Below the pieces are notes generated by a model, which searched no databases, was not told the DNA's origin, and saw nothing but the letters and a program-made list of their open reading frames with translations. A DNA stretch of 64,000 bases from Leucobacter massiliensis. Lineage in GTDB: Bacteria > Actinomycetota > Actinomycetes > Actinomycetales > Microbacteriaceae. The DNA is taken from positions 1 to 64,000 of the forward strand of contig NZ_MWZD01000012.1 in NCBI RefSeq assembly GCF_002982315.1, written 5' to 3'. Of the stretch, positions 1-64,000 are shown one piece after another. Within the stretch, counting starts at the first letter, position 1, and every line of letters starts with the position of its first letter. Made by a program: the position numbers and the translations under genes.

Positions 1-91
1 AGGCGATCCTGCGCGTGTCGGTCTCGGGCGGGACGGCAGCGGGGCGATGGGGCCGGCGCGCCGGTCGTCCCGCGGACGGCGGCGCCGCGCC

Positions 92-1093
92 TCAGTAGTG
101 CATGGTGCGGTCGACGGCCTCGAGCACCCGGTCGGCGTCGGGCAGGTACAGTCCCTCGAGCCGCGCGGGCGGGAAGGGCACGTCGTAGCCGGCCACCCGG
201 AGCACGGGCGCCTGCAGCGAGTAGAAGGCGTGCTCGGCGACGTGGGCGGCGATCTCGCTGCCCAGGCTCACGCTGCCCTGCGCCTCCTGCGCGACGACGA
301 GGCGGCCCGTCCGCCGCACCGAGTCGAGCAGCGGCCCGTAGTCGATGGGCGAGAGGCTGCGCAGATCCACGACCTCGAGGCTGGTGCCCTCGCTCTGCGC
401 GATCTCTGCGGCCTGCAGCAGGGTCGTGGTCATCGCCCCCCAGCCGGCCACGGTGCAGTCGGTGCCGGGACGGGCGACGCGGCTGCGGTGCAGCTCGAAG
501 GCGCCGTCGACGGGGTCGACCTCCCCCTTGTGCCAGTACTTCGCCTTCGGCTCGAAGAAGAGCACCGGATCGGGCGAGGCGATCGCCTGCTGGATCATCC
601 AGTAGGCGTCGTTCGGCGTGGAGGGCGCGACGACGCGCAGGCCCGGCGTATGGGCGAAGTAGGCCTCGGGGCTCTCCTGGTGGTGCTCCACGGCGCCGAT
701 GTGACCGCCGTAGGGCACGCGGATCACGACGGGCATCGGCACCGCGCCGTCGTGCCGGCTGGTGAACTTGGCGAGCTGGGTGACGATCTGGTTGACGGCG
801 GGGGAGATGAAGCCGTCGAACTGGATCTCGATCACCGGCCGGTAGCCGCGCATGGCGAGCCCGATCGCGCCGCCGACGATGCCGGCCTCGGCGAGCGGGG
901 TGTCGAGCACCCGGGCCGAGCCGAACTCCGCGTGCAGGCGGTCGGTGACGCGGAAGACGCCGCCGAGCGGGCCGATGTCCTCGCCCATGAGCAGCACGCG
1001 GTCATCGGCGGCCATCGCGGTGCGCAGGCCCTCGTTGATGGCCTTCGCGAGCGGCAGCGTGGTGCGTTCGGCGAGGGTGGTGACGGCGCTCAT
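92..1093 (-). CDS. 2-oxo acid (branched-chain/pyruvate) dehydrogenase E1 component, beta subunit
   Basis: The 333-aa protein has the transketolase-like pyrimidine-binding fold of E1 beta subunits: a GEDIG motif near residue 37, a DTPLAE segment near 64-70, and the transketolase C-terminal domain from about residue 205. With the alpha subunit encoded just upstream it forms the thiamine-diphosphate-dependent E1 enzyme that decarboxylates 2-oxo acids and passes the acyl group to an E2 lipoyl protein. The ATG overlaps the alpha-subunit stop (ATGA), so translation is probably coupled. The expected E2 gene would lie beyond the left edge; the first 91 bp of the window contain no start codon or gene I can support. 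Length is normal for the family. Whether the substrate is a branched-chain 2-oxo acid or pyruvate cannot be settled from sequence; the two-subunit E1 favours the branched-chain type. Confidence 0.9.
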   Translation of the reverse strand: MSAVTTLAERTTLPLAKAINEGLRTAMAADDRVLLMGEDIGPLGGVFRVTDRLHAEFGSARVLDTPLAEAGIVGGAIGLAMRGYRPVIEIQFDGFISPAVNQIVTQLAKFTSRHDGAVPMPVVIRVPYGGHIGAVEHHQESPEAYFAHTPGLRVVAPSTPNDAYWMIQQAIASPDPVLFFEPKAKYWHKGEVDPVDGAFELHRSRVARPGTDCTVAGWGAMTTTLLQAAEIAQSEGTSLEVVDLRSLSPIDYGPLLDSVRRTGRLVVAQEAQGSVSLGSEIAAHVAEHAFYSLQAPVLRVAGYDVPFPPARLEGLYLPDADRVLEAVDRTMHY

Positions 1094-2277
1094 TCGGCGC
1101 TCCCTTCGGTGAACGAGGCCTCGTAGTGCGCGAGCCAGGCGCGCTGCTCCTCAATGCGCGGGTGCGGCTCGGAGTAGACGTGCGCGAACATGCTGTCCGC
1201 CTCCGGCACCGGCAGGGCGAGGATCTCGTCGCGGATCTGCTTCGCCTCCCGGTCGGCGGTGGCGCGCACCTCCTCGAAGAAGTCGTCGCCGAGGCCGAGC
1301 GAGCGCAGGTGGGTCTCGAGCCGCGCGATCGGATCCCGCCGCTGCCACGCCTCCAGCTCGCCCTCGGCCCGGTAGCGGGTCGGGTCGTCGCTCGTGGTGT
1401 GCGCGCCGATGCGGTAGGTGAGCGCCTCGATGTAGCCCGGGCCCCGGCCCTCGCGGGCGTCGCGGAGGAAACGGCGTCCGACGGCGTAGGCGGCGAGCGG
1501 GTCGTTGCCGTCGATCTGCACGCTGCGCAGGCCGAAGCCGAGGGCGCGGCGGTAGAGCGGGGTGCGGGACTGCCGGGTGACGGGCACGGAGATCGCCCAC
1601 TGGTTGTTCTGCACGACGAACACCTCGGGGGTCTGGTAGCTCGCCGCGAAGATGAGGGCCTCGTTGGCGTCGCCCTGGCTGCTGGTGCCGTCCCCGTAGA
1701 AGACCATGGTGGCCTCGCCGGTGGCGGTGCCCGGCTCCCCCGCGTCGAGCGCGCCGTCGCCGGCGCGGCGCTTCGCGTCGAGCACCTGGGCGAGGGCGTA
1801 ACCGGTGGCGTGCTGCGCCTGCGCGCCGAGCACGAGCGTGTAGAGGTGGAAGTTGCCGTTGGCGGGGTCGGTGACGTCCCAGCCGCCGTGGGTGAGGCCG
1901 CGGAAGAGGCGGGCGAGCTGCACGAGCGGGAGGCCCCGGACCCGCGCGACGGTGTGCTCGCGGTAGGCGGGGAAGATGTGGTCCTGGGGCTCCGTGGCGT
2001 GGGCGAGGCCCGCCTGGCACCCCTCCTGGCCGACGCTCGGCACCCACAGCGCGAGCTGGCCCTGGCGCTGCAGATGCGTGCACTCGGTGTCGAAGGCGCG
2101 CGTGGAGACCATGTCGCGATACCACTGCGCGAAGTCGTCGGCCCCCACTGCCGCGAGCTCGTCGGCGAACTCCGCCGCGGTGGCCGAGGGTGCGTACCGG
2201 CCCTGCTCGTCGAGGAAGCGGATCGGCTCGGGATCCACCCCGCTCAGCAGGGGCTCAATGGAGGTCTGTTCGCTCAT
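1090..2277 (-). CDS. 2-oxo acid (branched-chain/pyruvate) dehydrogenase E1 component, alpha subunit
   Basis: The 395-aa protein carries the thiamine-diphosphate motif, starting GDGTSSQGDANEAL and ending in NN (about residues 195-225), plus the E1-alpha YREH segment near residue 105 and the IGAHTTSDDPTRYR phosphorylation-loop-like region. It is the catalytic cofactor-binding half of the E1 decarboxylase and pairs with the beta subunit encoded by the next gene, which it overlaps by 4 bp. The start at 2277 gives a normal N-terminus. An in-frame codon at 2385 would add 36 unrelated residues. A TACACT element ends 8 nt before this ATG, suggesting a leaderless transcript and supporting the choice of start. 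Confidence 0.92.
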   Translation of the reverse strand: MSEQTSIEPLLSGVDPEPIRFLDEQGRYAPSATAAEFADELAAVGADDFAQWYRDMVSTRAFDTECTHLQRQGQLALWVPSVGQEGCQAGLAHATEPQDHIFPAYREHTVARVRGLPLVQLARLFRGLTHGGWDVTDPANGNFHLYTLVLGAQAQHATGYALAQVLDAKRRAGDGALDAGEPGTATGEATMVFYGDGTSSQGDANEALIFAASYQTPEVFVVQNNQWAISVPVTRQSRTPLYRRALGFGLRSVQIDGNDPLAAYAVGRRFLRDAREGRGPGYIEALTYRIGAHTTSDDPTRYRAEGELEAWQRRDPIARLETHLRSLGLGDDFFEEVRATADREAKQIRDEILALPVPEADSMFAHVYSEPHPRIEEQRAWLAHYEASFTEGSAE

Positions 2278-2285
2278 CCCGACCC

Positions 2286-2291
2286 AGTGTA
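2286..2291 (-). promoter_or_regulatory. -10 element (TACACT), probable leaderless promoter of the E1 operon
   Basis: On the minus strand TACACT is followed by 8 nt and then the E1-alpha ATG. The same TANNNT-plus-6-to-8-nt arrangement recurs before many starts in this window. No clear -35 is visible. Confidence 0.5.
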
Positions 2292-2414
2292 ATGAGGCCC
2301 CGCCCGCATCCCCGGATATACCCGCGCCGCGAAGTCGCGGGCCGGTGTCCGGGGAGGAGGCAGAGTGCTCAGCGGGACCAGGCAACCGCGTCTCCCCGGC
2401 GGCGCAGCCGCGCG

Positions 2415-3518
2415 CTATCGCCCGAGGTGGGCGGCGACGACGCGCAGCACCTCCGGCACGCTCTCGGCCTCTCCGACGGAGATGCGCACGCCGTGGCCGG
2501 CGAAGGGACGCACGAGGGTGCCCGCCTCGGCGAAGTCGGCCGCGAGCGCGAGCGCGCTCTCCACGCCCCCTTCGCCCGCAGCCGTCTCGCGGATCCAGAC
2601 GAAGTTGCCCTGCGCCTCGGGCACGTCCAGTCCGAGCTCGCGCAGGGAGGCCGCAAGCCCATCGCGCCGCTCGGCGAGCGCCGCGATGCGTTCCGCGCCG
2701 GCCTCACGGGCCTCGGGTGCGAGCACGGCCAGCGCGGCGCTCTCCGCGATGCCGGTCACCGAGAGCGGGACCGCCACGCTCGCTGCGGCCCCCAGGATCG
2801 CGGGGTCGCCGACGCCGTAGCCGATGCGCAGCCCCGCCAGCCCGTACGCCTTCGAGAAGGTGCGCAGCACCACGAGGTTCGGGTGCTCGCGCAGCACGTC
2901 CTCGCCGCGCACGGCCTGCGGATCGGTGACGAACTCGCGGTACGCCTCGTCGAGGACCACGAGGGTGTCGGCGGGCACGCGCGCCATGAAGCGGTCGAAG
3001 TCGGCGCGTCCGATCGCGGGCCCGGTCGGGTTGTTGGGGCTGCACAGCAGCACCACCCGGGTGCGCTCGGTGATCGCTGCGGCGAACGCATCGAGTGCAT
3101 GCTCGGCGCGCGCGTTCAGCGGGACGGCGACGGGCGTCGCCCCCGACGCGAGCCCGAGCGCCGGGTAGGCCTCGAAGCTGGGCCACGCGTAGAGGTACTC
3201 GTCGCCCGGGCCGGCCGCGGCGTGCACGAGCTGATAGAGGATCGTGACCGATCCCGCGCCGAGGTGCACCGATCCGGCGTCCACGCCGAAGGGCTCGGCG
3301 ATGGCCGCACGCAGTTCCGGCATCCCCGCCGCGGCGTAGCGGTGGCTCAGCCCCGCCCGCTCCGTGATCGCGGCGAGCACACCCGGCAGCGGCTCGAAGG
3401 GGTTCTCATTGCTCGACAGCTTGAAGCCGGGCTTCGTTGGCGTCGCCCCCTGCCGGTAGGCGGGGGTGGCGAGCACATCGGCGCGCAGGCGCACGGGCGG
3501 GGCGGGGGTGTCGCTCAT
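2415..3518 (-). CDS. hisC: Histidinol-phosphate/aromatic aminotransferase (HisC/Pat family)
   Basis: This 367-aa fold-type I PLP aminotransferase has the HisC-type N-terminal KLSSNENP segment (LSSNENPFEPLPGV), the CSPNNPTGPAIG motif and the Schiff-base lysine in the RTFSKAYGLAGLRIGY block. It transaminates histidinol phosphate or, if it is the actinobacterial Pat paralogue, aromatic 2-oxo acids. It stands alone next to the 2-oxo acid dehydrogenase genes, with no other his genes in the window, so Pat-like function is a real alternative. The start at 3518 (MSDTPAPP) was chosen because upstream in-frame sequence is low-quality shadow and a TACACT box ends 7 nt upstream. Confidence 0.85.
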   Translation of the reverse strand: MSDTPAPPVRLRADVLATPAYRQGATPTKPGFKLSSNENPFEPLPGVLAAITERAGLSHRYAAAGMPELRAAIAEPFGVDAGSVHLGAGSVTILYQLVHAAAGPGDEYLYAWPSFEAYPALGLASGATPVAVPLNARAEHALDAFAAAITERTRVVLLCSPNNPTGPAIGRADFDRFMARVPADTLVVLDEAYREFVTDPQAVRGEDVLREHPNLVVLRTFSKAYGLAGLRIGYGVGDPAILGAAASVAVPLSVTGIAESAALAVLAPEAREAGAERIAALAERRDGLAASLRELGLDVPEAQGNFVWIRETAAGEGGVESALALAADFAEAGTLVRPFAGHGVRISVGEAESVPEVLRVVAAHLGR

Positions 3519-3525
3519 AGAGGCC

Positions 3526-3531
3526 AGTGTA
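3526..3531 (-). promoter_or_regulatory. -10 element (TACACT) of hisC, leaderless arrangement
   Basis: Minus-strand TACACT is separated from the hisC ATG by only 7 nt, too short for a Shine-Dalgarno leader, so the transcript should begin at or next to the start codon. Confidence 0.5.
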
Positions 3532-3636
3532 GAGCGCCAGGCCCCGGCGGATGGGCGCCCATCCGCGTCGTCCGCGTCCCTCGCACCGTGGCGGGCGCCT
3601 GCTGCGCGGCCGCCGCGGACGTGCGAGACTGGGAGC

Positions 3637-4044
3637 ATGCGCAGCATCATCAGGGTTCTCGTCGGCGCCTTCGCGCTGTGGCTGACGACGCTGATCGTCG
3701 GCGGGAACGGCCCGCACGGGGTGTGGATCGTCCCCATCAGCGGTGACGACTACGCACCGCTGATCACCCTGCTGCTCGTCGCGCTCGTCTTCGGTCTCGT
3801 CAACGCGACCCTGGGCCGCGTCGTGCGCTTCGTGTCGATTCCGCTCTACATTCTCACGCTGGGCCTCTTCGGGCTGATCGTCAACGGCTTTCTCTTCGCC
3901 GTCGTCGCCTGGCTCTCCGAGCTCGCCGGTTTCGGCCTGCGGATCGAGAGCTTCTGGTGGGGTGTGCTCGCGGCCCTCGTGATGTCCGTGCTCGCCGGCA
4001 TCATGAACGGCCTCCTGGGCACCGGCCGGCGCAAGGACCGCTGA
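3637..4044 (+). CDS. Phage holin family IV / YvlD-like small membrane protein
   Basis: The protein has 135 aa and is almost entirely hydrophobic, with about four membrane segments: residues 4-22, 36-58, 63-88 and 106-128. The block FVSIPLYILTLGLFGLIVNG is typical of the widespread bacterial family annotated as phage holin family 4 (YvlD-like). Despite that name these chromosomal proteins are not phage lysis genes, and their role is not firmly known; in Bacillus they belong to envelope-stress regulons. There is no phage context here. The start at 3637 is preceded closely by GAGACT, consistent with a leaderless transcript diverging from hisC. The next gene is 140 bp downstream. Confidence 0.75.
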   Translation: MRSIIRVLVGAFALWLTTLIVGGNGPHGVWIVPISGDDYAPLITLLLVALVFGLVNATLGRVVRFVSIPLYILTLGLFGLIVNGFLFAVVAWLSELAGFGLRIESFWWGVLAALVMSVLAGIMNGLLGTGRRKDR

Positions 4045-4184
4045 GGCCGGCACCGCCAGCCCATGGGCCGCTGAGCCGGGCTCGCCGGCAGTGACCCGGC
4101 AGCGAGCTGGCGTGAGACCCGGGTACCACGCGGGCGGCACTCCGGGTCGATGCGGCGGGCGCGTCGGCGGGCGAGGCTGGACGC

Positions 4185-4955
4185 ATGCACACACCACTGC
4201 TCGAGGCCGAGGGCCTCTCCCAGCATTACGGACCCACCCGCGCCCTCGACGGCGTCTCGCTCGCCTTCGCGGCGGGCACCTCGACGGCCGTCATGGGGGC
4301 CTCGGGATCGGGCAAGACCACACTGCTGCACACGCTGGCGGGCATCCTCGTCCCCGGCATGGGGCAGGTGCGCTTCGGCGGCGCCGACATCTCGCACCTC
4401 GGCGACGCCGAACGCAGCCGGCTGCGGCGCGAGCACTTCGGCTTCGTGTTCCAGCAGGGCCTGCTCGTGCCGGAGCTGACCGCGATCGAGAACGTGGCGC
4501 TCGCCCTCATGCTCACGGGCCGTTCGAAGCGGGAGTCGCTGCCGTATGCGGCGGGCTGGCTGGCGGCCCTCGGCTTGCAGGGCCTGGAGGAGCGGCGGAT
4601 CGGCGAGCTGTCCGGAGGGCAGGCGCAGCGCGTCGCGATCGCACGGGCGCAGGTGACGGGCGCGCAGATCGTCTTCGCGGACGAGCCGACGGGCGCCCTC
4701 GACTCGCAGACCTCGCAGGAGGTGATGCAGGCGCTGCTCGCCGCGACCGTGGGGCAGGGCCGCACGCTCGTCGTCGTCACCCACGACCGCGAGGTCGCCG
4801 CGCAGTGCCAGCGCACCGTCGAGATGCGCGACGGGCGCGTCGTGCGCGACAGCGCCCCCGCGGGCGAGGGCCCGGCGGCGGCGTACCCGGCCGCGCCGTC
4901 CGGCGACGCGTCCGGATCATGGCCCGGCGCCGAGGGGCTGCGGGGCGAGCGATGA
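4185..4955 (+). CDS. ABC transporter ATP-binding protein (MacB/LolD type)
   Basis: The 256-aa nucleotide-binding domain has Walker A GASGSGKTTLL near residue 40, a Q-loop QQG near 90, the signature LSGGQAQRVAIARA near 146, Walker B IVFADEPTGALDS and the H-loop histidine in VVTHD. The ADEPTGALDS form is typical of MacB/LolD-type exporters that pair with FtsX-like permeases and often confer resistance to antimicrobial peptides or move lipoproteins. The last 30 residues are Pro/Ala-rich. Its stop overlaps the start of the permease gene (ATGA), so the two form one translation unit. No dedicated regulator is adjacent. Confidence 0.92.
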   Translation: MHTPLLEAEGLSQHYGPTRALDGVSLAFAAGTSTAVMGASGSGKTTLLHTLAGILVPGMGQVRFGGADISHLGDAERSRLRREHFGFVFQQGLLVPELTAIENVALALMLTGRSKRESLPYAAGWLAALGLQGLEERRIGELSGGQAQRVAIARAQVTGAQIVFADEPTGALDSQTSQEVMQALLAATVGQGRTLVVVTHDREVAAQCQRTVEMRDGRVVRDSAPAGEGPAAAYPAAPSGDASGSWPGAEGLRGER

Positions 4956-6301
4956 TCGCCCGGGTGCTCTGGCTGCTCTCGCGCCCAGCGGCCCAGGGCC
5001 GCACCGCACTGCTCCTCCCCGTGATCGCCTACGCGGCCGTGACGGCCCTCCTCGGCATCGTGCTCGGGGGTGCGCAGCGCTTCTGGGGGTACACCGACGA
5101 ACTCGGAGACCTCTATCGGGTGCTCGCGGCGATCGCCCTGGCGCTGCTGGTCGTGCCGTTGGTCACCCTCGCCGGTGCGGCTGCGCGCCTGTCGGTGCGC
5201 CGCCGGGACGAGCGGCTGTCCACGCTCCGCTTGCTGGGGGCGACGGGCCGGCAGGTTTCGGCGATGACCGTGATCGAGTCGGCAGCGGTCGCCCTCTGCG
5301 GGGCGCTCCTCGGGCTCGCACTCGCCTACGCGGCCTCGCCGCTGATCGGCCTGATCCACTTCCGGGGCGAGGCGCTCGGAACCTCCGGTGCGGCGCTGCA
5401 CGCCGGGGTCGCCGCGGCCCTCGTGGCCGGCGTCACCTCCCTCGCGGCGGTGAGCGCCGTCGTCAGCCTGCGGCGCGTGGTGATCTCCCCGCTGGGCGTC
5501 GCCCTCAAGCACGGGGCGCCGCGCCTCTCATGGCTGCGCGCTCTCATCGCGGTGCTCGTGATCGCCGCGGCCCTCGGCCTGCTCACCAGCATCAATCCGG
5601 CGCTCCTCGGCGCAGTGGGACCGGCCCTCTTCTTCGGGGGCCTGTTCGCGGCGGTGCTGGCCGTGCTCGGCCTCGTGGGCCCCTGGCTCATCGGGGTGCT
5701 CGCACGGGGGCGCGCCCGCCGTGCGCAGACGCCACGCGCCCTGCTCTCGGCCCGCATGATCCTCGAGGACCCGCGAGCGGCGTGGCGGCAGGTCTCGGGG
5801 GTGGCGATGGCCAGCTTCATGGCGGTCTTCGCCGGCTCGGGCATGGCGCTGCTCGGCGCGATGGACGCCTCGGCCCCCGCGGCCGACGCGGACCCCGCCG
5901 TGCTCCACCTGCCCGCGGACATCCGCACCGGGATCCTCATCACGGTCGTGGGCGCCTTCCTCACGGTCGCCGCCTCCGTGGGCGTCGGCCAGGCGGCGGC
6001 GCTGCTGGACCGCCGCGACGTGATCCGCTCGCTCGACATGCTCGGCGCCCCGCTCGCCGCGCAGGACGAGGCGCGCCGCAGTGCGGTGATGCTGCCGCTG
6101 CTGCTCGCCGCGCTCGGCTCCGCGGGCGTGGCAGCCGCACTGGTGCTGCCGCTGCTGGGGATCGCCCTCATCGTCGCGCCGGTGTCGCTCGCCGTGGTGT
6201 TCTCCTCGCTCGCCGCGGGGATCCTGCTCGTGCGGCTCGGGATCGCCACCACTCGACCGCTGCTCGCTCGCCTGGCGAGCGCCGCCCCGGCGGCGGTCTG
6301 A
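4952..6301 (+). CDS. ABC transporter permease, FtsX-like
   Basis: This 449-aa permease has hydrophobic segments near residues 12-40, 52-74, 100-125, 148-172, 180-215, 285-305, 325-350 and 390-430. They are arranged as two FtsX/MacB-like halves around soluble stretches, and the motif RRRDERLSTLRLLGAT, typical of FtsX-family permeases, follows the second segment. It forms the membrane part of the exporter with the ATPase encoded by the preceding gene (4-bp overlap). I use the ATG at 4952: upstream in-frame sequence reads through the ATPase gene in another frame and is not protein-like. The substrate is unknown; antimicrobial peptide or lipid export is the usual guess for this family. Confidence 0.9.
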   Translation: MIARVLWLLSRPAAQGRTALLLPVIAYAAVTALLGIVLGGAQRFWGYTDELGDLYRVLAAIALALLVVPLVTLAGAAARLSVRRRDERLSTLRLLGATGRQVSAMTVIESAAVALCGALLGLALAYAASPLIGLIHFRGEALGTSGAALHAGVAAALVAGVTSLAAVSAVVSLRRVVISPLGVALKHGAPRLSWLRALIAVLVIAAALGLLTSINPALLGAVGPALFFGGLFAAVLAVLGLVGPWLIGVLARGRARRAQTPRALLSARMILEDPRAAWRQVSGVAMASFMAVFAGSGMALLGAMDASAPAADADPAVLHLPADIRTGILITVVGAFLTVAASVGVGQAAALLDRRDVIRSLDMLGAPLAAQDEARRSAVMLPLLLAALGSAGVAAALVLPLLGIALIVAPVSLAVVFSSLAAGILLVRLGIATTRPLLARLASAAPAAV

Positions 6302-6372
6302 GCCGCCCCGGCGGCTTGCCGTCGCGTGGGAGAATGGGGGCGGCCAGGATCCCGACACACCGAGAGGCACCC

Positions 6373-7758
6373 ATGACCCCGCTTCCCCCGCAGCCCATCA
6401 GCCCGCTCGACGGCCGCTACCGCGCGCAGGTCGCCGAGCTCGGCGACACGCTCTCCGAGGCGGGGCTGAACCGGGCGCGCGTCCACGTCGAGGTGGAGTG
6501 GCTGGCGTACCTCACCGAGCACTCGCTGCTCGGCGGCTCTCCGATGGGAGCCGAGCAGCTCGCCTCCCTGCGCGAGTGGGCGGCGAACTTCGGCCAGGCC
6601 GAGATCGACGAGCTGGCGGAGACGGAGAAGACCACGCAGCACGACGTGAAGGCGGTCGAGTACCTGGTGCGTGCGCGGCTCGAGCAGCAGGGCCTCGGCC
6701 ACCTCGCCGAGCTCACGCACGTCTGCTGCACCAGCGAGGACATCAACAACCTCTCCTACGCGCTCACCGTGAAGCAGGCGATCGCCGAGGTCTGGCGTCC
6801 GCGCTTCGCGCGGGTCATCGGCGAGCTCGCCCGTCAGGCGGAGCAGTACCGCGAGCTGCCCATGATGAGCCGCACCCACGGCCAGCCCGCCACGCCCACG
6901 ACGCTCGGCAAGGAGCTCGCGGTGTTCGTGCACCGCCTGGAACGACAGCTGAACCAGATCGACGACATCGAGTACCTCGGCAAGTTCTCCGGTGCCACCG
7001 GCACCTTCGCGGCGCACCTCGCCGCCGACCCGGAGACCGACTGGGCGCGCGTCTCGCAGGAGTTCGTCGAGGGACTCGGGCTCGACTGGAACCCGCTCAC
7101 CACCCAGATCGAGTCGCATGACTGGCAGGCGGAGCTCTACACCCGCGTCGCACACGCGAACCGCATCCTGCACAATCTCGCGACCGACATCTGGAGCTAC
7201 ATCTCCATCGGCTACTTCCGGCAGATCCCCGTCGCCGGCGCGACCGGCTCCTCCACCATGCCGCACAAGGTCAACCCGATCCGCTTCGAAAACGCGGAGG
7301 CCAATCTCGAACTCTCGAACGCGATCCTCGACTCGCTCGCCGCCACCCTCGTGACGAGCCGCTGGCAGCGCGACCTCACCGACTCCTCGGCGCAGCGCAA
7401 TATCGGCGTGGGCCTCGGCCACTCGGTGCTCGCCCTCGACAACATCCTGAAGGGCCTCGCTCAGATCGACGCGGCGCCGGAGGTGCTCGCCGCCGACCTC
7501 GATGCGAACTGGGAGGTGCTGGGCGAGGCGATCCAGACCGTCATCCGTGCCGAGGTGACCGCGGGGCGCTCCACCATCAGCGACCCCTATGCGGCCCTCA
7601 AGGAGCTCACGCGCGGGCGCCGGATCGGTCAGGCCGAACTGGCCGAGTTCGTGCAGGGGCTCGAGATCGGGGAGGCCGCCAAGCAGCGCCTGCTCGCGCT
7701 GACGCCCGCGAGCTATACCGGAGACGCAGCGCGTCTGCTGGACTACCTGCAGCGCTGA
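6373..7758 (+). CDS. purB: Adenylosuccinate lyase
   Basis: The 461-aa enzyme starts with the family hallmark SPLDGRYRAQV and contains the fumarase/ASL superfamily signature GSSTMPHKVNP (about residues 293-303), the TSEDINNLSYAL block and the SRTHGQPATPTTLGKE block with its catalytic histidine. It cleaves adenylosuccinate to AMP and SAICAR to AICAR in purine synthesis, each with release of fumarate. Length matches the 456-465-aa PurB form. The start at 6373 gives the expected N-terminus. It follows the ABC permease by 71 bp, with an AT-poor spacer, and probably has its own promoter. Confidence 0.96.
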   Translation: MTPLPPQPISPLDGRYRAQVAELGDTLSEAGLNRARVHVEVEWLAYLTEHSLLGGSPMGAEQLASLREWAANFGQAEIDELAETEKTTQHDVKAVEYLVRARLEQQGLGHLAELTHVCCTSEDINNLSYALTVKQAIAEVWRPRFARVIGELARQAEQYRELPMMSRTHGQPATPTTLGKELAVFVHRLERQLNQIDDIEYLGKFSGATGTFAAHLAADPETDWARVSQEFVEGLGLDWNPLTTQIESHDWQAELYTRVAHANRILHNLATDIWSYISIGYFRQIPVAGATGSSTMPHKVNPIRFENAEANLELSNAILDSLAATLVTSRWQRDLTDSSAQRNIGVGLGHSVLALDNILKGLAQIDAAPEVLAADLDANWEVLGEAIQTVIRAEVTAGRSTISDPYAALKELTRGRRIGQAELAEFVQGLEIGEAAKQRLLALTPASYTGDAARLLDYLQR

Positions 7759-7875
7759 CCGCGCCTTCGCCGGCGCTCCGCCTGCCGGCCGCCTCGTGAG
7801 CTGCCCCCTGAGCGGCAGCGACCCCCTGGCGGGTCACGGCGCGGCTGTGTCAGAGTGGGGGCATCTGAGGAGAGG

Positions 7876-8739
7876 ATGTCCGTGACCGAAGCCGCGCCCA
7901 GCCCAGCCGAGCTCTTCGCCCGCCCGCGCACCATGCACCGATTCACCGCGCGGCGGGTGACCGTGACCGCGGTCGTCGAGATCGAGCACTTCACGCGGGT
8001 CACGCTCTCCGGCGAGGAGCTCGGGGACTGGGCGAGCATCGGGCCCGGGGATCACGCCCGCGTCTTCTTCCCCGATCCTGAGACCGGCGAGCTGATCGCC
8101 CCCGCTCCTCTCGGACCCGAGGAGAGCGGCATCGTCAGACCCGACGGTCCCGCCTTCGGCAGGGACTTCACCCCGCTCAATGTGCGCACCGTGTCCGGTT
8201 CCGGGCATCGCGCCTTCGACATCGACATCCTGCGTCACGCGGACCCCGGCCCTGCGGCGGCCTGGGCGACCCGGGCAGCGCCCGGCGAGGAGCTCGTGAT
8301 CGTGGGGCCGCGCGGTTCCGTCTCGGTCGCCGCCGCTGCGCCGCGCGTGCTCTGCGTGGCCGACGCGAGCGCGCTCCCCGCGACCGCTCGCTGGATCGCG
8401 GAGATGCCGTCCGGTGCGAGGATCGAGGTCATCGCGGACGTCGACGATCCCAACTGGGTGCGGGCCTACCTCGCGGCCCAGGGCGGGCGCGACGTGCCTG
8501 TCAGCGCCGCACGCGCCGAGCCCGACGGGCTCGCCACGGCGGCGCGCGAGGCGGGCATCGACGCCGGCACCTACGTGTTCGCCGCGGGCGAGGCGAACCG
8601 GCTCATCCCGCTGCGCCGTCTGCTGCGCTACGAACTCGGCCTGCCCCGCGAGCAGTACGCGATCACGGGCTACTGGCGACGCGGAGACGCCGCCTTCGAT
8701 CACCACGCGCCCATCGACCCGGCCGATCCCGACGACTGA
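7876..8739 (+). CDS. Siderophore-interacting protein (FAD-dependent ferric-siderophore reductase, ViuB/SIP type)
   Basis: The 287-aa protein has the SIP layout: an N-terminal FAD-binding beta-barrel (RVTLSGEEL near residue 47, DHARVFFPD near 63, RDFTPLNVRTV near 100) and a C-terminal NAD(P)-binding domain ending ITGYWRRG, the hallmark of the family. These enzymes release iron in the cytoplasm by reducing ferric siderophores. No siderophore transporter is adjacent, so the partner is unknown. The start ATG at 7876 follows a GAGGAGAGG ribosome-binding site; a GTG at 7855 is less likely. It is convergent with the galM-like gene, leaving 24 bp between stops. Confidence 0.88.
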   Translation: MSVTEAAPSPAELFARPRTMHRFTARRVTVTAVVEIEHFTRVTLSGEELGDWASIGPGDHARVFFPDPETGELIAPAPLGPEESGIVRPDGPAFGRDFTPLNVRTVSGSGHRAFDIDILRHADPGPAAAWATRAAPGEELVIVGPRGSVSVAAAAPRVLCVADASALPATARWIAEMPSGARIEVIADVDDPNWVRAYLAAQGGRDVPVSAARAEPDGLATAAREAGIDAGTYVFAAGEANRLIPLRRLLRYELGLPREQYAITGYWRRGDAAFDHHAPIDPADPDD

Positions 8740-8763
8740 CCGGGACCGGCTGCGGAACGGGAC

Positions 8764-9717
8764 TCACGACGCGTCCAGCGCTTCGATCCGCCACTCCGCA
8801 CGGTGCGCCTCGCCCGGGGCCAGCTCGACGAGGTTCCGCTCCGTCCCGTGGTTGAAGGCGTCGGGCCCGCAGCTCATGGGCTCCACGGCGAGCCCCGCCC
8901 GGTGCCCGTGCGCCCCGGAGTCCGCGAGATCCGCCGTGTGGATCTGCAGCCAGGCGCACTCCGGTCCCCAGCTCATCGCGACCCCGCCGCCGTCCGGGGC
9001 CCGCAGCTCCGCCCGCGCCCGGCCGTCCTCCCCGCGCTCCAGCTGCGTGAAGGCGTGGTCGATCCGCGCCTCGCCGATGCGCCGCGGCTCGCGGAAGTCG
9101 AAGCGTTCAGGGTCGACGCTCACCTCCGCGAGGCTCTCCGGCACGAGCCGGTGCTCGTCGACGAGGAGCACCCGCGAGGCGGGCAGGCGCAGCGTCCAGT
9201 CGTCCACTCCGCCCGCCCCCGCGACGAGGTAGGGGTGCGGGCACACGCCGTACGGCGCCGCCTCGGGACTGAGGTTCGTCCCGACGACCTCCTGCGTGAG
9301 CCCGAGCGGGCCGAGCGCGTAGCGGGTCTCGACGGCGATCCTCCAGGGGTACCCGGCCTGCGGCTCGATCACGGCGCGCAGCACCACCGCGTGCGGCCCC
9401 TGCCGCTCCCCGGCGAAGCGCAGCCAGGGCGTGCAGCCGTGCAGCGCGTGACCCCGCGAGGGCTCGGTCAGCGGCAGCTGCAACCGCTCGCCGTTCCACG
9501 TGAAACTCCCGTCGACCACGCGGTTGGGCCAGGGCGCCACCGTGACGCCGCGGAACGCCGGCCGCAGCTCGTCGGCCCCGAAGGGCACGACGAGATCGCG
9601 CCCGCCCGCGCGGTAACCGCGCAGGCTGGCCCCCACCCCGGCGATGACGGCGCGCTGCTCGCCATACGCGATCGACCACTGCTCGCCGGAGCGGGGCTCG
9701 CCGCTTCTCCCCTTCAC
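8764..9717 (-). CDS. Aldose 1-epimerase (mutarotase)
   Basis: The 317-aa galactose-mutarotase-like protein has the substrate-loop segment APWPNRVVDGSFTWNG, the RGHALHG histidine block (general acid region) and GVCPHPYL (second conserved histidine). It interconverts alpha and beta anomers of aldoses. It is the last gene of the arabinose cluster, so L-arabinose mutarotation is the likely job. The start codon is GTG at 9717 and overlaps a TGA (minus-strand GTGA). That TGA terminates the orphan sortase-anchor reading frame just upstream, showing that the ancestral upstream gene ended here. A 14-bp near-parS sequence at 9493-9506 encodes FTWN and is probably coincidence. Confidence 0.87.
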   Translation of the reverse strand: MKGRSGEPRSGEQWSIAYGEQRAVIAGVGASLRGYRAGGRDLVVPFGADELRPAFRGVTVAPWPNRVVDGSFTWNGERLQLPLTEPSRGHALHGCTPWLRFAGERQGPHAVVLRAVIEPQAGYPWRIAVETRYALGPLGLTQEVVGTNLSPEAAPYGVCPHPYLVAGAGGVDDWTLRLPASRVLLVDEHRLVPESLAEVSVDPERFDFREPRRIGEARIDHAFTQLERGEDGRARAELRAPDGGGVAMSWGPECAWLQIHTADLADSGAHGHRAGLAVEPMSCGPDAFNHGTERNLVELAPGEAHRAEWRIEALDAS

Positions 9718-9869
9718 GAGCGCGCCCGCCGTTGACGCACGAGCACGAGCGCGGCACCGAGCCCGAGCAGCAGCGCCGCCGTGAGCAGCACCGAGCCCCG
9801 CCCCGGCGCCCCCGTCGCGGCGAGCTCGGGATCCCTATCAGAGAAGACCCAACCACTACCCTCTAGCAC
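9714..9869 (-). pseudogene. Detached C-terminal sortase anchor (LAATG, membrane segment, RQRRARS tail) of the upstream GH43 gene
   Basis: The minus strand encodes DPELAATGAPGRGS followed by about 20 hydrophobic residues and RQRRARS, then TGA at 9714-9716. LAATG (9810-9824), a membrane span and a basic end make a complete cell-wall sorting signal of the LAXTG type used by class E sortases. The frame has no start codon of its own: it opens only after a TAG at 9870-9872, and all three frames are stopped between 9856 and 9872. The TGA overlaps the GTG of the mutarotase gene. I infer that this is the lost end of the GH43 protein, cut off by a frame disruption or a sequence error near the C11 tract. 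Confidence 0.72.
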
Positions 9870-12796
9870 CTAATTTGCTCCGGAGCCGGGATGGGTGAAG
9901 AAACCGCCGGCCGCGCCCCCCCCCCCGCCGCGCTCGCGCCCGCCTCTGAGCCGTCGCTCGAACCGGAGCCGGCAGCAGCTGCCGTGCCACCGCCGGCATC
10001 CGCGGTCGCGCCGCCGGCATCCGCCGTGCCGCCCCCGGGAAGGCTCACCGGCTCGGCCGCCGAGGGCGCGACGAGGCCGTCGCGATACCCGTCGTAGCGC
10101 ACCGACACCTCGGTGACGCCCGCGGGCACGCGCACCGCGGCGACGGCCGCCGCAGCATCGGCGTCACCCGCCACGGCATCGGCGTCACCCGCCTCCGCCG
10201 AGCCGGGTGCGGCGCGCTCCGCCGGCTGCACGGTGACCGTCTCGCGCCACGAGCCGCCGGCGAAGGTCACGGTGCCGGCCACCTCTCCCCCGTCGAGCGC
10301 GGAGACCCGCGCCGTGAGCTCACGGCCCTCCACGGAGACCTCCGTCCGCGACTCGGCCGGCCGCACCTCGCTCCACGCGTGCATCGCATCGAGCACCTGC
10401 CGGGTGACGCTGACGAAGGCGCCGTGGCGCGGGCTCGGCGGCAGCCCGCCGCGCTCGCGCACGCTCCACTCCGGCTGCTGCGAGATCCGCTGCCCCCGCT
10501 CGCTCGCGGCGAGCGCGGCGCCGCTCGTCACGAAGGCGCGGTAGCCGCCGTCGCCGTAGTTGTCGACGAGGAAGACATAGCCGTCGCCGTCCTGGTTCGC
10601 CGGGTCGCCCTCGTTGAGGCGGATGATCTGCGGGCCCTCGCCGGCGTGGCCGGTGATCGGGGTGGTCATGGCGGTGTCGACGAGCTGCCAACCGGTCGCG
10701 GGATCCGCGTCCCAATCGGAGCGGGTCGTGGGCGCCGTGAGCACCCGGGAGCGCTCCATGAAGATGTCCTTGCCGCGCTCCAGTCCGTCTGCGGCGCCGC
10801 CCTCCTCGTTCTTCGTGAAGCGATAGTACGTGTCCCCGATCTTCTGCACGGTCGAGTCGATGCGCGCGAAGCCGGTGTCCTGCCACGTCTCGGGCGGCGA
10901 GGTGAAGCTCACGAAGTCACGGGTCAGCACCGCGAACATGCGCGCGTGGCCGGGCCCCGAGGTGTGCGCCTCGTCGTCGTACATGCGCGAGGCGAAGAAC
11001 ACCACGTACGACTGCAGTTCGTCATCCCAGTAGGCTTCGGGCGCCCACGTCATTCCGGCCTCGGGCCGGTTGATCGTGATGCCGCCGTTCTCGTCGCCGT
11101 TCGTGCGGCTCCAGTGGACGAGGTCGCTCGACTCCCAGACGTTCACCTTGAGGCTGCCGTTCGACTGGGCCTCGCCCCAGCTCGTGCCGCAGCCGATGCA
11201 GAGGTCGGTGGCGATCATGTAGTACGTGTCGCCGCCGTGCGAGCGCAGGATGTACGGATCGCGGTGCCCGGTCGTGTCGGCGGAGTTGTCCACGATCGGC
11301 CGCCCGTCGTTCACCTCTGAGAAGGAGAAGAAGTCGTTGCCCTCCGTGGCGGCGGCGTAGATCCGCTCGTCGCCGTCCGAGCGGAAGTACGCCGAGGCGT
11401 ATCCCGCGTCGGGCGCGGAGCGGCCGCGCTCGGCGATCGTCACGGCGTAGTCCCGGGACACGCTGCGCTCGCCGAGCTGCGCGGTCGCGGTGAGCACGAC
11501 CTCGCGGTCCCCCTCGCCGTAGGCGGGCCGGGTCACCACGCCGCCCCCCGCGAAGGGGTCGGCCATGCCCACCGCGGGCGGCGCATAGGCGGGATCCGTC
11601 GGCGTGACGAGCGCAGGATCCGAGGAGGTCCAGGTGATGCGCGAACCCTCGACGGCACCCGTGACCGCGAGCGGCAGGTGCTCGCCGCTGCGCTCCGCCA
11701 GCACGATGGCGTCGAGGTCCGCCTCGATCGACGGCGCGAGCACCGTCACCGCGAACTCGAGCCGCGCCCCGCCGGCGAGCGTCGCCGTCAGGGTCACCGG
11801 GGTGTCCACGGCGATCTCGCGCGACACGCGCCCGTCGAGCGCGACGACCGACTCATCGGAGGAGGCCCAGCCGAGGGCGACCCCGTTGACCGCGGACGGC
11901 AGGCTGAGCTTCCGCGTGACCCGGTCGAAGGAGGGGTTCGATCCGAGCACGATCGCGCCGAGGTCGAGGCGCAGGATGCCCTCGCTGGCCGCGGCTTTCT
12001 CCGCGGCGGTGGGCTGCGCGGCGGCGAGCTGCTCGGCGCTCAGGGCCTCGTCCCAGAACTTCACATCGCTCACATCGCCGACGAAGAGCGGGTCCCCCGC
12101 GTAGAGCGAGCGGCCGAGATACCCGAGCACCTCGCCGGAGGGGATGATGCTCGACAGCTCATACGGGTGCTGCACCGTGGAGATCTGCTCCCCGTCGCGA
12201 TACACGGTGAGGCGGTCCCCCTCGCCCACCATGGTCAGGGTGGTGAAGCCGGCACCCAGACCGCCGCCGGCCGGGAGGCGCACCTCGCCGTTCCCTCCGT
12301 CGCGCTTCACGCGGATCGCGGAGAGCACCTGATCGCCGTAGCCGCTCTGCGCACTGCGCGGGCTGAGGAAGACGTGGTTGCCGAGCTCGCTCGTGTTCCA
12401 GGGTCCGACACCGTCGCCGAGCACCCAGCCGAAGTGGTTGGCGGCGGTGCGCGTGGTGACGGTGTACTCCACGGTGAAGTCGTTGTCGCTTCCCGTCACG
12501 ATGCCCTGCGGCAGCGCCGCGTAGCCGTCACCGGCGAAGCGCAGCACCTCGTCCTCGCCCGCGCGCACGAAGGAGCCGTCGCCGAAGCCGGTGAGCGAGG
12601 CGTGGCGCTCGTTGCCGGACACGTCGAGCAGGGTTCCGCCGCGATGCGACATGTCGTAGTGGGCGCTCGGCTGCGGCGCTTCGGCGGCCGCGGCCGTGAT
12701 GCCGAAGCCGCCGAGCGGAACCGCGAGCGCCGCCGCGAGGACGAGCCCGAGCGCGCGGCGGCGGGCGGTACGGGGCGAACGGGGATGCTGGCTCAT
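9863..12796 (-). CDS. Secreted multidomain glycoside hydrolase family 43 protein (arabinan-active?), C-terminus apparently disrupted
   Basis: The 977-aa protein begins with a signal peptide (twin Arg-rich start, hydrophobic 14-35, AAAAEA cleavage). It continues with a LamG/concanavalin-like domain (about 40-215) and two Ig-like bacterial domains (about 240-440). The GH43 beta-propeller (about 445-790) has the GHRDPYILRS aspartate block, WAPEAYWDD and RIDSTVQKIGDTYYRF. A further Ig-like region and a long Gly/Ala/Ser linker follow. GH43 enzymes remove arabinose or xylose from plant polysaccharides; next to araBAD, arabinan or arabinoxylan is likely. The linker looks like a wall-spanning stalk, but this frame ends in an unconvincing IPAPEQIRC tail after a run of 11 C/G. 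A sorting signal lies 40 bp beyond the stop. Confidence 0.85.
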   Translation of the reverse strand: MSQHPRSPRTARRRALGLVLAAALAVPLGGFGITAAAAEAPQPSAHYDMSHRGGTLLDVSGNERHASLTGFGDGSFVRAGEDEVLRFAGDGYAALPQGIVTGSDNDFTVEYTVTTRTAANHFGWVLGDGVGPWNTSELGNHVFLSPRSAQSGYGDQVLSAIRVKRDGGNGEVRLPAGGGLGAGFTTLTMVGEGDRLTVYRDGEQISTVQHPYELSSIIPSGEVLGYLGRSLYAGDPLFVGDVSDVKFWDEALSAEQLAAAQPTAAEKAAASEGILRLDLGAIVLGSNPSFDRVTRKLSLPSAVNGVALGWASSDESVVALDGRVSREIAVDTPVTLTATLAGGARLEFAVTVLAPSIEADLDAIVLAERSGEHLPLAVTGAVEGSRITWTSSDPALVTPTDPAYAPPAVGMADPFAGGGVVTRPAYGEGDREVVLTATAQLGERSVSRDYAVTIAERGRSAPDAGYASAYFRSDGDERIYAAATEGNDFFSFSEVNDGRPIVDNSADTTGHRDPYILRSHGGDTYYMIATDLCIGCGTSWGEAQSNGSLKVNVWESSDLVHWSRTNGDENGGITINRPEAGMTWAPEAYWDDELQSYVVFFASRMYDDEAHTSGPGHARMFAVLTRDFVSFTSPPETWQDTGFARIDSTVQKIGDTYYRFTKNEEGGAADGLERGKDIFMERSRVLTAPTTRSDWDADPATGWQLVDTAMTTPITGHAGEGPQIIRLNEGDPANQDGDGYVFLVDNYGDGGYRAFVTSGAALAASERGQRISQQPEWSVRERGGLPPSPRHGAFVSVTRQVLDAMHAWSEVRPAESRTEVSVEGRELTARVSALDGGEVAGTVTFAGGSWRETVTVQPAERAAPGSAEAGDADAVAGDADAAAAVAAVRVPAGVTEVSVRYDGYRDGLVAPSAAEPVSLPGGGTADAGGATADAGGGTAAAAGSGSSDGSEAGASAAGGGARPAVSSPIPAPEQIRC
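9916..9926. repeat. Homopolymer C11 (G11 on the coding strand) inside the GH43 gene
   Basis: Eleven C in a row interrupt the GH43 coding sequence about 50 bp before its stop. Such tracts slip during replication and are also a common sequencing or assembly error. Shifting frame here gives either FFTHPGSGAN and a stop or a third ending, so tract length alone does not restore the downstream anchor. Confidence 0.9.
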
Positions 12797-12828
12797 CGTC
12801 GAGTGCTCCTCGGGTCGGGCGCCGCGGC

Positions 12829-14346
12829 TCAGAAGCCCTGCGCGAGTCGATAGTACGCCTGGTTCCACTGCAGTTCGCGGTGGAAGGCCCGCTCGGTGGT
12901 GTCCGCTCCGATCTCGAGCAGCTCCACCCCGAGCATGTCGGCGAAGTCGCGGAACACCTCGACGCCGATCTGCGTGGTCATGGCGGTGTGATGCGCACCG
13001 CCCGCCGCGAGCCAGCACGCGGTCGAGGTCGCGAAGTCGGGCTCGGGGCGCCACACCGCGCGGCCGACGGGCAGCTTCGGGAGCTCCGGCGCCTCGACGT
13101 TCTGGACGGTGTTCGCGACGAGCCGGAAGCGCTCGCGCATATCGCTCAGCGCGACCACGAGAGCGGGCCCGGGATCCGCGGTGAAGACCAGGCGAACCGG
13201 ATCGTCCTTGCCGCCGATGCCGAGCGGGTGCACCTCGAGCCGCGGGCGCGCGGTGGTGAGCGACGGCGACACCTCGAGCATGTGCGCGCCGAGGATCCGC
13301 TCCGCACCCGGGATCAGATCGTAGGTGTAGTCCTCCATGAGGCTGACGCCGCCCGGCAGGCCGGCGCCCATCACGTTGGCGACGCGGGTGAGGAGCGCGG
13401 TCTTCCAGTCGCCCTCGGCGCCGAAGCCGTAGCCCTCGGCCTGCAACCGCTGCACGGCGAGGCCCGGCAGCTGCCGGAGCGCGCCGAGGTCCTCGAAGCT
13501 CGTGGTGAAGGCGCCGAAGCCGCCCTCCTCCAGGAAGGAGCGCAGGCCCAGCTCGATCGCGGCGCCGTCGCGCAGGGAGGCGTGTCGCTCGCCGCCCGGC
13601 AGCAGCTCGGGCGCCACCTCGTAGCGCTCCGCGTACTCCTCCACGAGGGCATCGATCTGCCGCTCCCCCGCCGCCGCGACCGCCTCGGCGAGCTCGTTGA
13701 CGCTCCAGGTGTTCACCTGCGCTCCGAAGACGAGCTCCGCCTCGGTCTTGTCGCCCTCGGTCACGGCGACGTAGCGCATGTTGTCGCCGAATCGTGCGAG
13801 GCGCAGCGAGCGTGCCGTTGCCACGCCGGCCGCAGCCCGCTGCCACTGCTCCACCTCGGCGCGGACGCGCGGATCGGAGACGTGCCCCGAGACCGTCTTG
13901 CGGTGAACGCCGAGCCGGGTCTGGATGTAGCCGAACTCCCGGTCTCCGTGCGCCGCCTGGTTCAGGTTCATGAAGTCGAAGTCGATCTCGTCCCACGGCA
14001 GCGCGACGTTCGCCTGCGTGTGCAGGTGCAGCAGCGGCTTACGCAGCGCGTCGAGTCCCGCGATCCACATCTTCGCGGGGCTGAAGGTGTGCATCCAGGC
14101 GATCACGCCGATCACCCGGTCCTCGGCGTTGGCCTCCAGCGCGAGGCGCCGGATGGACTCGCTGTCGGTCAGGACGGGCTTCCACACGACGCGGACCGGC
14201 AGCTCGCGGAGTCCGGCCGCGACCTCGCGCGACTGATCGGCGACCTGCCGCAGCGTCTCCTCGCCGTAGAGGAGCTGGCTGCCCGTGGCGAACCACACCT
14301 CGTATCCGTCGAGGCGGTTCATCGGGCCGGCGGGGGTGGTGGGCAT
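12829..14346 (-). CDS. araA: L-arabinose isomerase
   Basis: The 505-aa enzyme has the family N-terminus [16 protein letters not shown], the [12 protein letters not shown] block, [18 protein letters not shown] and the metal-site region near [11 protein letters not shown]. It converts L-arabinose to L-ribulose, the first step of the pathway completed by AraB and AraD encoded upstream. I prefer the ATG at 14346, which has AAAGGA 8 nt upstream. An ATG at 14376 overlaps the araB stop (TGATG) and would add 10 residues. It is 32 bp upstream of the GH43 gene in the same operon direction. Confidence 0.96.
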
Positions 14347-14375
14347 GTGGGGTCCTTTGCGGTTCGGGTCGTGCA

Positions 14376-16001
14376 TCAGTTCGCGGGGAGGGCGGCGGCG
14401 GCGGCGACCGCCGCGAGCCCGGAGCGGTATCGGGCGAGGAAGCGGCGGTAGGCGGCGACGCTCTCGGGATGCGGATCGCGGATCGCGCTCTCGCTGCGCG
14501 TGCGCACGATCCGGTCCAGGTACTCCCCCAGTGGCCGTTCCGCCGCGGCGCCGAGGTACGCGGCGAGCAGCGCCATCCCCCAGGCACCGCCCTCAGATGC
14601 GGTCTCGGCGACCGACACGGGCGCGTCGAGCGCATCGGCGAGCGCCTGCTGGGCGACGCCGGCGGTGCGGAAGACGCCGCCGTGGGCGTGCATGCGGTCG
14701 ATCTCGACGCTCTCCTCGCTCAGCGCTTCCAGGCCGAGGCTCAGCGCCGCGAAGACGCCGTAGAGCTGCGCGCGCATGAGGTTCGCGAGGCTCAGCTCGG
14801 ATCCGGGGGTGCGGACGATCAGGGGCCGTCCCTCGGCGAGGCCCGCCACGGGCTCACCGGAGATCTGGTTGTAGGTGAGGATCCCGCCGGCGTCCGCGGC
14901 GCCGGTCCCGGCGGCGGCGTACAGCGCGCGGAACACCTCGTCGCTGCCGGCCGGGTGGCCGAGCGCGGCGGCGAACTGCCCGAAGACCTCGGCCCAGGCG
15001 GCGAGCTCGCTCGCCCCGTTGTTGCAGTGCACCATCGCGACGGGGTGACCGGCGGGGGTGGTCACCGGGTCGACCTCGGGATGGGCGCCGCGCAGCGGGC
15101 GCTCGAGCACCACCATGGCGAAGACGCTGGTGCCCACGCTGACGTTGGCGGTGCGGGGCGCGACGGCGCCCGTCGCGACCATGCCGGTGCCCGCGTCGCC
15201 CTCGGGCGGGCAGAGCGGCGCTCCCGGCTGGAGCACGCCGCTGGGGTCGAGGAGGCGCGCACCCTCGGCCGTGAGCCGGCCGGCCGGCGCTCCTGCCGGG
15301 AGCACGCTCGGCAGGAGCGCGCGCACCCCGCCACCGCGTGCGGCAGGCGGCAGCGCATCCCCCGCGAGCGCGTCGAAGGCGGCGAGGCACGCGGGGTCGT
15401 AGTCGCGTCCCGCCCCGTCGATCGGGAACATGCCGGAGGCGTCGCCGACGCCGAGCACCCGCTCCCCCGTCAGCCGCCAGTGCACATAGCCCGCGAGGGT
15501 GGTGCAGAAGTCGAGCTCGGGCAGGTGGGGCTCCGCGTCGAGCATCGCCTGGTAGAGGTGGGCGATGGACCAGCGCAGGGGGATGTTGCGCCCGAACAGC
15601 GCCGAGAGCCGCTCGGCGGCGGGACCCGTGTTCGTGTTCCGCCAGCTGCGGAACGGCACGAGCTGCTCGCCGCGCGCATCGAAGGCGAGGTAGCCGTGCA
15701 TCATGGCGGAGACGCCGATCGCGCCCACTCGCTCGAGGCGGACGCCCGTGCGCTCCCGCAGCTGCTCGGCGAGCGCGGCGAAGGCTCCCGACACGCCGGC
15801 CCACACCTCGTCGAGATCGTAGCTCCAGAGGCCGTCGACGTATCGGTTCTCCCACGCGAAGGATCCGGTGGCGAGCACCTCGCCGCTCGCGTCGTCGATG
15901 AGGCAGGCCTTGATGCGCGTCGAACCGAGCTCGATCCCGAGCGCGGTGCCGAGCGGCGCCGTCCCGGCCCCGCCTCGCGCGGTTCCCCCCTTGCCGCTCA
16001 T
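14376..16001 (-). CDS. araB: Ribulokinase (FGGY family carbohydrate kinase)
   Basis: The 541-aa protein starts its FGGY_N domain with [15 protein letters not shown] (residues 22-36). It has the [13 protein letters not shown] block and the C-terminal domain motifs [14 protein letters not shown] and [10 protein letters not shown]. It phosphorylates L-ribulose to L-ribulose 5-phosphate with ATP. The ATG overlaps the araD stop (ATGA). The first 20 residues are Gly/Ala-rich and not conserved. Position between araD and araA and the 3-gene pathway make ribulokinase, rather than another FGGY kinase, the best call. Confidence 0.93.
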
Positions 16002-16711
16002 CGCCGGTCGTCCTCCGCCTGGCCGTACACGTTCTGGTAGCGCGCGTAGAGCCGGTCGATGTCGTCCTGCGGGATGGGGATCAGCGGCCCCGCCTCCCGC
16101 GCGAGATGCACGGAGCGCGCGACGTCCTCGAGCAGCACCGCGGCCTTGACGGCGTCCTTCGCGGTGACGCCGATCGTGAAGGGGCCGTGGTTCTGCATGA
16201 GCACGGCTCGGGACCGGTGCCCCCGGAGCGTTTCCACGATCCCGCGGCCGATCGAGTCGTCGCCGATGATCGCGAACGGCCCGACCGGCACCGGTCCGCC
16301 GAATTCGTCGGCCATGCCGGTGATGACGCAGGGGATCTCCTCGCCGCGCGCCGCCCAGGCGACCGCGTAGCTCGAGTGGGTGTGGACGACCCCGCCCACC
16401 TCTGGCATATGCCGGTAGACGTATGCGTGCGCGGCGGTGTCCGAGGAGGGGTTGCGCTCGCTTCCGGGCGTACCGGGTACCACGGTGCCGTCGAGCTCGC
16501 AGAGCACGAGGTTCTCGGGGGTGATCTCGTCGTAGGAGACGCCCGAGGGCTTGATGACGAAGAGATCGGCGCCGGGCACCCGGCCGGACACATTGCCTCC
16601 CGTCCACACGACGAGCCCGTAGCGCACGAGCTCGGCGTGGAGCCGCGCCACCTCCGCGCGCACCTCACGGATCGCCGCCTCGACCTCGGGACTGAATCGC
16701 GATGCTGACAT
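15998..16711 (-). CDS. araD: L-ribulose-5-phosphate 4-epimerase
   Basis: The 237-aa class II aldolase/epimerase has GNVSGR near residue 41, KPSGVSYDEITPENLVLCEL, the zinc-ligand motif VVHTHSSYAVAWA and QNHGPFTIG. It converts L-ribulose 5-phosphate to D-xylulose 5-phosphate, which enters the pentose phosphate pathway. It lies 12 bp downstream of the second permease gene and overlaps araB by 4 bp, so transport and catabolism share a transcript. Length is normal for AraD. Confidence 0.95.
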   Translation of the reverse strand: MSASRFSPEVEAAIREVRAEVARLHAELVRYGLVVWTGGNVSGRVPGADLFVIKPSGVSYDEITPENLVLCELDGTVVPGTPGSERNPSSDTAAHAYVYRHMPEVGGVVHTHSSYAVAWAARGEEIPCVITGMADEFGGPVPVGPFAIIGDDSIGRGIVETLRGHRSRAVLMQNHGPFTIGVTAKDAVKAAVLLEDVARSVHLAREAGPLIPIPQDDIDRLYARYQNVYGQAEDDRR

Positions 16712-16723
16712 GCTCTCCCCCTC

Positions 16724-17776
16724 CTAGTGTCTCGCCCGGGTGACCACGCGCTGCAGCAGCACGAAGACCAGCAGGATCCCGCCGGTGATGATCGTCGTCA
16801 TCTCGGGCGGGATGCCGCCGTCGCGCGTGATGAGCACGGTCATGAGACCGAGCACGAGCGCCCCGACCACCGATCCGAGGACGTAGCCGAAGCCGCCGGT
16901 GAGGAGCGTGCCGCCGATGACGGCCGCGGCGATCGCGTCCAGCTCCCAGCCGATGCCGGTGATGTTCTGGGCCGTGCCGAGTCGCGCCGTATAGATCACC
17001 GCGGCGATGCCGGCGAGCGTCCCGCTGATCACGTAGACGAGCACCTTCGTGCGTGCGACGGGAAGCCCCATGAGCTTCGCGGAGGCCTCGGAGCCGCCGA
17101 TCGCGTAGACGGTGCGCCCGGTGCGGGTGCGATGCAGCACGAAGAGCGCGAGCAGCACGATCGCGACGGCGAGCAGCAGGCCGGGGGTGACCACGAGGTC
17201 GTTGACCTTGGGCCCGTCGATGATCTTCCACTTCGTCGCGAGCCACAGCACGCCGGACTCGTCGGGGAGCCGCTCGGGCTGGGTACTCAGCAGCGACGCG
17301 AGGCCGCGGCCGAGGAACATGGTCGCGAGGGTCGCGATGAAGGGCTGCACATGGAAGTACTGGATGAGGATGCCCGAGACGAGGCCGAAGAGGCTGCCGA
17401 TGCCGATCATGGCGACGATCGCGAGCAGCGGCGGCCATCCCGCCTGCGCGAGCATGACGCCGGCGACGCTCGAGAAGGCGACGATCGCGCCGACGGAGAG
17501 GTCGATGCCGCCGGTGAGGATCACGAAGGTGAGGCCGATGGCGAGCACGATCAGGTGCGCGTTGTTGATGAGCAGATTGGAGATGGTGCCCATCTGCACG
17601 ATGCGGCCGTAGGAGATCTCGCCGAACACGATCATGGCGACGAAGATGACGAGCGAGGCGATCGTGGGCAGGATCGCGAGGTTCGTCGTCACCGCGCGGC
17701 GGAACCGCTCGAGCGCGCCGGGCTCATCGGCCGCACGGGGATTGCGCACCTCCGCGGGGGTCAGGGTGTCGCTCAT
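16724..17776 (-). CDS. Sugar ABC transporter permease (YjfF-like)
   Basis: The 350-aa permease of the ribose/galactofuranose (RbsC/YjfF) family has around nine to ten membrane segments and the family motif ILTGGIDLSVGAIVAF near residue 90. It also has the EAA-like loop MGLPVARTKVLVYVISG and GGTLLTGGFGYVLG. It pairs with the second, different permease encoded upstream, as in YtfT-YjfF. I use the ATG at 17776 (MSDTLTPAEV), which overlaps the upstream stop (ATGA). With araDBA immediately downstream, the cargo is most likely L-arabinose, perhaps in furanose form. Confidence 0.9.
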   Translation of the reverse strand: MSDTLTPAEVRNPRAADEPGALERFRRAVTTNLAILPTIASLVIFVAMIVFGEISYGRIVQMGTISNLLINNAHLIVLAIGLTFVILTGGIDLSVGAIVAFSSVAGVMLAQAGWPPLLAIVAMIGIGSLFGLVSGILIQYFHVQPFIATLATMFLGRGLASLLSTQPERLPDESGVLWLATKWKIIDGPKVNDLVVTPGLLLAVAIVLLALFVLHRTRTGRTVYAIGGSEASAKLMGLPVARTKVLVYVISGTLAGIAAVIYTARLGTAQNITGIGWELDAIAAAVIGGTLLTGGFGYVLGSVVGALVLGLMTVLITRDGGIPPEMTTIITGGILLVFVLLQRVVTRARH

Positions 17777-18875
17777 GCCTCGGTCTCCTTCCGCTCGCCG
17801 GCGAGTTTCAACAGCGCGGTCTGCGGCAGCTGGCCCGGCTGGCCGGCTCCCTCCGCTCGCCGGCGCCGCACGAACCAGGCGCGCACCCGCTCGGACTGGG
17901 CGAGGCACAGCACCACGATCACGACCGCCTTGAAGGCCGGGGTCGCCGAGGAGGAGACGCCGAGGAAGAGCACCGTCTTGTCGAGGGTGGCGATGAGCAG
18001 CGCCCCGACGGCGGCGCCCGCGATCGAGAACTTGCCGCCGGTGAGCGCCGTCCCGCCGATCACGACCGCGAGAATCGCGTCGAGTTCCATCTGATAGCCG
18101 GTGCGGGAGACGTCGACCGTCATCACCGTCGAGACGGCGAAGACACCGGCGACGCCCGCCAGGATCCCGCTGAGCGTGTACACCGCGAGGAGGAGCCCGC
18201 GCGGCTTCACGCCGGCCATGCGGCTGGCGCGGGGGTTGATGCCGATGGCCTCGACCATGAGGCCGAGTGCGCTCCGGCGCACGACGAGCCCCACGATGAC
18301 GACGACCGCGGCGGCGAGCAGGAAGACCACGGGAATGCCGAAGACGTAGCCGTTCGCGATCCAGCGGAACAGGCCGTTTTCGGCGTTCGTGTTCTGGCCT
18401 CCGGTGATGACCTTCGCGAGTCCGCGCCCGGCGAGCATCATGACGAGGGTGCTGATGAAGGGCTGCAGTCCGACGTACGCGACGAGCACGCCGTTCACGA
18501 GGCCGAGCACCGCGCTGATGCCGAGGGCGAGGCCGAGGGCCGCGAAGGCGGCTCCGGGGTCCGCGCCTGCCCCCTTCAGGAAGACCATGGAGGTGGCGCC
18601 CGATACGGCCATCACCGAGCCCACCGAGAGGTCGATGCCGCCCGTCGCGATCACGAGCGCCATGCCGAGTGCGATCATGAGGATCGGCGCCGAGGCACGG
18701 AGGATGTCGATGAGATTGCCGACGAGATTGCCGTTCGCCGGGTTGACCGAGATCGCGAGGTAGCCCGGGTCCTTGGCCACGTTGAGGGCGAGCAGCACGA
18801 GGATCGCGACCGCCCCCCAGAAGATCGGACTCTGCACCCAGCGACGCAGCGCGCCGCCGCTCCCCTTCGAGCCGT

Positions 18876-18879
<4 letters not shown>
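17773..18879 (-). CDS. Sugar ABC transporter permease (YtfT-like)
   Basis: This 368-aa RbsC-family permease has the motif VIATGGIDLSVGSVMAVSG near residue 80 and GGTALTGGKFSIAGA near 295, with a hydrophobic profile of about ten spans. Residues 40-55 carry an extra NPANGNLVGNLIDILR stretch typical of YtfT-type permeases. It overlaps both the upstream ATPase gene and the downstream permease gene by 4 bp, so the two permeases and the ATPase are probably made in fixed ratio as a heterodimeric importer. Confidence 0.9.
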
Positions 18880-20408
<1,529 letters not shown>

Positions 20409-20437
20409 GGCTCCTGCTCCTCCGGGAGGGGTGGAAA

Positions 20438-20474
20438 GGGCCCGGGGACTCGCCGGCTGCGAGCCCCCGGGCCC
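20438..20474 (-). promoter_or_regulatory. Intercistronic hairpin between binding-protein and ATPase genes
   Basis: GGGCCCGGGG and CCCCGGGCCC pair over 10 bp, with a further CTCG/CGAG 4-bp inner stem after one mismatch. It starts 6 bp after the binding-protein stop and has no U-tract. Such hairpins commonly protect the upstream message so that more binding protein than transporter is made (inference). Confidence 0.7.
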
Positions 20475-20480
20475 CGGTGA

Positions 20481-21485
20481 TCAGTACTTGCGGTCGGGCA
20501 GGGCCGCCTCGGCGGCCTCGGGCGAGTCGAAGGCCTGGCTCGGCACCAGCACGTAGGAGTCGATCTGCTCGCCGTCGAGCGCGGCCTTGACGGCTTCGAC
20601 GGCCTGCTCGCCGAACAGCGGGTTGTACTCGTGCACGAAGCTCAGCTTGCCGGCGGCGAGGGCTTCGAGTGCGGGCTTGGTGCCGTCGATGGTCGCGATC
20701 TTCACGTCCTCGCCGGGGGTGAGCCCGGCCTCTTCGACGGCCTGCACGGCGCCGAGGCCCATCTCGTCGTTCTGGGCGAAGATGAGCTGGATGTCGTTGC
20801 CGTTCGACTTCAGCAGCGTCTCCGTGACGCTCTTGCCCTCCTCAGTCGACCAGTTCGCGGTCTGCGCGGCGACCTTGGTGAGCTTGGATCCCTCGACGGC
20901 CTTGTCCCAGCCGGCGTTGCGCTCGTTCACCACGCCGACGCCGGCGGGGCCCTCCAGCACGACGTACTTCCCGCCGTCGGGGAACTGCTTGACGGCCCAG
21001 TCGCCGACGGCCTCGGCGACGGTGGCGTTGTCGGGCGCGATGCGGGTGACGTACAGATCGGTGTCGTCGGGCTCGATGCCGCGGTCGAGCAGGATGACGG
21101 GGATCTCCGCCTCCTGCGCGCGCTTGAGCGACTCCTCCCAGCCGGTGGCCTCCGTGGCGGAGAGCAGGATCACATCGACCCCCTCGTCGACGAAGGAGGT
21201 GAATGCGTCGATCTGCGACTTCTGGTCCAGGTTCGTGGCCGGGGCGTACTTGAGGTTGTAGCCCTCGTCGGCGGAGAAGGTCTCCTGGATGTTCTTCTCG
21301 TTGGCCTCGCGCCAGCCGCCCTCGGGACCGACCGCGACGAAGCCGATGTTGACGGTGTCCTCGGCGCCGCCGTCGCCCGCGCCGCCGCCGTTGCCGTCGC
21401 CCGTCGAGCAGCCGGCAAGGCCGAGCACCAGCGCGCTCGACGCCAGCAGACCGGCAACGCCCAGAATGCGCTTGCTGCGTGTCAT
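20481..21485 (-). CDS. Sugar ABC transporter substrate-binding lipoprotein (YtfQ-like)
   Basis: The 334-aa protein begins with a lipoprotein signal (basic start, hydrophobic 8-22, lipobox LAGC with Cys26) and a Gly/Asp-rich linker. A periplasmic-binding-protein type 1 fold follows, including GFVAVGPEGGWREANEKN and ILLDRGIEPDD. The GW(R)xAN pattern near the N-terminus of the mature protein resembles YtfQ-type galactofuranose binders. It captures sugar at the outer face of the membrane for the importer encoded downstream. It is the first gene of the transport-catabolism operon, with operators and promoter directly upstream and a GAGGAGGAGAAC ribosome-binding site. Confidence 0.92.
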   Translation of the reverse strand: MTRSKRILGVAGLLASSALVLGLAGCSTGDGNGGGAGDGGAEDTVNIGFVAVGPEGGWREANEKNIQETFSADEGYNLKYAPATNLDQKSQIDAFTSFVDEGVDVILLSATEATGWEESLKRAQEAEIPVILLDRGIEPDDTDLYVTRIAPDNATVAEAVGDWAVKQFPDGGKYVVLEGPAGVGVVNERNAGWDKAVEGSKLTKVAAQTANWSTEEGKSVTETLLKSNGNDIQLIFAQNDEMGLGAVQAVEEAGLTPGEDVKIATIDGTKPALEALAAGKLSFVHEYNPLFGEQAVEAVKAALDGEQIDSYVLVPSQAFDSPEAAEAALPDRKY

Positions 21486-21518
21486 GGTGTTCTCCTCCTC
21501 GAGATTCAGGATTGTGTG

Positions 21519-21540
21519 CGGCGCCTGGTCGCAGGCGCCG
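21519..21540 (-). promoter_or_regulatory. Hairpin in the 5' leader of the arabinose transport operon
   Basis: A perfect 9-bp stem CGGCGCCTG/CAGGCGCCG with a GTCG loop sits between the promoter and the ribosome-binding site of the binding-protein gene. It may stabilise the transcript; no U-tract follows, so it is not a typical terminator. Confidence 0.6.
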
Positions 21541-21574
21541 TGATCGGCATCACCCCGAATTGATCCTGTTCCAA

Positions 21575-21603
21575 ATTGTGCGCGCTAACACTTGACGTGG
21601 CAA
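21575..21603 (-). promoter_or_regulatory. Promoter of the arabinose operon (TTGCCA - 17 nt - CACAAT)
   Basis: On the minus strand TTGCCA (21598-21603) and CACAAT (21575-21580) are separated by exactly 17 nt. The downstream LacI-type operator lies across the spacer and -10, so repressor binding would block RNA polymerase. Confidence 0.55.
21577..21590. promoter_or_regulatory. LacI-family operator O2 overlapping the -10 element
   Basis: TGTTAGCGCGCACA on the minus strand is a near-palindrome of the classic TGTTAGCGCTAACA type bound by LacI-family regulators. The adjacent lacI-type gene is the obvious candidate. Its centre is 64 bp from the second operator. Confidence 0.6.
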
Positions 21604-21640
21604 GTGGGGTTTCGTGGTTCTTTCCGCTTCGTTACGAGAC

Positions 21641-21654
21641 TGTTACCGCGAACA
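21641..21654. promoter_or_regulatory. LacI-family operator O1, just after the regulator's stop codon
   Basis: TGTTACCGCGAACA is an imperfect palindrome with the same TGTT...AACA ends as O2. Two operators spaced 64 bp apart could allow DNA looping by a tetrameric or bridged repressor (inference). Confidence 0.6.
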
Positions 21655-21656
21655 GT

Positions 21657-22691
21657 TCAGCTCCCCAGGGGCCACGCCGGCGCGGCGGTCGACCCGCGCA
21701 CGACCAGCTCGGGAGGGATGACGGTCAGTCCCTCGGCTCCCTCCCCGGCCATCGTGGCGAGCAGCAGCTGCAGGGCGAGGGCGCCGAGCGACGAGAAGTC
21801 CTGCCGCACGGTGGTGAGCGGCGGCAGGTAGTGCCGGGAGTCCGGGATGTCGTCGAAGCCGACGACGCTCACGTCCTCGGGGACGCGGATCCCGCGCTCG
21901 GTGAGGCCGTGGATGACGCCGAGGGCCATCTGGTCGTTCGCCGCGAACACCGCGGTGCACGCTCCCGGCTCGAGCTCCAGCGCCCAGCGATAGCCGCAGT
22001 CGGCCGTCCAGTCGCCCTCCGCGAGAAGCGTCTCGGGAGCGGCGGAATCCGGCAGTCCGGCGAGCGCGTCTTCCCAGGCGCGGCGGCGCTCTCGCGCGTC
22101 GTACCAGTCGAGCGGGCCCGAGAGGTGTGCGATGCGGCGGTGGCCGAGCTCCACGAGGTGGGCCATGGCGAGCCCGGCACCGCCGTACTGGTCCACGGAG
22201 GCCGTCGCGGCCCCGGGCACCCGCTCCGGGATCAGCAGGATCGTCGGAACGGCGAGCTTGCGACGCTGCAGTTTGCGCGTCGACGAGGCGCGCGGCGCGA
22301 TCACGCAGAGGCCGTCGAGATCCTGGGCGAGCAGGCGCTCGATCGCCGCGTCCACCCCCCGGGCCTCCTCATCGGTGGCCGTGAACGATCCCACGGAGTA
22401 TCCGGCATCGTGCGCGGCGGTCTCGAAGGCGCGCAGCATGCTGTTCGGGCCGTACTCGACGGGGTTGTCGACGAGCGCGCCCAGCCGCATGGCCCGGCGT
22501 GTGGCGAGGGCACGGGCGGTGGCGCTGCGCTGGTACCCGAGCTCCTCGATCGCGGAGTGCACCCTGGCGCGCGTGCTCTCGCGGATGTTCGGGTGCTCGT
22601 TGAGCACGCGGGAGACGGTCATATGCGATACGCCCGCTCGCTTCGCGACGTCGTAGATGTTGGGGCGCGCCGTGTTTCGCGTGTCGCTCAT
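21657..22691 (-). CDS. LacI-family transcriptional regulator of the arabinose locus
   Basis: The 344-aa protein has an N-terminal LacI helix-turn-helix, NIYDVAKRAGVSHMTVSRVL (residues 11-30), and a type-1 periplasmic-binding-protein-like sensor domain with VAAFANDQ-like AVFAANDQMALGVIHGL near residue 248. It probably represses the downstream importer/araDBA operon and is relieved by arabinose or an arabino-oligosaccharide. The start at 22691 has a GGGAGG ribosome-binding site; an in-frame codon at 22778 adds unrelated residues. Two matching operators lie right after the gene, and a half-site TGTTACCGC at 22802 lies near its own -10, so autoregulation is possible. Confidence 0.92.
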   Translation of the reverse strand: MSDTRNTARPNIYDVAKRAGVSHMTVSRVLNEHPNIRESTRARVHSAIEELGYQRSATARALATRRAMRLGALVDNPVEYGPNSMLRAFETAAHDAGYSVGSFTATDEEARGVDAAIERLLAQDLDGLCVIAPRASSTRKLQRRKLAVPTILLIPERVPGAATASVDQYGGAGLAMAHLVELGHRRIAHLSGPLDWYDARERRRAWEDALAGLPDSAAPETLLAEGDWTADCGYRWALELEPGACTAVFAANDQMALGVIHGLTERGIRVPEDVSVVGFDDIPDSRHYLPPLTTVRQDFSSLGALALQLLLATMAGEGAEGLTVIPPELVVRGSTAAPAWPLGS

Positions 22692-22776
22692 CGGCACCTC
22701 CCTCACTGCTCCGTGTGGCGCGGCTACGGTCCGCGCGGCCGCGTAGGGCGGCAGAGGCCGCGACCTCACGAAGACC

Positions 22777-22782
22777 ACTATA
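22777..22782 (-). promoter_or_regulatory. Putative -10 (TATAGT) of the lacI-type gene
   Basis: Minus-strand TATAGT lies 85 bp upstream of the regulator ATG in an otherwise GC-rich 230-bp gap. An operator-like half-site (TGTTACCGC, from 22802) lies about 20 bp upstream. Confidence 0.35.
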
Positions 22783-22922
22783 GGTGGCGCAACGCCGCCG
22801 ATGTTACCGCTCTCTTCTCCAGGCGGCGGCGCGCCGGACCCTGGAGCTCCGCGCGGCGAGGGAGCCGGCCTCTCGGGGAGGGTGGTGCCAGAAGCGTAAG
22901 CTCCCGGCGCGGGGAGGGGGGC

Positions 22923-23210
22923 TCAGTGCCAGGTGTCGCTGTCGGGGCGCTGGAGGTCCTTGCGCGCGTCGAGGTCTTCCTGGCTGGGCTTCCCGCCGAG
23001 CCCGACGAGGGCGACCATCACGACGGAAACGATGAAGCCGAGGCCGAGGAAGACGAGTGCGAGCAGCCAGTCGCGCGTCGCCATGAGGACGACGAGCCCC
23101 GCGAACACTCCGAGCACCCCGGCGAAGCCGACGAGTTCGAGGGGCCGCAGGCGGTCCCGTCGCGACGGGGTCACGGGGCTCTGCTCTGCGGGCTCGGGCG
23201 GCATGCTCAT
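22923..23210 (-). CDS. Small membrane protein of unknown function
   Basis: The 95-aa protein has a Pro-rich cytoplasmic start, two hydrophobic segments (about 27-46 and 49-72) and a hydrophilic tail ending QEDLDARKDLQRPDSDTWH. I do not recognise a named family. The ATG at 23210 has an AGGAAA site; another ATG two codons later is possible. It lies 20 bp downstream of another small membrane-protein gene in the same direction, so the two are probably cotranscribed. Confidence 0.6.
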   Translation of the reverse strand: MSMPPEPAEQSPVTPSRRDRLRPLELVGFAGVLGVFAGLVVLMATRDWLLALVFLGLGFIVSVVMVALVGLGGKPSQEDLDARKDLQRPDSDTWH

Positions 23211-23230
23211 CGTCTGCTTTCCTGTCGGTG

Positions 23231-23803
23231 TCAGTGGTCGTCGCGCGCGGGCTCCGGGCGCCGGACGTCGAAGGCGGAGATGCCCAGGAAGACGCCGGCG
23301 ACGATGGCGTAGGCGCCGAAGAAGCCGAGTACCGCGACGGGATCCTCCCTGACCAGCAGGCACAGGAGGGCGAGCAGGATCCCGGAGGCCCCGAGCAGCA
23401 CCCGGTCGGAGCGGCCGTCGGTGCGCATGAGCGCGTTGCCCACGAGTTCGAGCAGCCCGCTCACGAGCCCCCACGCCGCGATGACGCACGCGAACAGGAT
23501 CGGGGTTCCGGCGAAGGGGAGGGCGAGGGCCGCGAGCACGGCGGCGAGGCCGAGCAGCAGCGGTACCGGATACGCCGGCACTCCGCGGCGCGCACGCCAC
23601 TCGATGAGGTGGGCGATCCCGAGTGCGCCGAGGGCGATGGCGGACACGCCTCGGTCGAAGCCGAGCTGCTCGTGCAGCGGGGCGGTGAATGCGATGGCCA
23701 TGCCGGAGGCGAGCAGCGCGCCCACCCGCACCAGCCGGACGGTGCGGGGCACCGGAGTTTCCGGGGTCGTCGACGGTCCGGTGCTCGTCGCTGCGGCGGC
23801 CAT
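23231..23803 (-). CDS. Multi-spanning membrane protein (HdeD/DUF308-like)
   Basis: The 190-aa protein has six likely membrane segments (about 24-42, 50-66, 76-94, 99-118, 133-148 and 154-174). The pattern of short Arg-containing loops and the WGLVSGLLELVGN block resembles HdeD/DUF308-type proteins, but the match is loose. I place the start at the ATG 23803 with AAAGGGGAG just upstream; a GTG at 23806 is immediately next to that site and less likely. Function is unknown. It shares a transcript with the 95-aa membrane protein. Confidence 0.6.
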   Translation of the reverse strand: MAAAATSTGPSTTPETPVPRTVRLVRVGALLASGMAIAFTAPLHEQLGFDRGVSAIALGALGIAHLIEWRARRGVPAYPVPLLLGLAAVLAALALPFAGTPILFACVIAAWGLVSGLLELVGNALMRTDGRSDRVLLGASGILLALLCLLVREDPVAVLGFFGAYAIVAGVFLGISAFDVRRPEPARDDH

Positions 23804-23951
23804 CACTCCCCTTTCTTCGCCTTCAGTCTACCCCGGCCGCACCGGCGCATCCTGACCGCCGATCCCCGCCCCGCAGGGTCGGTCCCCGCCCCCGGCTCTC
23901 GATCCGCGCTGCCTTCCTGGCGCGCATCTCCGCTCGCGGATGCGTCAGGGC

Positions 23952-25328
23952 TCATACGCCCTGCGGCATGTCCTGGAAGCGGGAGTAGTGGCCCTGGAAG
24001 GCGACGGTGACGGTGCCGGTGGGACCGTTGCGCTGCTTGGCGAGGATGAAGTCGGCTTCGCCGGCTCGTGGGCTGTCCCGGTCGCCGACGGCTTCGCGGT
24101 GGAGGAGGATGACCATGTCGGCGTCCTGCTCGAGTGAGCCGGATTCGCGGAGGTCGCTGATGGCGGGCATTTTGTCCGCGCGCTGCTCGGAGGCTCGGTT
24201 GAGCTGGGAGAGCGCGATGACGGGCACGTCGAGCTCTTTGGAGAGGAGCTTGAGGGCGCGGGAGAACTCGCTGACTTCCTGCTGGCGGCTTTCGGCTTTC
24301 TTGCCGCTGGAGAGCAGCTGGAGGTAGTCGATGACGACCATGCGCAGCCCGTGCTGCTGCTTGAGACGCCGGCATTTGGCGCGGATCTCGACGAGGGTGA
24401 GGTTGGGGCTGTCGTCGATGAAGAGCGGCTTCTCCGCGATGCGGGCCTGCGTGGCGGCGAGCTTCTGGAAGTCCCGGTTGTCGAGGGCGCCCTTGCGGAG
24501 GGTCTGCATGGGGATGGTGGCTTCGGCGGCGAGGAGCCGCATGGCGATCTCGGCGCGGCCCATTTCGAGGGAGAAGAAGACGGTGGGGGCATCGGCGTGG
24601 ACGGAGGCGTTGCGTGCCACGTCGAGGGCGAGGGTCGATTTTCCCATGGCGGGACGGGCGGCGATGATGATCATCTGCCCGCCGGCGAAGCCGTTCGTCA
24701 TGGCGTCGAGTTCGCTGAAGCCGGTGGGCACGCCGAGCATGCCGTCGGCGGCGGCGTTCGCCTTGTTGATCTCTTCGAGGGCCGCGTCGACGGCGAGCGA
24801 GAGGGGGACGTAGTCCTCGCCCTGACTCTCGCCGGTGACCCCGTAGATCTCGGACTGGGCGACGTTGACGAGGTCGATGGCCTCGCCCTCGCCCGCGTAG
24901 CCCATCTGGACGATGCGGGTACCTGCTTCGACGAGCCGCCTGAGGAGCGCTTTCTCGGCGACGATCTCGGCGTAGAAGCTCGCGTTCGCGGCGGTGGGGA
25001 CGATGCTGGTGAGCGTGTGGAGGTACTCGGCGCCTCCGGCGCGCTGCAACTCCCCGCTCTTGGTGAGCTCGTCGGTGACGGTGATGACGTCGGTGGGCTC
25101 GCCCCGGGAGTAGAGCGCGAGCACCGCCTCGTAGATGACCTCGTGCTTGGGCACATAGAAGTCGGGCCCTTTGAGGAGGCCGGTGACGTCGGCGACGGCG
25201 TCTTTCGAGAGCAGCATGCCGCCGAGCGCGCTCTGCTCTGCGAGGAGGTCGTAGGGCGGCGTGCGTTCGTGGCCGCGGGCCTCTTCCTCCGCGAAGGGAT
25301 CGCTGATCCCCAGGTGTGCGATGGACAC
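23952..25328 (-). CDS. dnaB: Replicative DNA helicase DnaB
   Basis: The 458-aa hexameric helicase has the N-terminal DnaB domain (LLAEQSALGGMLL near residue 28), a linker and the RecA-like C-terminal domain. That domain holds Walker A ARPAMGKSTLAL near residue 226, Walker B MVVIDYLQLL near 332 and the DnaB motif SRALKLLSKELDVPVIALSQ. It unwinds DNA at the fork and probably works with the DciA-type loader encoded at 43.95 kb. No intein is present. A GAAGGAG site precedes the ATG. The upstream 500 bp hold a cluster of DnaA boxes, unusual for a simple housekeeping promoter. Confidence 0.97.
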   Translation of the reverse strand: MSIAHLGISDPFAEEEARGHERTPPYDLLAEQSALGGMLLSKDAVADVTGLLKGPDFYVPKHEVIYEAVLALYSRGEPTDVITVTDELTKSGELQRAGGAEYLHTLTSIVPTAANASFYAEIVAEKALLRRLVEAGTRIVQMGYAGEGEAIDLVNVAQSEIYGVTGESQGEDYVPLSLAVDAALEEINKANAAADGMLGVPTGFSELDAMTNGFAGGQMIIIAARPAMGKSTLALDVARNASVHADAPTVFFSLEMGRAEIAMRLLAAEATIPMQTLRKGALDNRDFQKLAATQARIAEKPLFIDDSPNLTLVEIRAKCRRLKQQHGLRMVVIDYLQLLSSGKKAESRQQEVSEFSRALKLLSKELDVPVIALSQLNRASEQRADKMPAISDLRESGSLEQDADMVILLHREAVGDRDSPRAGEADFILAKQRNGPTGTVTVAFQGHYSRFQDMPQGV

Positions 25329-25449
25329 TCGCTCACTCCTTCACGTCGTCGGGGTGGTTACCGAACCATCAGACACCGGACCCCGGACATTCACCGTAGG
25401 GCCGCTGCGCGCGGGGTTCAAATGTCCGCCGGAAGCGGGGGATCGATCC

Positions 25450-25578
25450 TGTGGATAACTTCGTGGACAACTCACCCCTTCGCGCCGCGGCTTGTCCACA
25501 CGCTTGGGGACAAACTGTGGATGGCTTGTGGAGGATAGTGAGATATTCGGCCTTGATCAGGTGTTTTCAAAATCCACA
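25450..25578. promoter_or_regulatory. DnaA-box cluster upstream of dnaB
   Basis: The 517-bp gap between dnaB and rplI (25329-25846) has no gene. It holds perfect boxes TGTGGATAA (25450-25458, minus) and TTGTCCACA (25492-25500). One-mismatch boxes lie at 25462-25470 (CGTGGACAA), 25505-25513 (TGGGGACAA) and 25516-25524 (TGTGGATGG), with weaker ones at 25527 and 25570. An AT-richer stretch follows (25540-25610). It could be a DnaA-controlled dnaB promoter, a DnaA-titrating site or an auxiliary origin element. The remaining part, 25610-25790, shows nothing I can name. Confidence 0.6.
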
Positions 25579-25790
25579 GCCGAAAAGTTATTCAAGTTTC
25601 AGGTAGAACTTGAGGCTTGGGGGAGGGCGCGGGGTGTGGAGAAATCGGTGGGCAGAGGCTGTTTGTCAAGACGCACCCGCGGCCGGGCGTTTCGCGATGT
25701 TCACCGGCGGTTCGGTTCCGCAGCGCATTCGGTGCGAGCCGGTTCCGCCGGCCGCAGCACCCCCTCAGGCGCCCGCTCCGAGCGCGGACA

Positions 25791-25838
25791 CGCGAAGGCG
25801 GGGCGGGGTGCCCGAGAGCTCCCCGCCCCGCCTTCGCG
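25791..25838 (-). terminator. Hairpin terminator of the rpsF-ssb-rpsR-rplI operon
   Basis: An 18-bp perfect stem (CGCGAAGGCGGGGCGGGG and its complement) with a 12-nt loop lies 8 bp after the rplI stop. There is no U-run, as in many actinobacterial terminators. Confidence 0.75.
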
Positions 25839-25846
25839 GAGGGCGT

Positions 25847-26296
25847 TCAGCGCTGCGCGATGACCTGCAGGGTCACCTCGGCGTCGACGCCGTCGTGCAG
25901 GTGCACGATCGCGCGGTACTCGCCGGTCGTCTTGATCGACGGAACCGTGATCTTGCGCTTGTCGATCTCGCCCAGGCCCGCCTCGGACACGGCCGCGGCG
26001 ACCGCAGCCGGCTTGACGGAGCCGAAGAGACGGCCACCGGTGCCGGTCTTGGCCTGCAGGCGGATCTTGCCCTCCTGCAGCTTCGCCTTCAGCGCCTGCG
26101 CGTCCTCGACCGAGGCGAGCGCGCGGGCCTCGCGCGCCGCACGCAGCTGAGCGACCTGGGCCTCGCCACCGCGGGTCCAGTGCACCGCGTAGCCCTGGGG
26201 CACGAGGTAGTTGCGGGCGTAGCCGTTCTTGACGTCGACGACGTCACCGGCGGAACCGAGGCCCTGGACCTCGTTCGTGAGAATTACCTTCGCCAT
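25847..26296 (-). CDS. rplI: 50S ribosomal protein L9
   Basis: The 149-aa protein opens with [20 protein letters not shown] and [14 protein letters not shown], the L9 signature. A central alpha helix and a C-terminal rRNA-binding domain (TGGRLFGSV) follow. It is a structural protein of the 50S subunit near the L1 stalk. It is the last gene of rpsF-ssb-rpsR-rplI and is followed by a strong hairpin. Confidence 0.97.
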
Positions 26297-26309
26297 GATG
26301 GTCTACTCC

Positions 26310-26570
26310 TTAGCGGCCGGAGCCGGCGTAGGGGAGGAGAGCCATCTCGCGGGCGTTCTTCACGGCCTTCGCGATCAGACGCTGCTCCTGCACGGACACG
26401 CCGGTGATGCGGCGGGCGCGGATCTTGCCGCGCTCAGAGATGAACTTGCGCAGCGTCGCGACATCCTTGTAGTCGATGACGCCGACGGTCTGCTTCTTCG
26501 CGGGTGCGAGGGTCTTGGCGTTCTTGCCGCGACCCGGCTTGCGGCCTGCGCCGCTGGACTTGCCTGCCAT
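26310..26570 (-). CDS. rpsR: 30S ribosomal protein S18
   Basis: The 86-aa protein has the S18 core [19 protein letters not shown] and [29 protein letters not shown] (split here across the conserved block). It binds S6 on the 30S platform. It contains no cysteine, so it is the zinc-independent form of S18. It sits 13 bp upstream of rplI. Confidence 0.97.
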
Positions 26571-26626
26571 ATGTGGTCTCTTTTCGTGATGCGATCCGGG
26601 GCTGCCGGATCAAGAAGTGTTCTGCC

Positions 26627-27154
26627 TTAGAAGGGCTGCTCGTCGTCGAACCCGCCACCGAAGTCGCCGCCGCCGGCACCGCCCTGGCCCGAGTTGGTCC
26701 AGGGGTTGTCCTGCTGCTGCCCGGCGGGCTTGCCCCAGCTGCTCTGGCCCTGCGGCTGTCCGCCGCCGAAGCCTCCGACCTGACCGCGAGCCTGCCCGCG
26801 GGTCACCTGAGCGGTGGCGAAGCGGAGCGACGGCCCGACCTCTTCGACCTCGAGGTCGAGCGAGGTGCGCTGCTGCCCCTGGTTGTCGGTGTAGCTGCGC
26901 TGGGTGAGGCGGCCCTGCACGATGACGCGCATGCCCTTCGTGAGCGAGGCTGCGATGTTGTCGGCGTACTCACCGTACGCGCGGCACCCCAGCCACAGCG
27001 GTTCGCCGTCCGACCACTCGCCGGACTGACGGTCGCGCACGCGCGGCGTCGAGGCGATCCGGAAGGTCACCCACGACTTGCCCGCCTGGCTCACGCGAGG
27101 CTCGGGATCGGCAACCAGGTTGCCGACCACGGTGATCAGCGGCTCGCCGGCCAT
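26627..27154 (-). CDS. ssb: Single-stranded DNA-binding protein
   Basis: The 175-aa protein has an N-terminal OB fold (about 1-110; VVGNLVADPEPRVSQAGKSWVTFRIA) and a Gly/Gln-rich disordered linker. The acidic tip DDEQPF binds partner proteins. It coats ssDNA in replication, repair and recombination. The operon position between rpsF (3 bp gap) and rpsR is universal. Length is normal for actinobacterial SsbA. Confidence 0.97.
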   Translation of the reverse strand: MAGEPLITVVGNLVADPEPRVSQAGKSWVTFRIASTPRVRDRQSGEWSDGEPLWLGCRAYGEYADNIAASLTKGMRVIVQGRLTQRSYTDNQGQQRTSLDLEVEEVGPSLRFATAQVTRGQARGQVGGFGGGQPQGQSSWGKPAGQQQDNPWTNSGQGGAGGGDFGGGFDDEQPF

Positions 27155-27157
27155 GAG

Positions 27158-27520
<363 letters not shown>

Positions 27521-27644
27521 TACTGACCCACCTCCTTCGGACTTCACGGCCGCAGGCTTTCTGCGGCAGGAGGGTGCTTGTGCATCGTGCCCGCGAGCCG
27601 AACGGATCGTTCCGCGCGCAGACAACTTGAACAGCCTACCACTT

Positions 27645-28436
27645 TCAGGCCGGATCGGCTCCCGGAATCCTGCGGAAGGTCTCGATGCGGCCGATCGGCT
27701 CGCGCTGCCCGCCCACGTGCACGATGTCATCACCGTCGACGGTCAGCTGGGTGCCGTGGGCGCGCAGCGCCGCCCGCTTCCGCTCGAGCCAGGCAGTCAC
27801 GTCGTGGGACTCGCACGCGGGCGAGGCCTCCTCGCCCGCGCTCCCGGTCCCGGCCGTGACGATCTCCCAGAACGGGATCCCGAGCCCCTGGGCGACCGCC
27901 CGGGAGAGGCGGTGGGCGAGGACGTGGTCGGGATGGCCGTATCCGCCCCCGTCGTCATAGCTGACGATGCCCTGCGCGCCGGCGCGGGAGGCGGCGGCGA
28001 GCAGATCGTTCAGTGCCTCGACCGCGGGGACGCTCGTCAGCGCCTCGGCTCCCGACGACGGCGCGGCCGTGGCACGGCCATCCGCCCCCCACGCCATCCC
28101 CGAGTCCTCGTAGATGACGGGGGAGAGGCCCGCTGCACGCGCGGGCTCCACGCCGAGAAAGGCGTGGCGGACCACCCCCAGCATGTCGAGGGCGGTGCGC
28201 AGCTCGTTCTGGCGCACGATCGCGAGGCCGTGCGTGCCCGCGAGCGCCTGGAGCGGCCCCGGCACGACCTCGCCCCGCTCGCCGCGCGTCAGCGTGACGA
28301 GCAGCGGCTCCCGGCCCGCCGCGGCGAGCGCCGCCAGCGTGCCGCCGGTCGTGATGGACTCGTCGTCGGGGTGCGCGTGCACGAACATGATGCGCGGCCG
28401 CCCGTTGAACCACTCCGCCGGATCCTGCACCGTCAT
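27645..28436 (-). CDS. PIG-L family deacetylase (MshB-like)
   Basis: The 263-aa LmbE/PIG-L fold protein has the zinc motif HAHPDDE (residues 20-26), a [13 protein letters not shown] helix and the later [12 protein letters not shown] block with two metal-binding histidines. These zinc enzymes remove acetyl groups from GlcNAc derivatives; MshB does this in mycothiol synthesis. MshB is a plausible role in this phylum, but MCA-type or unrelated PIG-L paralogues cannot be excluded. The ATG at 28436 overlaps the pcnA stop (ATGA), which supports it over the codon at 28457. Confidence 0.82.
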
Positions 28437-29881
28437 GCCCCCTGCTCCGCCCACCACTGCCGCAGTCGCTCCTCGGCCGCCGCCTCGCCGATCGGACCCT
28501 CGTCGAGGCGCAGCTCGAGCAGGAACTTGTAGGCCCGGCCCACCATCGGTCCCGGGGGCACCCCCAGGATCGCCATGATCCGCTCGCCGTCGAGCTCGGG
28601 CCGCACGGCGGCCAGCTCCTCGGCCTCCGCGAGCTCGCCGATCCGCCGCTCGATGTCGTCGTAGGCGTGCTCCAGGCGCTCCGCCTTGCGCCGGTTTCGG
28701 GTCGTCACATCCGCGCGCGTGAGGATGTGCAGGCGCTCCAGCTCCTCCCCGGCATCACGCACGTAGCGGCGCACCGCCGAGTCGGTCCACTGCTGGTCGC
28801 TGTAGCCGAAGAAGCGCAGGTGCAGCTCCACCAGCCGCGACACGCGCTTCACCGTGTCGTTGTCGAAGCGCAGCTCCCGCAGGCGCTTGCGGGCGAGCTT
28901 GGCGCCGACCACGTCGTGGTGGTGGAAGGTGACGCCGCCGCGCTCGAAGCGGCGCGTGGCCGGCTTGCCGATGTCGTGGAGCAGCGCCGCGATGCGGAGC
29001 ACGACGTCGGGGGAGGGCTCGTGGGCGCGGGAGTGCTCGAGCTCGATGGCCTGACGCAGCACCGTGAGGCTGTGCTCGTACACGTCCTTGTGCCGTCCGT
29101 GATCGTCCTGCGTGGCGCGCAGCGCGGTGAACTCGGGGAGGAAGCGCTCGGCGAGCCCCGTGTCGACGAGCAGCCGGAGGCCGGGATCCGGGTCGGCGGT
29201 GCGCAGCAGCTTCACGAACTCGTCCCGCACGCGCTCCGCCGACACGATGTCGAGCCGCTCGGCGAACTCCGCCATCGCCTCCTGCGTCTCGGCAGCGACC
29301 GTGAAGCCCAGCTGGGAGGCGAAGCGTGCGGCGCGCAGCATGCGGAGCGGATCGTCGGTGAATGAGTCCTCCGGCGGGCCGGGCGTGCGGATCACCCCGG
29401 CCAGCAGGTCCTCGACGCCGCCGGCGCCGCTCTCCGAGGAGGCACCGACATCGACGAGGCGGAGATCGGGGAGCATGAGCGCGAGGGCGTTGATCGTGAA
29501 GTCGCGTCGCACCAGATCCGCCTCGATGGTGTCGCCGTAACGGACCTCGGGCTTGCGCGAGTCCTCGCGGTAGCTCTCCGCGCGGTAGGTGGTGATCTCG
29601 ACGTCCTCGCCCCCGAGCCGTGCGGCGATGGTGCCGAAGTCGCGGCCGACGTCCCAGACGCTCCGGGTCAGGGAGTCGAGGATCTCGCGCGTCTCCTCGG
29701 GACGGGCCGAGGTCGTGAAGTCGAGGTCGGTGACGGGGCGGCCCAGCAGGGCGTCGCGCACCGGCCCCCCGACCAGGGCGAACTCGTGGCCGCGTGCTGC
29801 GAAGGCGGCGGCGAGGGTGGCGACCGGCTCGGAGGCCGCGATGGTCCGCAGCGCCTGCATGGATTCGGCGAGGGTGGGCAT
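28433..29881 (-). CDS. pcnA: CCA tRNA nucleotidyltransferase with HD domain
   Basis: The 482-aa polymerase has the class II nucleotidyltransferase head (GGPVRDALLGRPVTDLDFTT, residues 38-57, with the catalytic Asp pair) and the RRDFTINALAL block. An HD domain (ALLHDIGKPATRR near 293) with HHHD nearby is typical of actinobacterial PcnA. It adds or repairs the CCA end of tRNAs. Of the two tRNA genes in this window, tRNA-Ile encodes no complete CCA, so it needs this enzyme. It is divergent from the DUF6049 gene and overlaps the PIG-L gene by 4 bp. Confidence 0.93.
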   Translation of the reverse strand: MPTLAESMQALRTIAASEPVATLAAAFAARGHEFALVGGPVRDALLGRPVTDLDFTTSARPEETREILDSLTRSVWDVGRDFGTIAARLGGEDVEITTYRAESYREDSRKPEVRYGDTIEADLVRRDFTINALALMLPDLRLVDVGASSESGAGGVEDLLAGVIRTPGPPEDSFTDDPLRMLRAARFASQLGFTVAAETQEAMAEFAERLDIVSAERVRDEFVKLLRTADPDPGLRLLVDTGLAERFLPEFTALRATQDDHGRHKDVYEHSLTVLRQAIELEHSRAHEPSPDVVLRIAALLHDIGKPATRRFERGGVTFHHHDVVGAKLARKRLRELRFDNDTVKRVSRLVELHLRFFGYSDQQWTDSAVRRYVRDAGEELERLHILTRADVTTRNRRKAERLEHAYDDIERRIGELAEAEELAAVRPELDGERIMAILGVPPGPMVGRAYKFLLELRLDEGPIGEAAAEERLRQWWAEQGA

Positions 29882-29980
29882 CCCTCAAGCGTACCGGGGC
29901 GCCCGGGGCGGCAGAGGCCGCGGGCGCCCCGGGCGGCGCCCGGCGCACCGCAGGAGACCTGAGCTCCCGGGGCGACCTCT

Positions 29981-29986
29981 TAGACT
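29981..29986 (+). promoter_or_regulatory. -10 element (TAGACT), leaderless promoter of the DUF6049 gene
   Basis: TAGACT is followed by 7 nt and the ATG at 29994. It lies in the 112-bp divergent gap with pcnA. Confidence 0.5.
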
Positions 29987-29993
29987 GAGCCAC

Positions 29994-32246
29994 ATGTCTC
30001 CAGCTCGACGGCGCCATGTGCGGGCAGCCCTCGCGGCTCTGCTGGCGCTCGGCATCATCGGCACCTCCGCGAGTCCCGCACTCGCACGCCCCGCCGCCGC
30101 GGTTCCCGCGCCCGCTCCCGCTCCGGCTCAGGAGGAAGGGACGGACGGCTCCGGACCCGTTCTCGTGCTCGCTCCCCGTGAGTCGGTGATCCGGGAGAAC
30201 ACCGATCTCGCCTTCGAGGTGCTGCTGCGCAATCCGGGCGAAGATCCCGTTCCGGGCGGACGGCTGGAGCTGCGGATCTCGGCGGCCCCGCTGCGGGACG
30301 CCGCCGCGCTCGACGCAGCGCCCCCCTCGGCCACGCTGCGTCTCGCCGAGTCGACGCTCGGAGAGACCGCCGCCGAAGGGGAGCAGCTCGCGACCGTCTC
30401 GGTGCCCCAGGCCGAACTGCCTCCGCTGAGCGATGCCGGCGTCTACGTGGTGGAGGGCTCCTTCGTGAGCGACGCCGGGGACGCCGGGAAGGAGGTCTCG
30501 CTGAGCGGCACGACCTCGCTCGTGTGGCGGAGTCCCGGGGCCGCGGCCGGCGGCACAGCCGGATCGGGAGAGGGGGCATCCGCGGCCTCGCCCGGCCTCC
30601 GCCTCGCCGTGATCGTCCCGATCGTGCTGCCCTCCGAGATCCGCACCCTGCCGACGCGCCGCCAGCTCGAGGAGATCGTCCCCGCCTGGGACGAGCTGCT
30701 CACCCGCGCACGGGCACAGGAGGCGACGCTCGCCATCGACCCGCGGGTGATCGCGGGAATCCGTGCCTACGGCGCCGATGTCCCCGAGAGCGCCTCCCGT
30801 TTCCTGACACGTCTGGAGCAGAGCACCCTCCCCAGCTTCCTACTGCAGTTCGCCGACGCCGACCCGGCCGCCCAGGCAGCGCTCGGATACACCTCGCTGC
30901 TCGCGCCGAGCAGCCTCGACTTCGTCTCCCGCTTCGGCGACTTCGAGCCCAGCACGCCCTCGCCCACCCCGCGCTCGGGCACCCCGAAGCCGGAGGACGC
31001 GAACGGCTCCGAGGCCGCGGGCGGCTCCTCTGCGAGCGACGACGCCGCATCCGGCGCGCAGGAGGGAAGCGGAAGCACCGACGCCACGCCGGGCGAGGAG
31101 GGCGAGAAGGGCGACGACGACGCTCAGGACGGCACTCCGTCGCGGCCGCAGCTCCCGAGCCTCGACGAGCTGCTCAGCTGGCCGCAGGGCCTGGCCGCGG
31201 CGTGGCCGGCGAACGGCGCCGTCGACAGTGAGACCCTGGCGCTGCTGCGCGACTCGGGGCTGTCCACCGTGGTGCTCGGCTCGGGCAATGTCGAAGGATC
31301 TGCGAGCCGCGGCCGGATCGAGCGCTCCGAGGCCCTCGTCACCGATGACGCGCTCGGAGCGGCGGCGCGCGCTGCGCTCGCCGGCGCGACGGAGCCCGAA
31401 CGCGCCGCCGGCGCCGCCGAGCTCAGCTCCCGACTCGCGCTCGCAGCGAGCGGCGGCTCCGATCCGGTGCTGCTCGGCCTCGATCGCGGAGCCGTCGCCG
31501 ACGCCTCCGAGCCGGCTGCCGTCCTCGATCTGCTCGCGTCCCTCGACTGGCTCTCCCCGGCTCCGGTGTCGGCGCTGCCGGAGGGCGATATCGAGTTGCG
31601 CGCGGGCGGCACCGACGAGTCACGGCTCGAGCTGCTGCGCGCCGCCGCCGCGCGCGAGTCCTCGATCACGGAGCTCGGCGCGGTCCTCGTCCATCCCGAG
31701 TACCTGAGCGGATATCAGCGCGCGCGCCTGCTCGACCTCTTCGCGACGCGCTACGCCGACGCGGAGGCGGAGTTCGAGACGGTGGCGGCGCAGTTCCGCG
31801 AGCGTGACTCCGAGCTCCTCGGCGGCGTCCGCGTCATCAGCACAGAACACACCCAGCTGGTGGGCAGCTCGACCCGCCTTCCGGTGCAGCTGCGCAACGC
31901 CCTCCCCTTCGATGCGCTCGTCACGGTGGAGGTGGCTCCGTCCTCTGCCGCGCTCGCGGTCGAGGAGCGTCGCTTCGCCGACGTCGCAGTGGCGGCCGAG
32001 TCGAACGACCGCCTGCTCGTCCCCGTGCGCAGCCGCGTGTCCTCGGGGGAGTCGGGGATCGTCGTGACGGTGTCCGCGGCCTCCGGCGATCCGACGGTCT
32101 TCACGAGCACCCTCCCCGTGACGATCCGCAGCAGCTTCGAGACGATCGCGCTGTGGGTGCTGGGCGTGCTCGCCGCGCTGCTGCTCGGCTTCGGAACGTG
32201 GCGGAGCGTCCGCCGCCGCGCCGCCGGCCCCGGGGGCGCGGAATAG
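29994..32246 (+). CDS. DUF6049 family secreted, membrane-anchored protein
   Basis: The 750-aa protein has an N-terminal signal peptide (about 1-31, ending PALARPA) and a Pro/Ala linker. A large extracellular region and a C-terminal membrane span (about 720-740, IALWVLGVLAALLLGFGTW) with a basic cytoplasmic tail follow. The extracellular part starts with a beta-rich domain (about 55-180) and has an acidic Ser/Thr/Pro insert (about 320-385) that looks disordered. Actinobacteria usually carry such a protein at this locus, next to murJ and pcnA. A link to cell-wall synthesis is assumed, not shown. Here murJ is absent and trxB follows directly. Confidence 0.78.
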   Translation: MSPARRRHVRAALAALLALGIIGTSASPALARPAAAVPAPAPAPAQEEGTDGSGPVLVLAPRESVIRENTDLAFEVLLRNPGEDPVPGGRLELRISAAPLRDAAALDAAPPSATLRLAESTLGETAAEGEQLATVSVPQAELPPLSDAGVYVVEGSFVSDAGDAGKEVSLSGTTSLVWRSPGAAAGGTAGSGEGASAASPGLRLAVIVPIVLPSEIRTLPTRRQLEEIVPAWDELLTRARAQEATLAIDPRVIAGIRAYGADVPESASRFLTRLEQSTLPSFLLQFADADPAAQAALGYTSLLAPSSLDFVSRFGDFEPSTPSPTPRSGTPKPEDANGSEAAGGSSASDDAASGAQEGSGSTDATPGEEGEKGDDDAQDGTPSRPQLPSLDELLSWPQGLAAAWPANGAVDSETLALLRDSGLSTVVLGSGNVEGSASRGRIERSEALVTDDALGAAARAALAGATEPERAAGAAELSSRLALAASGGSDPVLLGLDRGAVADASEPAAVLDLLASLDWLSPAPVSALPEGDIELRAGGTDESRLELLRAAAARESSITELGAVLVHPEYLSGYQRARLLDLFATRYADAEAEFETVAAQFRERDSELLGGVRVISTEHTQLVGSSTRLPVQLRNALPFDALVTVEVAPSSAALAVEERRFADVAVAAESNDRLLVPVRSRVSSGESGIVVTVSAASGDPTVFTSTLPVTIRSSFETIALWVLGVLAALLLGFGTWRSVRRRAAGPGGAE

Positions 32247-32345
32247 CCCGGCCCTAGGATGGGTTGTACTCTCAGCGCGGTCCGCCGTGCACCATCCCGC
32301 TCGGGGAGGCCCGTCCGCCCCGTACCGCATCGAGCGAGGAGCCTC

Positions 32346-33293
32346 ATGCACCAGATCATCATCATCGGTTCCGGACCGGCCGGCTTCACCGCGGCGATCT
32401 ACGCCGCGCGCGCCGGCCTGAAGCCCCTGCTCTTCGCGAGCTCGGTCGCGATCGGCGGGGAGCTGATGAACACGACGGACGTCGAGAACTTCCCCGGCTT
32501 CCCGGAGGGCGTGCAGGGACCGGAGCTCATGCAGAAGATGCAGGAGCAGGCCGAGCGCTTCGGCACCCAGGTGGCGTACGAGGACGTCGTCGACGTCGAC
32601 TTCTCGGGCGAGGTGAAGCGCGTGACGACGGGAGACGGCGCCGTCCACGAGGCGCGCACCGTCGTGTACGCGACCGGCTCGGCCTACCGGAAGCTCGGCC
32701 TGCCCGATGAGGATCGCCTCTCCGGTCACGGCGTCTCGTGGTGCGCCACCTGCGACGGGTTCTTCTTCCGGGAGAAGACGATCGCCGTGGTCGGCGGCGG
32801 CGACTCGGCGATGGAGGAGGCCACCTTCCTCACGCGCTTCGCGGACAAGGTGTACGTGATCCACCGCCGCGAGGAGCTGAAGGCCTCGAAGATCATGCAG
32901 CAGCGCGCCTTCGACAACGAGAAGATCGAGTTCGTCTGGAACGCAGAGGTCACCGCGATCCACGGCGAGGCTCAGGTTTCCGGCATCACCCTGCGCGACA
33001 CCGTCGACGGCACCGAGCGCGAGCTCCCGGTGGAGGGCCTCTTCATCGCCATCGGCAACGATCCGCGCACGCACCTCGTCCACGGCAAGCTCGAGCTCAC
33101 TCCGGAGGGCACGATCGCCGTCGAGGGACGCAGTTCACGCACCTCCGCCCCCGGCGTCTTCGCCGCGGGCGACGTGATCGATCCGAGCTATCGCCAGGCC
33201 ATCACCGCCGCCGCCTCCGGCACGGTCGCCGCGCTGGACGCCGAGCACTTCCTGGCCGCGCTGCCTGCCGAGGAGCCGGCCGCCGCCCTCTGA
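32346..33293 (+). CDS. trxB: Thioredoxin reductase (NADPH)
   Basis: The 315-aa flavoprotein has the FAD-binding GSGPAGFTAAIYAARA motif (residues 8-23), the redox pair WCATC (Cys133 and Cys136), the NADPH-binding GGGDSAMEEA and the C-terminal FAD motif GVFAAGDVID. It transfers electrons from NADPH to the thioredoxin encoded 55 bp downstream. The ATG at 32346 has GAGGAG upstream. A TAGGAT box near 32254 may be its promoter. Confidence 0.96.
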   Translation: MHQIIIIGSGPAGFTAAIYAARAGLKPLLFASSVAIGGELMNTTDVENFPGFPEGVQGPELMQKMQEQAERFGTQVAYEDVVDVDFSGEVKRVTTGDGAVHEARTVVYATGSAYRKLGLPDEDRLSGHGVSWCATCDGFFFREKTIAVVGGGDSAMEEATFLTRFADKVYVIHRREELKASKIMQQRAFDNEKIEFVWNAEVTAIHGEAQVSGITLRDTVDGTERELPVEGLFIAIGNDPRTHLVHGKLELTPEGTIAVEGRSSRTSAPGVFAAGDVIDPSYRQAITAAASGTVAALDAEHFLAALPAEEPAAAL

Positions 33294-33348
33294 ACCACCG
33301 GTCGCTCGCCGAGCGGCCCGCACGACCGCCCACCGAAAGGGGAACACC

Positions 33349-33672
33349 ATGAGCGCAGCCATCACCGTGGACGAGCAGAACTTCGAGCAGCTCGTCCTGC
33401 AGAGCGAGGTCCCCGTCCTCGTCGACTTCTGGGCGGCCTGGTGCGGCCCCTGTCGCGCCGTGGCTCCGGTGCTCGACGAGATCGCCTCCGAGCAGGACGG
33501 CAAGCTCGTCATCGCCAAGCTCAACGTCGACGAGAACCCCAATCTCGCGGCGCAGTACCGCATCACCTCGATTCCCGCGATGAAGGTCTTCAAGGGGGGC
33601 GAGGAGGTGCGGGAGATCATCGGCGCCATGCCGAAGCCGATGATCGAGGAGCAGCTGAACGGGATCATCTGA
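33349..33672 (+). CDS. trxA: Thioredoxin
   Basis: The 107-aa thioredoxin has the active site WCGPC (Cys32, Cys35), the buried Asp in LVDFWA and cis-Pro in TSIPAMKVF. It reduces protein disulfides and is recycled by the TrxB encoded just upstream. A GAAAGGGG site precedes the ATG. A strong terminator follows. Confidence 0.97.
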   Translation: MSAAITVDEQNFEQLVLQSEVPVLVDFWAAWCGPCRAVAPVLDEIASEQDGKLVIAKLNVDENPNLAAQYRITSIPAMKVFKGGEEVREIIGAMPKPMIEEQLNGII

Positions 33673-33693
33673 GCCCGGGCGCCAGGCTCGCAG

Positions 33694-33728
33694 GGGCGGG
33701 ACGGAGCATCGGCTCCGTTCCGCCCTTT
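33694..33728. terminator. Rho-independent terminator after trxA (bidirectional)
   Basis: A 14-bp stem (GGGCGGGACGGAGC with one G-U pair) and an ATCG loop are followed by TTT. It lies between trxA and the convergent SRPBCC gene and may serve both. Confidence 0.8.
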
Positions 33729-33749
33729 CGTGTCCGGCTCGCCGCCCGC

Positions 33750-34199
33750 TCAGCGGGACTCGGCGAGCGCCGCGAGCCGGTCGAGCGAGGCGCGAAGCGC
33801 TGCGGCGTCGAAGGAGCGCGCACGCGGGAAGCGGGAGGGGTCGTCGAGCTCGGTCCAGTCGTAGCTGTGCCGCACGAGCGTGCCGCCCTCGGGCCGGGGC
33901 TCGAGCTCCCATCGCCACAGGTGGCCGGGAGCCGGCCCGCCGACGGGGGAGGGCTTCCACGCGATGCGCAGTCCCTCCTCGAACTCGACGACGCGGTTCT
34001 CGCGGATGTGCCCGCCCGTGTTGTGCATGACGAAGACGTCACCGGCGCGCCGCACCCGCTGCCCCGGCTCCGCCGAGGCGAGGTTGTCGTTGCCGTCCCA
34101 GCTCGGCTGCTGCGCCGGGTCGGCGATGAGCTCGAAGATGGACGCCGCCTCGGCCTGCACGAGACGCTCGACGCTGACGATGCGCTGTTCCTGGGTCAC
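33750..34199 (-). CDS. SRPBCC (START-like) family protein
   Basis: The 149-aa protein has the helix-grip fold pattern of polyketide cyclase/SRPBCC proteins: RIVSVERLVQAEAASIFELIADP at the start (quoted in part), WDGNDNL, then alternating strands and a long C-terminal helix (SRFPRARSFDAAALRASLDRL). These proteins bind small hydrophobic ligands; the ligand is unknown. I favour the GTG at 34199, which gives the usual family N-terminus and is preceded by TTGACT 6 nt upstream. An ATG at 34217 would add six residues. Confidence 0.75.
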   Translation of the reverse strand: MTQEQRIVSVERLVQAEAASIFELIADPAQQPSWDGNDNLASAEPGQRVRRAGDVFVMHNTGGHIRENRVVEFEEGLRIAWKPSPVGGPAPGHLWRWELEPRPEGGTLVRHSYDWTELDDPSRFPRARSFDAAALRASLDRLAALAESR

Positions 34200-34253
34200 G
34201 GATTCAGTCAAGCACATCCCGCGGCTCCGCGACAGCGGAGGCCGGCGACGACG

Positions 34254-35249
34254 TTACCCGAAGCCCGGGTCGTCGAGTTCCGAGAGGATCCGCTTGAGGT
34301 CGGCGATCGTCGCGAAGTCGATGATGATCTGCCCCTTCTTCGCGCCGAGCTTCACCGCGACCCGCGTGTCGAAGCGATCGCCGAGCCGCTCGGCGATCTC
34401 GCCGAGCTGGGCTTGCACCCCTCCGGCGCGCGGCTTGGGGAGCCGGCGCTTCGGCTCTTCGGCGGCGGCCGCTTCGGCGGCCCGCACTGAGAGCCCCTCG
34501 TTGACGATCTTGTCGGCGAGGCGCTGCATGGCCTCACCGTCACCGTCGAGCGACAGGATCGCGCGCGCGTGCCCGGCCGTCAGCACGCCGGCGGCCACCC
34601 GGGCCTGCACCGGTTCCGGCAGGCGCAGCAGGCGGATCGTGTTGGACACCTGGGGTCGCGATCGTCCGATCCGCTCGGCGAGCTGCTCCTGCGTGATGCC
34701 GAAGTCCGCGAGGAGCTGCTGGTAGGCAGACGCCTCCTCGAGCGGGTTGAGCTGAGCGCGGTGCAGGTTCTCGAGGAGCGCGTCTCGGAGCATGTGCTCG
34801 TCGGCCGTGCTGCGCACGATCGCGGGGATCGTCTCGAGTCCGGCGCGCTTGGAGGCGCGCAGACGCCGCTCGCCCATGATCAGCTCGTAGCGCGGCTCGC
34901 CCTCCTGGGGCGTCGGCTCGATGGCGCGCACGACGATCGGCTGGAACACCCCGAACTCTCGGACGCTGTGCGTGAGCTCCTCGAGGGCGTCCTCGTCGAA
35001 CTCGGTCCGGGGCTGTGCGCGGTTGGGGACGATCTCCTCGACCCGCAGCCGCGTGAGCTGCGCGCCGGGGACCTCCTGCAGTTCCGAGCCCGCGGTGTCC
35101 GCTTCATCCCTCACGGCAGCCGGAGCGTCCGATGCGACGGAACCGCCCTCGGGGAAGAACACGTCCACGGGGCGCTCACCGCCCGTCGGGGGCTGAGGGA
35201 TGAGCGCACCGATCCCGCGACCGAGCCCGCCTCGCTTCTTCGTCGCCAT
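34254..35249 (-). CDS. parB: Chromosome-partitioning protein ParB
   Basis: The 331-aa protein has the basic N-terminus KKRGGLGRGIGALIP that contacts ParA and the CTP-binding ParB/Srx domain (RAQPRTEFDEDALEELTHSV, then GERRLRASKRAGL). A central helix-turn-helix (ITQEQLAERIGRSRPQVSN) and a C-terminal dimerisation domain complete it. It binds parS and spreads as a CTP-dependent clamp. Three perfect parS sites are in this window. It follows parA by 3 bp. Confidence 0.96.
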   Translation of the reverse strand: MATKKRGGLGRGIGALIPQPPTGGERPVDVFFPEGGSVASDAPAAVRDEADTAGSELQEVPGAQLTRLRVEEIVPNRAQPRTEFDEDALEELTHSVREFGVFQPIVVRAIEPTPQEGEPRYELIMGERRLRASKRAGLETIPAIVRSTADEHMLRDALLENLHRAQLNPLEEASAYQQLLADFGITQEQLAERIGRSRPQVSNTIRLLRLPEPVQARVAAGVLTAGHARAILSLDGDGEAMQRLADKIVNEGLSVRAAEAAAAEEPKRRLPKPRAGGVQAQLGEIAERLGDRFDTRVAVKLGAKKGQIIIDFATIADLKRILSELDDPGFG

Positions 35250-35252
35250 GCG

Positions 35253-36170
35253 CTACGCCTTTCCCTGTTCCGTGCCGACTGTGCCGTTCCCCACGCCGGG
35301 GCCGCGCTCCGCCATCTCCGCCGCCGCCTCCAGATAGGCGAGCGCCCCGATCGAGGCACCGTCGTAGGCGTGCACCGTCTGTCCGTAGCTCGGAGCCTCC
35401 GAGATGCGCACGGAGCGCGGGATGACCGCCGCCAGCACCTGATCCGGGAAGTGGGCCCGCACCTCTCCGGCCACCTCCTGCGCGAGATTGGTGCGCGCGT
35501 CGTACATCGTCAGCAGGATCGTGGAGATGCGCAGGCCGGGGTTGAGGTGCTTCTGGATGAGCTGGATGTTGCCCAGCAGCTGGCTCAAGCCCTCGAGCGC
35601 GTAGTACTCGCACTGGATCGGGATGAGCACCTCGTCGGCGGCCACGAAGGCGTTGACGGTCAGCAGCCCCAGTGAGGGCGGGCAGTCGATGAAGACGTAG
35701 TGGTATTCGCGCTCCGATTCCGCGAGGAACGCCTGCAGTGCGGTGCGCAGTCGCTGCTCGCGTGCCACGAGGGAGACGAGCTCGATCTCGGCGCCGGCCA
35801 GGTTGATCGTGGACGGCACGCAGGCGAGATTCTCGTGATCGGTGGTGGGCTGCAGCGCCTCGCCCAGGCCGGTGTCTCCGAGCAGCACGTCGTACACGCT
35901 CGTCACCTCGGGCCGGTGGGGCACGCCGAGGGCTGTCGAGGCATTGCCCTGGGGGTCGAGATCGATGACGAGGACGTTGGCACCGCGGCGGGCCAGCGCG
36001 GAGGCGAGATTGACCGTGGTGGTCGTCTTGCCGACCCCGCCCTTCTGATTCGACACCGTGATGACGCGCGGTCGATCGGGGAGGGGCGAGACGGTCTCGG
36101 CGAGTTTGCGGCGTCGCCGGATCTTATCGACGAGGTGGTCGCCGACGAGCGACTTCTCCGCTTCAGCCAT
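35253..36170 (-). CDS. parA: Chromosome-partitioning ATPase ParA
   Basis: The 305-aa protein has the deviant Walker A motif KGGVGKTTTTVN (about residues 42-53), the ParA DLDPQGNAST block and the DCPPSLGLLTVNA Walker B region. It forms an ATP-dependent gradient on the nucleoid that moves ParB-parS complexes. It overlaps the rsmG end by 8 bp and precedes parB. The N-terminal basic stretch RRRRK near residue 17 may help DNA binding. Confidence 0.95.
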   Translation of the reverse strand: MAEAEKSLVGDHLVDKIRRRRKLAETVSPLPDRPRVITVSNQKGGVGKTTTTVNLASALARRGANVLVIDLDPQGNASTALGVPHRPEVTSVYDVLLGDTGLGEALQPTTDHENLACVPSTINLAGAEIELVSLVAREQRLRTALQAFLAESEREYHYVFIDCPPSLGLLTVNAFVAADEVLIPIQCEYYALEGLSQLLGNIQLIQKHLNPGLRISTILLTMYDARTNLAQEVAGEVRAHFPDQVLAAVIPRSVRISEAPSYGQTVHAYDGASIGALAYLEAAAEMAERGPGVGNGTVGTEQGKA

Positions 36171-36804
36171 GTCTATCGATTTTAGCCCGAAAGACGCGGG
36201 TCGTCTCGCTCAGGAGGCCGGCACCCAGCTCCTCGATCGTGAAGTCCTTCACGCCGGAGTGCCGCAGCTGCTTCCGGGCGGCGTCGATCTCGCTCTGCAC
36301 CGAGCTTCCCTTGAGCAGGAGGAGCTCACCGCCGTCCGCGAGCAGGGGAGCGGCGATCGGCACGAGCTTGCGCAACGCGGTCACCGCGCGCGCCGTCACC
36401 TGATCCACCTCGAACGCCCCGTGGTACTCCTCGGCCCGGCCGCGCAGCACTTCGACGTTCTCCAGCCCGAGCTGCTCGGCTTGCTCGCGCAGCCAGCTGC
36501 AACGACGTTCCATCGGCTCGATCAGCCGGAAGCTCGCGTCGGGCCTGACGATCGCGAGCACCAGTCCGGGCATGCCGCCGCCGGTGCCGATGTCGGCGAC
36601 CCGCGCCCCCGAGTCGATGAGCGGCGCCAGCACGGCGCTGTTGAGCAGGTGCCTGGTCCACAGCCGGGGGGCTTCGAGAGGGCCGATGAGTCCGAGCTCC
36701 TCGCCGCGCTCGCCCAGATCGCGGGCGAAACGACGGAGCACGGAGATCCTGTCTCCCGCGATCTCCGCGGCGCTCGGAGGTTCCGCTTCGATTGCAGTAG
36801 TCAT
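36163..36804 (-). CDS. rsmG: 16S rRNA (guanine-527-N7)-methyltransferase
   Basis: The 213-aa methyltransferase has the SAM motif VADIGTGGGMPGLVLAI near residue 70, preceded by the TRHLLNS segment of the family. It methylates G527 of 16S rRNA, and loss gives low-level streptomycin resistance. The ATG at 36804 has GAGGAG upstream; the codon at 36858 lies within the parS region and is unlikely. Confidence 0.93.
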   Translation of the reverse strand: MTTAIEAEPPSAAEIAGDRISVLRRFARDLGERGEELGLIGPLEAPRLWTRHLLNSAVLAPLIDSGARVADIGTGGGMPGLVLAIVRPDASFRLIEPMERRCSWLREQAEQLGLENVEVLRGRAEEYHGAFEVDQVTARAVTALRKLVPIAAPLLADGGELLLLKGSSVQSEIDAARKQLRHSGVKDFTIEELGAGLLSETTRVFRAKIDRHG

Positions 36805-36851
36805 GGTCTCCTCAACTTCTCCCGGCTCGCCCGAGTCCCCGGCCAGTGCGG

Positions 36852-36865
36852 GTTTCACGTGAAAC
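36852..36865. other. parS centromere site, perfect (GTTTCACGTGAAAC)
   Basis: The full 14-bp palindrome core lies in the 68-bp gap between khpB and rsmG, about 0.7 kb upstream of parA and 4.4 kb from oriC. It is the binding site of ParB. Confidence 0.95.
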
Positions 36866-36872
36866 GACGGGA

Positions 36873-37376
36873 TCAGCCGCGGCTGATGACGAGGCGCCGG
36901 TCCCTGCCCTCGCCGCGGGACTCCGAGTGGTATCCGCGCTCGGCGACCTCGTCGTGCACGAGCTTGCGCTCGTAGGAGGACATCGGCTCGAGCTCCACCG
37001 CTTCGCGTCCGGCGGCGATCTGCGCGACGGCGGCGTCGACCATGCCCTTGAGCTCGAGCGCACGCGCGCTTCGCGAGCCGGCGACATCGACGATGAGCCG
37101 CGTGAAGTGCCCGGTCTTCGCCTGGACGGCGAGTCGGGTGAGATCCTGCAGGGCCTGCACGGCATCGGGGCTCGCGATACGGTCCAGCTCGGCACCGCCT
37201 CCGGTCACCGAGACATAGGCGCGGCCGTTGGCGACGTCGATGTCGATGTCGCCGTCCAGATCCGCGATGTCGAGCAGCCCTTCGATGTAGTCGGCGGCCA
37301 GATCGCCCTCGGCCTCGAGCACCTCGAGATCGGGTTCGGCGTCCTGGGCGTGCGCTTCGACGCTGTCAGTGCTCAC
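36873..37376 (-). CDS. khpB: RNA-binding protein KhpB (Jag), KH and R3H domains
   Basis: The 167-aa protein has a KH-like domain (about 26-95) and a C-terminal R3H domain with the motif MSSYERKLVHDEV and the RxxxH-type end. The short actinobacterial form lacks the Jag-N domain. It binds RNA and in other bacteria affects cell division and envelope growth. It lies 7 bp upstream of yidC in the order typical of this locus. Confidence 0.92.
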   Translation of the reverse strand: MSTDSVEAHAQDAEPDLEVLEAEGDLAADYIEGLLDIADLDGDIDIDVANGRAYVSVTGGGAELDRIASPDAVQALQDLTRLAVQAKTGHFTRLIVDVAGSRSARALELKGMVDAAVAQIAAGREAVELEPMSSYERKLVHDEVAERGYHSESRGEGRDRRLVISRG

Positions 37377-37383
37377 GATGCCC

Positions 37384-38349
37384 TCACTTGCCCTTCTTCT
37401 TGGCGCGCTTCTTGCCGATCGGCTGCTGACGCTGCCCCTGCGGCGCCGCGGGCTGCCGCGCCGACGGGTCCTGGCCCAGCGCCTTGGCGCGCTTCTCGTC
37501 GTCGGTCATCTTACCCTTGGCCTTCAGGCGCTCCTGGCGCTGACGCCAGGCCTGGCTTCCGGGCGTGGGCATGTTCCGGATCACGATGCCCTGCTGCCCC
37601 ATGGTCCAGAGGTTCGAGCTGAACCAGTAGATGTTCAGCGCGAGCGGGAAGGCGACGCCCGAGAAGAGGAAGGCGAAGGGGATGATGTAGAGCAGGATGC
37701 GCTGCTGACGGTACATCGGGGAGGCCTTCGTCTCGTCCGAGACGTTCTTCGACATGATCTGCAGCTGGGTGAAGAACTGCGAGGCGATCATGAGGACCAT
37801 GATCGCTCCGAGCAGTGCCACGACCATCCAGTTGCCGTTCTCCCACCCCTGGGTGAAGGTCATCTTCAGCGGCGCTCCGAAGATGCTCGCGGCGTTGAAG
37901 CTCTGCGTCATCTCGTCGTCCATGAAACCGATGCCGGTGCGGTTCTCGGCGGCGTGCCGCAGCACGTAGAACAGCGAGAAGAAGATCGGCATCTGGATGA
38001 GGATCGGGAGGCACGAGGCGAAGGGGTTGGTGCCGTGCTTCTTGTACAGGGCCATGGTCTCGCGGCTCATGGCCTCACGCGAGAACTGATCCTTCTTGCC
38101 CTTGTACTTGTCCTGGATCTTCTTCATCTCGGGGGCGAGATCCATCATGCGGCGCTGCGACTTGATCTGGCGCAACGTCACCGGGATCAGCGCGGATCGG
38201 ACGACGACGACCAGGCCGATGATCGACAGCACCCAGGTCACGCCGGATGCGGGATCCATGCCGATGGCGGTGAAGAGCCAGTGCCAGGCCCACAGCACGA
38301 GCTCGACGAGCCAGCGCAGCGGCCAGAGTATGGTTTCGAAGAAGTCCAC
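37384..38349 (-). CDS. yidC: Membrane protein insertase YidC
   Basis: The 321-aa Oxa1/YidC protein has a first membrane helix (about 15-35), a cytoplasmic hairpin (LAPEMKKIQDKYKGKKDQFS), then further helices with CLPILIQMPIFFSLFYVLR. A long Lys/Arg/Gln-rich tail ends KKRAKKKGK. It inserts and folds inner-membrane proteins with or without SecYEG. I use the GTG at 38349, preceded by AAAGG, 4 nt after the yidD stop; longer in-frame readings run into yidD. Confidence 0.94.
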   Translation of the reverse strand: MDFFETILWPLRWLVELVLWAWHWLFTAIGMDPASGVTWVLSIIGLVVVVRSALIPVTLRQIKSQRRMMDLAPEMKKIQDKYKGKKDQFSREAMSRETMALYKKHGTNPFASCLPILIQMPIFFSLFYVLRHAAENRTGIGFMDDEMTQSFNAASIFGAPLKMTFTQGWENGNWMVVALLGAIMVLMIASQFFTQLQIMSKNVSDETKASPMYRQQRILLYIIPFAFLFSGVAFPLALNIYWFSSNLWTMGQQGIVIRNMPTPGSQAWRQRQERLKAKGKMTDDEKRAKALGQDPSARQPAAPQGQRQQPIGKKRAKKKGK

Positions 38350-38353
38350 CGGG

Positions 38354-38659
38354 TTAGGCCTTTCGCTCAGTGGGGCGGACGAAGCCGCGGGGATTGGTCT
38401 CGAAGTTCTGATGACGCGGCGCCGGCACATCGTCGATCCCACCGGGGGTGAAGGGATTGCACCGGAGCAGTCTCCAGGCGGTGAGGACGGTGCCCACGAC
38501 GAAGCCGCGCAGCTGGTACGCCTCCACAGCGTACCGGGAACACGATGGATGATACCTGCACACCTGGCCGTAGAGCGGTGAGATCAGGCGCCGGTACAGG
38601 AGCATCACGGCGATCGCCGCGTTGCGGGGGAGGAGCCAGCACTCGAGCAGCACGCTCAT
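38354..38659 (-). CDS. yidD: Membrane protein insertion efficiency factor YidD
   Basis: The 101-aa protein has the family core LLYRRLISPLYG followed by CRYHPSCSRYAVEAYQLRG (residues 34-52, conserved cysteines) and RLLRCNPFTPGGIDDVP. An amphipathic N-terminal helix is expected to attach it to the membrane, where it aids YidC-dependent insertion. It overlaps rnpA by 4 bp. Confidence 0.95.
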   Translation of the reverse strand: MSVLLECWLLPRNAAIAVMLLYRRLISPLYGQVCRYHPSCSRYAVEAYQLRGFVVGTVLTAWRLLRCNPFTPGGIDDVPAPRHQNFETNPRGFVRPTERKA

Positions 38660-39018
38660 GATCCCTGCACTCCAGGGGCCAGCTCGCGCTGCACGCGGTC
38701 GATCGCCCGATCCATCTCGCGCTCGAGCTCCCGGAAACTGGCGGTCGCCGCCGCGGGGAGGGCCCGGAACACGACGTCGATCCCGGTGAATCCGTCGCTC
38801 AGCCGGCGCTCCGCGACGGTCTTCATCCTGCGACGGATCAGATTGCGAGTGACGGCGTTGCCCACTGCCTTCGACACGATGAAGCCGAAGCGCGCCGCTT
38901 CGCCTTCCGAACGCACGAGCGCGTGGGTGATGCAGAAGGCACCACCCACGCGCCGGCCGGCGCGCACGACGCGCCGGTAGTCCTCACCCCGGATGACACG
39001 ATGCTGCCGTGCAGGCAT
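38656..39018 (-). CDS. rnpA: Ribonuclease P protein component
   Basis: The 120-aa basic protein has the RNR motif region GNAVTRNLIRRRMK (about 51-64) and an N-terminal strand typical of RnpA. It assists the RNase P RNA in 5' maturation of tRNAs. It lies 23 bp after rpmH, as in nearly all bacteria. I use the ATG at 39018 (MPARQHRV). Confidence 0.94.
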   Translation of the reverse strand: MPARQHRVIRGEDYRRVVRAGRRVGGAFCITHALVRSEGEAARFGFIVSKAVGNAVTRNLIRRRMKTVAERRLSDGFTGIDVVFRALPAAATASFRELEREMDRAIDRVQRELAPGVQGS

Positions 39019-39041
39019 GACCGGGTTCCGGGGACTGGCGA

Positions 39042-39179
39042 CTACGCAGTCAGCTTGGAGCGGCCCTTGCCACGGCGGGCCGCGACGATGGCGCGGCCGG
39101 CGCGGGTGCGCATCCGGGCGCGGAAGCCGTGGACCTTCGCGCGGCGGCGGTTGTTGGGCTGGAACGTACGCTTGCTCAT
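39042..39179 (-). CDS. rpmH: 50S ribosomal protein L34
   Basis: The 45-aa protein reads [19 protein letters not shown] at its start and ends GRSKLTA, which is L34 in full. It is very basic and belongs to the large ribosomal subunit. It is the first gene of the rpmH-rnpA-yidD-yidC-khpB-rsmG-parAB series and diverges from dnaA. Confidence 0.97.
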
Positions 39180-39431
39180 GACAGACTCCGTGACTTATGG
39201 AATAGATCCCCGGGCTTCGATCGCTTCGAGGAAGTCGGATTCTGGGCGAGCGGGCGCGGCCGCCGGAGGAGCGAAGCCCTCCGCGCCGCACGCGCAAGCA
39301 CGACGCACTGTTCGCACGGGCCGCCCATACAAGGTACTTACTCTACGCGAGGAGAACTGCTCCGTCAAAGCGAAGCCTCGGTCGTCGAGCATTCACCCAG
39401 GAGCGCGGCGCTCCAGACGCCGGGACTTGCC

Positions 39432-39528
39432 TGTGGAGAAAACTGTGACTAACGTGGGCGCAGGCCGTCTGCCGGTTCCGCGCCTCTCGCGGAATATCAG
39501 CGATCTCTCCGATTCTCCCTGTGGATAA
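39432..39528. promoter_or_regulatory. DnaA boxes in the rpmH-dnaA intergenic region
   Basis: The 403-bp divergent gap 39180-39582 holds no gene. It contains a perfect box TGTGGATAA (39520-39528) 55 bp before the dnaA start and a one-mismatch box TGTGGAGAA (39432-39440). Both probably serve dnaA autoregulation; the rpmH promoter should lie nearer 39200-39350, but I see no clear consensus. Confidence 0.7.
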
Positions 39529-39582
39529 CTCTGGGTATAACGGCCGCCTCCTGAAACCTACGATTCCGAGCCGGGTGCACGC

Positions 39583-41061
39583 GTGACTGATGACGAACTG
39601 CTGGACGTCTGGGCCAGTGTGACCCGCGCGGTGATGGCGGACCCCTCGGTGGGCCCGGCGAACGGCGCGCAGGTGGCTCTCGCGATGCCCCGGGGGATCG
39701 CGGCGGGCACCCTGTATCTCGCGGTCCCCTACGAGTTCACGCTGAAGCTCCTGGAGAGCCGCCTGCGGCCGGCCATCATGGCCGCCATCTCGGCGATCCC
39801 CGAGGCGGAGGAGATCGAGAACTTCGTGGTCATCGTCGACGAAGAGGCTCACCCCTCTCTCGACGCCGACCCGGTCGCGGATGAGCGGGACTCCGGCGCG
39901 CACGCCTCCGAGGGGATGCCCTCGGGATCGGGTGGGGCGCACTCCGCGGGATCCGCTCACATGGCGCGGTCCGACACGCCGCGTCCGGTGGATGAGCCGC
40001 GCCGGCGCCACGGTGCCGACGCCCCGGTCGACAGCAGGCTGAACGACAAGTACCGCTTCGACAGTTTCGTCATCGGACAGTCCAACCGCTTCGCCCACGC
40101 CGCAGCGGTCGCCGTGGCGGAGGCGCCTGCCCGCGCCTATAACCCGCTGTTCATCTACGGCGACTCCGGGCTGGGAAAGACGCACCTGCTCCACGCGATC
40201 GGCCACTACGCGCGCGAGCTCTTCCCCGAGGTCCGCGTCCGCTACGTGAGCTCCGAGGACTTCACCAACGACTTCATCAACTCGATCGCGAACAACCAGG
40301 GCGCTGCGTTCCACGCTCGCTATCGCAGCGTCGACATCCTGCTCGTCGACGACATCCAGTTCCTGGAGGACAAGGTCGAGACGCAGGAGGCCTTCTTCCA
40401 TACCTTTAACACCCTTCACGACCACAACAAGCAGGTGGTCATCACGAGCGATGTGCAGCCGAAGCAGCTGCGCGGCTTCGAGGAGCGGATGCTCTCCCGC
40501 TTCGAGTGGGGGCTGCTCACCGATATCCAGGCCCCGGATCTCGAGACACGCATCGCGATCCTGCGCAAGAAGGCGCAGCGTGAGAATCTCGAGATCGACC
40601 ACAGCATCCTCGAGTTCATCGCGAGCAAGTTCTCCTCGAACATCCGCGAGCTGGAGGGGACGCTCATCCGCGTGACCGCCTACGCGAGCCTCAATCAGCA
40701 GCGCATCGACATGCCCCTCGTGCACACGGTGCTCAAGGATCTCATCACGCTGGACGCCGACAATGAAGTGCAGCCCTCCGACATCATCAGTCGCACCGCG
40801 GAGTACTTCGATCTGTCCGTCGACGATCTCTACGGGCCCACCCGTGCCCAGCAGATCGCGACTGCGCGCCAGATCGCCATGTATCTCTGCCGCGAGCTGA
40901 CCCCGCTTTCGCTGCCCAAGATCGGTCAGCTCTTCGGGGGCCGCGATCACACGACCGTGATGTACGCCCACAAGAAGATCTCGCAGCTCATTGCCGAGCG
41001 ACGCTCGATCTACAACCAGGTGCAGGAGCTCACCACCCGGATCAAGCAGGGGTCTCGCTGA
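39583..41061 (+). CDS. dnaA: Chromosomal replication initiator protein DnaA
   Basis: The 492-aa AAA+ initiator has domain I (about 1-85), a Gly/Ser/Ala-rich linker (about 95-150) and domain III with Walker A GDSGLGKTHLL near 191 and Walker B LLVDDIQFL near 250. Domain IV carries the DnaA signature GGRDHTTVMYAHKKI near 447. It binds DnaA boxes and opens oriC. The start is GTG at 39583, giving MTDDELLDVW. Boxes lie both upstream and downstream of the gene. Confidence 0.98.
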   Translation: MTDDELLDVWASVTRAVMADPSVGPANGAQVALAMPRGIAAGTLYLAVPYEFTLKLLESRLRPAIMAAISAIPEAEEIENFVVIVDEEAHPSLDADPVADERDSGAHASEGMPSGSGGAHSAGSAHMARSDTPRPVDEPRRRHGADAPVDSRLNDKYRFDSFVIGQSNRFAHAAAVAVAEAPARAYNPLFIYGDSGLGKTHLLHAIGHYARELFPEVRVRYVSSEDFTNDFINSIANNQGAAFHARYRSVDILLVDDIQFLEDKVETQEAFFHTFNTLHDHNKQVVITSDVQPKQLRGFEERMLSRFEWGLLTDIQAPDLETRIAILRKKAQRENLEIDHSILEFIASKFSSNIRELEGTLIRVTAYASLNQQRIDMPLVHTVLKDLITLDADNEVQPSDIISRTAEYFDLSVDDLYGPTRAQQIATARQIAMYLCRELTPLSLPKIGQLFGGRDHTTVMYAHKKISQLIAERRSIYNQVQELTTRIKQGSR

Positions 41062-41464
41062 TCCGTGGCCCCGCGCTCAGGGGGAGGTTTTCCACAGATC
41101 GCGCCCTCCCTGTGGATGGATGGGGAGAACCCGGGCATTTCTGTGGAGGGATGACGCCCGCCTGTGGAATCGGCTCGCGGCCCGGATTACCGCGTCATCC
41201 CGCGGATCCCGGCTTCGCGGACCTCGCCAACAACTCACACGCGTGTAGTTCTTTAGGAAACACTGGGCGCATGAGAGTTATCCACAGTATCCACAGCTGT
41301 TAACACTGTTAACACCTCAATCTGTTTTCAGGGCACTCGATCACGCACTCCGAAAGCAGCGGCCCGGTGAGCGACGGCAGCCCCGGATGCTGCGCCCCGG
41401 CGAGTGTGCAAAGATTGTGATCCGAAGATCAGGCGCGCGCAGGTGTGCGTGGGAGGGACCTCAG
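41062..41464. other. oriC, origin of chromosomal replication (dnaA-dnaN intergenic region)
   Basis: This 403-bp gene-free region between dnaA and dnaN holds many DnaA boxes. TTATCCACA (41278-41286) is perfect and is followed head-to-tail by GTATCCACA (41287-41295). Others are TTTTCCACA (41088-41096), TGTGGATGG (41111-41119) and weaker ones at 41142 and 41163. An AT-richer segment with tandem repeats follows (41298-41345), a candidate unwinding element. Location between dnaA and dnaN is the actinobacterial norm. The dnaN promoter must also lie here. Confidence 0.88.
41298..41315. repeat. Tandem 9-mer TGTTAACAC x2 in oriC
   Basis: Two exact copies of TGTTAACAC lie head-to-tail directly after the two tandem DnaA boxes, at the edge of the AT-richer part of oriC. 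They may be part of the unwinding element or a binding site for an origin regulator. Confidence 0.8.
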
Positions 41465-42607
41465 ATGCGATTCACCGTCAACCGAGACGTGTTCAGCGAA
41501 GCCGTGTCGTTCGCCGTGAAGCTCCTCCCTCAGCGCCCCACCCAGCCGCTGCTGAGCGGAGCGCTCATCGAAGCCGAGGGCGAGCAGCTCACGGTCTCCT
41601 CCTTCGACTACGAGGTCTCCGCGCGCACCAGCGTGTCGGCGGTGATCAGCGAGGCCGGCCGTGCCCTGGTATCGGGGAGGCTGCTCAGCGAGATCGCGCA
41701 GCGTCTGCCTCACGCCGATGTGGAGGTGACGCTGCTGGAGAGCCGTGTGGAGGTGCGCTGCGGCTCCGCGTCCTTCAGCCTTCCCGCGATGCCGGTGGAG
41801 GAGTATCCGCAGATCCCCCGAGTGGACTTGGTCTCGGGTGCCGTTCCCGCCGATCTCTTCGCGGACGCGATCGCTCAGGTCTCTCTCGCCGCTTCGAAGG
41901 ACGACGTCACCCCGGTGATCACGGGCGTGCAGTTCGAGGTCAACGAGAACTCGCTCACGCTCACCGCGACGGACCGCTACCGCGTGGCGACCCGGAGCAT
42001 CGACTGGGAGGGCACGGGCGAGCAAGCGCATCTCACGGCGCTCGTCCCCTCGAAGATCGTCACCGAGGTGGGCAAGAACTTCTCCGGCGACGGACAGGTG
42101 CAGGTGTCCGTGATCAAGGACGCGGAGCGCGAGCTGATCGCATTCACCGGGGGAGCGAAGACCGTGACCTCGCTGCTGATCAAGGGCAACTACCCGCCGG
42201 TCGGCAGGCTCTTCCCGGAGCGGGTCGACAACTACGCCGTCGTCAACACGGGCGAGCTGGTCGAGGCGGTGGGCCGCGTTGGTCTCGTCCTCGAACGTGA
42301 AGCTGCGCTCCGTTTCTCCTTCGTGGAGGGCTCGGTGACCCTGGAGGCCGCGGGCACCGAGTCGGCGCACGCTGTGGAGACCGTCGACGCCCACCTGGTG
42401 GGGGACGACATGGTCGTGTCGTTGAAGCCACAGTTCCTGCTCGATGGCCTGCGTTCGACGCACGCGGAGTTCGCCCGCATCGCCTTCACCCGGACCGATA
42501 ACCCGGGGAAGCCGGGTCCGGTGCTCATCACCAGCCAGCGCAGCAAGGATGAGGCCGACGAGGAGAGCTTCCGCTACCTCTTGCAGCCGAATCTCCTGCT
42601 GCGGTAG
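41465..42607 (+). CDS. dnaN: DNA polymerase III beta subunit (sliding clamp)
   Basis: The 380-aa clamp has three repeated beta-clamp domains: MRFTVNRDVF at the start, ALIEAEGEQLTVSSFDYEVS, and the middle domain with VTPVITGVQFEVNENSLTLTATD. It ends in a short LQPNLLLR tail. It tethers polymerase to DNA. The ATG at 41465 has GGAGGGA upstream; 26 extra in-frame residues from 41387 are not clamp-like. Confidence 0.97.
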   Translation: MRFTVNRDVFSEAVSFAVKLLPQRPTQPLLSGALIEAEGEQLTVSSFDYEVSARTSVSAVISEAGRALVSGRLLSEIAQRLPHADVEVTLLESRVEVRCGSASFSLPAMPVEEYPQIPRVDLVSGAVPADLFADAIAQVSLAASKDDVTPVITGVQFEVNENSLTLTATDRYRVATRSIDWEGTGEQAHLTALVPSKIVTEVGKNFSGDGQVQVSVIKDAERELIAFTGGAKTVTSLLIKGNYPPVGRLFPERVDNYAVVNTGELVEAVGRVGLVLEREAALRFSFVEGSVTLEAAGTESAHAVETVDAHLVGDDMVVSLKPQFLLDGLRSTHAEFARIAFTRTDNPGKPGPVLITSQRSKDEADEESFRYLLQPNLLLR

Positions 42608-42619
42608 GGGGAGAACGCG

Positions 42620-43957
42620 GTGCGGGTCGCCCATCTCTCGCTCGCCGATTTCCGCAACTATGCGACAGCGGAGCTCGAGCTCGCCGCCGGCCCGAATCTC
42701 CTCATCGGCCGCAACGGCCAGGGGAAGACCAACCTCGTCGAGGCCATCGGGTACTTTGCGACTCTCCGTTCGCATCGGGTGACGGGCGACGGCCCCTTGA
42801 TCCGCGCGGGGGCCGAGGCGGCCGTGGCAAGAATGCGGGTGGCCTCGCAGGACCGTGAGGTCGTGCTCGAACTGCAGTTGAATCGCGAGCGGGCGAACCG
42901 GGCTCAGGTGAACCGGCACGGGGTCCGGCCGCGGGAGGTGACGCGCTGGTTCACGGCCGTGGGATTCTTCCCGGAGGATCTTGCGATCGTTCGTGGAGAG
43001 CCTTCAGGACGCCGTCGGTTCCTCGATGACGCACTCGTGGCGCGTCATCCGGTCGCTGCGGGCGCGCTGGGGGATTACGAGCGTGTCCTGCGGCAGCGCA
43101 CCTCACTGTTGAAATCCGCCCGTCACGGATCCGGTGCTCTCGAATCGACCCTCCAGATCTGGGATGACCAGCTGGTCGAATTCGGCACGCAGATCATGCT
43201 GGCGCGGCGCGCGCTCGTCAGCGATCTCGCCGAGCCGCTTCGACGGAGCTATGCGCGTCTGGTCGAACAGGATCACCGGCCCACTCTGCGATTGGCTGAA
43301 TCCGTCAGCGCCACGCTCGACGCGGCCGTTTCACGTGAAACGCCGATGGAATCCTCCGCGAGGGAGGCTGTTTCACGTGAAACGCTCGCGGAGGACTTCC
43401 GTGCCGCGCTTGCGCGTGTGCGTGCCCGAGAGATCGAACGAGGTGTGACACTGGTCGGACCGCATCGGGACGAGCTCGTGCTCTCGCTGAACGAGCTCCC
43501 CGTCAAGGGCTACGCGAGTCACGGGGAATCCTGGTCCTTTGCGCTCTCGCTGAAGATCGCACTCGCAACGATCCTCCGAGAAGGGTCTGCCGCCGGTGAT
43601 CCCGTCATCATCCTCGATGACGTCTTCGCGGAGCTGGACGAGCGTCGCCGAGAACGTCTCATGTCGGCGGTGAGTGATTTCGAGCAGGTGATCGTGACGG
43701 CGGCCGTGGAGGACGACGTGCCGGGCGGTGGCGTGCGCTGGCGCCGGGTGGGGATCGAGGCCGGGACGGTCCTCGACGCGGAGAGGCCGGGCATCGGCGC
43801 GGGCGTGGGGGCGTCCGGAGTCCCCGCGGAGGCGGACCATGACGATGCGCAGAGCCGGGACGAGCGGAGCTCTGCGGAGCCACGGTCGGGAGAGAGCGAA
43901 GCTGCTCACGGGTCCGGGCTCGGGGGAGCGGACGAGCATGGCGGTGGCTCAGGGTGA
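42620..43957 (+). CDS. recF: DNA replication and repair protein RecF
   Basis: The 445-aa SMC-like ATPase has Walker A GRNGQGKTNLVEAI (about residues 30-43), the RRFLDDAL block, signature-like SLKIALATIL and Walker B VIILDDVFAELDERRRERL. It helps load RecA at gaps with RecO/RecR. The GTG start has GGGGAGA upstream. It is longer than the usual 370-400 aa because of a Gly/Ser/Glu-rich tail of about 55 residues. Two perfect parS sites lie inside the gene and each encodes VSRET, so the protein tolerates a repeat at about 237-254. Confidence 0.94.
   Translation: MRVAHLSLADFRNYATAELELAAGPNLLIGRNGQGKTNLVEAIGYFATLRSHRVTGDGPLIRAGAEAAVARMRVASQDREVVLELQLNRERANRAQVNRHGVRPREVTRWFTAVGFFPEDLAIVRGEPSGRRRFLDDALVARHPVAAGALGDYERVLRQRTSLLKSARHGSGALESTLQIWDDQLVEFGTQIMLARRALVSDLAEPLRRSYARLVEQDHRPTLRLAESVSATLDAAVSRETPMESSAREAVSRETLAEDFRAALARVRAREIERGVTLVGPHRDELVLSLNELPVKGYASHGESWSFALSLKIALATILREGSAAGDPVIILDDVFAELDERRRERLMSAVSDFEQVIVTAAVEDDVPGGGVRWRRVGIEAGTVLDAERPGIGAGVGASGVPAEADHDDAQSRDERSSAEPRSGESEAAHGSGLGGADEHGGGSG
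43328..43341. other. parS site 2, perfect, inside recF
   Basis: The sequence GTTTCACGTGAAAC is complete. It lies 42 bp from a second identical copy and about 2 kb right of oriC. Confidence 0.95.
43370..43383. other. parS site 3, perfect, inside recF
   Basis: This second intragenic copy of GTTTCACGTGAAAC is in the same reading frame as the first, since 42 bp is 14 codons. Both are read as V-S-R-E-T. Confidence 0.95.
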
Positions 43958-44448
43958 GCGTGCGACCCGAGGAGGGTTTCGCCACCGAGGCCTATCTCCG
44001 CGCGAAGTCCGTGTGGAGAGGTGCCCCCCTGCGTCGCAGGCGCCGGGCCAGCGTCGATCCGGACCTTCCTGGTGCGCGGCCATTCGGAGGAGGGCGTGAC
44101 CCACGTGCGCTCGGCGACGTGCTCACTGCCGTCTCCGTCGATATGGGATGGAGCGTGGAGCTGGAGCAGGCCAGGGTGATCGCCGAGTGGCCCCAGTTCG
44201 CGGGAAGCGCCACGGCTGAGCACACCACTGTCCTGGGCATCAGCAACGGCATCCTCCAGGTGCAGTGCGATTCGACGAGCTGGGCCACGGAGCTGCGCCG
44301 GCTTCGGGCGGAGATGCTCACCCGGCTGCTGCGGGAGTATCCGGATGCCGAGGTGCGCGACCTCCGTTTCCTTGCGCCCGGCGCGCCGAGCTGGCGGCAC
44401 GGGCCGCGCACCGTGCGGGGGAGGGGACCGCGAGACACCTACGGATGA
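43954..44448 (+). CDS. dciA: DUF721 family protein, DciA-type helicase operator
   Basis: The 164-aa protein has the DUF721 core in its second half: WSVELEQARVIAEWPQFAGS, TTVLGISNGILQVQCDSTSWATELRRL and a helix ending LLREYPDAEVRDLRFL. The N-terminal part is basic and variable. DUF721 proteins related to DciA interact with and help load DnaB where DnaC/DnaI are missing. The overlap with recF and the neighbouring replication genes support that role; the DnaB partner is encoded at 23.95 kb. Confidence 0.82.
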   Translation: MSVRPEEGFATEAYLRAKSVWRGAPLRRRRRASVDPDLPGARPFGGGRDPRALGDVLTAVSVDMGWSVELEQARVIAEWPQFAGSATAEHTTVLGISNGILQVQCDSTSWATELRRLRAEMLTRLLREYPDAEVRDLRFLAPGAPSWRHGPRTVRGRGPRDTYG

Positions 44449-44626
44449 CGCCGGCGCGATCAGCCTTCATGGCGGGCCCTTCGGCCGCCCCGGTATGCAG
44501 GGAGACATCCCGCGAGGGGGCGTCCCCCTGCCGGAATCGTGCGTGAGCGGCCCGCAATCGGCCTTTCGGCGGCTGAACCTTGATAAGCTGGTGTGCGGAC
44601 GTGTCCGGCGTGGAGAAACGCTCTGA

Positions 44627-49206
<4,580 letters not shown>

Positions 49207-49214
<8 letters not shown>

Positions 49215-49614
49215 CACTGTCGCCGACAAGCTGGCAAAGAAGACCCGCAAGAAGGCACCCGCGAAGCAGGTCCGGCTGAAGCTCGTATACATCGACTTCT
49301 GGTCGTCGGTGAAGTTCTCCTTCCTCGTGTCGATCTGCCTGGCGATCGTCGGCGTGGTCTCCACGATCCTCATCTACACGGTGCTCACCCAGACGGGAGT
49401 CTTCGCGCAGGTCGACACGCTGTTCCGCGACATCGTCGGAGACGACAACAGCCTGATGAAGATCATCGGCTTCCCGCAGGTGCTGGGCTTCGCCGTCGTG
49501 GTGGGGATCCTCAACACGATCGTGGGAACGGCGCTCGGTGCCGTGGCCTCGCTGGTGTACAACCTGCTGGTGCGCGTCGTCGGCGGGTTCCAGCTCGGCT
49601 TCACGAGCAACTGA
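49207..49614 (+). CDS. DUF3566 family membrane protein
   Basis: The 135-aa protein has a Lys-rich start ([11 protein letters not shown]) and two membrane helices (about 34-62 and 91-120) separated by an extracellular loop. Actinobacteria carry a DUF3566 gene directly after gyrA (Rv0007 in Mycobacterium), usually longer with a disordered N-terminus; this one is a short form. Its function is not established. It overlaps the gyrA end by 8 bp. Confidence 0.85.
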
Positions 49615-49667
49615 TCGCCCCCGGGCCTGCGGCGCGCCCGCCGCGGCCCGGGCAACTCGCCCGGCTT

Positions 49668-49695
49668 CCGGGGAGGATTTCGGTTTCCTCCCCGG
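49668..49695 (+). terminator. Hairpin after the gyrB-gyrA-DUF3566 operon
   Basis: The 10-bp perfect stem CCGGGGAGGA/TCCTCCCCGG has an 8-nt loop and lies 53 bp after the DUF3566 stop. It has no U-run. A TAGAGT box (49702-49707) 15 nt before tRNA-Ile probably starts the tRNA transcript. Confidence 0.6.
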
Positions 49696-49721
49696 ATCGG
49701 GTAGAGTCGTTGATTGGTCAA

Positions 49722-49795
49722 GGGGCTATAGCTCAGGCGGTTAGAGCGCTTCACTGATAATGAAGAGGTCCCAGGTTCAAGTCCTGGTAGCCCCA
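49722..49795 (+). tRNA. tRNA-Ile (anticodon GAT)
   Basis: The 74-nt cloverleaf has acceptor GGGGCTA/TAGCCCC, D-arm GCTCAGGCGGTTAGAGC, anticodon GAT at 49756-49758 and T-loop GGTTCAAGTCC. Only CC of CCA is encoded, so the tail must be completed by the nucleotidyltransferase. A tRNA-Ile/tRNA-Ala pair after gyrA is the actinobacterial norm. Confidence 0.97.
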
Positions 49796-49821
49796 CCGAA
49801 TGCCGCTTCACGCGGCGTTCT

Positions 49822-49894
49822 GGGTCCTTAGCTCAGTTGGTAGAGCGCCTGCTTTGCAAGCAGGATGTCGGGAGTTCGATTCTCCCAGGATCCA
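49822..49894 (+). tRNA. tRNA-Ala (anticodon TGC)
   Basis: The 73-nt cloverleaf has acceptor GGGTCCT/AGGATCC (one G-U), D-arm GCTCAGTTGGTAGAGC, anticodon TGC at 49855-49857 and T-loop GTTCGATTC. The CCA end is encoded (49895-49897). It is 26 bp after tRNA-Ile and followed at once by a terminator. Confidence 0.97.
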
Positions 49895-49899
49895 CCACG

Positions 49900-49924
49900 A
49901 AAGCCCCGCGAGAGCGGGGCTTTT
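49900..49924 (+). terminator. Rho-independent terminator after the tRNAs
   Basis: AAAGCCCCGC and GCGGGGCTTT pair around a GAGA loop, ending in TTTT. It is the most canonical terminator in the window. The following 190 bp up to the next gene show nothing further. Confidence 0.92.
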
Positions 49925-50116
49925 CTCGTCTCCGGGGCCGGCGGTTGCGCGGCGCTGAGCTCCACGCGGGCGCCGCAGGCCGCGAGCGCGATGCCGTCGG
50001 GGGTGCGCGGCAGGGTGCGCGGCTCGGGGGAAGCCCGGCCGGCCGATCGAATCCGACCGGGATAGTCGGGTGTGTGGTGGGATCGAGGGGCAGGCTGGGT
50101 GTCGAAGGGAGTGGCC

Positions 50117-50998
50117 GTGATCGCAGATCTCAATCGCCTCGTCGAGCACATCGAGGATCGCCTCGCCGGGGGACCCGGCGCAGAGGAGATCGATGTCGAG
50201 CGCCTGTCGAGCACTCTCGGCACCACGGAATACCACCTTCGGCGGATGTTCTCCTCCCTGGCGGGGATGCCGCTGTCGGAGTACATCCGGCGGCGCCGCA
50301 TGACGGCCGCGGCTGCCGAGATCATCGGTGGCGGCGAGCTGCTGGGCATCGCGGTGCGGTACGGCTACGGCTCTGCCGAGGCGTTCGGACGGGCGTTCCG
50401 CGCGGTCCACGGTGCCGGCCCTGCCGAGGTGCGCAGCAACGGCGGCCCCCTTCGCACGCAAGCACTGCTCAGGTTCCGCCTGACCGTCGAAGGGAGCACC
50501 CCCATGGACACCCGCATCATCCACCGGCCGGCTTTCCGCCTCGCCGGCCATGCCACGCGCGTGCCGCTCATCCACCGAGGCGTCAATCCTCACATTCAGG
50601 CGCACATCGCCTCCCTGCCCGAGACAGAGCACCTGCGGCTCAAAGCACTCGGCAACACGGAGCCGGCAGGGCTGCTCCAGGTGACCGCCGATGTGGACCC
50701 CGACTTCGCAGAGGGAAGCGATCTGAGCTACCTCCACGGGGTCGTCGTCGACACGGAGGCACCGCTGCCCGAGGATCTCGACGTGATCGAGGTTCCGGCC
50801 GGAACCTGGGGCGTGTTCCACTGCGAGGGGCCGTACCCGGAGGCTCTGCAGTCGATGTGGGCGGCGACCGCGAGCGACTGGTTCCCATCCAACCCGTGGC
50901 GGCTGGCGCCCGGCCCGTCGATCGTCGCGATCCTCGGCCGCAGCGCCGACTTCAGCACCGCGAGCTGCGAGCTGTGGCTGCCCATCGAGCACGCGTAG
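50117..50998 (+). CDS. AraC-family regulator with C-terminal GyrI-like effector domain
   Basis: The 293-aa protein has an N-terminal double helix-turn-helix of AraC type (about 1-105; VERLSSTLGTTEYHLRRMFS and AVRYGYGSAEAFGRAFRAVHG). A GyrI-like/BmrR ligand-binding domain (about 135-293; MDTRIIHRPAFRLAGHATRV) follows. Such proteins resemble Rob/TipA-like sensors of amphipathic drugs. The start is ambiguous: I use the GTG at 50117 with GAAGGGAG 5 nt upstream. It is the first protein gene after the tRNAs; no obvious target gene adjoins it. Confidence 0.88.
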   Translation: MIADLNRLVEHIEDRLAGGPGAEEIDVERLSSTLGTTEYHLRRMFSSLAGMPLSEYIRRRRMTAAAAEIIGGGELLGIAVRYGYGSAEAFGRAFRAVHGAGPAEVRSNGGPLRTQALLRFRLTVEGSTPMDTRIIHRPAFRLAGHATRVPLIHRGVNPHIQAHIASLPETEHLRLKALGNTEPAGLLQVTADVDPDFAEGSDLSYLHGVVVDTEAPLPEDLDVIEVPAGTWGVFHCEGPYPEALQSMWAATASDWFPSNPWRLAPGPSIVAILGRSADFSTASCELWLPIEHA

Positions 50999-51116
50999 GG
51001 CCCCGCGCCGAGGGCGGCGGCTTCACGATCGCGGTGGATCACGGTGCTGCCGCCGAGGGGGCGGGACCCGCAGGAGCCTGAGAGCTCCTCCGTTGCGGCC
51101 TCGCTACCCTGGAGGG

Positions 51117-51713
51117 ATGCCCGAGCAGCCGCAGAACCGACCTCGACCCCGTGACCTCGACATCTGGCCGCTCACGACCGAGCGCCTCGCGATCCGTCCG
51201 GCCGAGCCGGGCGACGCGGACGCCCTCTGGGAGATCTACCGTCTTCCCGAGGTGGGGCAGTGGCTCGGCTGGTGGCCCGCCGACCGCGCCGACTGGGAAG
51301 GCCTCTACGCGGAGAAGTGGCACGACTACCTCATCGTCGAGCGCGATGGCGCCGTGATCGGCGACCTGATGCTGCGGATCGTCGACGGCTGGGCCCAGCG
51401 CGAAGCGGCCGACCGCGCCGTCTCGGTGCAGGCCGAGCTGGGCTGGGCCTTCGCACCCTCGGCGGCAGGGCAGGGCTTCGCCACCGAGGCCGTCGAGGCC
51501 CTGCTGCGGCTCTGCTTCGAGGAACTCGGGCTGCGCCGGGTGGAGGCGGGCGCCTTCGCAGCGAACGAGCCGTCCTGGCGGCTCATGGAGCGGGTGGGGA
51601 TGCGGCGCGAGGGGTATGCCGTGCGGGACTCGCTGCATCGCGAGCTCGGGTGGGTCGACGGCGTGCTGTACGCGCTGCTCGCCGAGGAGTGGCGGGAACG
51701 CGCCGAAGGCTGA
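51117..51713 (+). CDS. GNAT-family N-acetyltransferase (RimJ/RimL-like)
   Basis: The 198-aa protein has the RimJ-type start LTTERLAIRPAEPGDADALWEIY. Acetyl-CoA-binding elements follow near residue 115 (GWAFAPSAAGQGFATEAVEALL) and FEELGLRRVEAGAFAANEPSWRLMERVGM (both quoted in part). It transfers an acetyl group to an unknown amine, possibly a protein N-terminus. The ATG at 51117 directly follows GGAGGG, which in turn follows TACCCT, so a leaderless or short-leader transcript is possible. Confidence 0.88.
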   Translation: MPEQPQNRPRPRDLDIWPLTTERLAIRPAEPGDADALWEIYRLPEVGQWLGWWPADRADWEGLYAEKWHDYLIVERDGAVIGDLMLRIVDGWAQREAADRAVSVQAELGWAFAPSAAGQGFATEAVEALLRLCFEELGLRRVEAGAFAANEPSWRLMERVGMRREGYAVRDSLHRELGWVDGVLYALLAEEWRERAEG

Positions 51714-51797
51714 GGCGGGTGCCGGCGAACGGCGAGGGGGTCCGGCGCAGGCGAACGACCGCTTCCACCACGGCGGCTCGCTCGCTACACTGCCCGC

Positions 51798-52088
51798 ATG
51801 AGCACCGGAGCGCACGCCGAACGGCAACTCGAGAACGAGTTCTTCAGGGTCACCCGCTGGACCATCGAACCGGGCGGTCACATCCCCATGCACCGTCACG
51901 ACTCCGAGTACGTCGTCGTTCCGCTGGTCACGGGAACGATGCGCGTGGTGAACGCCGACGGCGGAGAGTTCGACGCCGAGCTCGTCACCGGCCAGAGCTA
52001 CACCCGCCCGGCCGGTGCCGAGCACCGCATCGAGAACCGGGGGAGCGCCGACGCCGTCGTGTTCGTCGAGGTCGAGCGCCTGAGCTGA
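51798..52088 (+). CDS. Small cupin-domain protein
   Basis: The 96-aa single-domain cupin has motif 1 around GGHIPMHRHDSEYVVVPLVTG (in part; two His and a Glu as metal ligands) and motif 2 around RPAGAEHRIENRGSADAVVFVEVE. Small cupins bind metals and may be enzymes or sensors; the ligand is unknown. TACACT ends 6 nt before the ATG (51786-51791), a clear leaderless arrangement. Confidence 0.85.
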   Translation: MSTGAHAERQLENEFFRVTRWTIEPGGHIPMHRHDSEYVVVPLVTGTMRVVNADGGEFDAELVTGQSYTRPAGAEHRIENRGSADAVVFVEVERLS

Positions 52089-52149
52089 GCGCGCGGGGCC
52101 GGTCCTTCAGGCCATCGACCGGGCCGCGGCTGGCGGATAGCCTGTGTGC

Positions 52150-52914
52150 ATGAGACCCACAGCACTCATCACCGGCGCGAGCTCGGGCCTCGGGGCCGAG
52201 TACGCGCGGCAGCTCGCGGCCCGCGGCGGGGACCTCGTACTCGTCGCTCGTGACGAGGACGCGCTCGACGCGCTCGCGGCGCGGCTGCGCGAGACCCGCG
52301 GCACGGGCGTCGAGGTCCTCGCGGCCGATCTGCTCAGCGAGGACGGGATCGCGCGGGTCGTGGCACGCCTGCAGGATGCCGCGCACCCGATCGACATCCT
52401 CGTCAACAACGCCGGTTACGGCCTCGCCCTCGACTTCGAGAACAACGACGTCGAAGCGGAGGTCCGGCATCTGCGCATCCACGACGAGGTGCCGCTGCGG
52501 CTCACCCACGCCGCCCTGCAGGGCATGCTCGCGCGGGGGGCGGGGCGCATCATCAATGTCGCCTCGGTGGCGGCGTTCATCCCGCGCAGTACCTACTCGG
52601 CGGTGAAGCAGTGGCTCGTGCTGTTCTCCCGCTGGGCGAATGTCCGCTATGCCCCGCGCGGGGTGACCGTCACCGCGGTCTGCCCCGGCTTCACCCACAC
52701 GAACTTCCACGAGCGGCTCGGCCTGCCGCCCGGAGAGGAGGGGATACCCGGGTGGATGTGGCTCGATGCGCCGCGGGTCGTCGCCGAGTCGCTCCGCGAT
52801 GCGGCGCGCGGGCTGGCGGTGTCGATTCCCTCCCGGCGCTATAAGCTGCTGGCCGGACTTGCGCGGATCCTGCCCGCCTCACTCACCGCCCGCGTCGGGG
52901 AGCGCGGCAGATAG
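52150..52914 (+). CDS. Short-chain dehydrogenase/reductase (SDR family)
   Basis: The 254-aa classical SDR has the cofactor motif TGASSGLGAEYARQL (residues 8-22), the NNAGYG motif near 88 and catalytic Ser and Tyr-x-x-x-Lys in SVAAFIPRSTYSAVKQW near 140-155. VCPGFTHTNFHE closes the active site. The substrate is unknown; the sequence resembles actinobacterial YqjQ/DltE-like enzymes of lipid metabolism. I use the ATG at 52150, with TAGCCT (52138-52143) 6 nt upstream; a GTG at 52144 is less likely. Confidence 0.9.
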   Translation: MRPTALITGASSGLGAEYARQLAARGGDLVLVARDEDALDALAARLRETRGTGVEVLAADLLSEDGIARVVARLQDAAHPIDILVNNAGYGLALDFENNDVEAEVRHLRIHDEVPLRLTHAALQGMLARGAGRIINVASVAAFIPRSTYSAVKQWLVLFSRWANVRYAPRGVTVTAVCPGFTHTNFHERLGLPPGEEGIPGWMWLDAPRVVAESLRDAARGLAVSIPSRRYKLLAGLARILPASLTARVGERGR

Positions 52915-52936
52915 GCGGGGTGAGCCGCGCCGGGAG

Positions 52937-53491
52937 CTACGCTCCGCCGGGTGAGCCCGCGCGGGCGCGGTGCCGGCGGACCGCAGCACGGTTGGCGCAG
53001 CGCACCGAGCAGTAGCGCTGGCGTCCATTGCGGGTCACGTCGACGACGACCGCGGTGCAGGGATCCGCCTCGTCCTCGATGCCCGCGGCGCAGCGGGCGA
53101 GCCGGTGCATGCCGCGGGTCGTGAGGTGCAGGGCGGTGCCCACGCTGATGACGGCGGCGAGCACATCGGGGAGCGAGCTCGCGTCGTCGTCGCGGTAGTG
53201 GAGGTGCCAGCCCTCGTCGTGGTGGTCGGTGAGGCGCGGGTAGGCGGAGGCCTCGGCCATCAGCGCATTGAGCAGGCGCGCCCGATGCTGCGGTTCGGTG
53301 GCGTCGACGACCGTCAGCCAGCGGTCGAGAAAGCGTCGCACCCGTTCGTGATCGCGGGGTTCCTCCGGGAAGTCGACCGTCATCCCCACCTCCCGTGCCC
53401 GCGACACGATCCCCTCGCGATCTTCCGGCCAGTCGTTGACAAGGGATCCGGCGAGGACCACCGCGTACTCTCCGTAAGGGTTGAGATGCAT
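52937..53491 (-). CDS. CGNR zinc-finger (ABATE-domain) protein
   Basis: The 184-aa protein has the ABATE N-terminal region (LNPYGEYAVVLAGSLVNDWP, later HLHYRDDDASSLPDVLAA). A C-terminal zinc finger follows: Cys in MHRLARCAAG, DPCTAVVVDVTRNGRQRYCS and CSVRCANR. The usual CGNR tetrad reads CANR here. These proteins are presumed stress-linked transcription regulators. The ATG at 53491 has TGTAAT 7 nt upstream, suggesting a leaderless message divergent from the small Cys protein. Confidence 0.85.
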   Translation of the reverse strand: MHLNPYGEYAVVLAGSLVNDWPEDREGIVSRAREVGMTVDFPEEPRDHERVRRFLDRWLTVVDATEPQHRARLLNALMAEASAYPRLTDHHDEGWHLHYRDDDASSLPDVLAAVISVGTALHLTTRGMHRLARCAAGIEDEADPCTAVVVDVTRNGRQRYCSVRCANRAAVRRHRARAGSPGGA

Positions 53492-53516
53492 AAGGCCATT
53501 ACACCACAGTGGAAGC

Positions 53517-53843
53517 ATGTCATCCAGCACCGCAGCCATCACCCCCGCGAACACCGCCTCGCCGAGCCATGAGCACGGCTGGTGCACCGAATCGCGGCAC
53601 CCGAGCTCCGCCGGCACCGTCGTCTACGTGCGCTGCGCCGGGTGCGGGGCACGCCGCGTCGACATCTGCGATCGGCCCGGTGGCGTCCCCCGTGCGCTCG
53701 GACGGGAAGTCACCAGCCGGGGGATGCTCGGTCGGGATACCGGATGGCGCGACCGGGCCCCGGAGCCCAGCCCCCACGCTTCGGGAAAACCGGAACCGGT
53801 GAATCGGGCTGCCTCGGTGCCGGGGGAACGGCGCAGCACCTAG
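53517..53843 (+). CDS. Small Cys-containing protein, possible zinc ribbon half-site
   Basis: The 108-aa frame begins MSSSTAAITPANTASPSHEH and has WCTESRHPSSAGTVVYVRCAGCGARRVDI, the C-x-x-C plus upstream Cys/His pattern of a small metal-binding domain (first and last parts quoted). The last 50 residues are low-complexity and basic. I believe similar short proteins exist in related actinobacteria, but I cannot name the family. It lies between the divergent CGNR gene (25 bp) and the kinase gene, whose -10 overlaps its stop. Moderate confidence that it is translated. Confidence 0.5.
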   Translation: MSSSTAAITPANTASPSHEHGWCTESRHPSSAGTVVYVRCAGCGARRVDICDRPGGVPRALGREVTSRGMLGRDTGWRDRAPEPSPHASGKPEPVNRAASVPGERRST

Positions 53844-53846
53844 CGT
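53841..53846 (+). promoter_or_regulatory. -10 element (TAGCGT) of the histidine kinase operon, leaderless
   Basis: TAGCGT ends 6 nt before the kinase ATG and contains the stop codon of the preceding small gene. Confidence 0.45.
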
Positions 53847-53852
53847 AGAAGC

Positions 53853-55253
53853 ATGCAGACACCAGTCGAGAGCGCCGCCTCCCCGCGGGAGGACGACGCC
53901 ACACCGGGCACCGAGCCCCCCGCCGCGACCGCGGCGACCGTGCCGCTTCCGCCGGGCCCCGCCGGAGGCATCGCGGCGGCCGGCGCCCAGCCGACCCTCC
54001 CGCTGCCGGACACGATGCCGACGACGGCCAGGCAGCCGGGCCCGCAGCCCGCCCCGCAGACGACCCAGCGCCGACGCCCGCCGTTCCGCCTCCTCCTCAC
54101 GATCCTCCACCTCGCCGCCTACGGCCTGGTGGGCCTCGCCACCATCGGCCTGCTCTTCGGCGCTCTTGCGGCCGGCATCGGGATGCTCTTCCTGCTCGGC
54201 GTCGGCCTGCTCGTGCTCGTCGGTCTCGCCTACGCGCTCTTCGGGATCGCCTGGTTCGAGACGGTGCGGGTCGGCGGACTCTACCGACTCGGCGTCATCC
54301 CGCTGCGCTGGCAGCCGCGCAGCGAGCCCGGTTTCAAGGGCTGGCTGCGTTCGCTCGGCCGGCAGTCGGTCGACGGCCGCATGTGGCGCGCGCTCGCCAA
54401 CTTCGGCATCGCGAGCGTGATGGGCACGGCGCTGCTCGGGCTTGCCCAGTGGTTCGTCGGGTCTCTCGTGTCGATCTTCGACACGGTCAGCATCTGGTGG
54501 CAGCCGGGCTTCGTCGGCGTGCTCCTCAGCGCCGCAGGCATCGTCGGCCTTGCCCTGCTGCACCGACTGGTGTCCGTGGCGATCATCGGCTCCGAGGCGC
54601 AGCACACGGAGCTCGTCGAGCAGGCGCAGGTGTCCGCACGGCAGCGCGAGGGCGCGGTGCGGGCCGCCGATGTGGAGCGTACGCGCATCGAACGGGATCT
54701 GCACGACGGCGTGCAGCCCCGGCTCGTCTCGGTCGCGATGACCCTCGGTCTCGCCCAGCAGAAGATCGACACCGATCCCGCCGCCGCGAAGGAGCTCGTC
54801 TCCGAGGCGCACACCTCCACGAAGGCCGCGATCACGGAGCTGCGGCAGCTCGCTCGCGGGATCTACGCCTCCGTGCTCGACGACCGCGGCCTCGATGCCG
54901 CGCTCTCCGCGCTCGCCGCCCGCTCGCACATCCCCGTGCAGCTCGACGTGCGACTGCCGCGCCGCTGCTCGCGCGACGCCGAGGCGGCCGTCTACTTCAC
55001 GATCGCGGAGTCGCTGACGAACGCGGCGAAGCACTCCCGCGCGAGCGAGTGCCGCGTGGTGGTGCGGCTGCGCGAGGACGGCGCACTCTGGGCGCGCGTG
55101 GAGGACAACGGCATCGGCGGCGCCACCGTCGCCCCCGGTGGCGGACTCGACGGCGTGATGAACCGCGTGCTCGCCGCCGGCGGCACCACCCGGCTCGACA
55201 GCCCCCAGGGCGGGCCGACCTCGCTGGAGGTGAGCGTCCCGTGCGCATCCTGA
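53853..55253 (+). CDS. Sensor histidine kinase (HisKA_3 type) with membrane sensor domain
   Basis: The 466-aa protein has a Pro/Ala-rich start (1-75), an N-terminal sensor-like membrane region with four helices (about 82-105, 108-135, 185-210, 220-245), then a coiled linker. HisKA_3 with the phosphoacceptor His in ERDLHDGVQPRL (near 286) and a HATPase domain with DNGIGGATVAPGGGLDGVMNRV (in part) complete it. It is a NarL-class kinase that phosphorylates the response regulator encoded by the overlapping next gene. The arrangement with a DUF4097 gene suggests envelope-stress sensing (inference). Confidence 0.92.
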   Translation: MQTPVESAASPREDDATPGTEPPAATAATVPLPPGPAGGIAAAGAQPTLPLPDTMPTTARQPGPQPAPQTTQRRRPPFRLLLTILHLAAYGLVGLATIGLLFGALAAGIGMLFLLGVGLLVLVGLAYALFGIAWFETVRVGGLYRLGVIPLRWQPRSEPGFKGWLRSLGRQSVDGRMWRALANFGIASVMGTALLGLAQWFVGSLVSIFDTVSIWWQPGFVGVLLSAAGIVGLALLHRLVSVAIIGSEAQHTELVEQAQVSARQREGAVRAADVERTRIERDLHDGVQPRLVSVAMTLGLAQQKIDTDPAAAKELVSEAHTSTKAAITELRQLARGIYASVLDDRGLDAALSALAARSHIPVQLDVRLPRRCSRDAEAAVYFTIAESLTNAAKHSRASECRVVVRLREDGALWARVEDNGIGGATVAPGGGLDGVMNRVLAAGGTTRLDSPQGGPTSLEVSVPCAS

Positions 55254-55951
55254 TCTGCGAAGACTCCGTGCTGCTGCGCGAGGGCCTCGTCCGCCTGCTG
55301 GAGCACGGCGGCCACGAGGTGGTCGCCGCGCTGCCCGACGCCGAAGAGCTCCCCGCGCGCGTGGCCGAGACCGATCCCGAGCTCTGCATCCTCGACGTGC
55401 GCCTGCCGCCGAGCTACTCCGACGAGGGAATCCGGGCCGCGCTCGAACTGCGCCGCACCCGGCCCGGCCTGCCGCTCCTCGTGCTCTCCCAGTACGTCGA
55501 AGAGCGCTACGCCAGCGAGCTCATCGCCGCGCAGGGCGCCGCCTTCGGCTACCTGCTGAAGGACCGGGTCGCCGACGTGAGCGAGTTCGTCGAGTCGATC
55601 CAGCGGATCGCCTCCGGCGCCACCGTGCTCGACCCCGAGGTGGTGGCGCAGCTGCTCACGCGCCGCAGCCGCGACGACCGCATGCAGGCGCTCACGGACC
55701 GCGAACGCACGGTGCTCGCGGCGCTCGCCGAGGGCCGCTCCAACCAGGCCATCGCGGCCCTGCTCTTCCTCTCCGAGGCGAGTGTGGAGAAGCACATCAC
55801 CGCGATCTTCCAGAAGCTCGGCCTCGAACCCGATGAGGGCGGCAACCGGCGCGTGCTCGCCGCGATCGCGCACCTCGAGAGCACGGGCAGCATCCCCGCG
55901 ACCCCGCCGGGCGCCCCCGAACCGAACGCACAGATGGGAACCGCATCATGA
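55241..55951 (+). CDS. LuxR/NarL-family response regulator
   Basis: The 236-aa regulator has a receiver domain (acidic pair CEDS near residue 7, phospho-Asp in CILDVRLPP near 53, Lys in YLLKDRV near 105). A LuxR-type helix-turn-helix follows (LTDRERTVLAALAEGRSNQAIA, then ASVEKHITAIFQKLGL). The GTG start at 55241 lies inside the kinase gene (13-bp overlap) and gives MRILICEDS. It probably controls this operon and envelope genes. Confidence 0.94.
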   Translation: MRILICEDSVLLREGLVRLLEHGGHEVVAALPDAEELPARVAETDPELCILDVRLPPSYSDEGIRAALELRRTRPGLPLLVLSQYVEERYASELIAAQGAAFGYLLKDRVADVSEFVESIQRIASGATVLDPEVVAQLLTRRSRDDRMQALTDRERTVLAALAEGRSNQAIAALLFLSEASVEKHITAIFQKLGLEPDEGGNRRVLAAIAHLESTGSIPATPPGAPEPNAQMGTAS

Positions 55952-56844
55952 CGGCACCGACGCAGACCCCGCCCCCGAGCCCCGCCGCCGCGCCACGCAG
56001 CGCGGCGACGACCGCGATCGTCACGGCGACGGCGGTCGCGGGCGGCATCGCCCTGCTCGCCGTGGGCGTCTCCACGACCGTGCAGCACTTCGCGCCCGCG
56101 GTGGTGAGCGAGGACATGATCGGCGTCGGCCTCGTTCCCGCGCAGTCGGAGTACGGGTTCTTCGAGAGCGTCGACGGCGTCCGGGGGCTCGAGATCTCCG
56201 CGGCCGTCTCGTCGTTCAGGATCGAGGCAGGTGACCAGGAGGATGCGGAGTTGACGGTCGAGGGCAGCGACTTCGCGGACCAGTGGTCGATGTACCGTGA
56301 CGGCGACGAGCTGGTGGTCGAGGCCCCCGAGCTGGGGGCGGGCGCGGTGACGGGCGGCTGCCTCTTCGGATGCAGCCCGAACAGCGGCGCGGGAGAGGTC
56401 ACGCTGACACTGCCGCGCGAGCTGCTGGAGAGCGGCAGGCTCGAGGCCGACATCTCGCTCGCCGGCGGCGAACTGCGCGGTGAGGGCTCCTTCCGCGAGC
56501 TCGGGATCGACGTCGACGCGGGCAGCCTGGAGTTCACCGGATCGGCGCGCACCCTCGACCTCGGCCTCAGCGTGGGCGAGGCGAGGGTCGAGCTCGCCGA
56601 CGTGGACGAGGCGGAGATCGACGTGCAGACCGGTGACGCGACGCTCAAGCTGACGGGCACGGCGCCCCGCAGCGTCGAGCTGAACGCCGAGATGGGCGCG
56701 GTATCGCTGCAGCTTCCCGAGGGCGGGTACCGCGTGGATCAGGCGGGGACGCTGGGGGCGATCGACAACCAGCTCACCGAGGACCCGAAGTCGTCCCAGG
56801 TGGTCCGGGTGCGCGGCACGGCGGCCGAGATCACGCTGCGCTGA
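55948..56844 (+). CDS. DUF4097 family membrane-anchored adhesin-like beta-helix protein
   Basis: The 298-aa protein has a Pro/Ala start, one membrane helix (about 23-45) and a DUF4097 domain of repeated short strands (LRGEGSFRELGIDVDAGSLE, then LGLSVGEARVEL and VQTGDATLKLTG). The order of helix and domain predicts an extracellular or envelope-facing repeat domain. A CLFGCSP pair could form a disulfide. It overlaps the regulator gene (ATGA), so the three genes form one operon like LiaFSR or PspC-linked systems. Confidence 0.85.
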   Translation: MTAPTQTPPPSPAAAPRSAATTAIVTATAVAGGIALLAVGVSTTVQHFAPAVVSEDMIGVGLVPAQSEYGFFESVDGVRGLEISAAVSSFRIEAGDQEDAELTVEGSDFADQWSMYRDGDELVVEAPELGAGAVTGGCLFGCSPNSGAGEVTLTLPRELLESGRLEADISLAGGELRGEGSFRELGIDVDAGSLEFTGSARTLDLGLSVGEARVELADVDEAEIDVQTGDATLKLTGTAPRSVELNAEMGAVSLQLPEGGYRVDQAGTLGAIDNQLTEDPKSSQVVRVRGTAAEITLR

Positions 56845-56893
56845 GCGCGCGCGGCGCCGGGAGCGGGCTCCCGCGCCGCGCCCCGCGTCGCTC

Positions 56894-56899
56894 TAGACT
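56894..56899 (+). promoter_or_regulatory. -10 element (TAGACT) of the hydrolase gene, leaderless
   Basis: TAGACT ends 6 nt before the ATG at 56906. Confidence 0.45.
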
Positions 56900-56905
56900 G
56901 GCCGC

Positions 56906-57940
56906 ATGCGGCAGTGGCGGGAGGACGTGCTCGGGCCCGGCTTCGAGTGCCTCGACCTGGACCTCGGCGAGGACGAGGAGGGTCCGCTGGTGGCCACGCT
57001 GGTGCGTTCGCTGCCAGCCCGGCGCCCCCTCGCCGCGCGCCTCCTCGGGCGGAGTCGCCCGCTCGAGGACGTCGACGTGCTCTACGTGCACGGCTGGTCC
57101 GACTACTTCTTCCAGCGGGAGCTCGCCCGCTTCTGGACGAGCCGCGGCGCCCGCTTCTTCGCGCTCGATCTGCGCAAGTACGGCCGCAGTCTCCGGGAGG
57201 GTCAGACGGCGGGCTACATCGAGAACCTGGACGACTACCACGCCGAGATCGAGCTCGGTCTCCAGGTGATCGCGGGGGACGTCGAGGGCCCGGCACGACG
57301 GCTCGTGCTCCTCGGGCACTCAACCGGCGGGCTCGTGCTGAGCCTCTGGGCCGCTGCGCACCCGGGGTGCGCGGAGGCGCTGATCCTCAACAGTCCCTGG
57401 CTCGAGTTCCAGCTCTCCGGGGCGGTCCGGCAGATGCTCATGCCCATCATCAACCTGGGGGTCCGCTTCAACTCGCGCGAGGTCGCGCCCCAGCTCGACT
57501 ACGGCTTCTACTCGCGCGCGCAGCGCGAGGTGGGGCCGGCGGAGGATCTCGCGCTCGTCGATGAGCGGTGGCGGCCGGAGCGCACGCACGCGGTGCTCAA
57601 CGGCTGGCTGCGGGCGGTCCTCGAGGGGCACGCGCGGGTGAGCCGGGGTCTCGCCATCGACGCCCCCGTGCAGGTGATGCTCTCGGCCCGCTCTGCCCTC
57701 CCGGCTCGGTGGGGGGAGGAGATGACCCGCGCGGACTCCGTGCTCGACGTCGAGGCCGTCGCCAGATCGTCCCTCAGGCTGGGGTCGAGCGTCACGGTCG
57801 AGCGGCTCGACGGTGCGCTGCACGACGTCTTCCTCTCACGCGAGGCGGTGCGCCGGGAGGCGTATGCGCGGATGGAGCGCTGGCTCATCGGCTGGCAGGC
57901 GGCCGGCCGTGCAGCGGCGCAGCCGGCTGAGACCGGATAG
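56906..57940 (+). CDS. Alpha/beta hydrolase (serine lysophospholipase-like)
   Basis: The 344-aa protein has an alpha/beta-hydrolase fold with the oxyanion HG in LYVHGWSDYFF (near residue 60), the nucleophile elbow GHSTGG (Ser near 140) and a likely catalytic His in LDGALHDVFLS near the C-terminus (about 308). It resembles the monoacylglycerol lipase/lysophospholipase group. The substrate is unknown. A TAGACT box ends 6 nt upstream. Confidence 0.87.
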   Translation: MRQWREDVLGPGFECLDLDLGEDEEGPLVATLVRSLPARRPLAARLLGRSRPLEDVDVLYVHGWSDYFFQRELARFWTSRGARFFALDLRKYGRSLREGQTAGYIENLDDYHAEIELGLQVIAGDVEGPARRLVLLGHSTGGLVLSLWAAAHPGCAEALILNSPWLEFQLSGAVRQMLMPIINLGVRFNSREVAPQLDYGFYSRAQREVGPAEDLALVDERWRPERTHAVLNGWLRAVLEGHARVSRGLAIDAPVQVMLSARSALPARWGEEMTRADSVLDVEAVARSSLRLGSSVTVERLDGALHDVFLSREAVRREAYARMERWLIGWQAAGRAAAQPAETG

Positions 57941-57949
57941 GCTCTCATC

Positions 57950-58045
57950 ATGGATCTCAGGGCTCTCGGGTGCGCGGCGGGGACGCCGCCGGCCGCCCTG
58001 CGAGGCCGCGCGCGGCGGGCGGGGACGGTGAGCGCATGGACCTGA
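57950..58045 (+). CDS. Possible leaderless 31-codon leader ORF before the NUDIX gene
   Basis: TAGGCT (57938-57943) ends 6 nt before an ATG whose frame codes MDLRALGC... for 31 residues. It stops at a TGA lying 10 nt inside the NUDIX gene. Its first four residues match the first four of the NUDIX protein (MDLR), so it could also be the remnant of a duplicated gene start. It may couple translation of the NUDIX gene or be noise. Confidence 0.35.
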   Translation: MDLRALGCAAGTPPAALRGRARRAGTVSAWT

Positions 58046-58539
58046 GAGTGGCCGCATACGCCGTCGTGGAGCGTCGCGGGCAGATTCTCCTGACCCACTG
58101 GCGCCGTGGGCACCTGCACGGGTGGACGCTGCCGGGCGGTGGCCTCGAGGCCGGAGAGGACCCTCGCGACGCGGTGGTGCGCGAGGTGCTGGAGGAGACG
58201 GGTCTGGAGGCGAAGGTCGGGAAGCTCCTCGGCGTCGACTCCCGCGTGATGGTGCGCGAAGAGGTGTGCGAGGGACGGGATCCCGAACTGCACACGATCA
58301 GGATCGTGTACCGGGCGACCGTGAAGGACGGGCCGCTGCGCAATGAGGTGGGCGGCTCCTCGGATGAGGCTCGCTGGGTCCCCATTCGTGACATCCGCGC
58401 GCTGCGCACGCTCTCGCTCGTGCAGACCGGCCTGCGGATGGCGGGTATCGGCGGTGGCCGGCGGCCGCAGAGCCGGCAGGGCGGGCGGTCCTCGGGCCGT
58501 CAGGGCGGCAAAGCGGGCGGCAAGACCGGCAAGCCCTAG
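58036..58539 (+). CDS. NUDIX hydrolase
   Basis: The 167-aa protein has the Nudix box GGLEAGEDPRDAVVREVLEETGL (residues near 38-60, in part; GX5EX7REVXEEXG intact) within a typical fold starting VAAYAVVERRGQILL. It hydrolyses a nucleoside diphosphate linked to another moiety; the substrate is unknown. The C-terminal 35 residues are Gly/Arg/Lys-rich. I use the ATG at 58036 because the fold starts immediately. The promoter, however, appears to be 90 bp upstream before another ATG. Confidence 0.86.
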   Translation: MDLRVAAYAVVERRGQILLTHWRRGHLHGWTLPGGGLEAGEDPRDAVVREVLEETGLEAKVGKLLGVDSRVMVREEVCEGRDPELHTIRIVYRATVKDGPLRNEVGGSSDEARWVPIRDIRALRTLSLVQTGLRMAGIGGGRRPQSRQGGRSSGRQGGKAGGKTGKP

Positions 58540-58561
58540 CGTCCCCCGAGGGGGTCACTCG

Positions 58562-58596
58562 CGAGGGGCGGCGCGTCCCTGCCGCGGCGCCCCTCG
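58562..58596. terminator. Hairpin between convergent NUDIX and membrane-protein genes
   Basis: The 9-bp stem CGAGGGGCG/CGCCCCTCG has a 17-nt loop and lies in the 70-bp gap between two converging genes. It lacks a U-run. Confidence 0.5.
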
Positions 58597-58609
58597 ACGC
58601 GAAGGCCGC

Positions 58610-59101
58610 TCAGCTCTCGGGCGAGACCCAGAGCTCGTCGTCGGTGCGGAAGGCCTGCCAGAGGGCGTAGCCCACGCCCGCGGCGGCGACGACGCCGAGG
58701 CCGATGGCGACGATCCCCCCGGCGCTGCGCTTCTTCTTGAGGTAGCCCGAGCGCTCGCCGAAGCTGCGCACCTGCTTGGCCGCCTTCGGGTTGTCGAGCT
58801 CGTCCAGGGTGCTGATCGTGCGCGCGAGGGCGCTGGCGACGAAGGGCGCCGTGAAGCGGCGCACGTTGTCTGCCGCGCGGCGGGCGGAGGCGACTCCGCG
58901 ATCCACGGTGGGGCGCACCGCCTCCAGCGTCTCGTCGACGCGCGGGGCGAGATGCTCGTCGCTCAGGTGCTTCGCCTGACGGCCCGCCTTCTGCAGCACC
59001 TCGCCGGCGTGCCCGAGCACGACGCGCTGCTGCTCGAGCAGCTCCTGGGCGTCGTTCCGCAGTCGGCGGAGTTCGCGGCGGCGCTTGCGTGAGAGTTTCA
59101 T
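58610..59101 (-). CDS. Membrane-anchored helical protein in the CwsA position
   Basis: The 163-aa protein has a very basic N-terminal helix ([16 protein letters not shown]), long amphipathic helices (about 15-110), and one membrane segment (about 128-148, [21 protein letters not shown]) before an acidic end. In Mycobacterium the gene upstream of ppiA on the opposite strand is cwsA (Rv0008c), a small single-span protein that works with CrgA in division. Size, strand and place fit, but I cannot confirm homology. AAGGAGGA precedes the ATG. Confidence 0.65.
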
Positions 59102-59264
59102 ACCTGTCCTCCTTGCTCGGCGATGCGATGCTTCAGAGCGACATCGCTCTTGCCTCAACGCTACACCGAACGGGGCCGCGCCGGCCGGACGCGCCGCAGC
59201 GCTTGCGCGTCATTCTCAGGCTGGTACCATCCTCCCGCTCAGCGCGCGAGCCGGGCAGCCGCCA

Positions 59265-59270
59265 TACACT
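59265..59270 (+). promoter_or_regulatory. -10 element (TACACT) of ppiA, leaderless
   Basis: TACACT ends 7 nt before the ppiA ATG at 59278. Confidence 0.5.
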
Positions 59271-59277
59271 AGAGCGC

Positions 59278-59787
59278 ATGACCATTCACACCGCGGTAGC
59301 GACCATCCACACCAATCACGGCGACATCGTCCTCAACCTCTTCGGCGATCACGCGCCGAAGACGGTGAAGAACTTCGTCGACCTCGCCGAGAAGGGCTTC
59401 TACGACGGGGTGATCTTCCACCGCATCATCCCGGGCTTCATGATCCAGGGCGGCGACCCCACGGGCACCGGCACCGGCGGCCCCGGCTACACCTTCGACG
59501 ACGAGATTCACCCCGAGCTCGTCTTCGATCAGCCGTACCAGCTGGCCATGGCCAACGCCGGCAAGCGCCCCGACATGACGGGGCGGCTCGCCGGCACGAA
59601 CGGCTCGCAGTTCTTCATCACGACGACCGCGCCGGACTGGCTCAACGGCAAGCACACCATCTTCGGCGTCGTCGCGGACGACGACTCGAAGGCCGTGGTC
59701 GATGCGATCTCGGCGGTGCAGACGGGCGCGATGGACCGGCCGGTCGAGGACGTCGTGATCAGCGGCGTCGACGTCGTCAAGGCCTAG
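59278..59787 (+). CDS. ppiA: Cyclophilin-type peptidyl-prolyl cis-trans isomerase
   Basis: The 169-aa cyclophilin has [17 protein letters not shown] (about 47-63), [23 protein letters not shown] and [10 protein letters not shown]. It catalyses proline isomerisation in protein folding in the cytoplasm; no signal peptide is present. Its place near gyrA and crgA matches other actinobacteria. The ATG at 59278 is preceded by TACACT, and the longer in-frame reading is not protein-like. Confidence 0.96.
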
Positions 59788-59794
59788 GCAGCCG

Positions 59795-60733
59795 ATGGCG
59801 AACGGACAGGGCCCGACGTACGGCGAGCGCGTCGCCTACGGACCCGACGACGTCTGCTATCGCCATCCCCGGGTGCACAGCTTCACGCTCTGCCAGCGCT
59901 GCGGCCGCACCATCTGCCCCGAGTGCCAGGTGGTGTCGGCCGTGGGCGTGCTCTGCCCGGAGTGCGTCAAGCAGGCCCAGCCGGGCACTGCGCGGCGGGC
60001 GGGACGCTCGGCCAGGGTGACGAGCCGGCGCATCGCGGCGCTCGATGCGCCGGTGACGTACGGCATCATGCTGCTGTGCGTGCTGGTGTTCGTCGCTCAG
60101 CTCCTGACGCGCTATTTCGGCGCCGACGAGGTGACGAGGGCGCTGTGGTACGCACCGCTCTACTCGCTGCCGCCGATGGACGCGACCGCGGGAGTCGGTT
60201 TCGAGCCGTGGCGCATGCTCACGGCGATGTTCACGCACTCGACGGGCTTCCTGCTCCACATCCTCTTCAACATGTACGCGCTGTGGCTGTTCGGGCGCAA
60301 TCTCGAGCAGATGATCGGGCGCGCGGCGTTCCTGACGCTGTACCTCTTCTCGGGTCTGGGCGGCTCGCTGTTCGTGATGTTCTGGGTGTACGCCGAGCCG
60401 GCGACCCTGCTCGTGCCGACCGTGGGAGCGTCGGGGGCGATCTTCGGCCTGCTGACCGCCACGCTCGTCGCGTACCGTGCGGCGAAGGTGAGCATCGCGT
60501 CGCTGGCGGTGCTCATCGCGATCAACTTCGGGATCGGGCTCCTGCCGGGCGCGAACATCTCGTGGCAGGCGCACCTCGGCGGCGCGATCCTCGGGGCGGC
60601 GGTGATGGGCGTGCTCCTCGCGACGCGCGGACCGCGCCGTCGTGCGCTCCGGGTGCTCGCATTGACGGGCATGGGCGTGGTGCTCGTGGCGCTCGGCTTC
60701 GCGTACTTCGTGGCGTTGCCCGCGGTCTTCTAG
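59795..60733 (+). CDS. Rhomboid family intramembrane serine protease with N-terminal zinc finger
   Basis: The 312-aa protein has an N-terminal cysteine cluster (CYRHPRVHSFTLCQRCGRTICPEC..CPECVKQ, in part), a likely zinc-binding B-box-like module. A six-helix rhomboid domain follows with HILFNMYALWLFGRNLEQ, the catalytic Ser in GASGAIFGL and the His in WQAHLGGA. It cleaves membrane proteins within the bilayer. It starts 7 bp after ppiA and ends before a strong terminator. Confidence 0.9.
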   Translation: MANGQGPTYGERVAYGPDDVCYRHPRVHSFTLCQRCGRTICPECQVVSAVGVLCPECVKQAQPGTARRAGRSARVTSRRIAALDAPVTYGIMLLCVLVFVAQLLTRYFGADEVTRALWYAPLYSLPPMDATAGVGFEPWRMLTAMFTHSTGFLLHILFNMYALWLFGRNLEQMIGRAAFLTLYLFSGLGGSLFVMFWVYAEPATLLVPTVGASGAIFGLLTATLVAYRAAKVSIASLAVLIAINFGIGLLPGANISWQAHLGGAILGAAVMGVLLATRGPRRRALRVLALTGMGVVLVALGFAYFVALPAVF

Positions 60734-60779
60734 GACCAGCCCCGCGCCCTCCCGCGCCTGGCAGCGCCGGAAGGGGAAA

Positions 60780-60817
60780 CGGCTGCGGCCCCGGTGTTGC
60801 CGGGGCCGCAGCCGTTT
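60780..60817 (+). terminator. Strong hairpin terminator after the rhomboid gene
   Basis: A 15-bp perfect stem CGGCTGCGGCCCCGG with a TGTTG loop is followed by TTT. It sits between convergent genes. Confidence 0.85.
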
Positions 60818-60824
60818 ATCCACA
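60816..60824 (+). promoter_or_regulatory. Isolated perfect DnaA box (TTATCCACA)
   Basis: The box overlaps the terminator tail in the 169-bp gap before crgA. It is a single site with no neighbours. Confidence 0.6.
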
Positions 60825-60902
60825 GGTCTTTCCCCAGCTGGGGAGGAATCACACCGGTGTAATTCTGGTCAGCGGCCGCACCGCCGCGCGAGGCTCACGG
60901 TG

Positions 60903-61181
60903 CTACTTCCACCAGGGCGTCATCAGGAAGCCCACCAGCACGAGCCCGAAGCCGACGAAGAGGTTCGCCTGGCCGAGCGCCGGAACGGGCAGCGGCAGCG
61001 CCGTCGAACTCGTGATGTAGTAGAGCACGATCCAGATGAGGCCGAGCAGCATGAAGCCGAACATGAGCGGCTTGAACCACACCGGGTTCGGCGCGTCGTT
61101 CCTGGCCGACGAGGTCGCGGCGCGATCCTGCGTCAGCTCCGCGGACTTGCGCTTGCGTACGTTCTTCCCAGCTGCTGCCAT
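60903..61181 (-). CDS. crgA: Cell division protein CrgA
   Basis: The 92-aa protein has a hydrophilic basic start, then two membrane helices (about 37-56 and 69-88) with PNPVWFKPLMFGFMLLGLIWI (in part) and FLMTPWWK at the end. CrgA joins FtsZ and other division proteins in actinobacteria. A TAGACT box (61189-61194) ends 7 nt before the ATG, and GGAG lies in that spacer. Confidence 0.94.
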   Translation of the reverse strand: MAAAGKNVRKRKSAELTQDRAATSSARNDAPNPVWFKPLMFGFMLLGLIWIVLYYITSSTALPLPVPALGQANLFVGFGLVLVGFLMTPWWK

Positions 61182-61348
61182 GCTCCTGAGTCTACCGGGA
61201 ATCCCGCAATCCGAGGTGTGCGCCTGCTCGAACGAGCCCCGGTGGCCTGGAGCCCCGCCGGTCCCGGCACCCCGGGACACCCCGGAACGCCCCGGACGTC
61301 GCCCGGCACCGGAATCCCCAAGCTGCCACTCAGCCCCGGCGGCGTAAG

Positions 61349-62137
61349 ATGACGAACGTGACCGAGTCCCGCAACGCAGGTGGCCGGCGCCGGCGGGCAC
61401 GACTGAGTCCGCTCACGGTGATCGGTGAGCTTCTGCTGCTCGGGGGCCTCGGAGTGCTCGGGTACATCGTGTGGCAGCCGTGGCACACGGGCCTCGCGGT
61501 GACCTCGAAACAGGAGGCCCTCTCGGCGGAGCGCTCCGCACAGTGGGATGCGCAGGAGCGGCCCCAGCAGACGGACGGCGTCCCGGTCACGGCGAAGCCG
61601 GATCCGGCCGAGGACTTCGCGGTGCTGCACGTGCCCTCCTTCGGCACCACCTACGCGAACGTCGTCGCCGAGACCACCGACTGGTGGACGGTGCTCAACC
61701 TCGACGAGAAGGGGATCGGGCACTACGAGAACACCCAACTGCCGGGCGAGCCCGGCAACTTCGTGCTCGCCGGCCACCGCTCCGGGCCGCTCATCAACTC
61801 CTTCCGCGAGGTCATGAACCTGCGCGTCGGCGATCCGCTCTTCGTCGAGACGCAGGACGGCTGGTACACCTACCGCTTCCGCTCGATCGAGTACGTGCTC
61901 CCCACCGAGGTCGACGTGACGAACACGTTCCCGCGCCTCGAAGGATCCCCGGGCGAGGACCAGATCCTCACCCTCACCACCTGCCACCCCAAGTGGGCGG
62001 GCAGCGACGAGCGCGCCATCGCCTACTCCGTGTTCGAGGGGTTCCAGCCGCGCAGCGCCGGTCCTCCGGCGGAGCTGCTGAAACTCAACCCCACCATGGG
62101 CGCCACGCAGGCGCCGAGAGGGGATCAGGAGGCCTGA
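61349..62137 (+). CDS. Class E sortase
   Basis: The 262-aa protein has a basic start (GRRRRARLS), a membrane helix (about 20-42) and a sortase domain. That domain has the catalytic His in LAGHRSGPLIN, Cys in LTTCHPKWAGSDERA and a later Arg. The TLTTCHP form is class E, which prefers LAXTG motifs. It attaches secreted proteins to the wall. A GTG at 61358, 7 nt after TAAGAT, would fit a leaderless start and shorten the protein by three residues. The broken GH43 gene at 9.8 kb ends in exactly such a motif. Confidence 0.92.
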   Translation: MTNVTESRNAGGRRRRARLSPLTVIGELLLLGGLGVLGYIVWQPWHTGLAVTSKQEALSAERSAQWDAQERPQQTDGVPVTAKPDPAEDFAVLHVPSFGTTYANVVAETTDWWTVLNLDEKGIGHYENTQLPGEPGNFVLAGHRSGPLINSFREVMNLRVGDPLFVETQDGWYTYRFRSIEYVLPTEVDVTNTFPRLEGSPGEDQILTLTTCHPKWAGSDERAIAYSVFEGFQPRSAGPPAELLKLNPTMGATQAPRGDQEA

Positions 62138-62295
62138 TGTTCTCACTGCTGTGGAGATTCTTCCCCGGCCCCGCGTGGCTGCGGGTGATCGTGCTGCTCG
62201 CCGCGGCCGCCGCCCTCGTCTACGTGCTCATCGCCTACGTCTACCCGTGGGCGGCCCTGTTCTTCCAAACTGACGAGGCGACGGTCGGACCATGA
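62137..62295 (+). CDS. Small membrane protein
   Basis: The 52-aa protein has a single hydrophobic helix (about 14-45) with Tyr residues and an acidic end. The ATG overlaps the sortase stop (TGATG), and its own stop overlaps the start of the amidotransferase gene, so it is locked into the operon. Function is unknown. Confidence 0.7.
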   Translation: MFSLLWRFFPGPAWLRVIVLLAAAAALVYVLIAYVYPWAALFFQTDEATVGP

Positions 62296-62927
62296 CGCAG
62301 ATACTCATCATCGACAACTACGACAGCTTCGTGTACACGCTGAACGGATACCTGCAGCAACTCGGGGCCTCGACCCGGGTGATCCGCAATGACGAGGTGA
62401 GCACCGGCGAGCTCGAGCAGCTGGTCACCGAGTACGACGGCGTGCTGATCTCCCCGGGCCCCGGCTCGCCGGGCGACGCCGGCGTCTCCATCGCGATGGT
62501 CGGCCTCGCCCTCCGCACCGGAGTGCCGCTCCTGGGGGTCTGCCTCGGGCACCAGGCGATCGCCGAGGCGATGGGAGCCACCGTCACCCACGCCGAGGAG
62601 CTCATGCACGGCAAGATCTCCCGCGTCCGCCACTCCGGCGACCCCTTCTTCGATGGCGTGGCGGCGGAGTTCGACGCGACGCGCTACCACTCCCTCGCCG
62701 TCGTCCGCGACACGGTGCCCGAGGTCCTGGAGGTCACGGCGGAGACGGCGAGCGGGATCGTGATGGCGCTGCGTCACCGCGAACTGCCGATCTACGGCGT
62801 CCAGTACCATCCCGAGTCGGTGCTCACCGAGGGCGGGTACCAGCAGCTCGGCAACTGGCTGAGTCTCGCGGGACTGCCGAACGCCGCCCGCGTCGCGGCG
62901 ACGCTCTCCCCCCTGCTCTCACGCTGA
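62292..62927 (+). CDS. pabA: Anthranilate/aminodeoxychorismate synthase glutamine amidotransferase subunit
   Basis: The 211-aa class I glutaminase has NYDSF near residue 9, LISPGPGSPGDAG, the active-site Cys in GVCLGHQAIAE and the catalytic pair YHPES near 173-177. It delivers ammonia to a PabB/TrpE partner not in this window. Location between crgA and pknB matches trpG (Rv0013) of Mycobacterium. Confidence 0.92.
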   Translation: MTQILIIDNYDSFVYTLNGYLQQLGASTRVIRNDEVSTGELEQLVTEYDGVLISPGPGSPGDAGVSIAMVGLALRTGVPLLGVCLGHQAIAEAMGATVTHAEELMHGKISRVRHSGDPFFDGVAAEFDATRYHSLAVVRDTVPEVLEVTAETASGIVMALRHRELPIYGVQYHPESVLTEGGYQQLGNWLSLAGLPNAARVAATLSPLLSR

Positions 62928-62942
62928 GCGGGAGGCGGCGGA

Positions 62943-64000
62943 TCAGGAGCCGCAGTACTTGATCTCGAGCACCGCGCCCTGCGGCTGCTCACCGACGATC
63001 GACTGCCAGGTGACGGGGAAGCCGTCCGCGGCGGGGCAGGGATCCGCCGTGTAGGTGACGCTGAGCCCGTTGCCGCTGAGGAGCGCTCGGGCGCCCTCCA
63101 GAGGATGCCCCACCACATCGGGCACCTTCACCTTGCCGCTGGCGACCCGGACCGAGACGCTCTCCCCGGAGGCCAGGTCCGTGCCGGGGGCGGGGGTCAC
63201 GTCCAGCACGCGGCCAGCGGGCGCCACGGGATCGTCCACGCTCGTCTCCACGCCCACGGTGAGGCCCAGGTCCGAGAGCTCCTTCTTGTAGTCCTCGATC
63301 GAGAGGCTGTCGGGCTCGGGCACCTTCGCGGTCTCGGGACCGGTCGAGATGTGCAGGGTGATCGTGTCCCCGACCGTGAGCACGGTGCCGGGTTCCGGGT
63401 CGGTCGAGACGACGTGCCCGGCGGGCACCTCGTCACTCGTCTCGTCGATCGTCAGCGGGAGCAGACCCTGCTTCTGCAGCAGTTCCATCGCCTCCGCGCG
63501 GTCCATGCCGACGAGCTCGGCCGACACCTCGCGCGAGTTGTCCGGAACGAACTGCTGCGGCGCGAGGGTGACCAGCCAGAACACGACCGCCACGATCACG
63601 GCGCCGACGGTGAGGATCGCCGCCCACGTCCACATGACGGGCGGGCGGCTCTGCGTGCGCGCCGCGCCGCCGCTCTCCGAGAGCTGCCGGAGCGCGAGAT
63701 CCGACTCGGAGATCTCCTCCCCCCCGGTGAACAGGACGGTGTCCTGCTGCTGCAGCGCAAGACGGGGCATCTGGCCGCTGGCCGCAACGCGCAGCGCGTC
63801 GCGGAACTCCGAAGCGGACTGGAAGCGCTTCGAGCGGTCCTTCGCGAGACCGTAGAGCACCACCCGGTCGAGCTCGGGCGGCACTTCGGGGTTCCGGTCG
63901 CTCGGCGGCGTCGGCCGCTCGCTCACGTGCTGGTAGGCCACCGCCACCGCGGTGTCGCCCCGGAAGGGGACGTCGCCCGCGAGCAGCTCGTAGAGCAGCA
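62943..64000 (-). CDS. pknB: Serine/threonine protein kinase with PASTA domains (PknB), 3' part
   Basis: The open frame runs off the right edge; about 352 residues are visible. They include the end of the kinase C-lobe (ELLAGDVPFRGDTAVAVAYQ and DRVVLYGLAKDRSKRF) and a juxtamembrane region. One membrane helix follows (about residues 133-158 of the visible part), then three PASTA-type repeats (VPAGHVVSTDPEPGTVL, the second and third similar). PASTA domains sense muropeptides or lipid II; PknB controls cell growth. It converges with pabA (15 bp gap). Confidence 0.95.
   Translation of the reverse strand, partial: LLYELLAGDVPFRGDTAVAVAYQHVSERPTPPSDRNPEVPPELDRVVLYGLAKDRSKRFQSASEFRDALRVAASGQMPRLALQQQDTVLFTGGEEISESDLALRQLSESGGAARTQSRPPVMWTWAAILTVGAVIVAVVFWLVTLAPQQFVPDNSREVSAELVGMDRAEAMELLQKQGLLPLTIDETSDEVPAGHVVSTDPEPGTVLTVGDTITLHISTGPETAKVPEPDSLSIEDYKKELSDLGLTVGVETSVDDPVAPAGRVLDVTPAPGTDLASGESVSVRVASGKVKVPDVVGHPLEGARALLSGNGLSVTYTADPCPAADGFPVTWQSIVGEQPQGAVLEIKYCGS

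Follow-up and report, generated by a model that had tools for sequence, protein, structure and literature searches.

DnaA acts as a transcription factor through 9-mer boxes, as at dnaA and nrdAB of Escherichia coli and at sda of Bacillus subtilis, and in E. coli it represses its own gene. Boxes also gather away from the origin: the datA cluster of E. coli works with IHF, and near oriC of Streptomyces coelicolor the clusters H69, H24 and D78 were reportedly described by Smulczyk-Krawczyszyn et al. in 2006. Hottes et al. are said to have identified dnaB of Caulobacter crescentus as a DnaA target in 2005.

For mycobacteria, the portions of PMC7738170 at hand report strong binding of purified M. 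tuberculosis DnaA at five regions, namely oriC, Rv0010c-Rv0011c, Rv0057 upstream of dnaB, Rv3843c-RVnc0040 and rpmH-dnaA, and ChIP-seq in M. smegmatis found the homologs of the same five regions. An M. tuberculosis mutant whose DnaA binds less well at dnaB showed lower dnaB expression, which is a correlation (same portions of PMC7738170). They also cite dnaB of Caulobacter crescentus, which belongs to a different phylum from Leucobacter, as a DnaA target consistent with DnaA binding upstream of dnaB. In Streptomyces coelicolor, a DnaA-box cluster analogous to datA represses untimely initiation, according to the available part of PMC10950094 (2024). DnaA-controlled promoters are therefore known as a kind, and the mycobacterial data mean that DnaA binding upstream of dnaB is already known.

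The cluster described here lies upstream of dnaB in a Leucobacter genome. It was found in a window, by which we mean the whole analyzed stretch of 64,000 nucleotides. It resembles the mycobacterial site in lying on the same side of the same gene, the Streptomyces coelicolor cluster in being a group of DnaA boxes outside oriC in an actinomycete, and E. coli datA in lying away from oriC. Unlike E. coli datA, it lies directly against a candidate gene promoter, with which it is in phase. Unlike the DnaA-regulated promoters of E. coli and B. subtilis, it has the gene of the replicative helicase as its target, in an arrangement that persists throughout a class. What PMC7738170 reports, in the portions at hand, is the binding in mycobacteria; the box architecture, the lattice, the register and the wider spread come from the present analysis, and the sites in Leucobacter are predicted. 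The addition made here is thus the class-wide lattice, the register in which it stands with the promoter, and its reach across the class. In the literature searched, PMC7738170 was the one paper found with DnaA upstream of dnaB, and no earlier description of the lattice, the register or the class-wide reach was met; few subscription papers were covered, and this absence is weak evidence.

The rplI-dnaB gap and its DnaA boxes

The window genome is that of a high-GC actinobacterium. Its dnaB shares 97% identity with the dnaB of a named Leucobacter, and among 60 relatives searched, 36 belong to the same genus. dnaB, the gene served by the region, encodes the replicative helicase and occupies 23952-25328 on the minus strand (458 aa, GTG start; PF03796 at 3.5e-103 and PF00772 at 3.3e-31). 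Its upstream neighbor on the same strand is rplI (25847-26296, open reading frame and Pfam), the gene of ribosomal protein L9. Between the two genes, both identified by Pfam, 518 bp are left, which bears out the gene-free region of 517 bp given in a preliminary description of this DNA. dnaA (39583-41061; helix-turn-helix domain PF08299 at 4.1e-30) and dnaN (41387-42607) were likewise identified by Pfam, and their coordinates put oriC about 15.5 kb from the gap. The earlier placement of the real oriC between these two genes, at a distance of 16 kb, holds, and oriC has boxes of its own there. A strong inverted repeat at 25792-25837, seen by eye directly after rplI, is likely the rplI terminator; it has no T tract and was negative in a terminator scan. 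No Rfam family reached the gathering threshold in the gap.

We defined a box as a 9-mer with at most one mismatch to TTRTCCACA, a word that also covers the DnaA box in its actinobacterial form. This form, TTGTCCACA, is listed for M. tuberculosis and S. coelicolor in the available part of PMC4285127. The gap holds two perfect and three one-mismatch boxes. Nearest to dnaB is the perfect box TTATCCACA at 25450-25458 (minus strand), 28 bp upstream of the candidate −35 element; it is the best conserved box in Leucobacter and the only one in the gap that is perfect by the E. coli consensus TTATCCACA. A one-mismatch box, TTGTCCACG, follows 12 bp from it at 25462-25470 (minus), which is the next lattice position. 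The second perfect box, of the actinobacterial form, lies in the opposite orientation at 25492-25500 (plus), and one-mismatch boxes are found at 25505-25513 (TTGTCCCCA, minus) and, more distally, at 25635-25643 (TTCTCCACA, minus), the latter in roughly the same position in most Leucobacter. Further degenerate sites of the TCCACA type, with two mismatches, were seen by eye at about 25517, 25527 and 25570. The cluster upstream of dnaB is confirmed as real. As to its extent, the number of boxes stated before was right and the claim that all lie within 75 bp was a slight overcount: the two perfect and two of the one-mismatch boxes span 64 bp (25450-25513), and the fifth lies about 120 bp further.

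Perfect TTRTCCACA is found at 11 sites in the genome of 3.14 Mb, two of them 42 bp apart in the gap. Five of the 11 fall in the window: the two upstream of dnaB and one each in the rpmH-dnaA gap, in oriC and beside crgA. The word TTATCCACA has 8 perfect sites in the 3.14 Mb; with up to one mismatch it occurs 10 times in the window versus 1.33 ± 1.18 times in shuffled sequence, and none of 100 shuffles reached 10.

Two sites elsewhere in the window genome were also noted, the open reading frames beside them being judged by eye. Four boxes, one perfect, stand at C4:173664-173827 (L006) before an open reading frame resembling a GntR-type regulator, which is followed by that of an ABC transporter. 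A perfect TTATCCACA at C9:670892 (L008) lies about 0.5 kb before the open reading frame of an NrdI-like flavodoxin, which gives a hint of DnaA control of ribonucleotide reductase.

The AT-richer segment noted earlier beside the boxes proved to be the lowest-GC 80-mer sampled in the window (25531-25610; 40% GC, sampled every 10 bp, window mean 0.71); the next lowest site is oriC (41251, 0.425). Cumulative GC skew of the window has its minimum at 10505, which is neither oriC nor dnaB, and was not informative. Upstream of the box array, alignment revealed the conserved element AAANNCCNGNTCA at 25554-25566 (minus strand), which is present in 27/30 Leucobacter loci, 43/78 of other Microbacteriaceae, 2/63 of other families and 0/20 of other classes; in the control, dnaB coding sequence, it was found in 0/171 loci, and in 1/20 in other classes. 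The alignment, inspected by eye, shows a second, AT-rich conserved element in the same position relative to the array, a dyad TCAAGTT...AACTTGA followed by TAACTT (25584-25614, minus), and it is possible that this dyad is a distal promoter or operator. A MerR-type activator was considered as a possible binder of AAANNCCNGNTCA or of the TCAAGTT-AACTTGA dyad. A further word, CGGCGTTT, was seen in 47 of the 66 Microbacteriaceae loci outside Leucobacter (L016-L081), placed by eye some 25 bp upstream of the box closest to dnaB.

Conservation of the boxes and their spacing

dnaB loci were collected from named relatives and from further genomes at the levels of genus, family, order and class, and the 450 bp upstream of dnaB were scanned. 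The 166 loci form four sets: 37 from Leucobacter, 72 other named loci (of 73, L082 being too short), 37 of the order set and 20 of the class set. The box counts over these 166 loci and the genus-level register counts leave out L119-L130. The Leucobacter loci L009-L015 and L090-L118 may contain some species twice, and the box lists of L085 and L131, and of L138 and L150, are identical. Where we speak of other Microbacteriaceae, the set is L016-L081 plus L119-L130, a few metagenome records of which are titled otherwise (L062, L076, L079).

At least one box was present in 37/37 Leucobacter, 72/72 other named, 34/37 order-set and 20/20 class-set loci. A perfect box was present in 37, 67, 22 and 12 of them, respectively, and at least three boxes within the 450 bp in 37, 62, 31 and 12. 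The first 450 bp of dnaB coding sequence, taken as a control, held no perfect and five one-mismatch boxes over all 166 loci. The real word gave 184, 286, 143 and 60 sites in the four sets, and 100 permuted consensus words gave means of 5.8, 8.7, 3.1 and 1.9 with maxima of 40, 45, 16 and 11. No box was found upstream of dnaB in L154 and L155, which belong to one family, and in L160 of another. The cluster was kept both at loci where rplI was detected in the upstream stretch and at those where it was not. In other classes of Actinomycetota, any box was seen in 9/20 loci, a perfect one in 2/20 and three or more in 2/20. Since boxes are common in the sets from Actinomycetes and scarce in the other classes, the feature goes with dnaB in the class Actinomycetes. 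The preliminary description had proposed a check in related genomes, with missing conservation as one of the observations that would speak against it; the boxes are kept upstream of dnaB.

The boxes are also ordered among themselves. Those facing dnaB outnumber those facing away by 289 to 18 in other Microbacteriaceae, 112 to 39 in Leucobacter and 169 to 64 in other families; in the window, one of the two perfect boxes faces away. Pairs of dnaB-facing boxes no more than 60 bp apart were present in 46/63 loci of other families, and their distances fall into the ranges 10-13, 20-26, 31-35, 41-45 and 53-56 bp, with nothing between. For 81 distinct per-family spacings (contributed by 26 of the 37 family labels; genus and family labels were taken from record titles and handles), the Rayleigh length at 11 bp was 0.78, a value reached by 0 of 500 random placements. 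This lattice was found without reference to any promoter call. A spacing of about 11 bp would be expected for adjacent DnaA molecules that share a single face of the helix. Arrays at E. coli oriC are similar in spacing. The lattice positions may descend from one ancestral array from which different boxes were lost in each line, rather than reflect repeated selection.

The candidate dnaB promoter and its register with the boxes

Scans for consensus sigma-70 promoters and for terminators found none in 25300-25900, and the call of a dnaB promoter therefore rests on comparison. The alignment of the 37 Leucobacter loci shows an invariant GTTATCCACA, then TTG, a 17-bp gap and TAnnnT. In the window this pattern reads TTGAAC-N17-TACGGT at 25421-25393, 28 bp past the box, with a candidate −35 element TTGAAC at 25416-25421 and, after the 17-bp spacer, a candidate −10 element TACGGT of the TAnnnT type at 25393-25398, both on the minus strand. 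The predicted dnaB promoter is thus a loose pattern, TTG plus TAnnnT.

TTG-N16-18-TAnnnT no more than 75 bp past a perfect box was found in 29/30 Leucobacter loci (0.7 in shuffles) and in 66/73 loci of other Microbacteriaceae (1.1 in shuffles); in the latter, 7/73 loci with a box gave no promoter match, and 5/78 had no perfect box in range. The distance from box to −35 element took few values. It was 17 bp in 4, 18 bp in 21, 28 bp in 3 and 29 bp in 1 of the Leucobacter loci, and 7 bp in 58, 8 bp in 5 and 19 bp in 3 of the other Microbacteriaceae. Part of this register may likewise go back to such an ancestral array; some Leucobacter, however, carry a 10-bp insertion between box and promoter, and the phase is kept. 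A match with a 17-bp spacer and its nearest box within 40 bp was present in 16/63 loci of other families, the nearest box standing at 7, 18-20 or 29-30 bp when same-facing and at 5-6 bp when opposite-facing. Counted per genus label, all 39 same-facing boxes within 45 bp were at 7, 17-20, 28-30 or 39-41 bp; opposite-facing ones were fewer and less regular (5, 5, 5, 6, 9 and 28 bp). All box-promoter pairs per genus label numbered 45; 40 permuted consensuses gave 1.2 on average and never more than 13. Several boxes beyond chance thus stand beside a predicted promoter and at fixed distances from it, in a geometry that is to be read with the finding that only 83/166 loci have the 17-bp-spacer match, half being without it, and only 23/80 genus labels a box-promoter pair.

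Possible roles of the array

Computation shows the boxes and their conservation through the class, and likewise the lattice and its register with a conserved promoter candidate. Judged from these, the region is probably a DnaA-responsive upstream control of dnaB, in which a helically phased array activates the gene. That the cluster could let DnaA control dnaB had been suggested before, and the suggestion is well supported by the class-wide conservation, the helical register with the promoter candidate and the mycobacterial binding data. In Leucobacter, DnaA would bind the high-affinity box nearest the promoter and spread, perhaps in its ATP form, over the weaker boxes about 11 bp apart, one helical turn, and mostly in one orientation. 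The oligomer would then be held immediately before the −35 element, always on the same helical face, and would most likely help RNA polymerase, presumably through contact with it, to transcribe dnaB. If the DnaA array activates dnaB in this way, helicase supply would follow active DnaA.

A datA-like site, one of the two likenesses drawn in the preliminary description, would soak up or inactivate DnaA near oriC and delay re-initiation, as datA or the Streptomyces cluster does, and its place beside dnaB would be secondary. The cluster does lie outside but near oriC. By distances worked out by hand from gene coordinates, dnaB and dnaA are about 14-17 kb apart in Leucobacter genomes that carry the two on a single contig without the contig start between them, and 29-63 kb apart in 8 of 10 genomes from ten other families that also have the pair on one contig. 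The Leucobacter dnaB region, with 3-8 boxes per 450 bp (median 5), is about as box-rich as the 420 bp after dnaA, since the counts, there 2-6, are similar. The datA-analogous cluster of Streptomyces coelicolor (available part of PMC10950094) also speaks for such a role. A sink, however, needs neither adjacency to a promoter nor register with a −35 element, yet both are conserved. The two exceptions in distance are G039, with about 130 kb between dnaB and dnaA, and G047, with about 267 kb; the locus of G039 (L151) nevertheless keeps four boxes, two of them perfect, and that of G047 (L160) is without a box. As the main function titration appears unlikely; as an addition to activation of dnaB, the array possibly titrates DnaA.

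DnaA could instead repress dnaB by a complex that shuts the promoter, as is thought for its own gene. Autorepression of E. coli dnaA is a precedent, and transcription from a second promoter among the AT-rich elements upstream could be blocked on its way across the boxes. The position of the boxes, however, is upstream of the −35 candidate and outside the core promoter, and the helical phase that is kept would be needless for blocking. The dnaA gene of the same genus is unlike dnaB in this respect. Of 20 Leucobacter loci with full upstream DNA (22 loci in all), 18 showed a dnaA promoter candidate TTGCCT-N17-TA[AG]CGT. All 18 have a box whose start lies 5 bp within the candidate, and in 15 this box is perfect; 8 loci of other families did not show this arrangement. 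In the window, between rpmH (39042-39179) and dnaA, the candidate is TTGCCT-N17-TAACGT with a one-mismatch box inside (39432), and a perfect box follows at 39520 (39427-39528 overall). A box inside the core promoter, as at dnaA, fits repression, and boxes phased upstream of the −35 element, as at dnaB, fit activation. In the portions of PMC7738170 at hand, moreover, the M. tuberculosis mutant with weaker DnaA binding at dnaB had lower, not higher, dnaB expression. Repression is a possible but rather improbable reading; activation agrees better with the geometry and with the mycobacterial mutant.

The other likeness drawn earlier, to a small origin, is not supported, and a second, minor replication origin with an unwinding element of its own is very improbable. 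In the window the DnaA boxes do stand beside the most AT-rich 80 bp sampled. The median of the lowest 80-bp GC upstream of dnaB is 0.39 in Leucobacter, 0.44 in other Microbacteriaceae and 0.54 in other families and in other classes alike (0.57-0.61 in dnaB coding sequence), so that outside Microbacteriaceae the valley is shallow and the boxes persist without it. oriC itself lies between dnaA and dnaN, the region contains a conserved gene promoter candidate, and no plasmid relative of the rplI-dnaB gap was found. Chance or drift, that is box-like words arising in AT-rich intergenic DNA, can practically be dismissed, being contradicted by the shuffles, the permuted consensus, the coding control, the other classes and the lattice randomization.

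Besides the array at dnaB, the window genome has boxes at rpmH-dnaA, at oriC and beside crgA, like mycobacteria. The last of these is a perfect TTATCCACA at 60816-60824, in the space that separates the 3' end of crgA from a rhomboid gene. In 30/30 Leucobacter loci retrieved, TTATCCACA occurs no more than 125 bp after crgA, and a scan of up to 400 bp before the gene gave no box. With Rv0011c, which we take to be crgA, the box is likely the counterpart of the mycobacterial DnaA site Rv0010c-Rv0011c. For that site, PMC7738170 states in the portions at hand that there is no obvious correspondence in other bacterial species.

Activation of dnaB by the array can also be put more broadly, in a form to which we give about even chances of being right: across Actinomycetes, a same-facing 11-bp lattice would end at a fixed face of the −35 element, and a docked DnaA oligomer would activate dnaB while it assembles. 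Together with the box in the dnaA promoter and the one beside crgA, it would form an ancient DnaA regulon close to oriC, through which DnaA lowers its own expression and raises that of the helicase.

Control of the supply of the replicative helicase by the initiator would be a basic link in the cell cycle, and one that seems to have been little tested. The phased lattice makes control of dnaB by DnaA directly testable. The box beside crgA suggests a Leucobacter counterpart of the Rv0010c-Rv0011c site, and the class-wide boxes give the binding of DnaA at mycobacterial dnaB an evolutionary frame.
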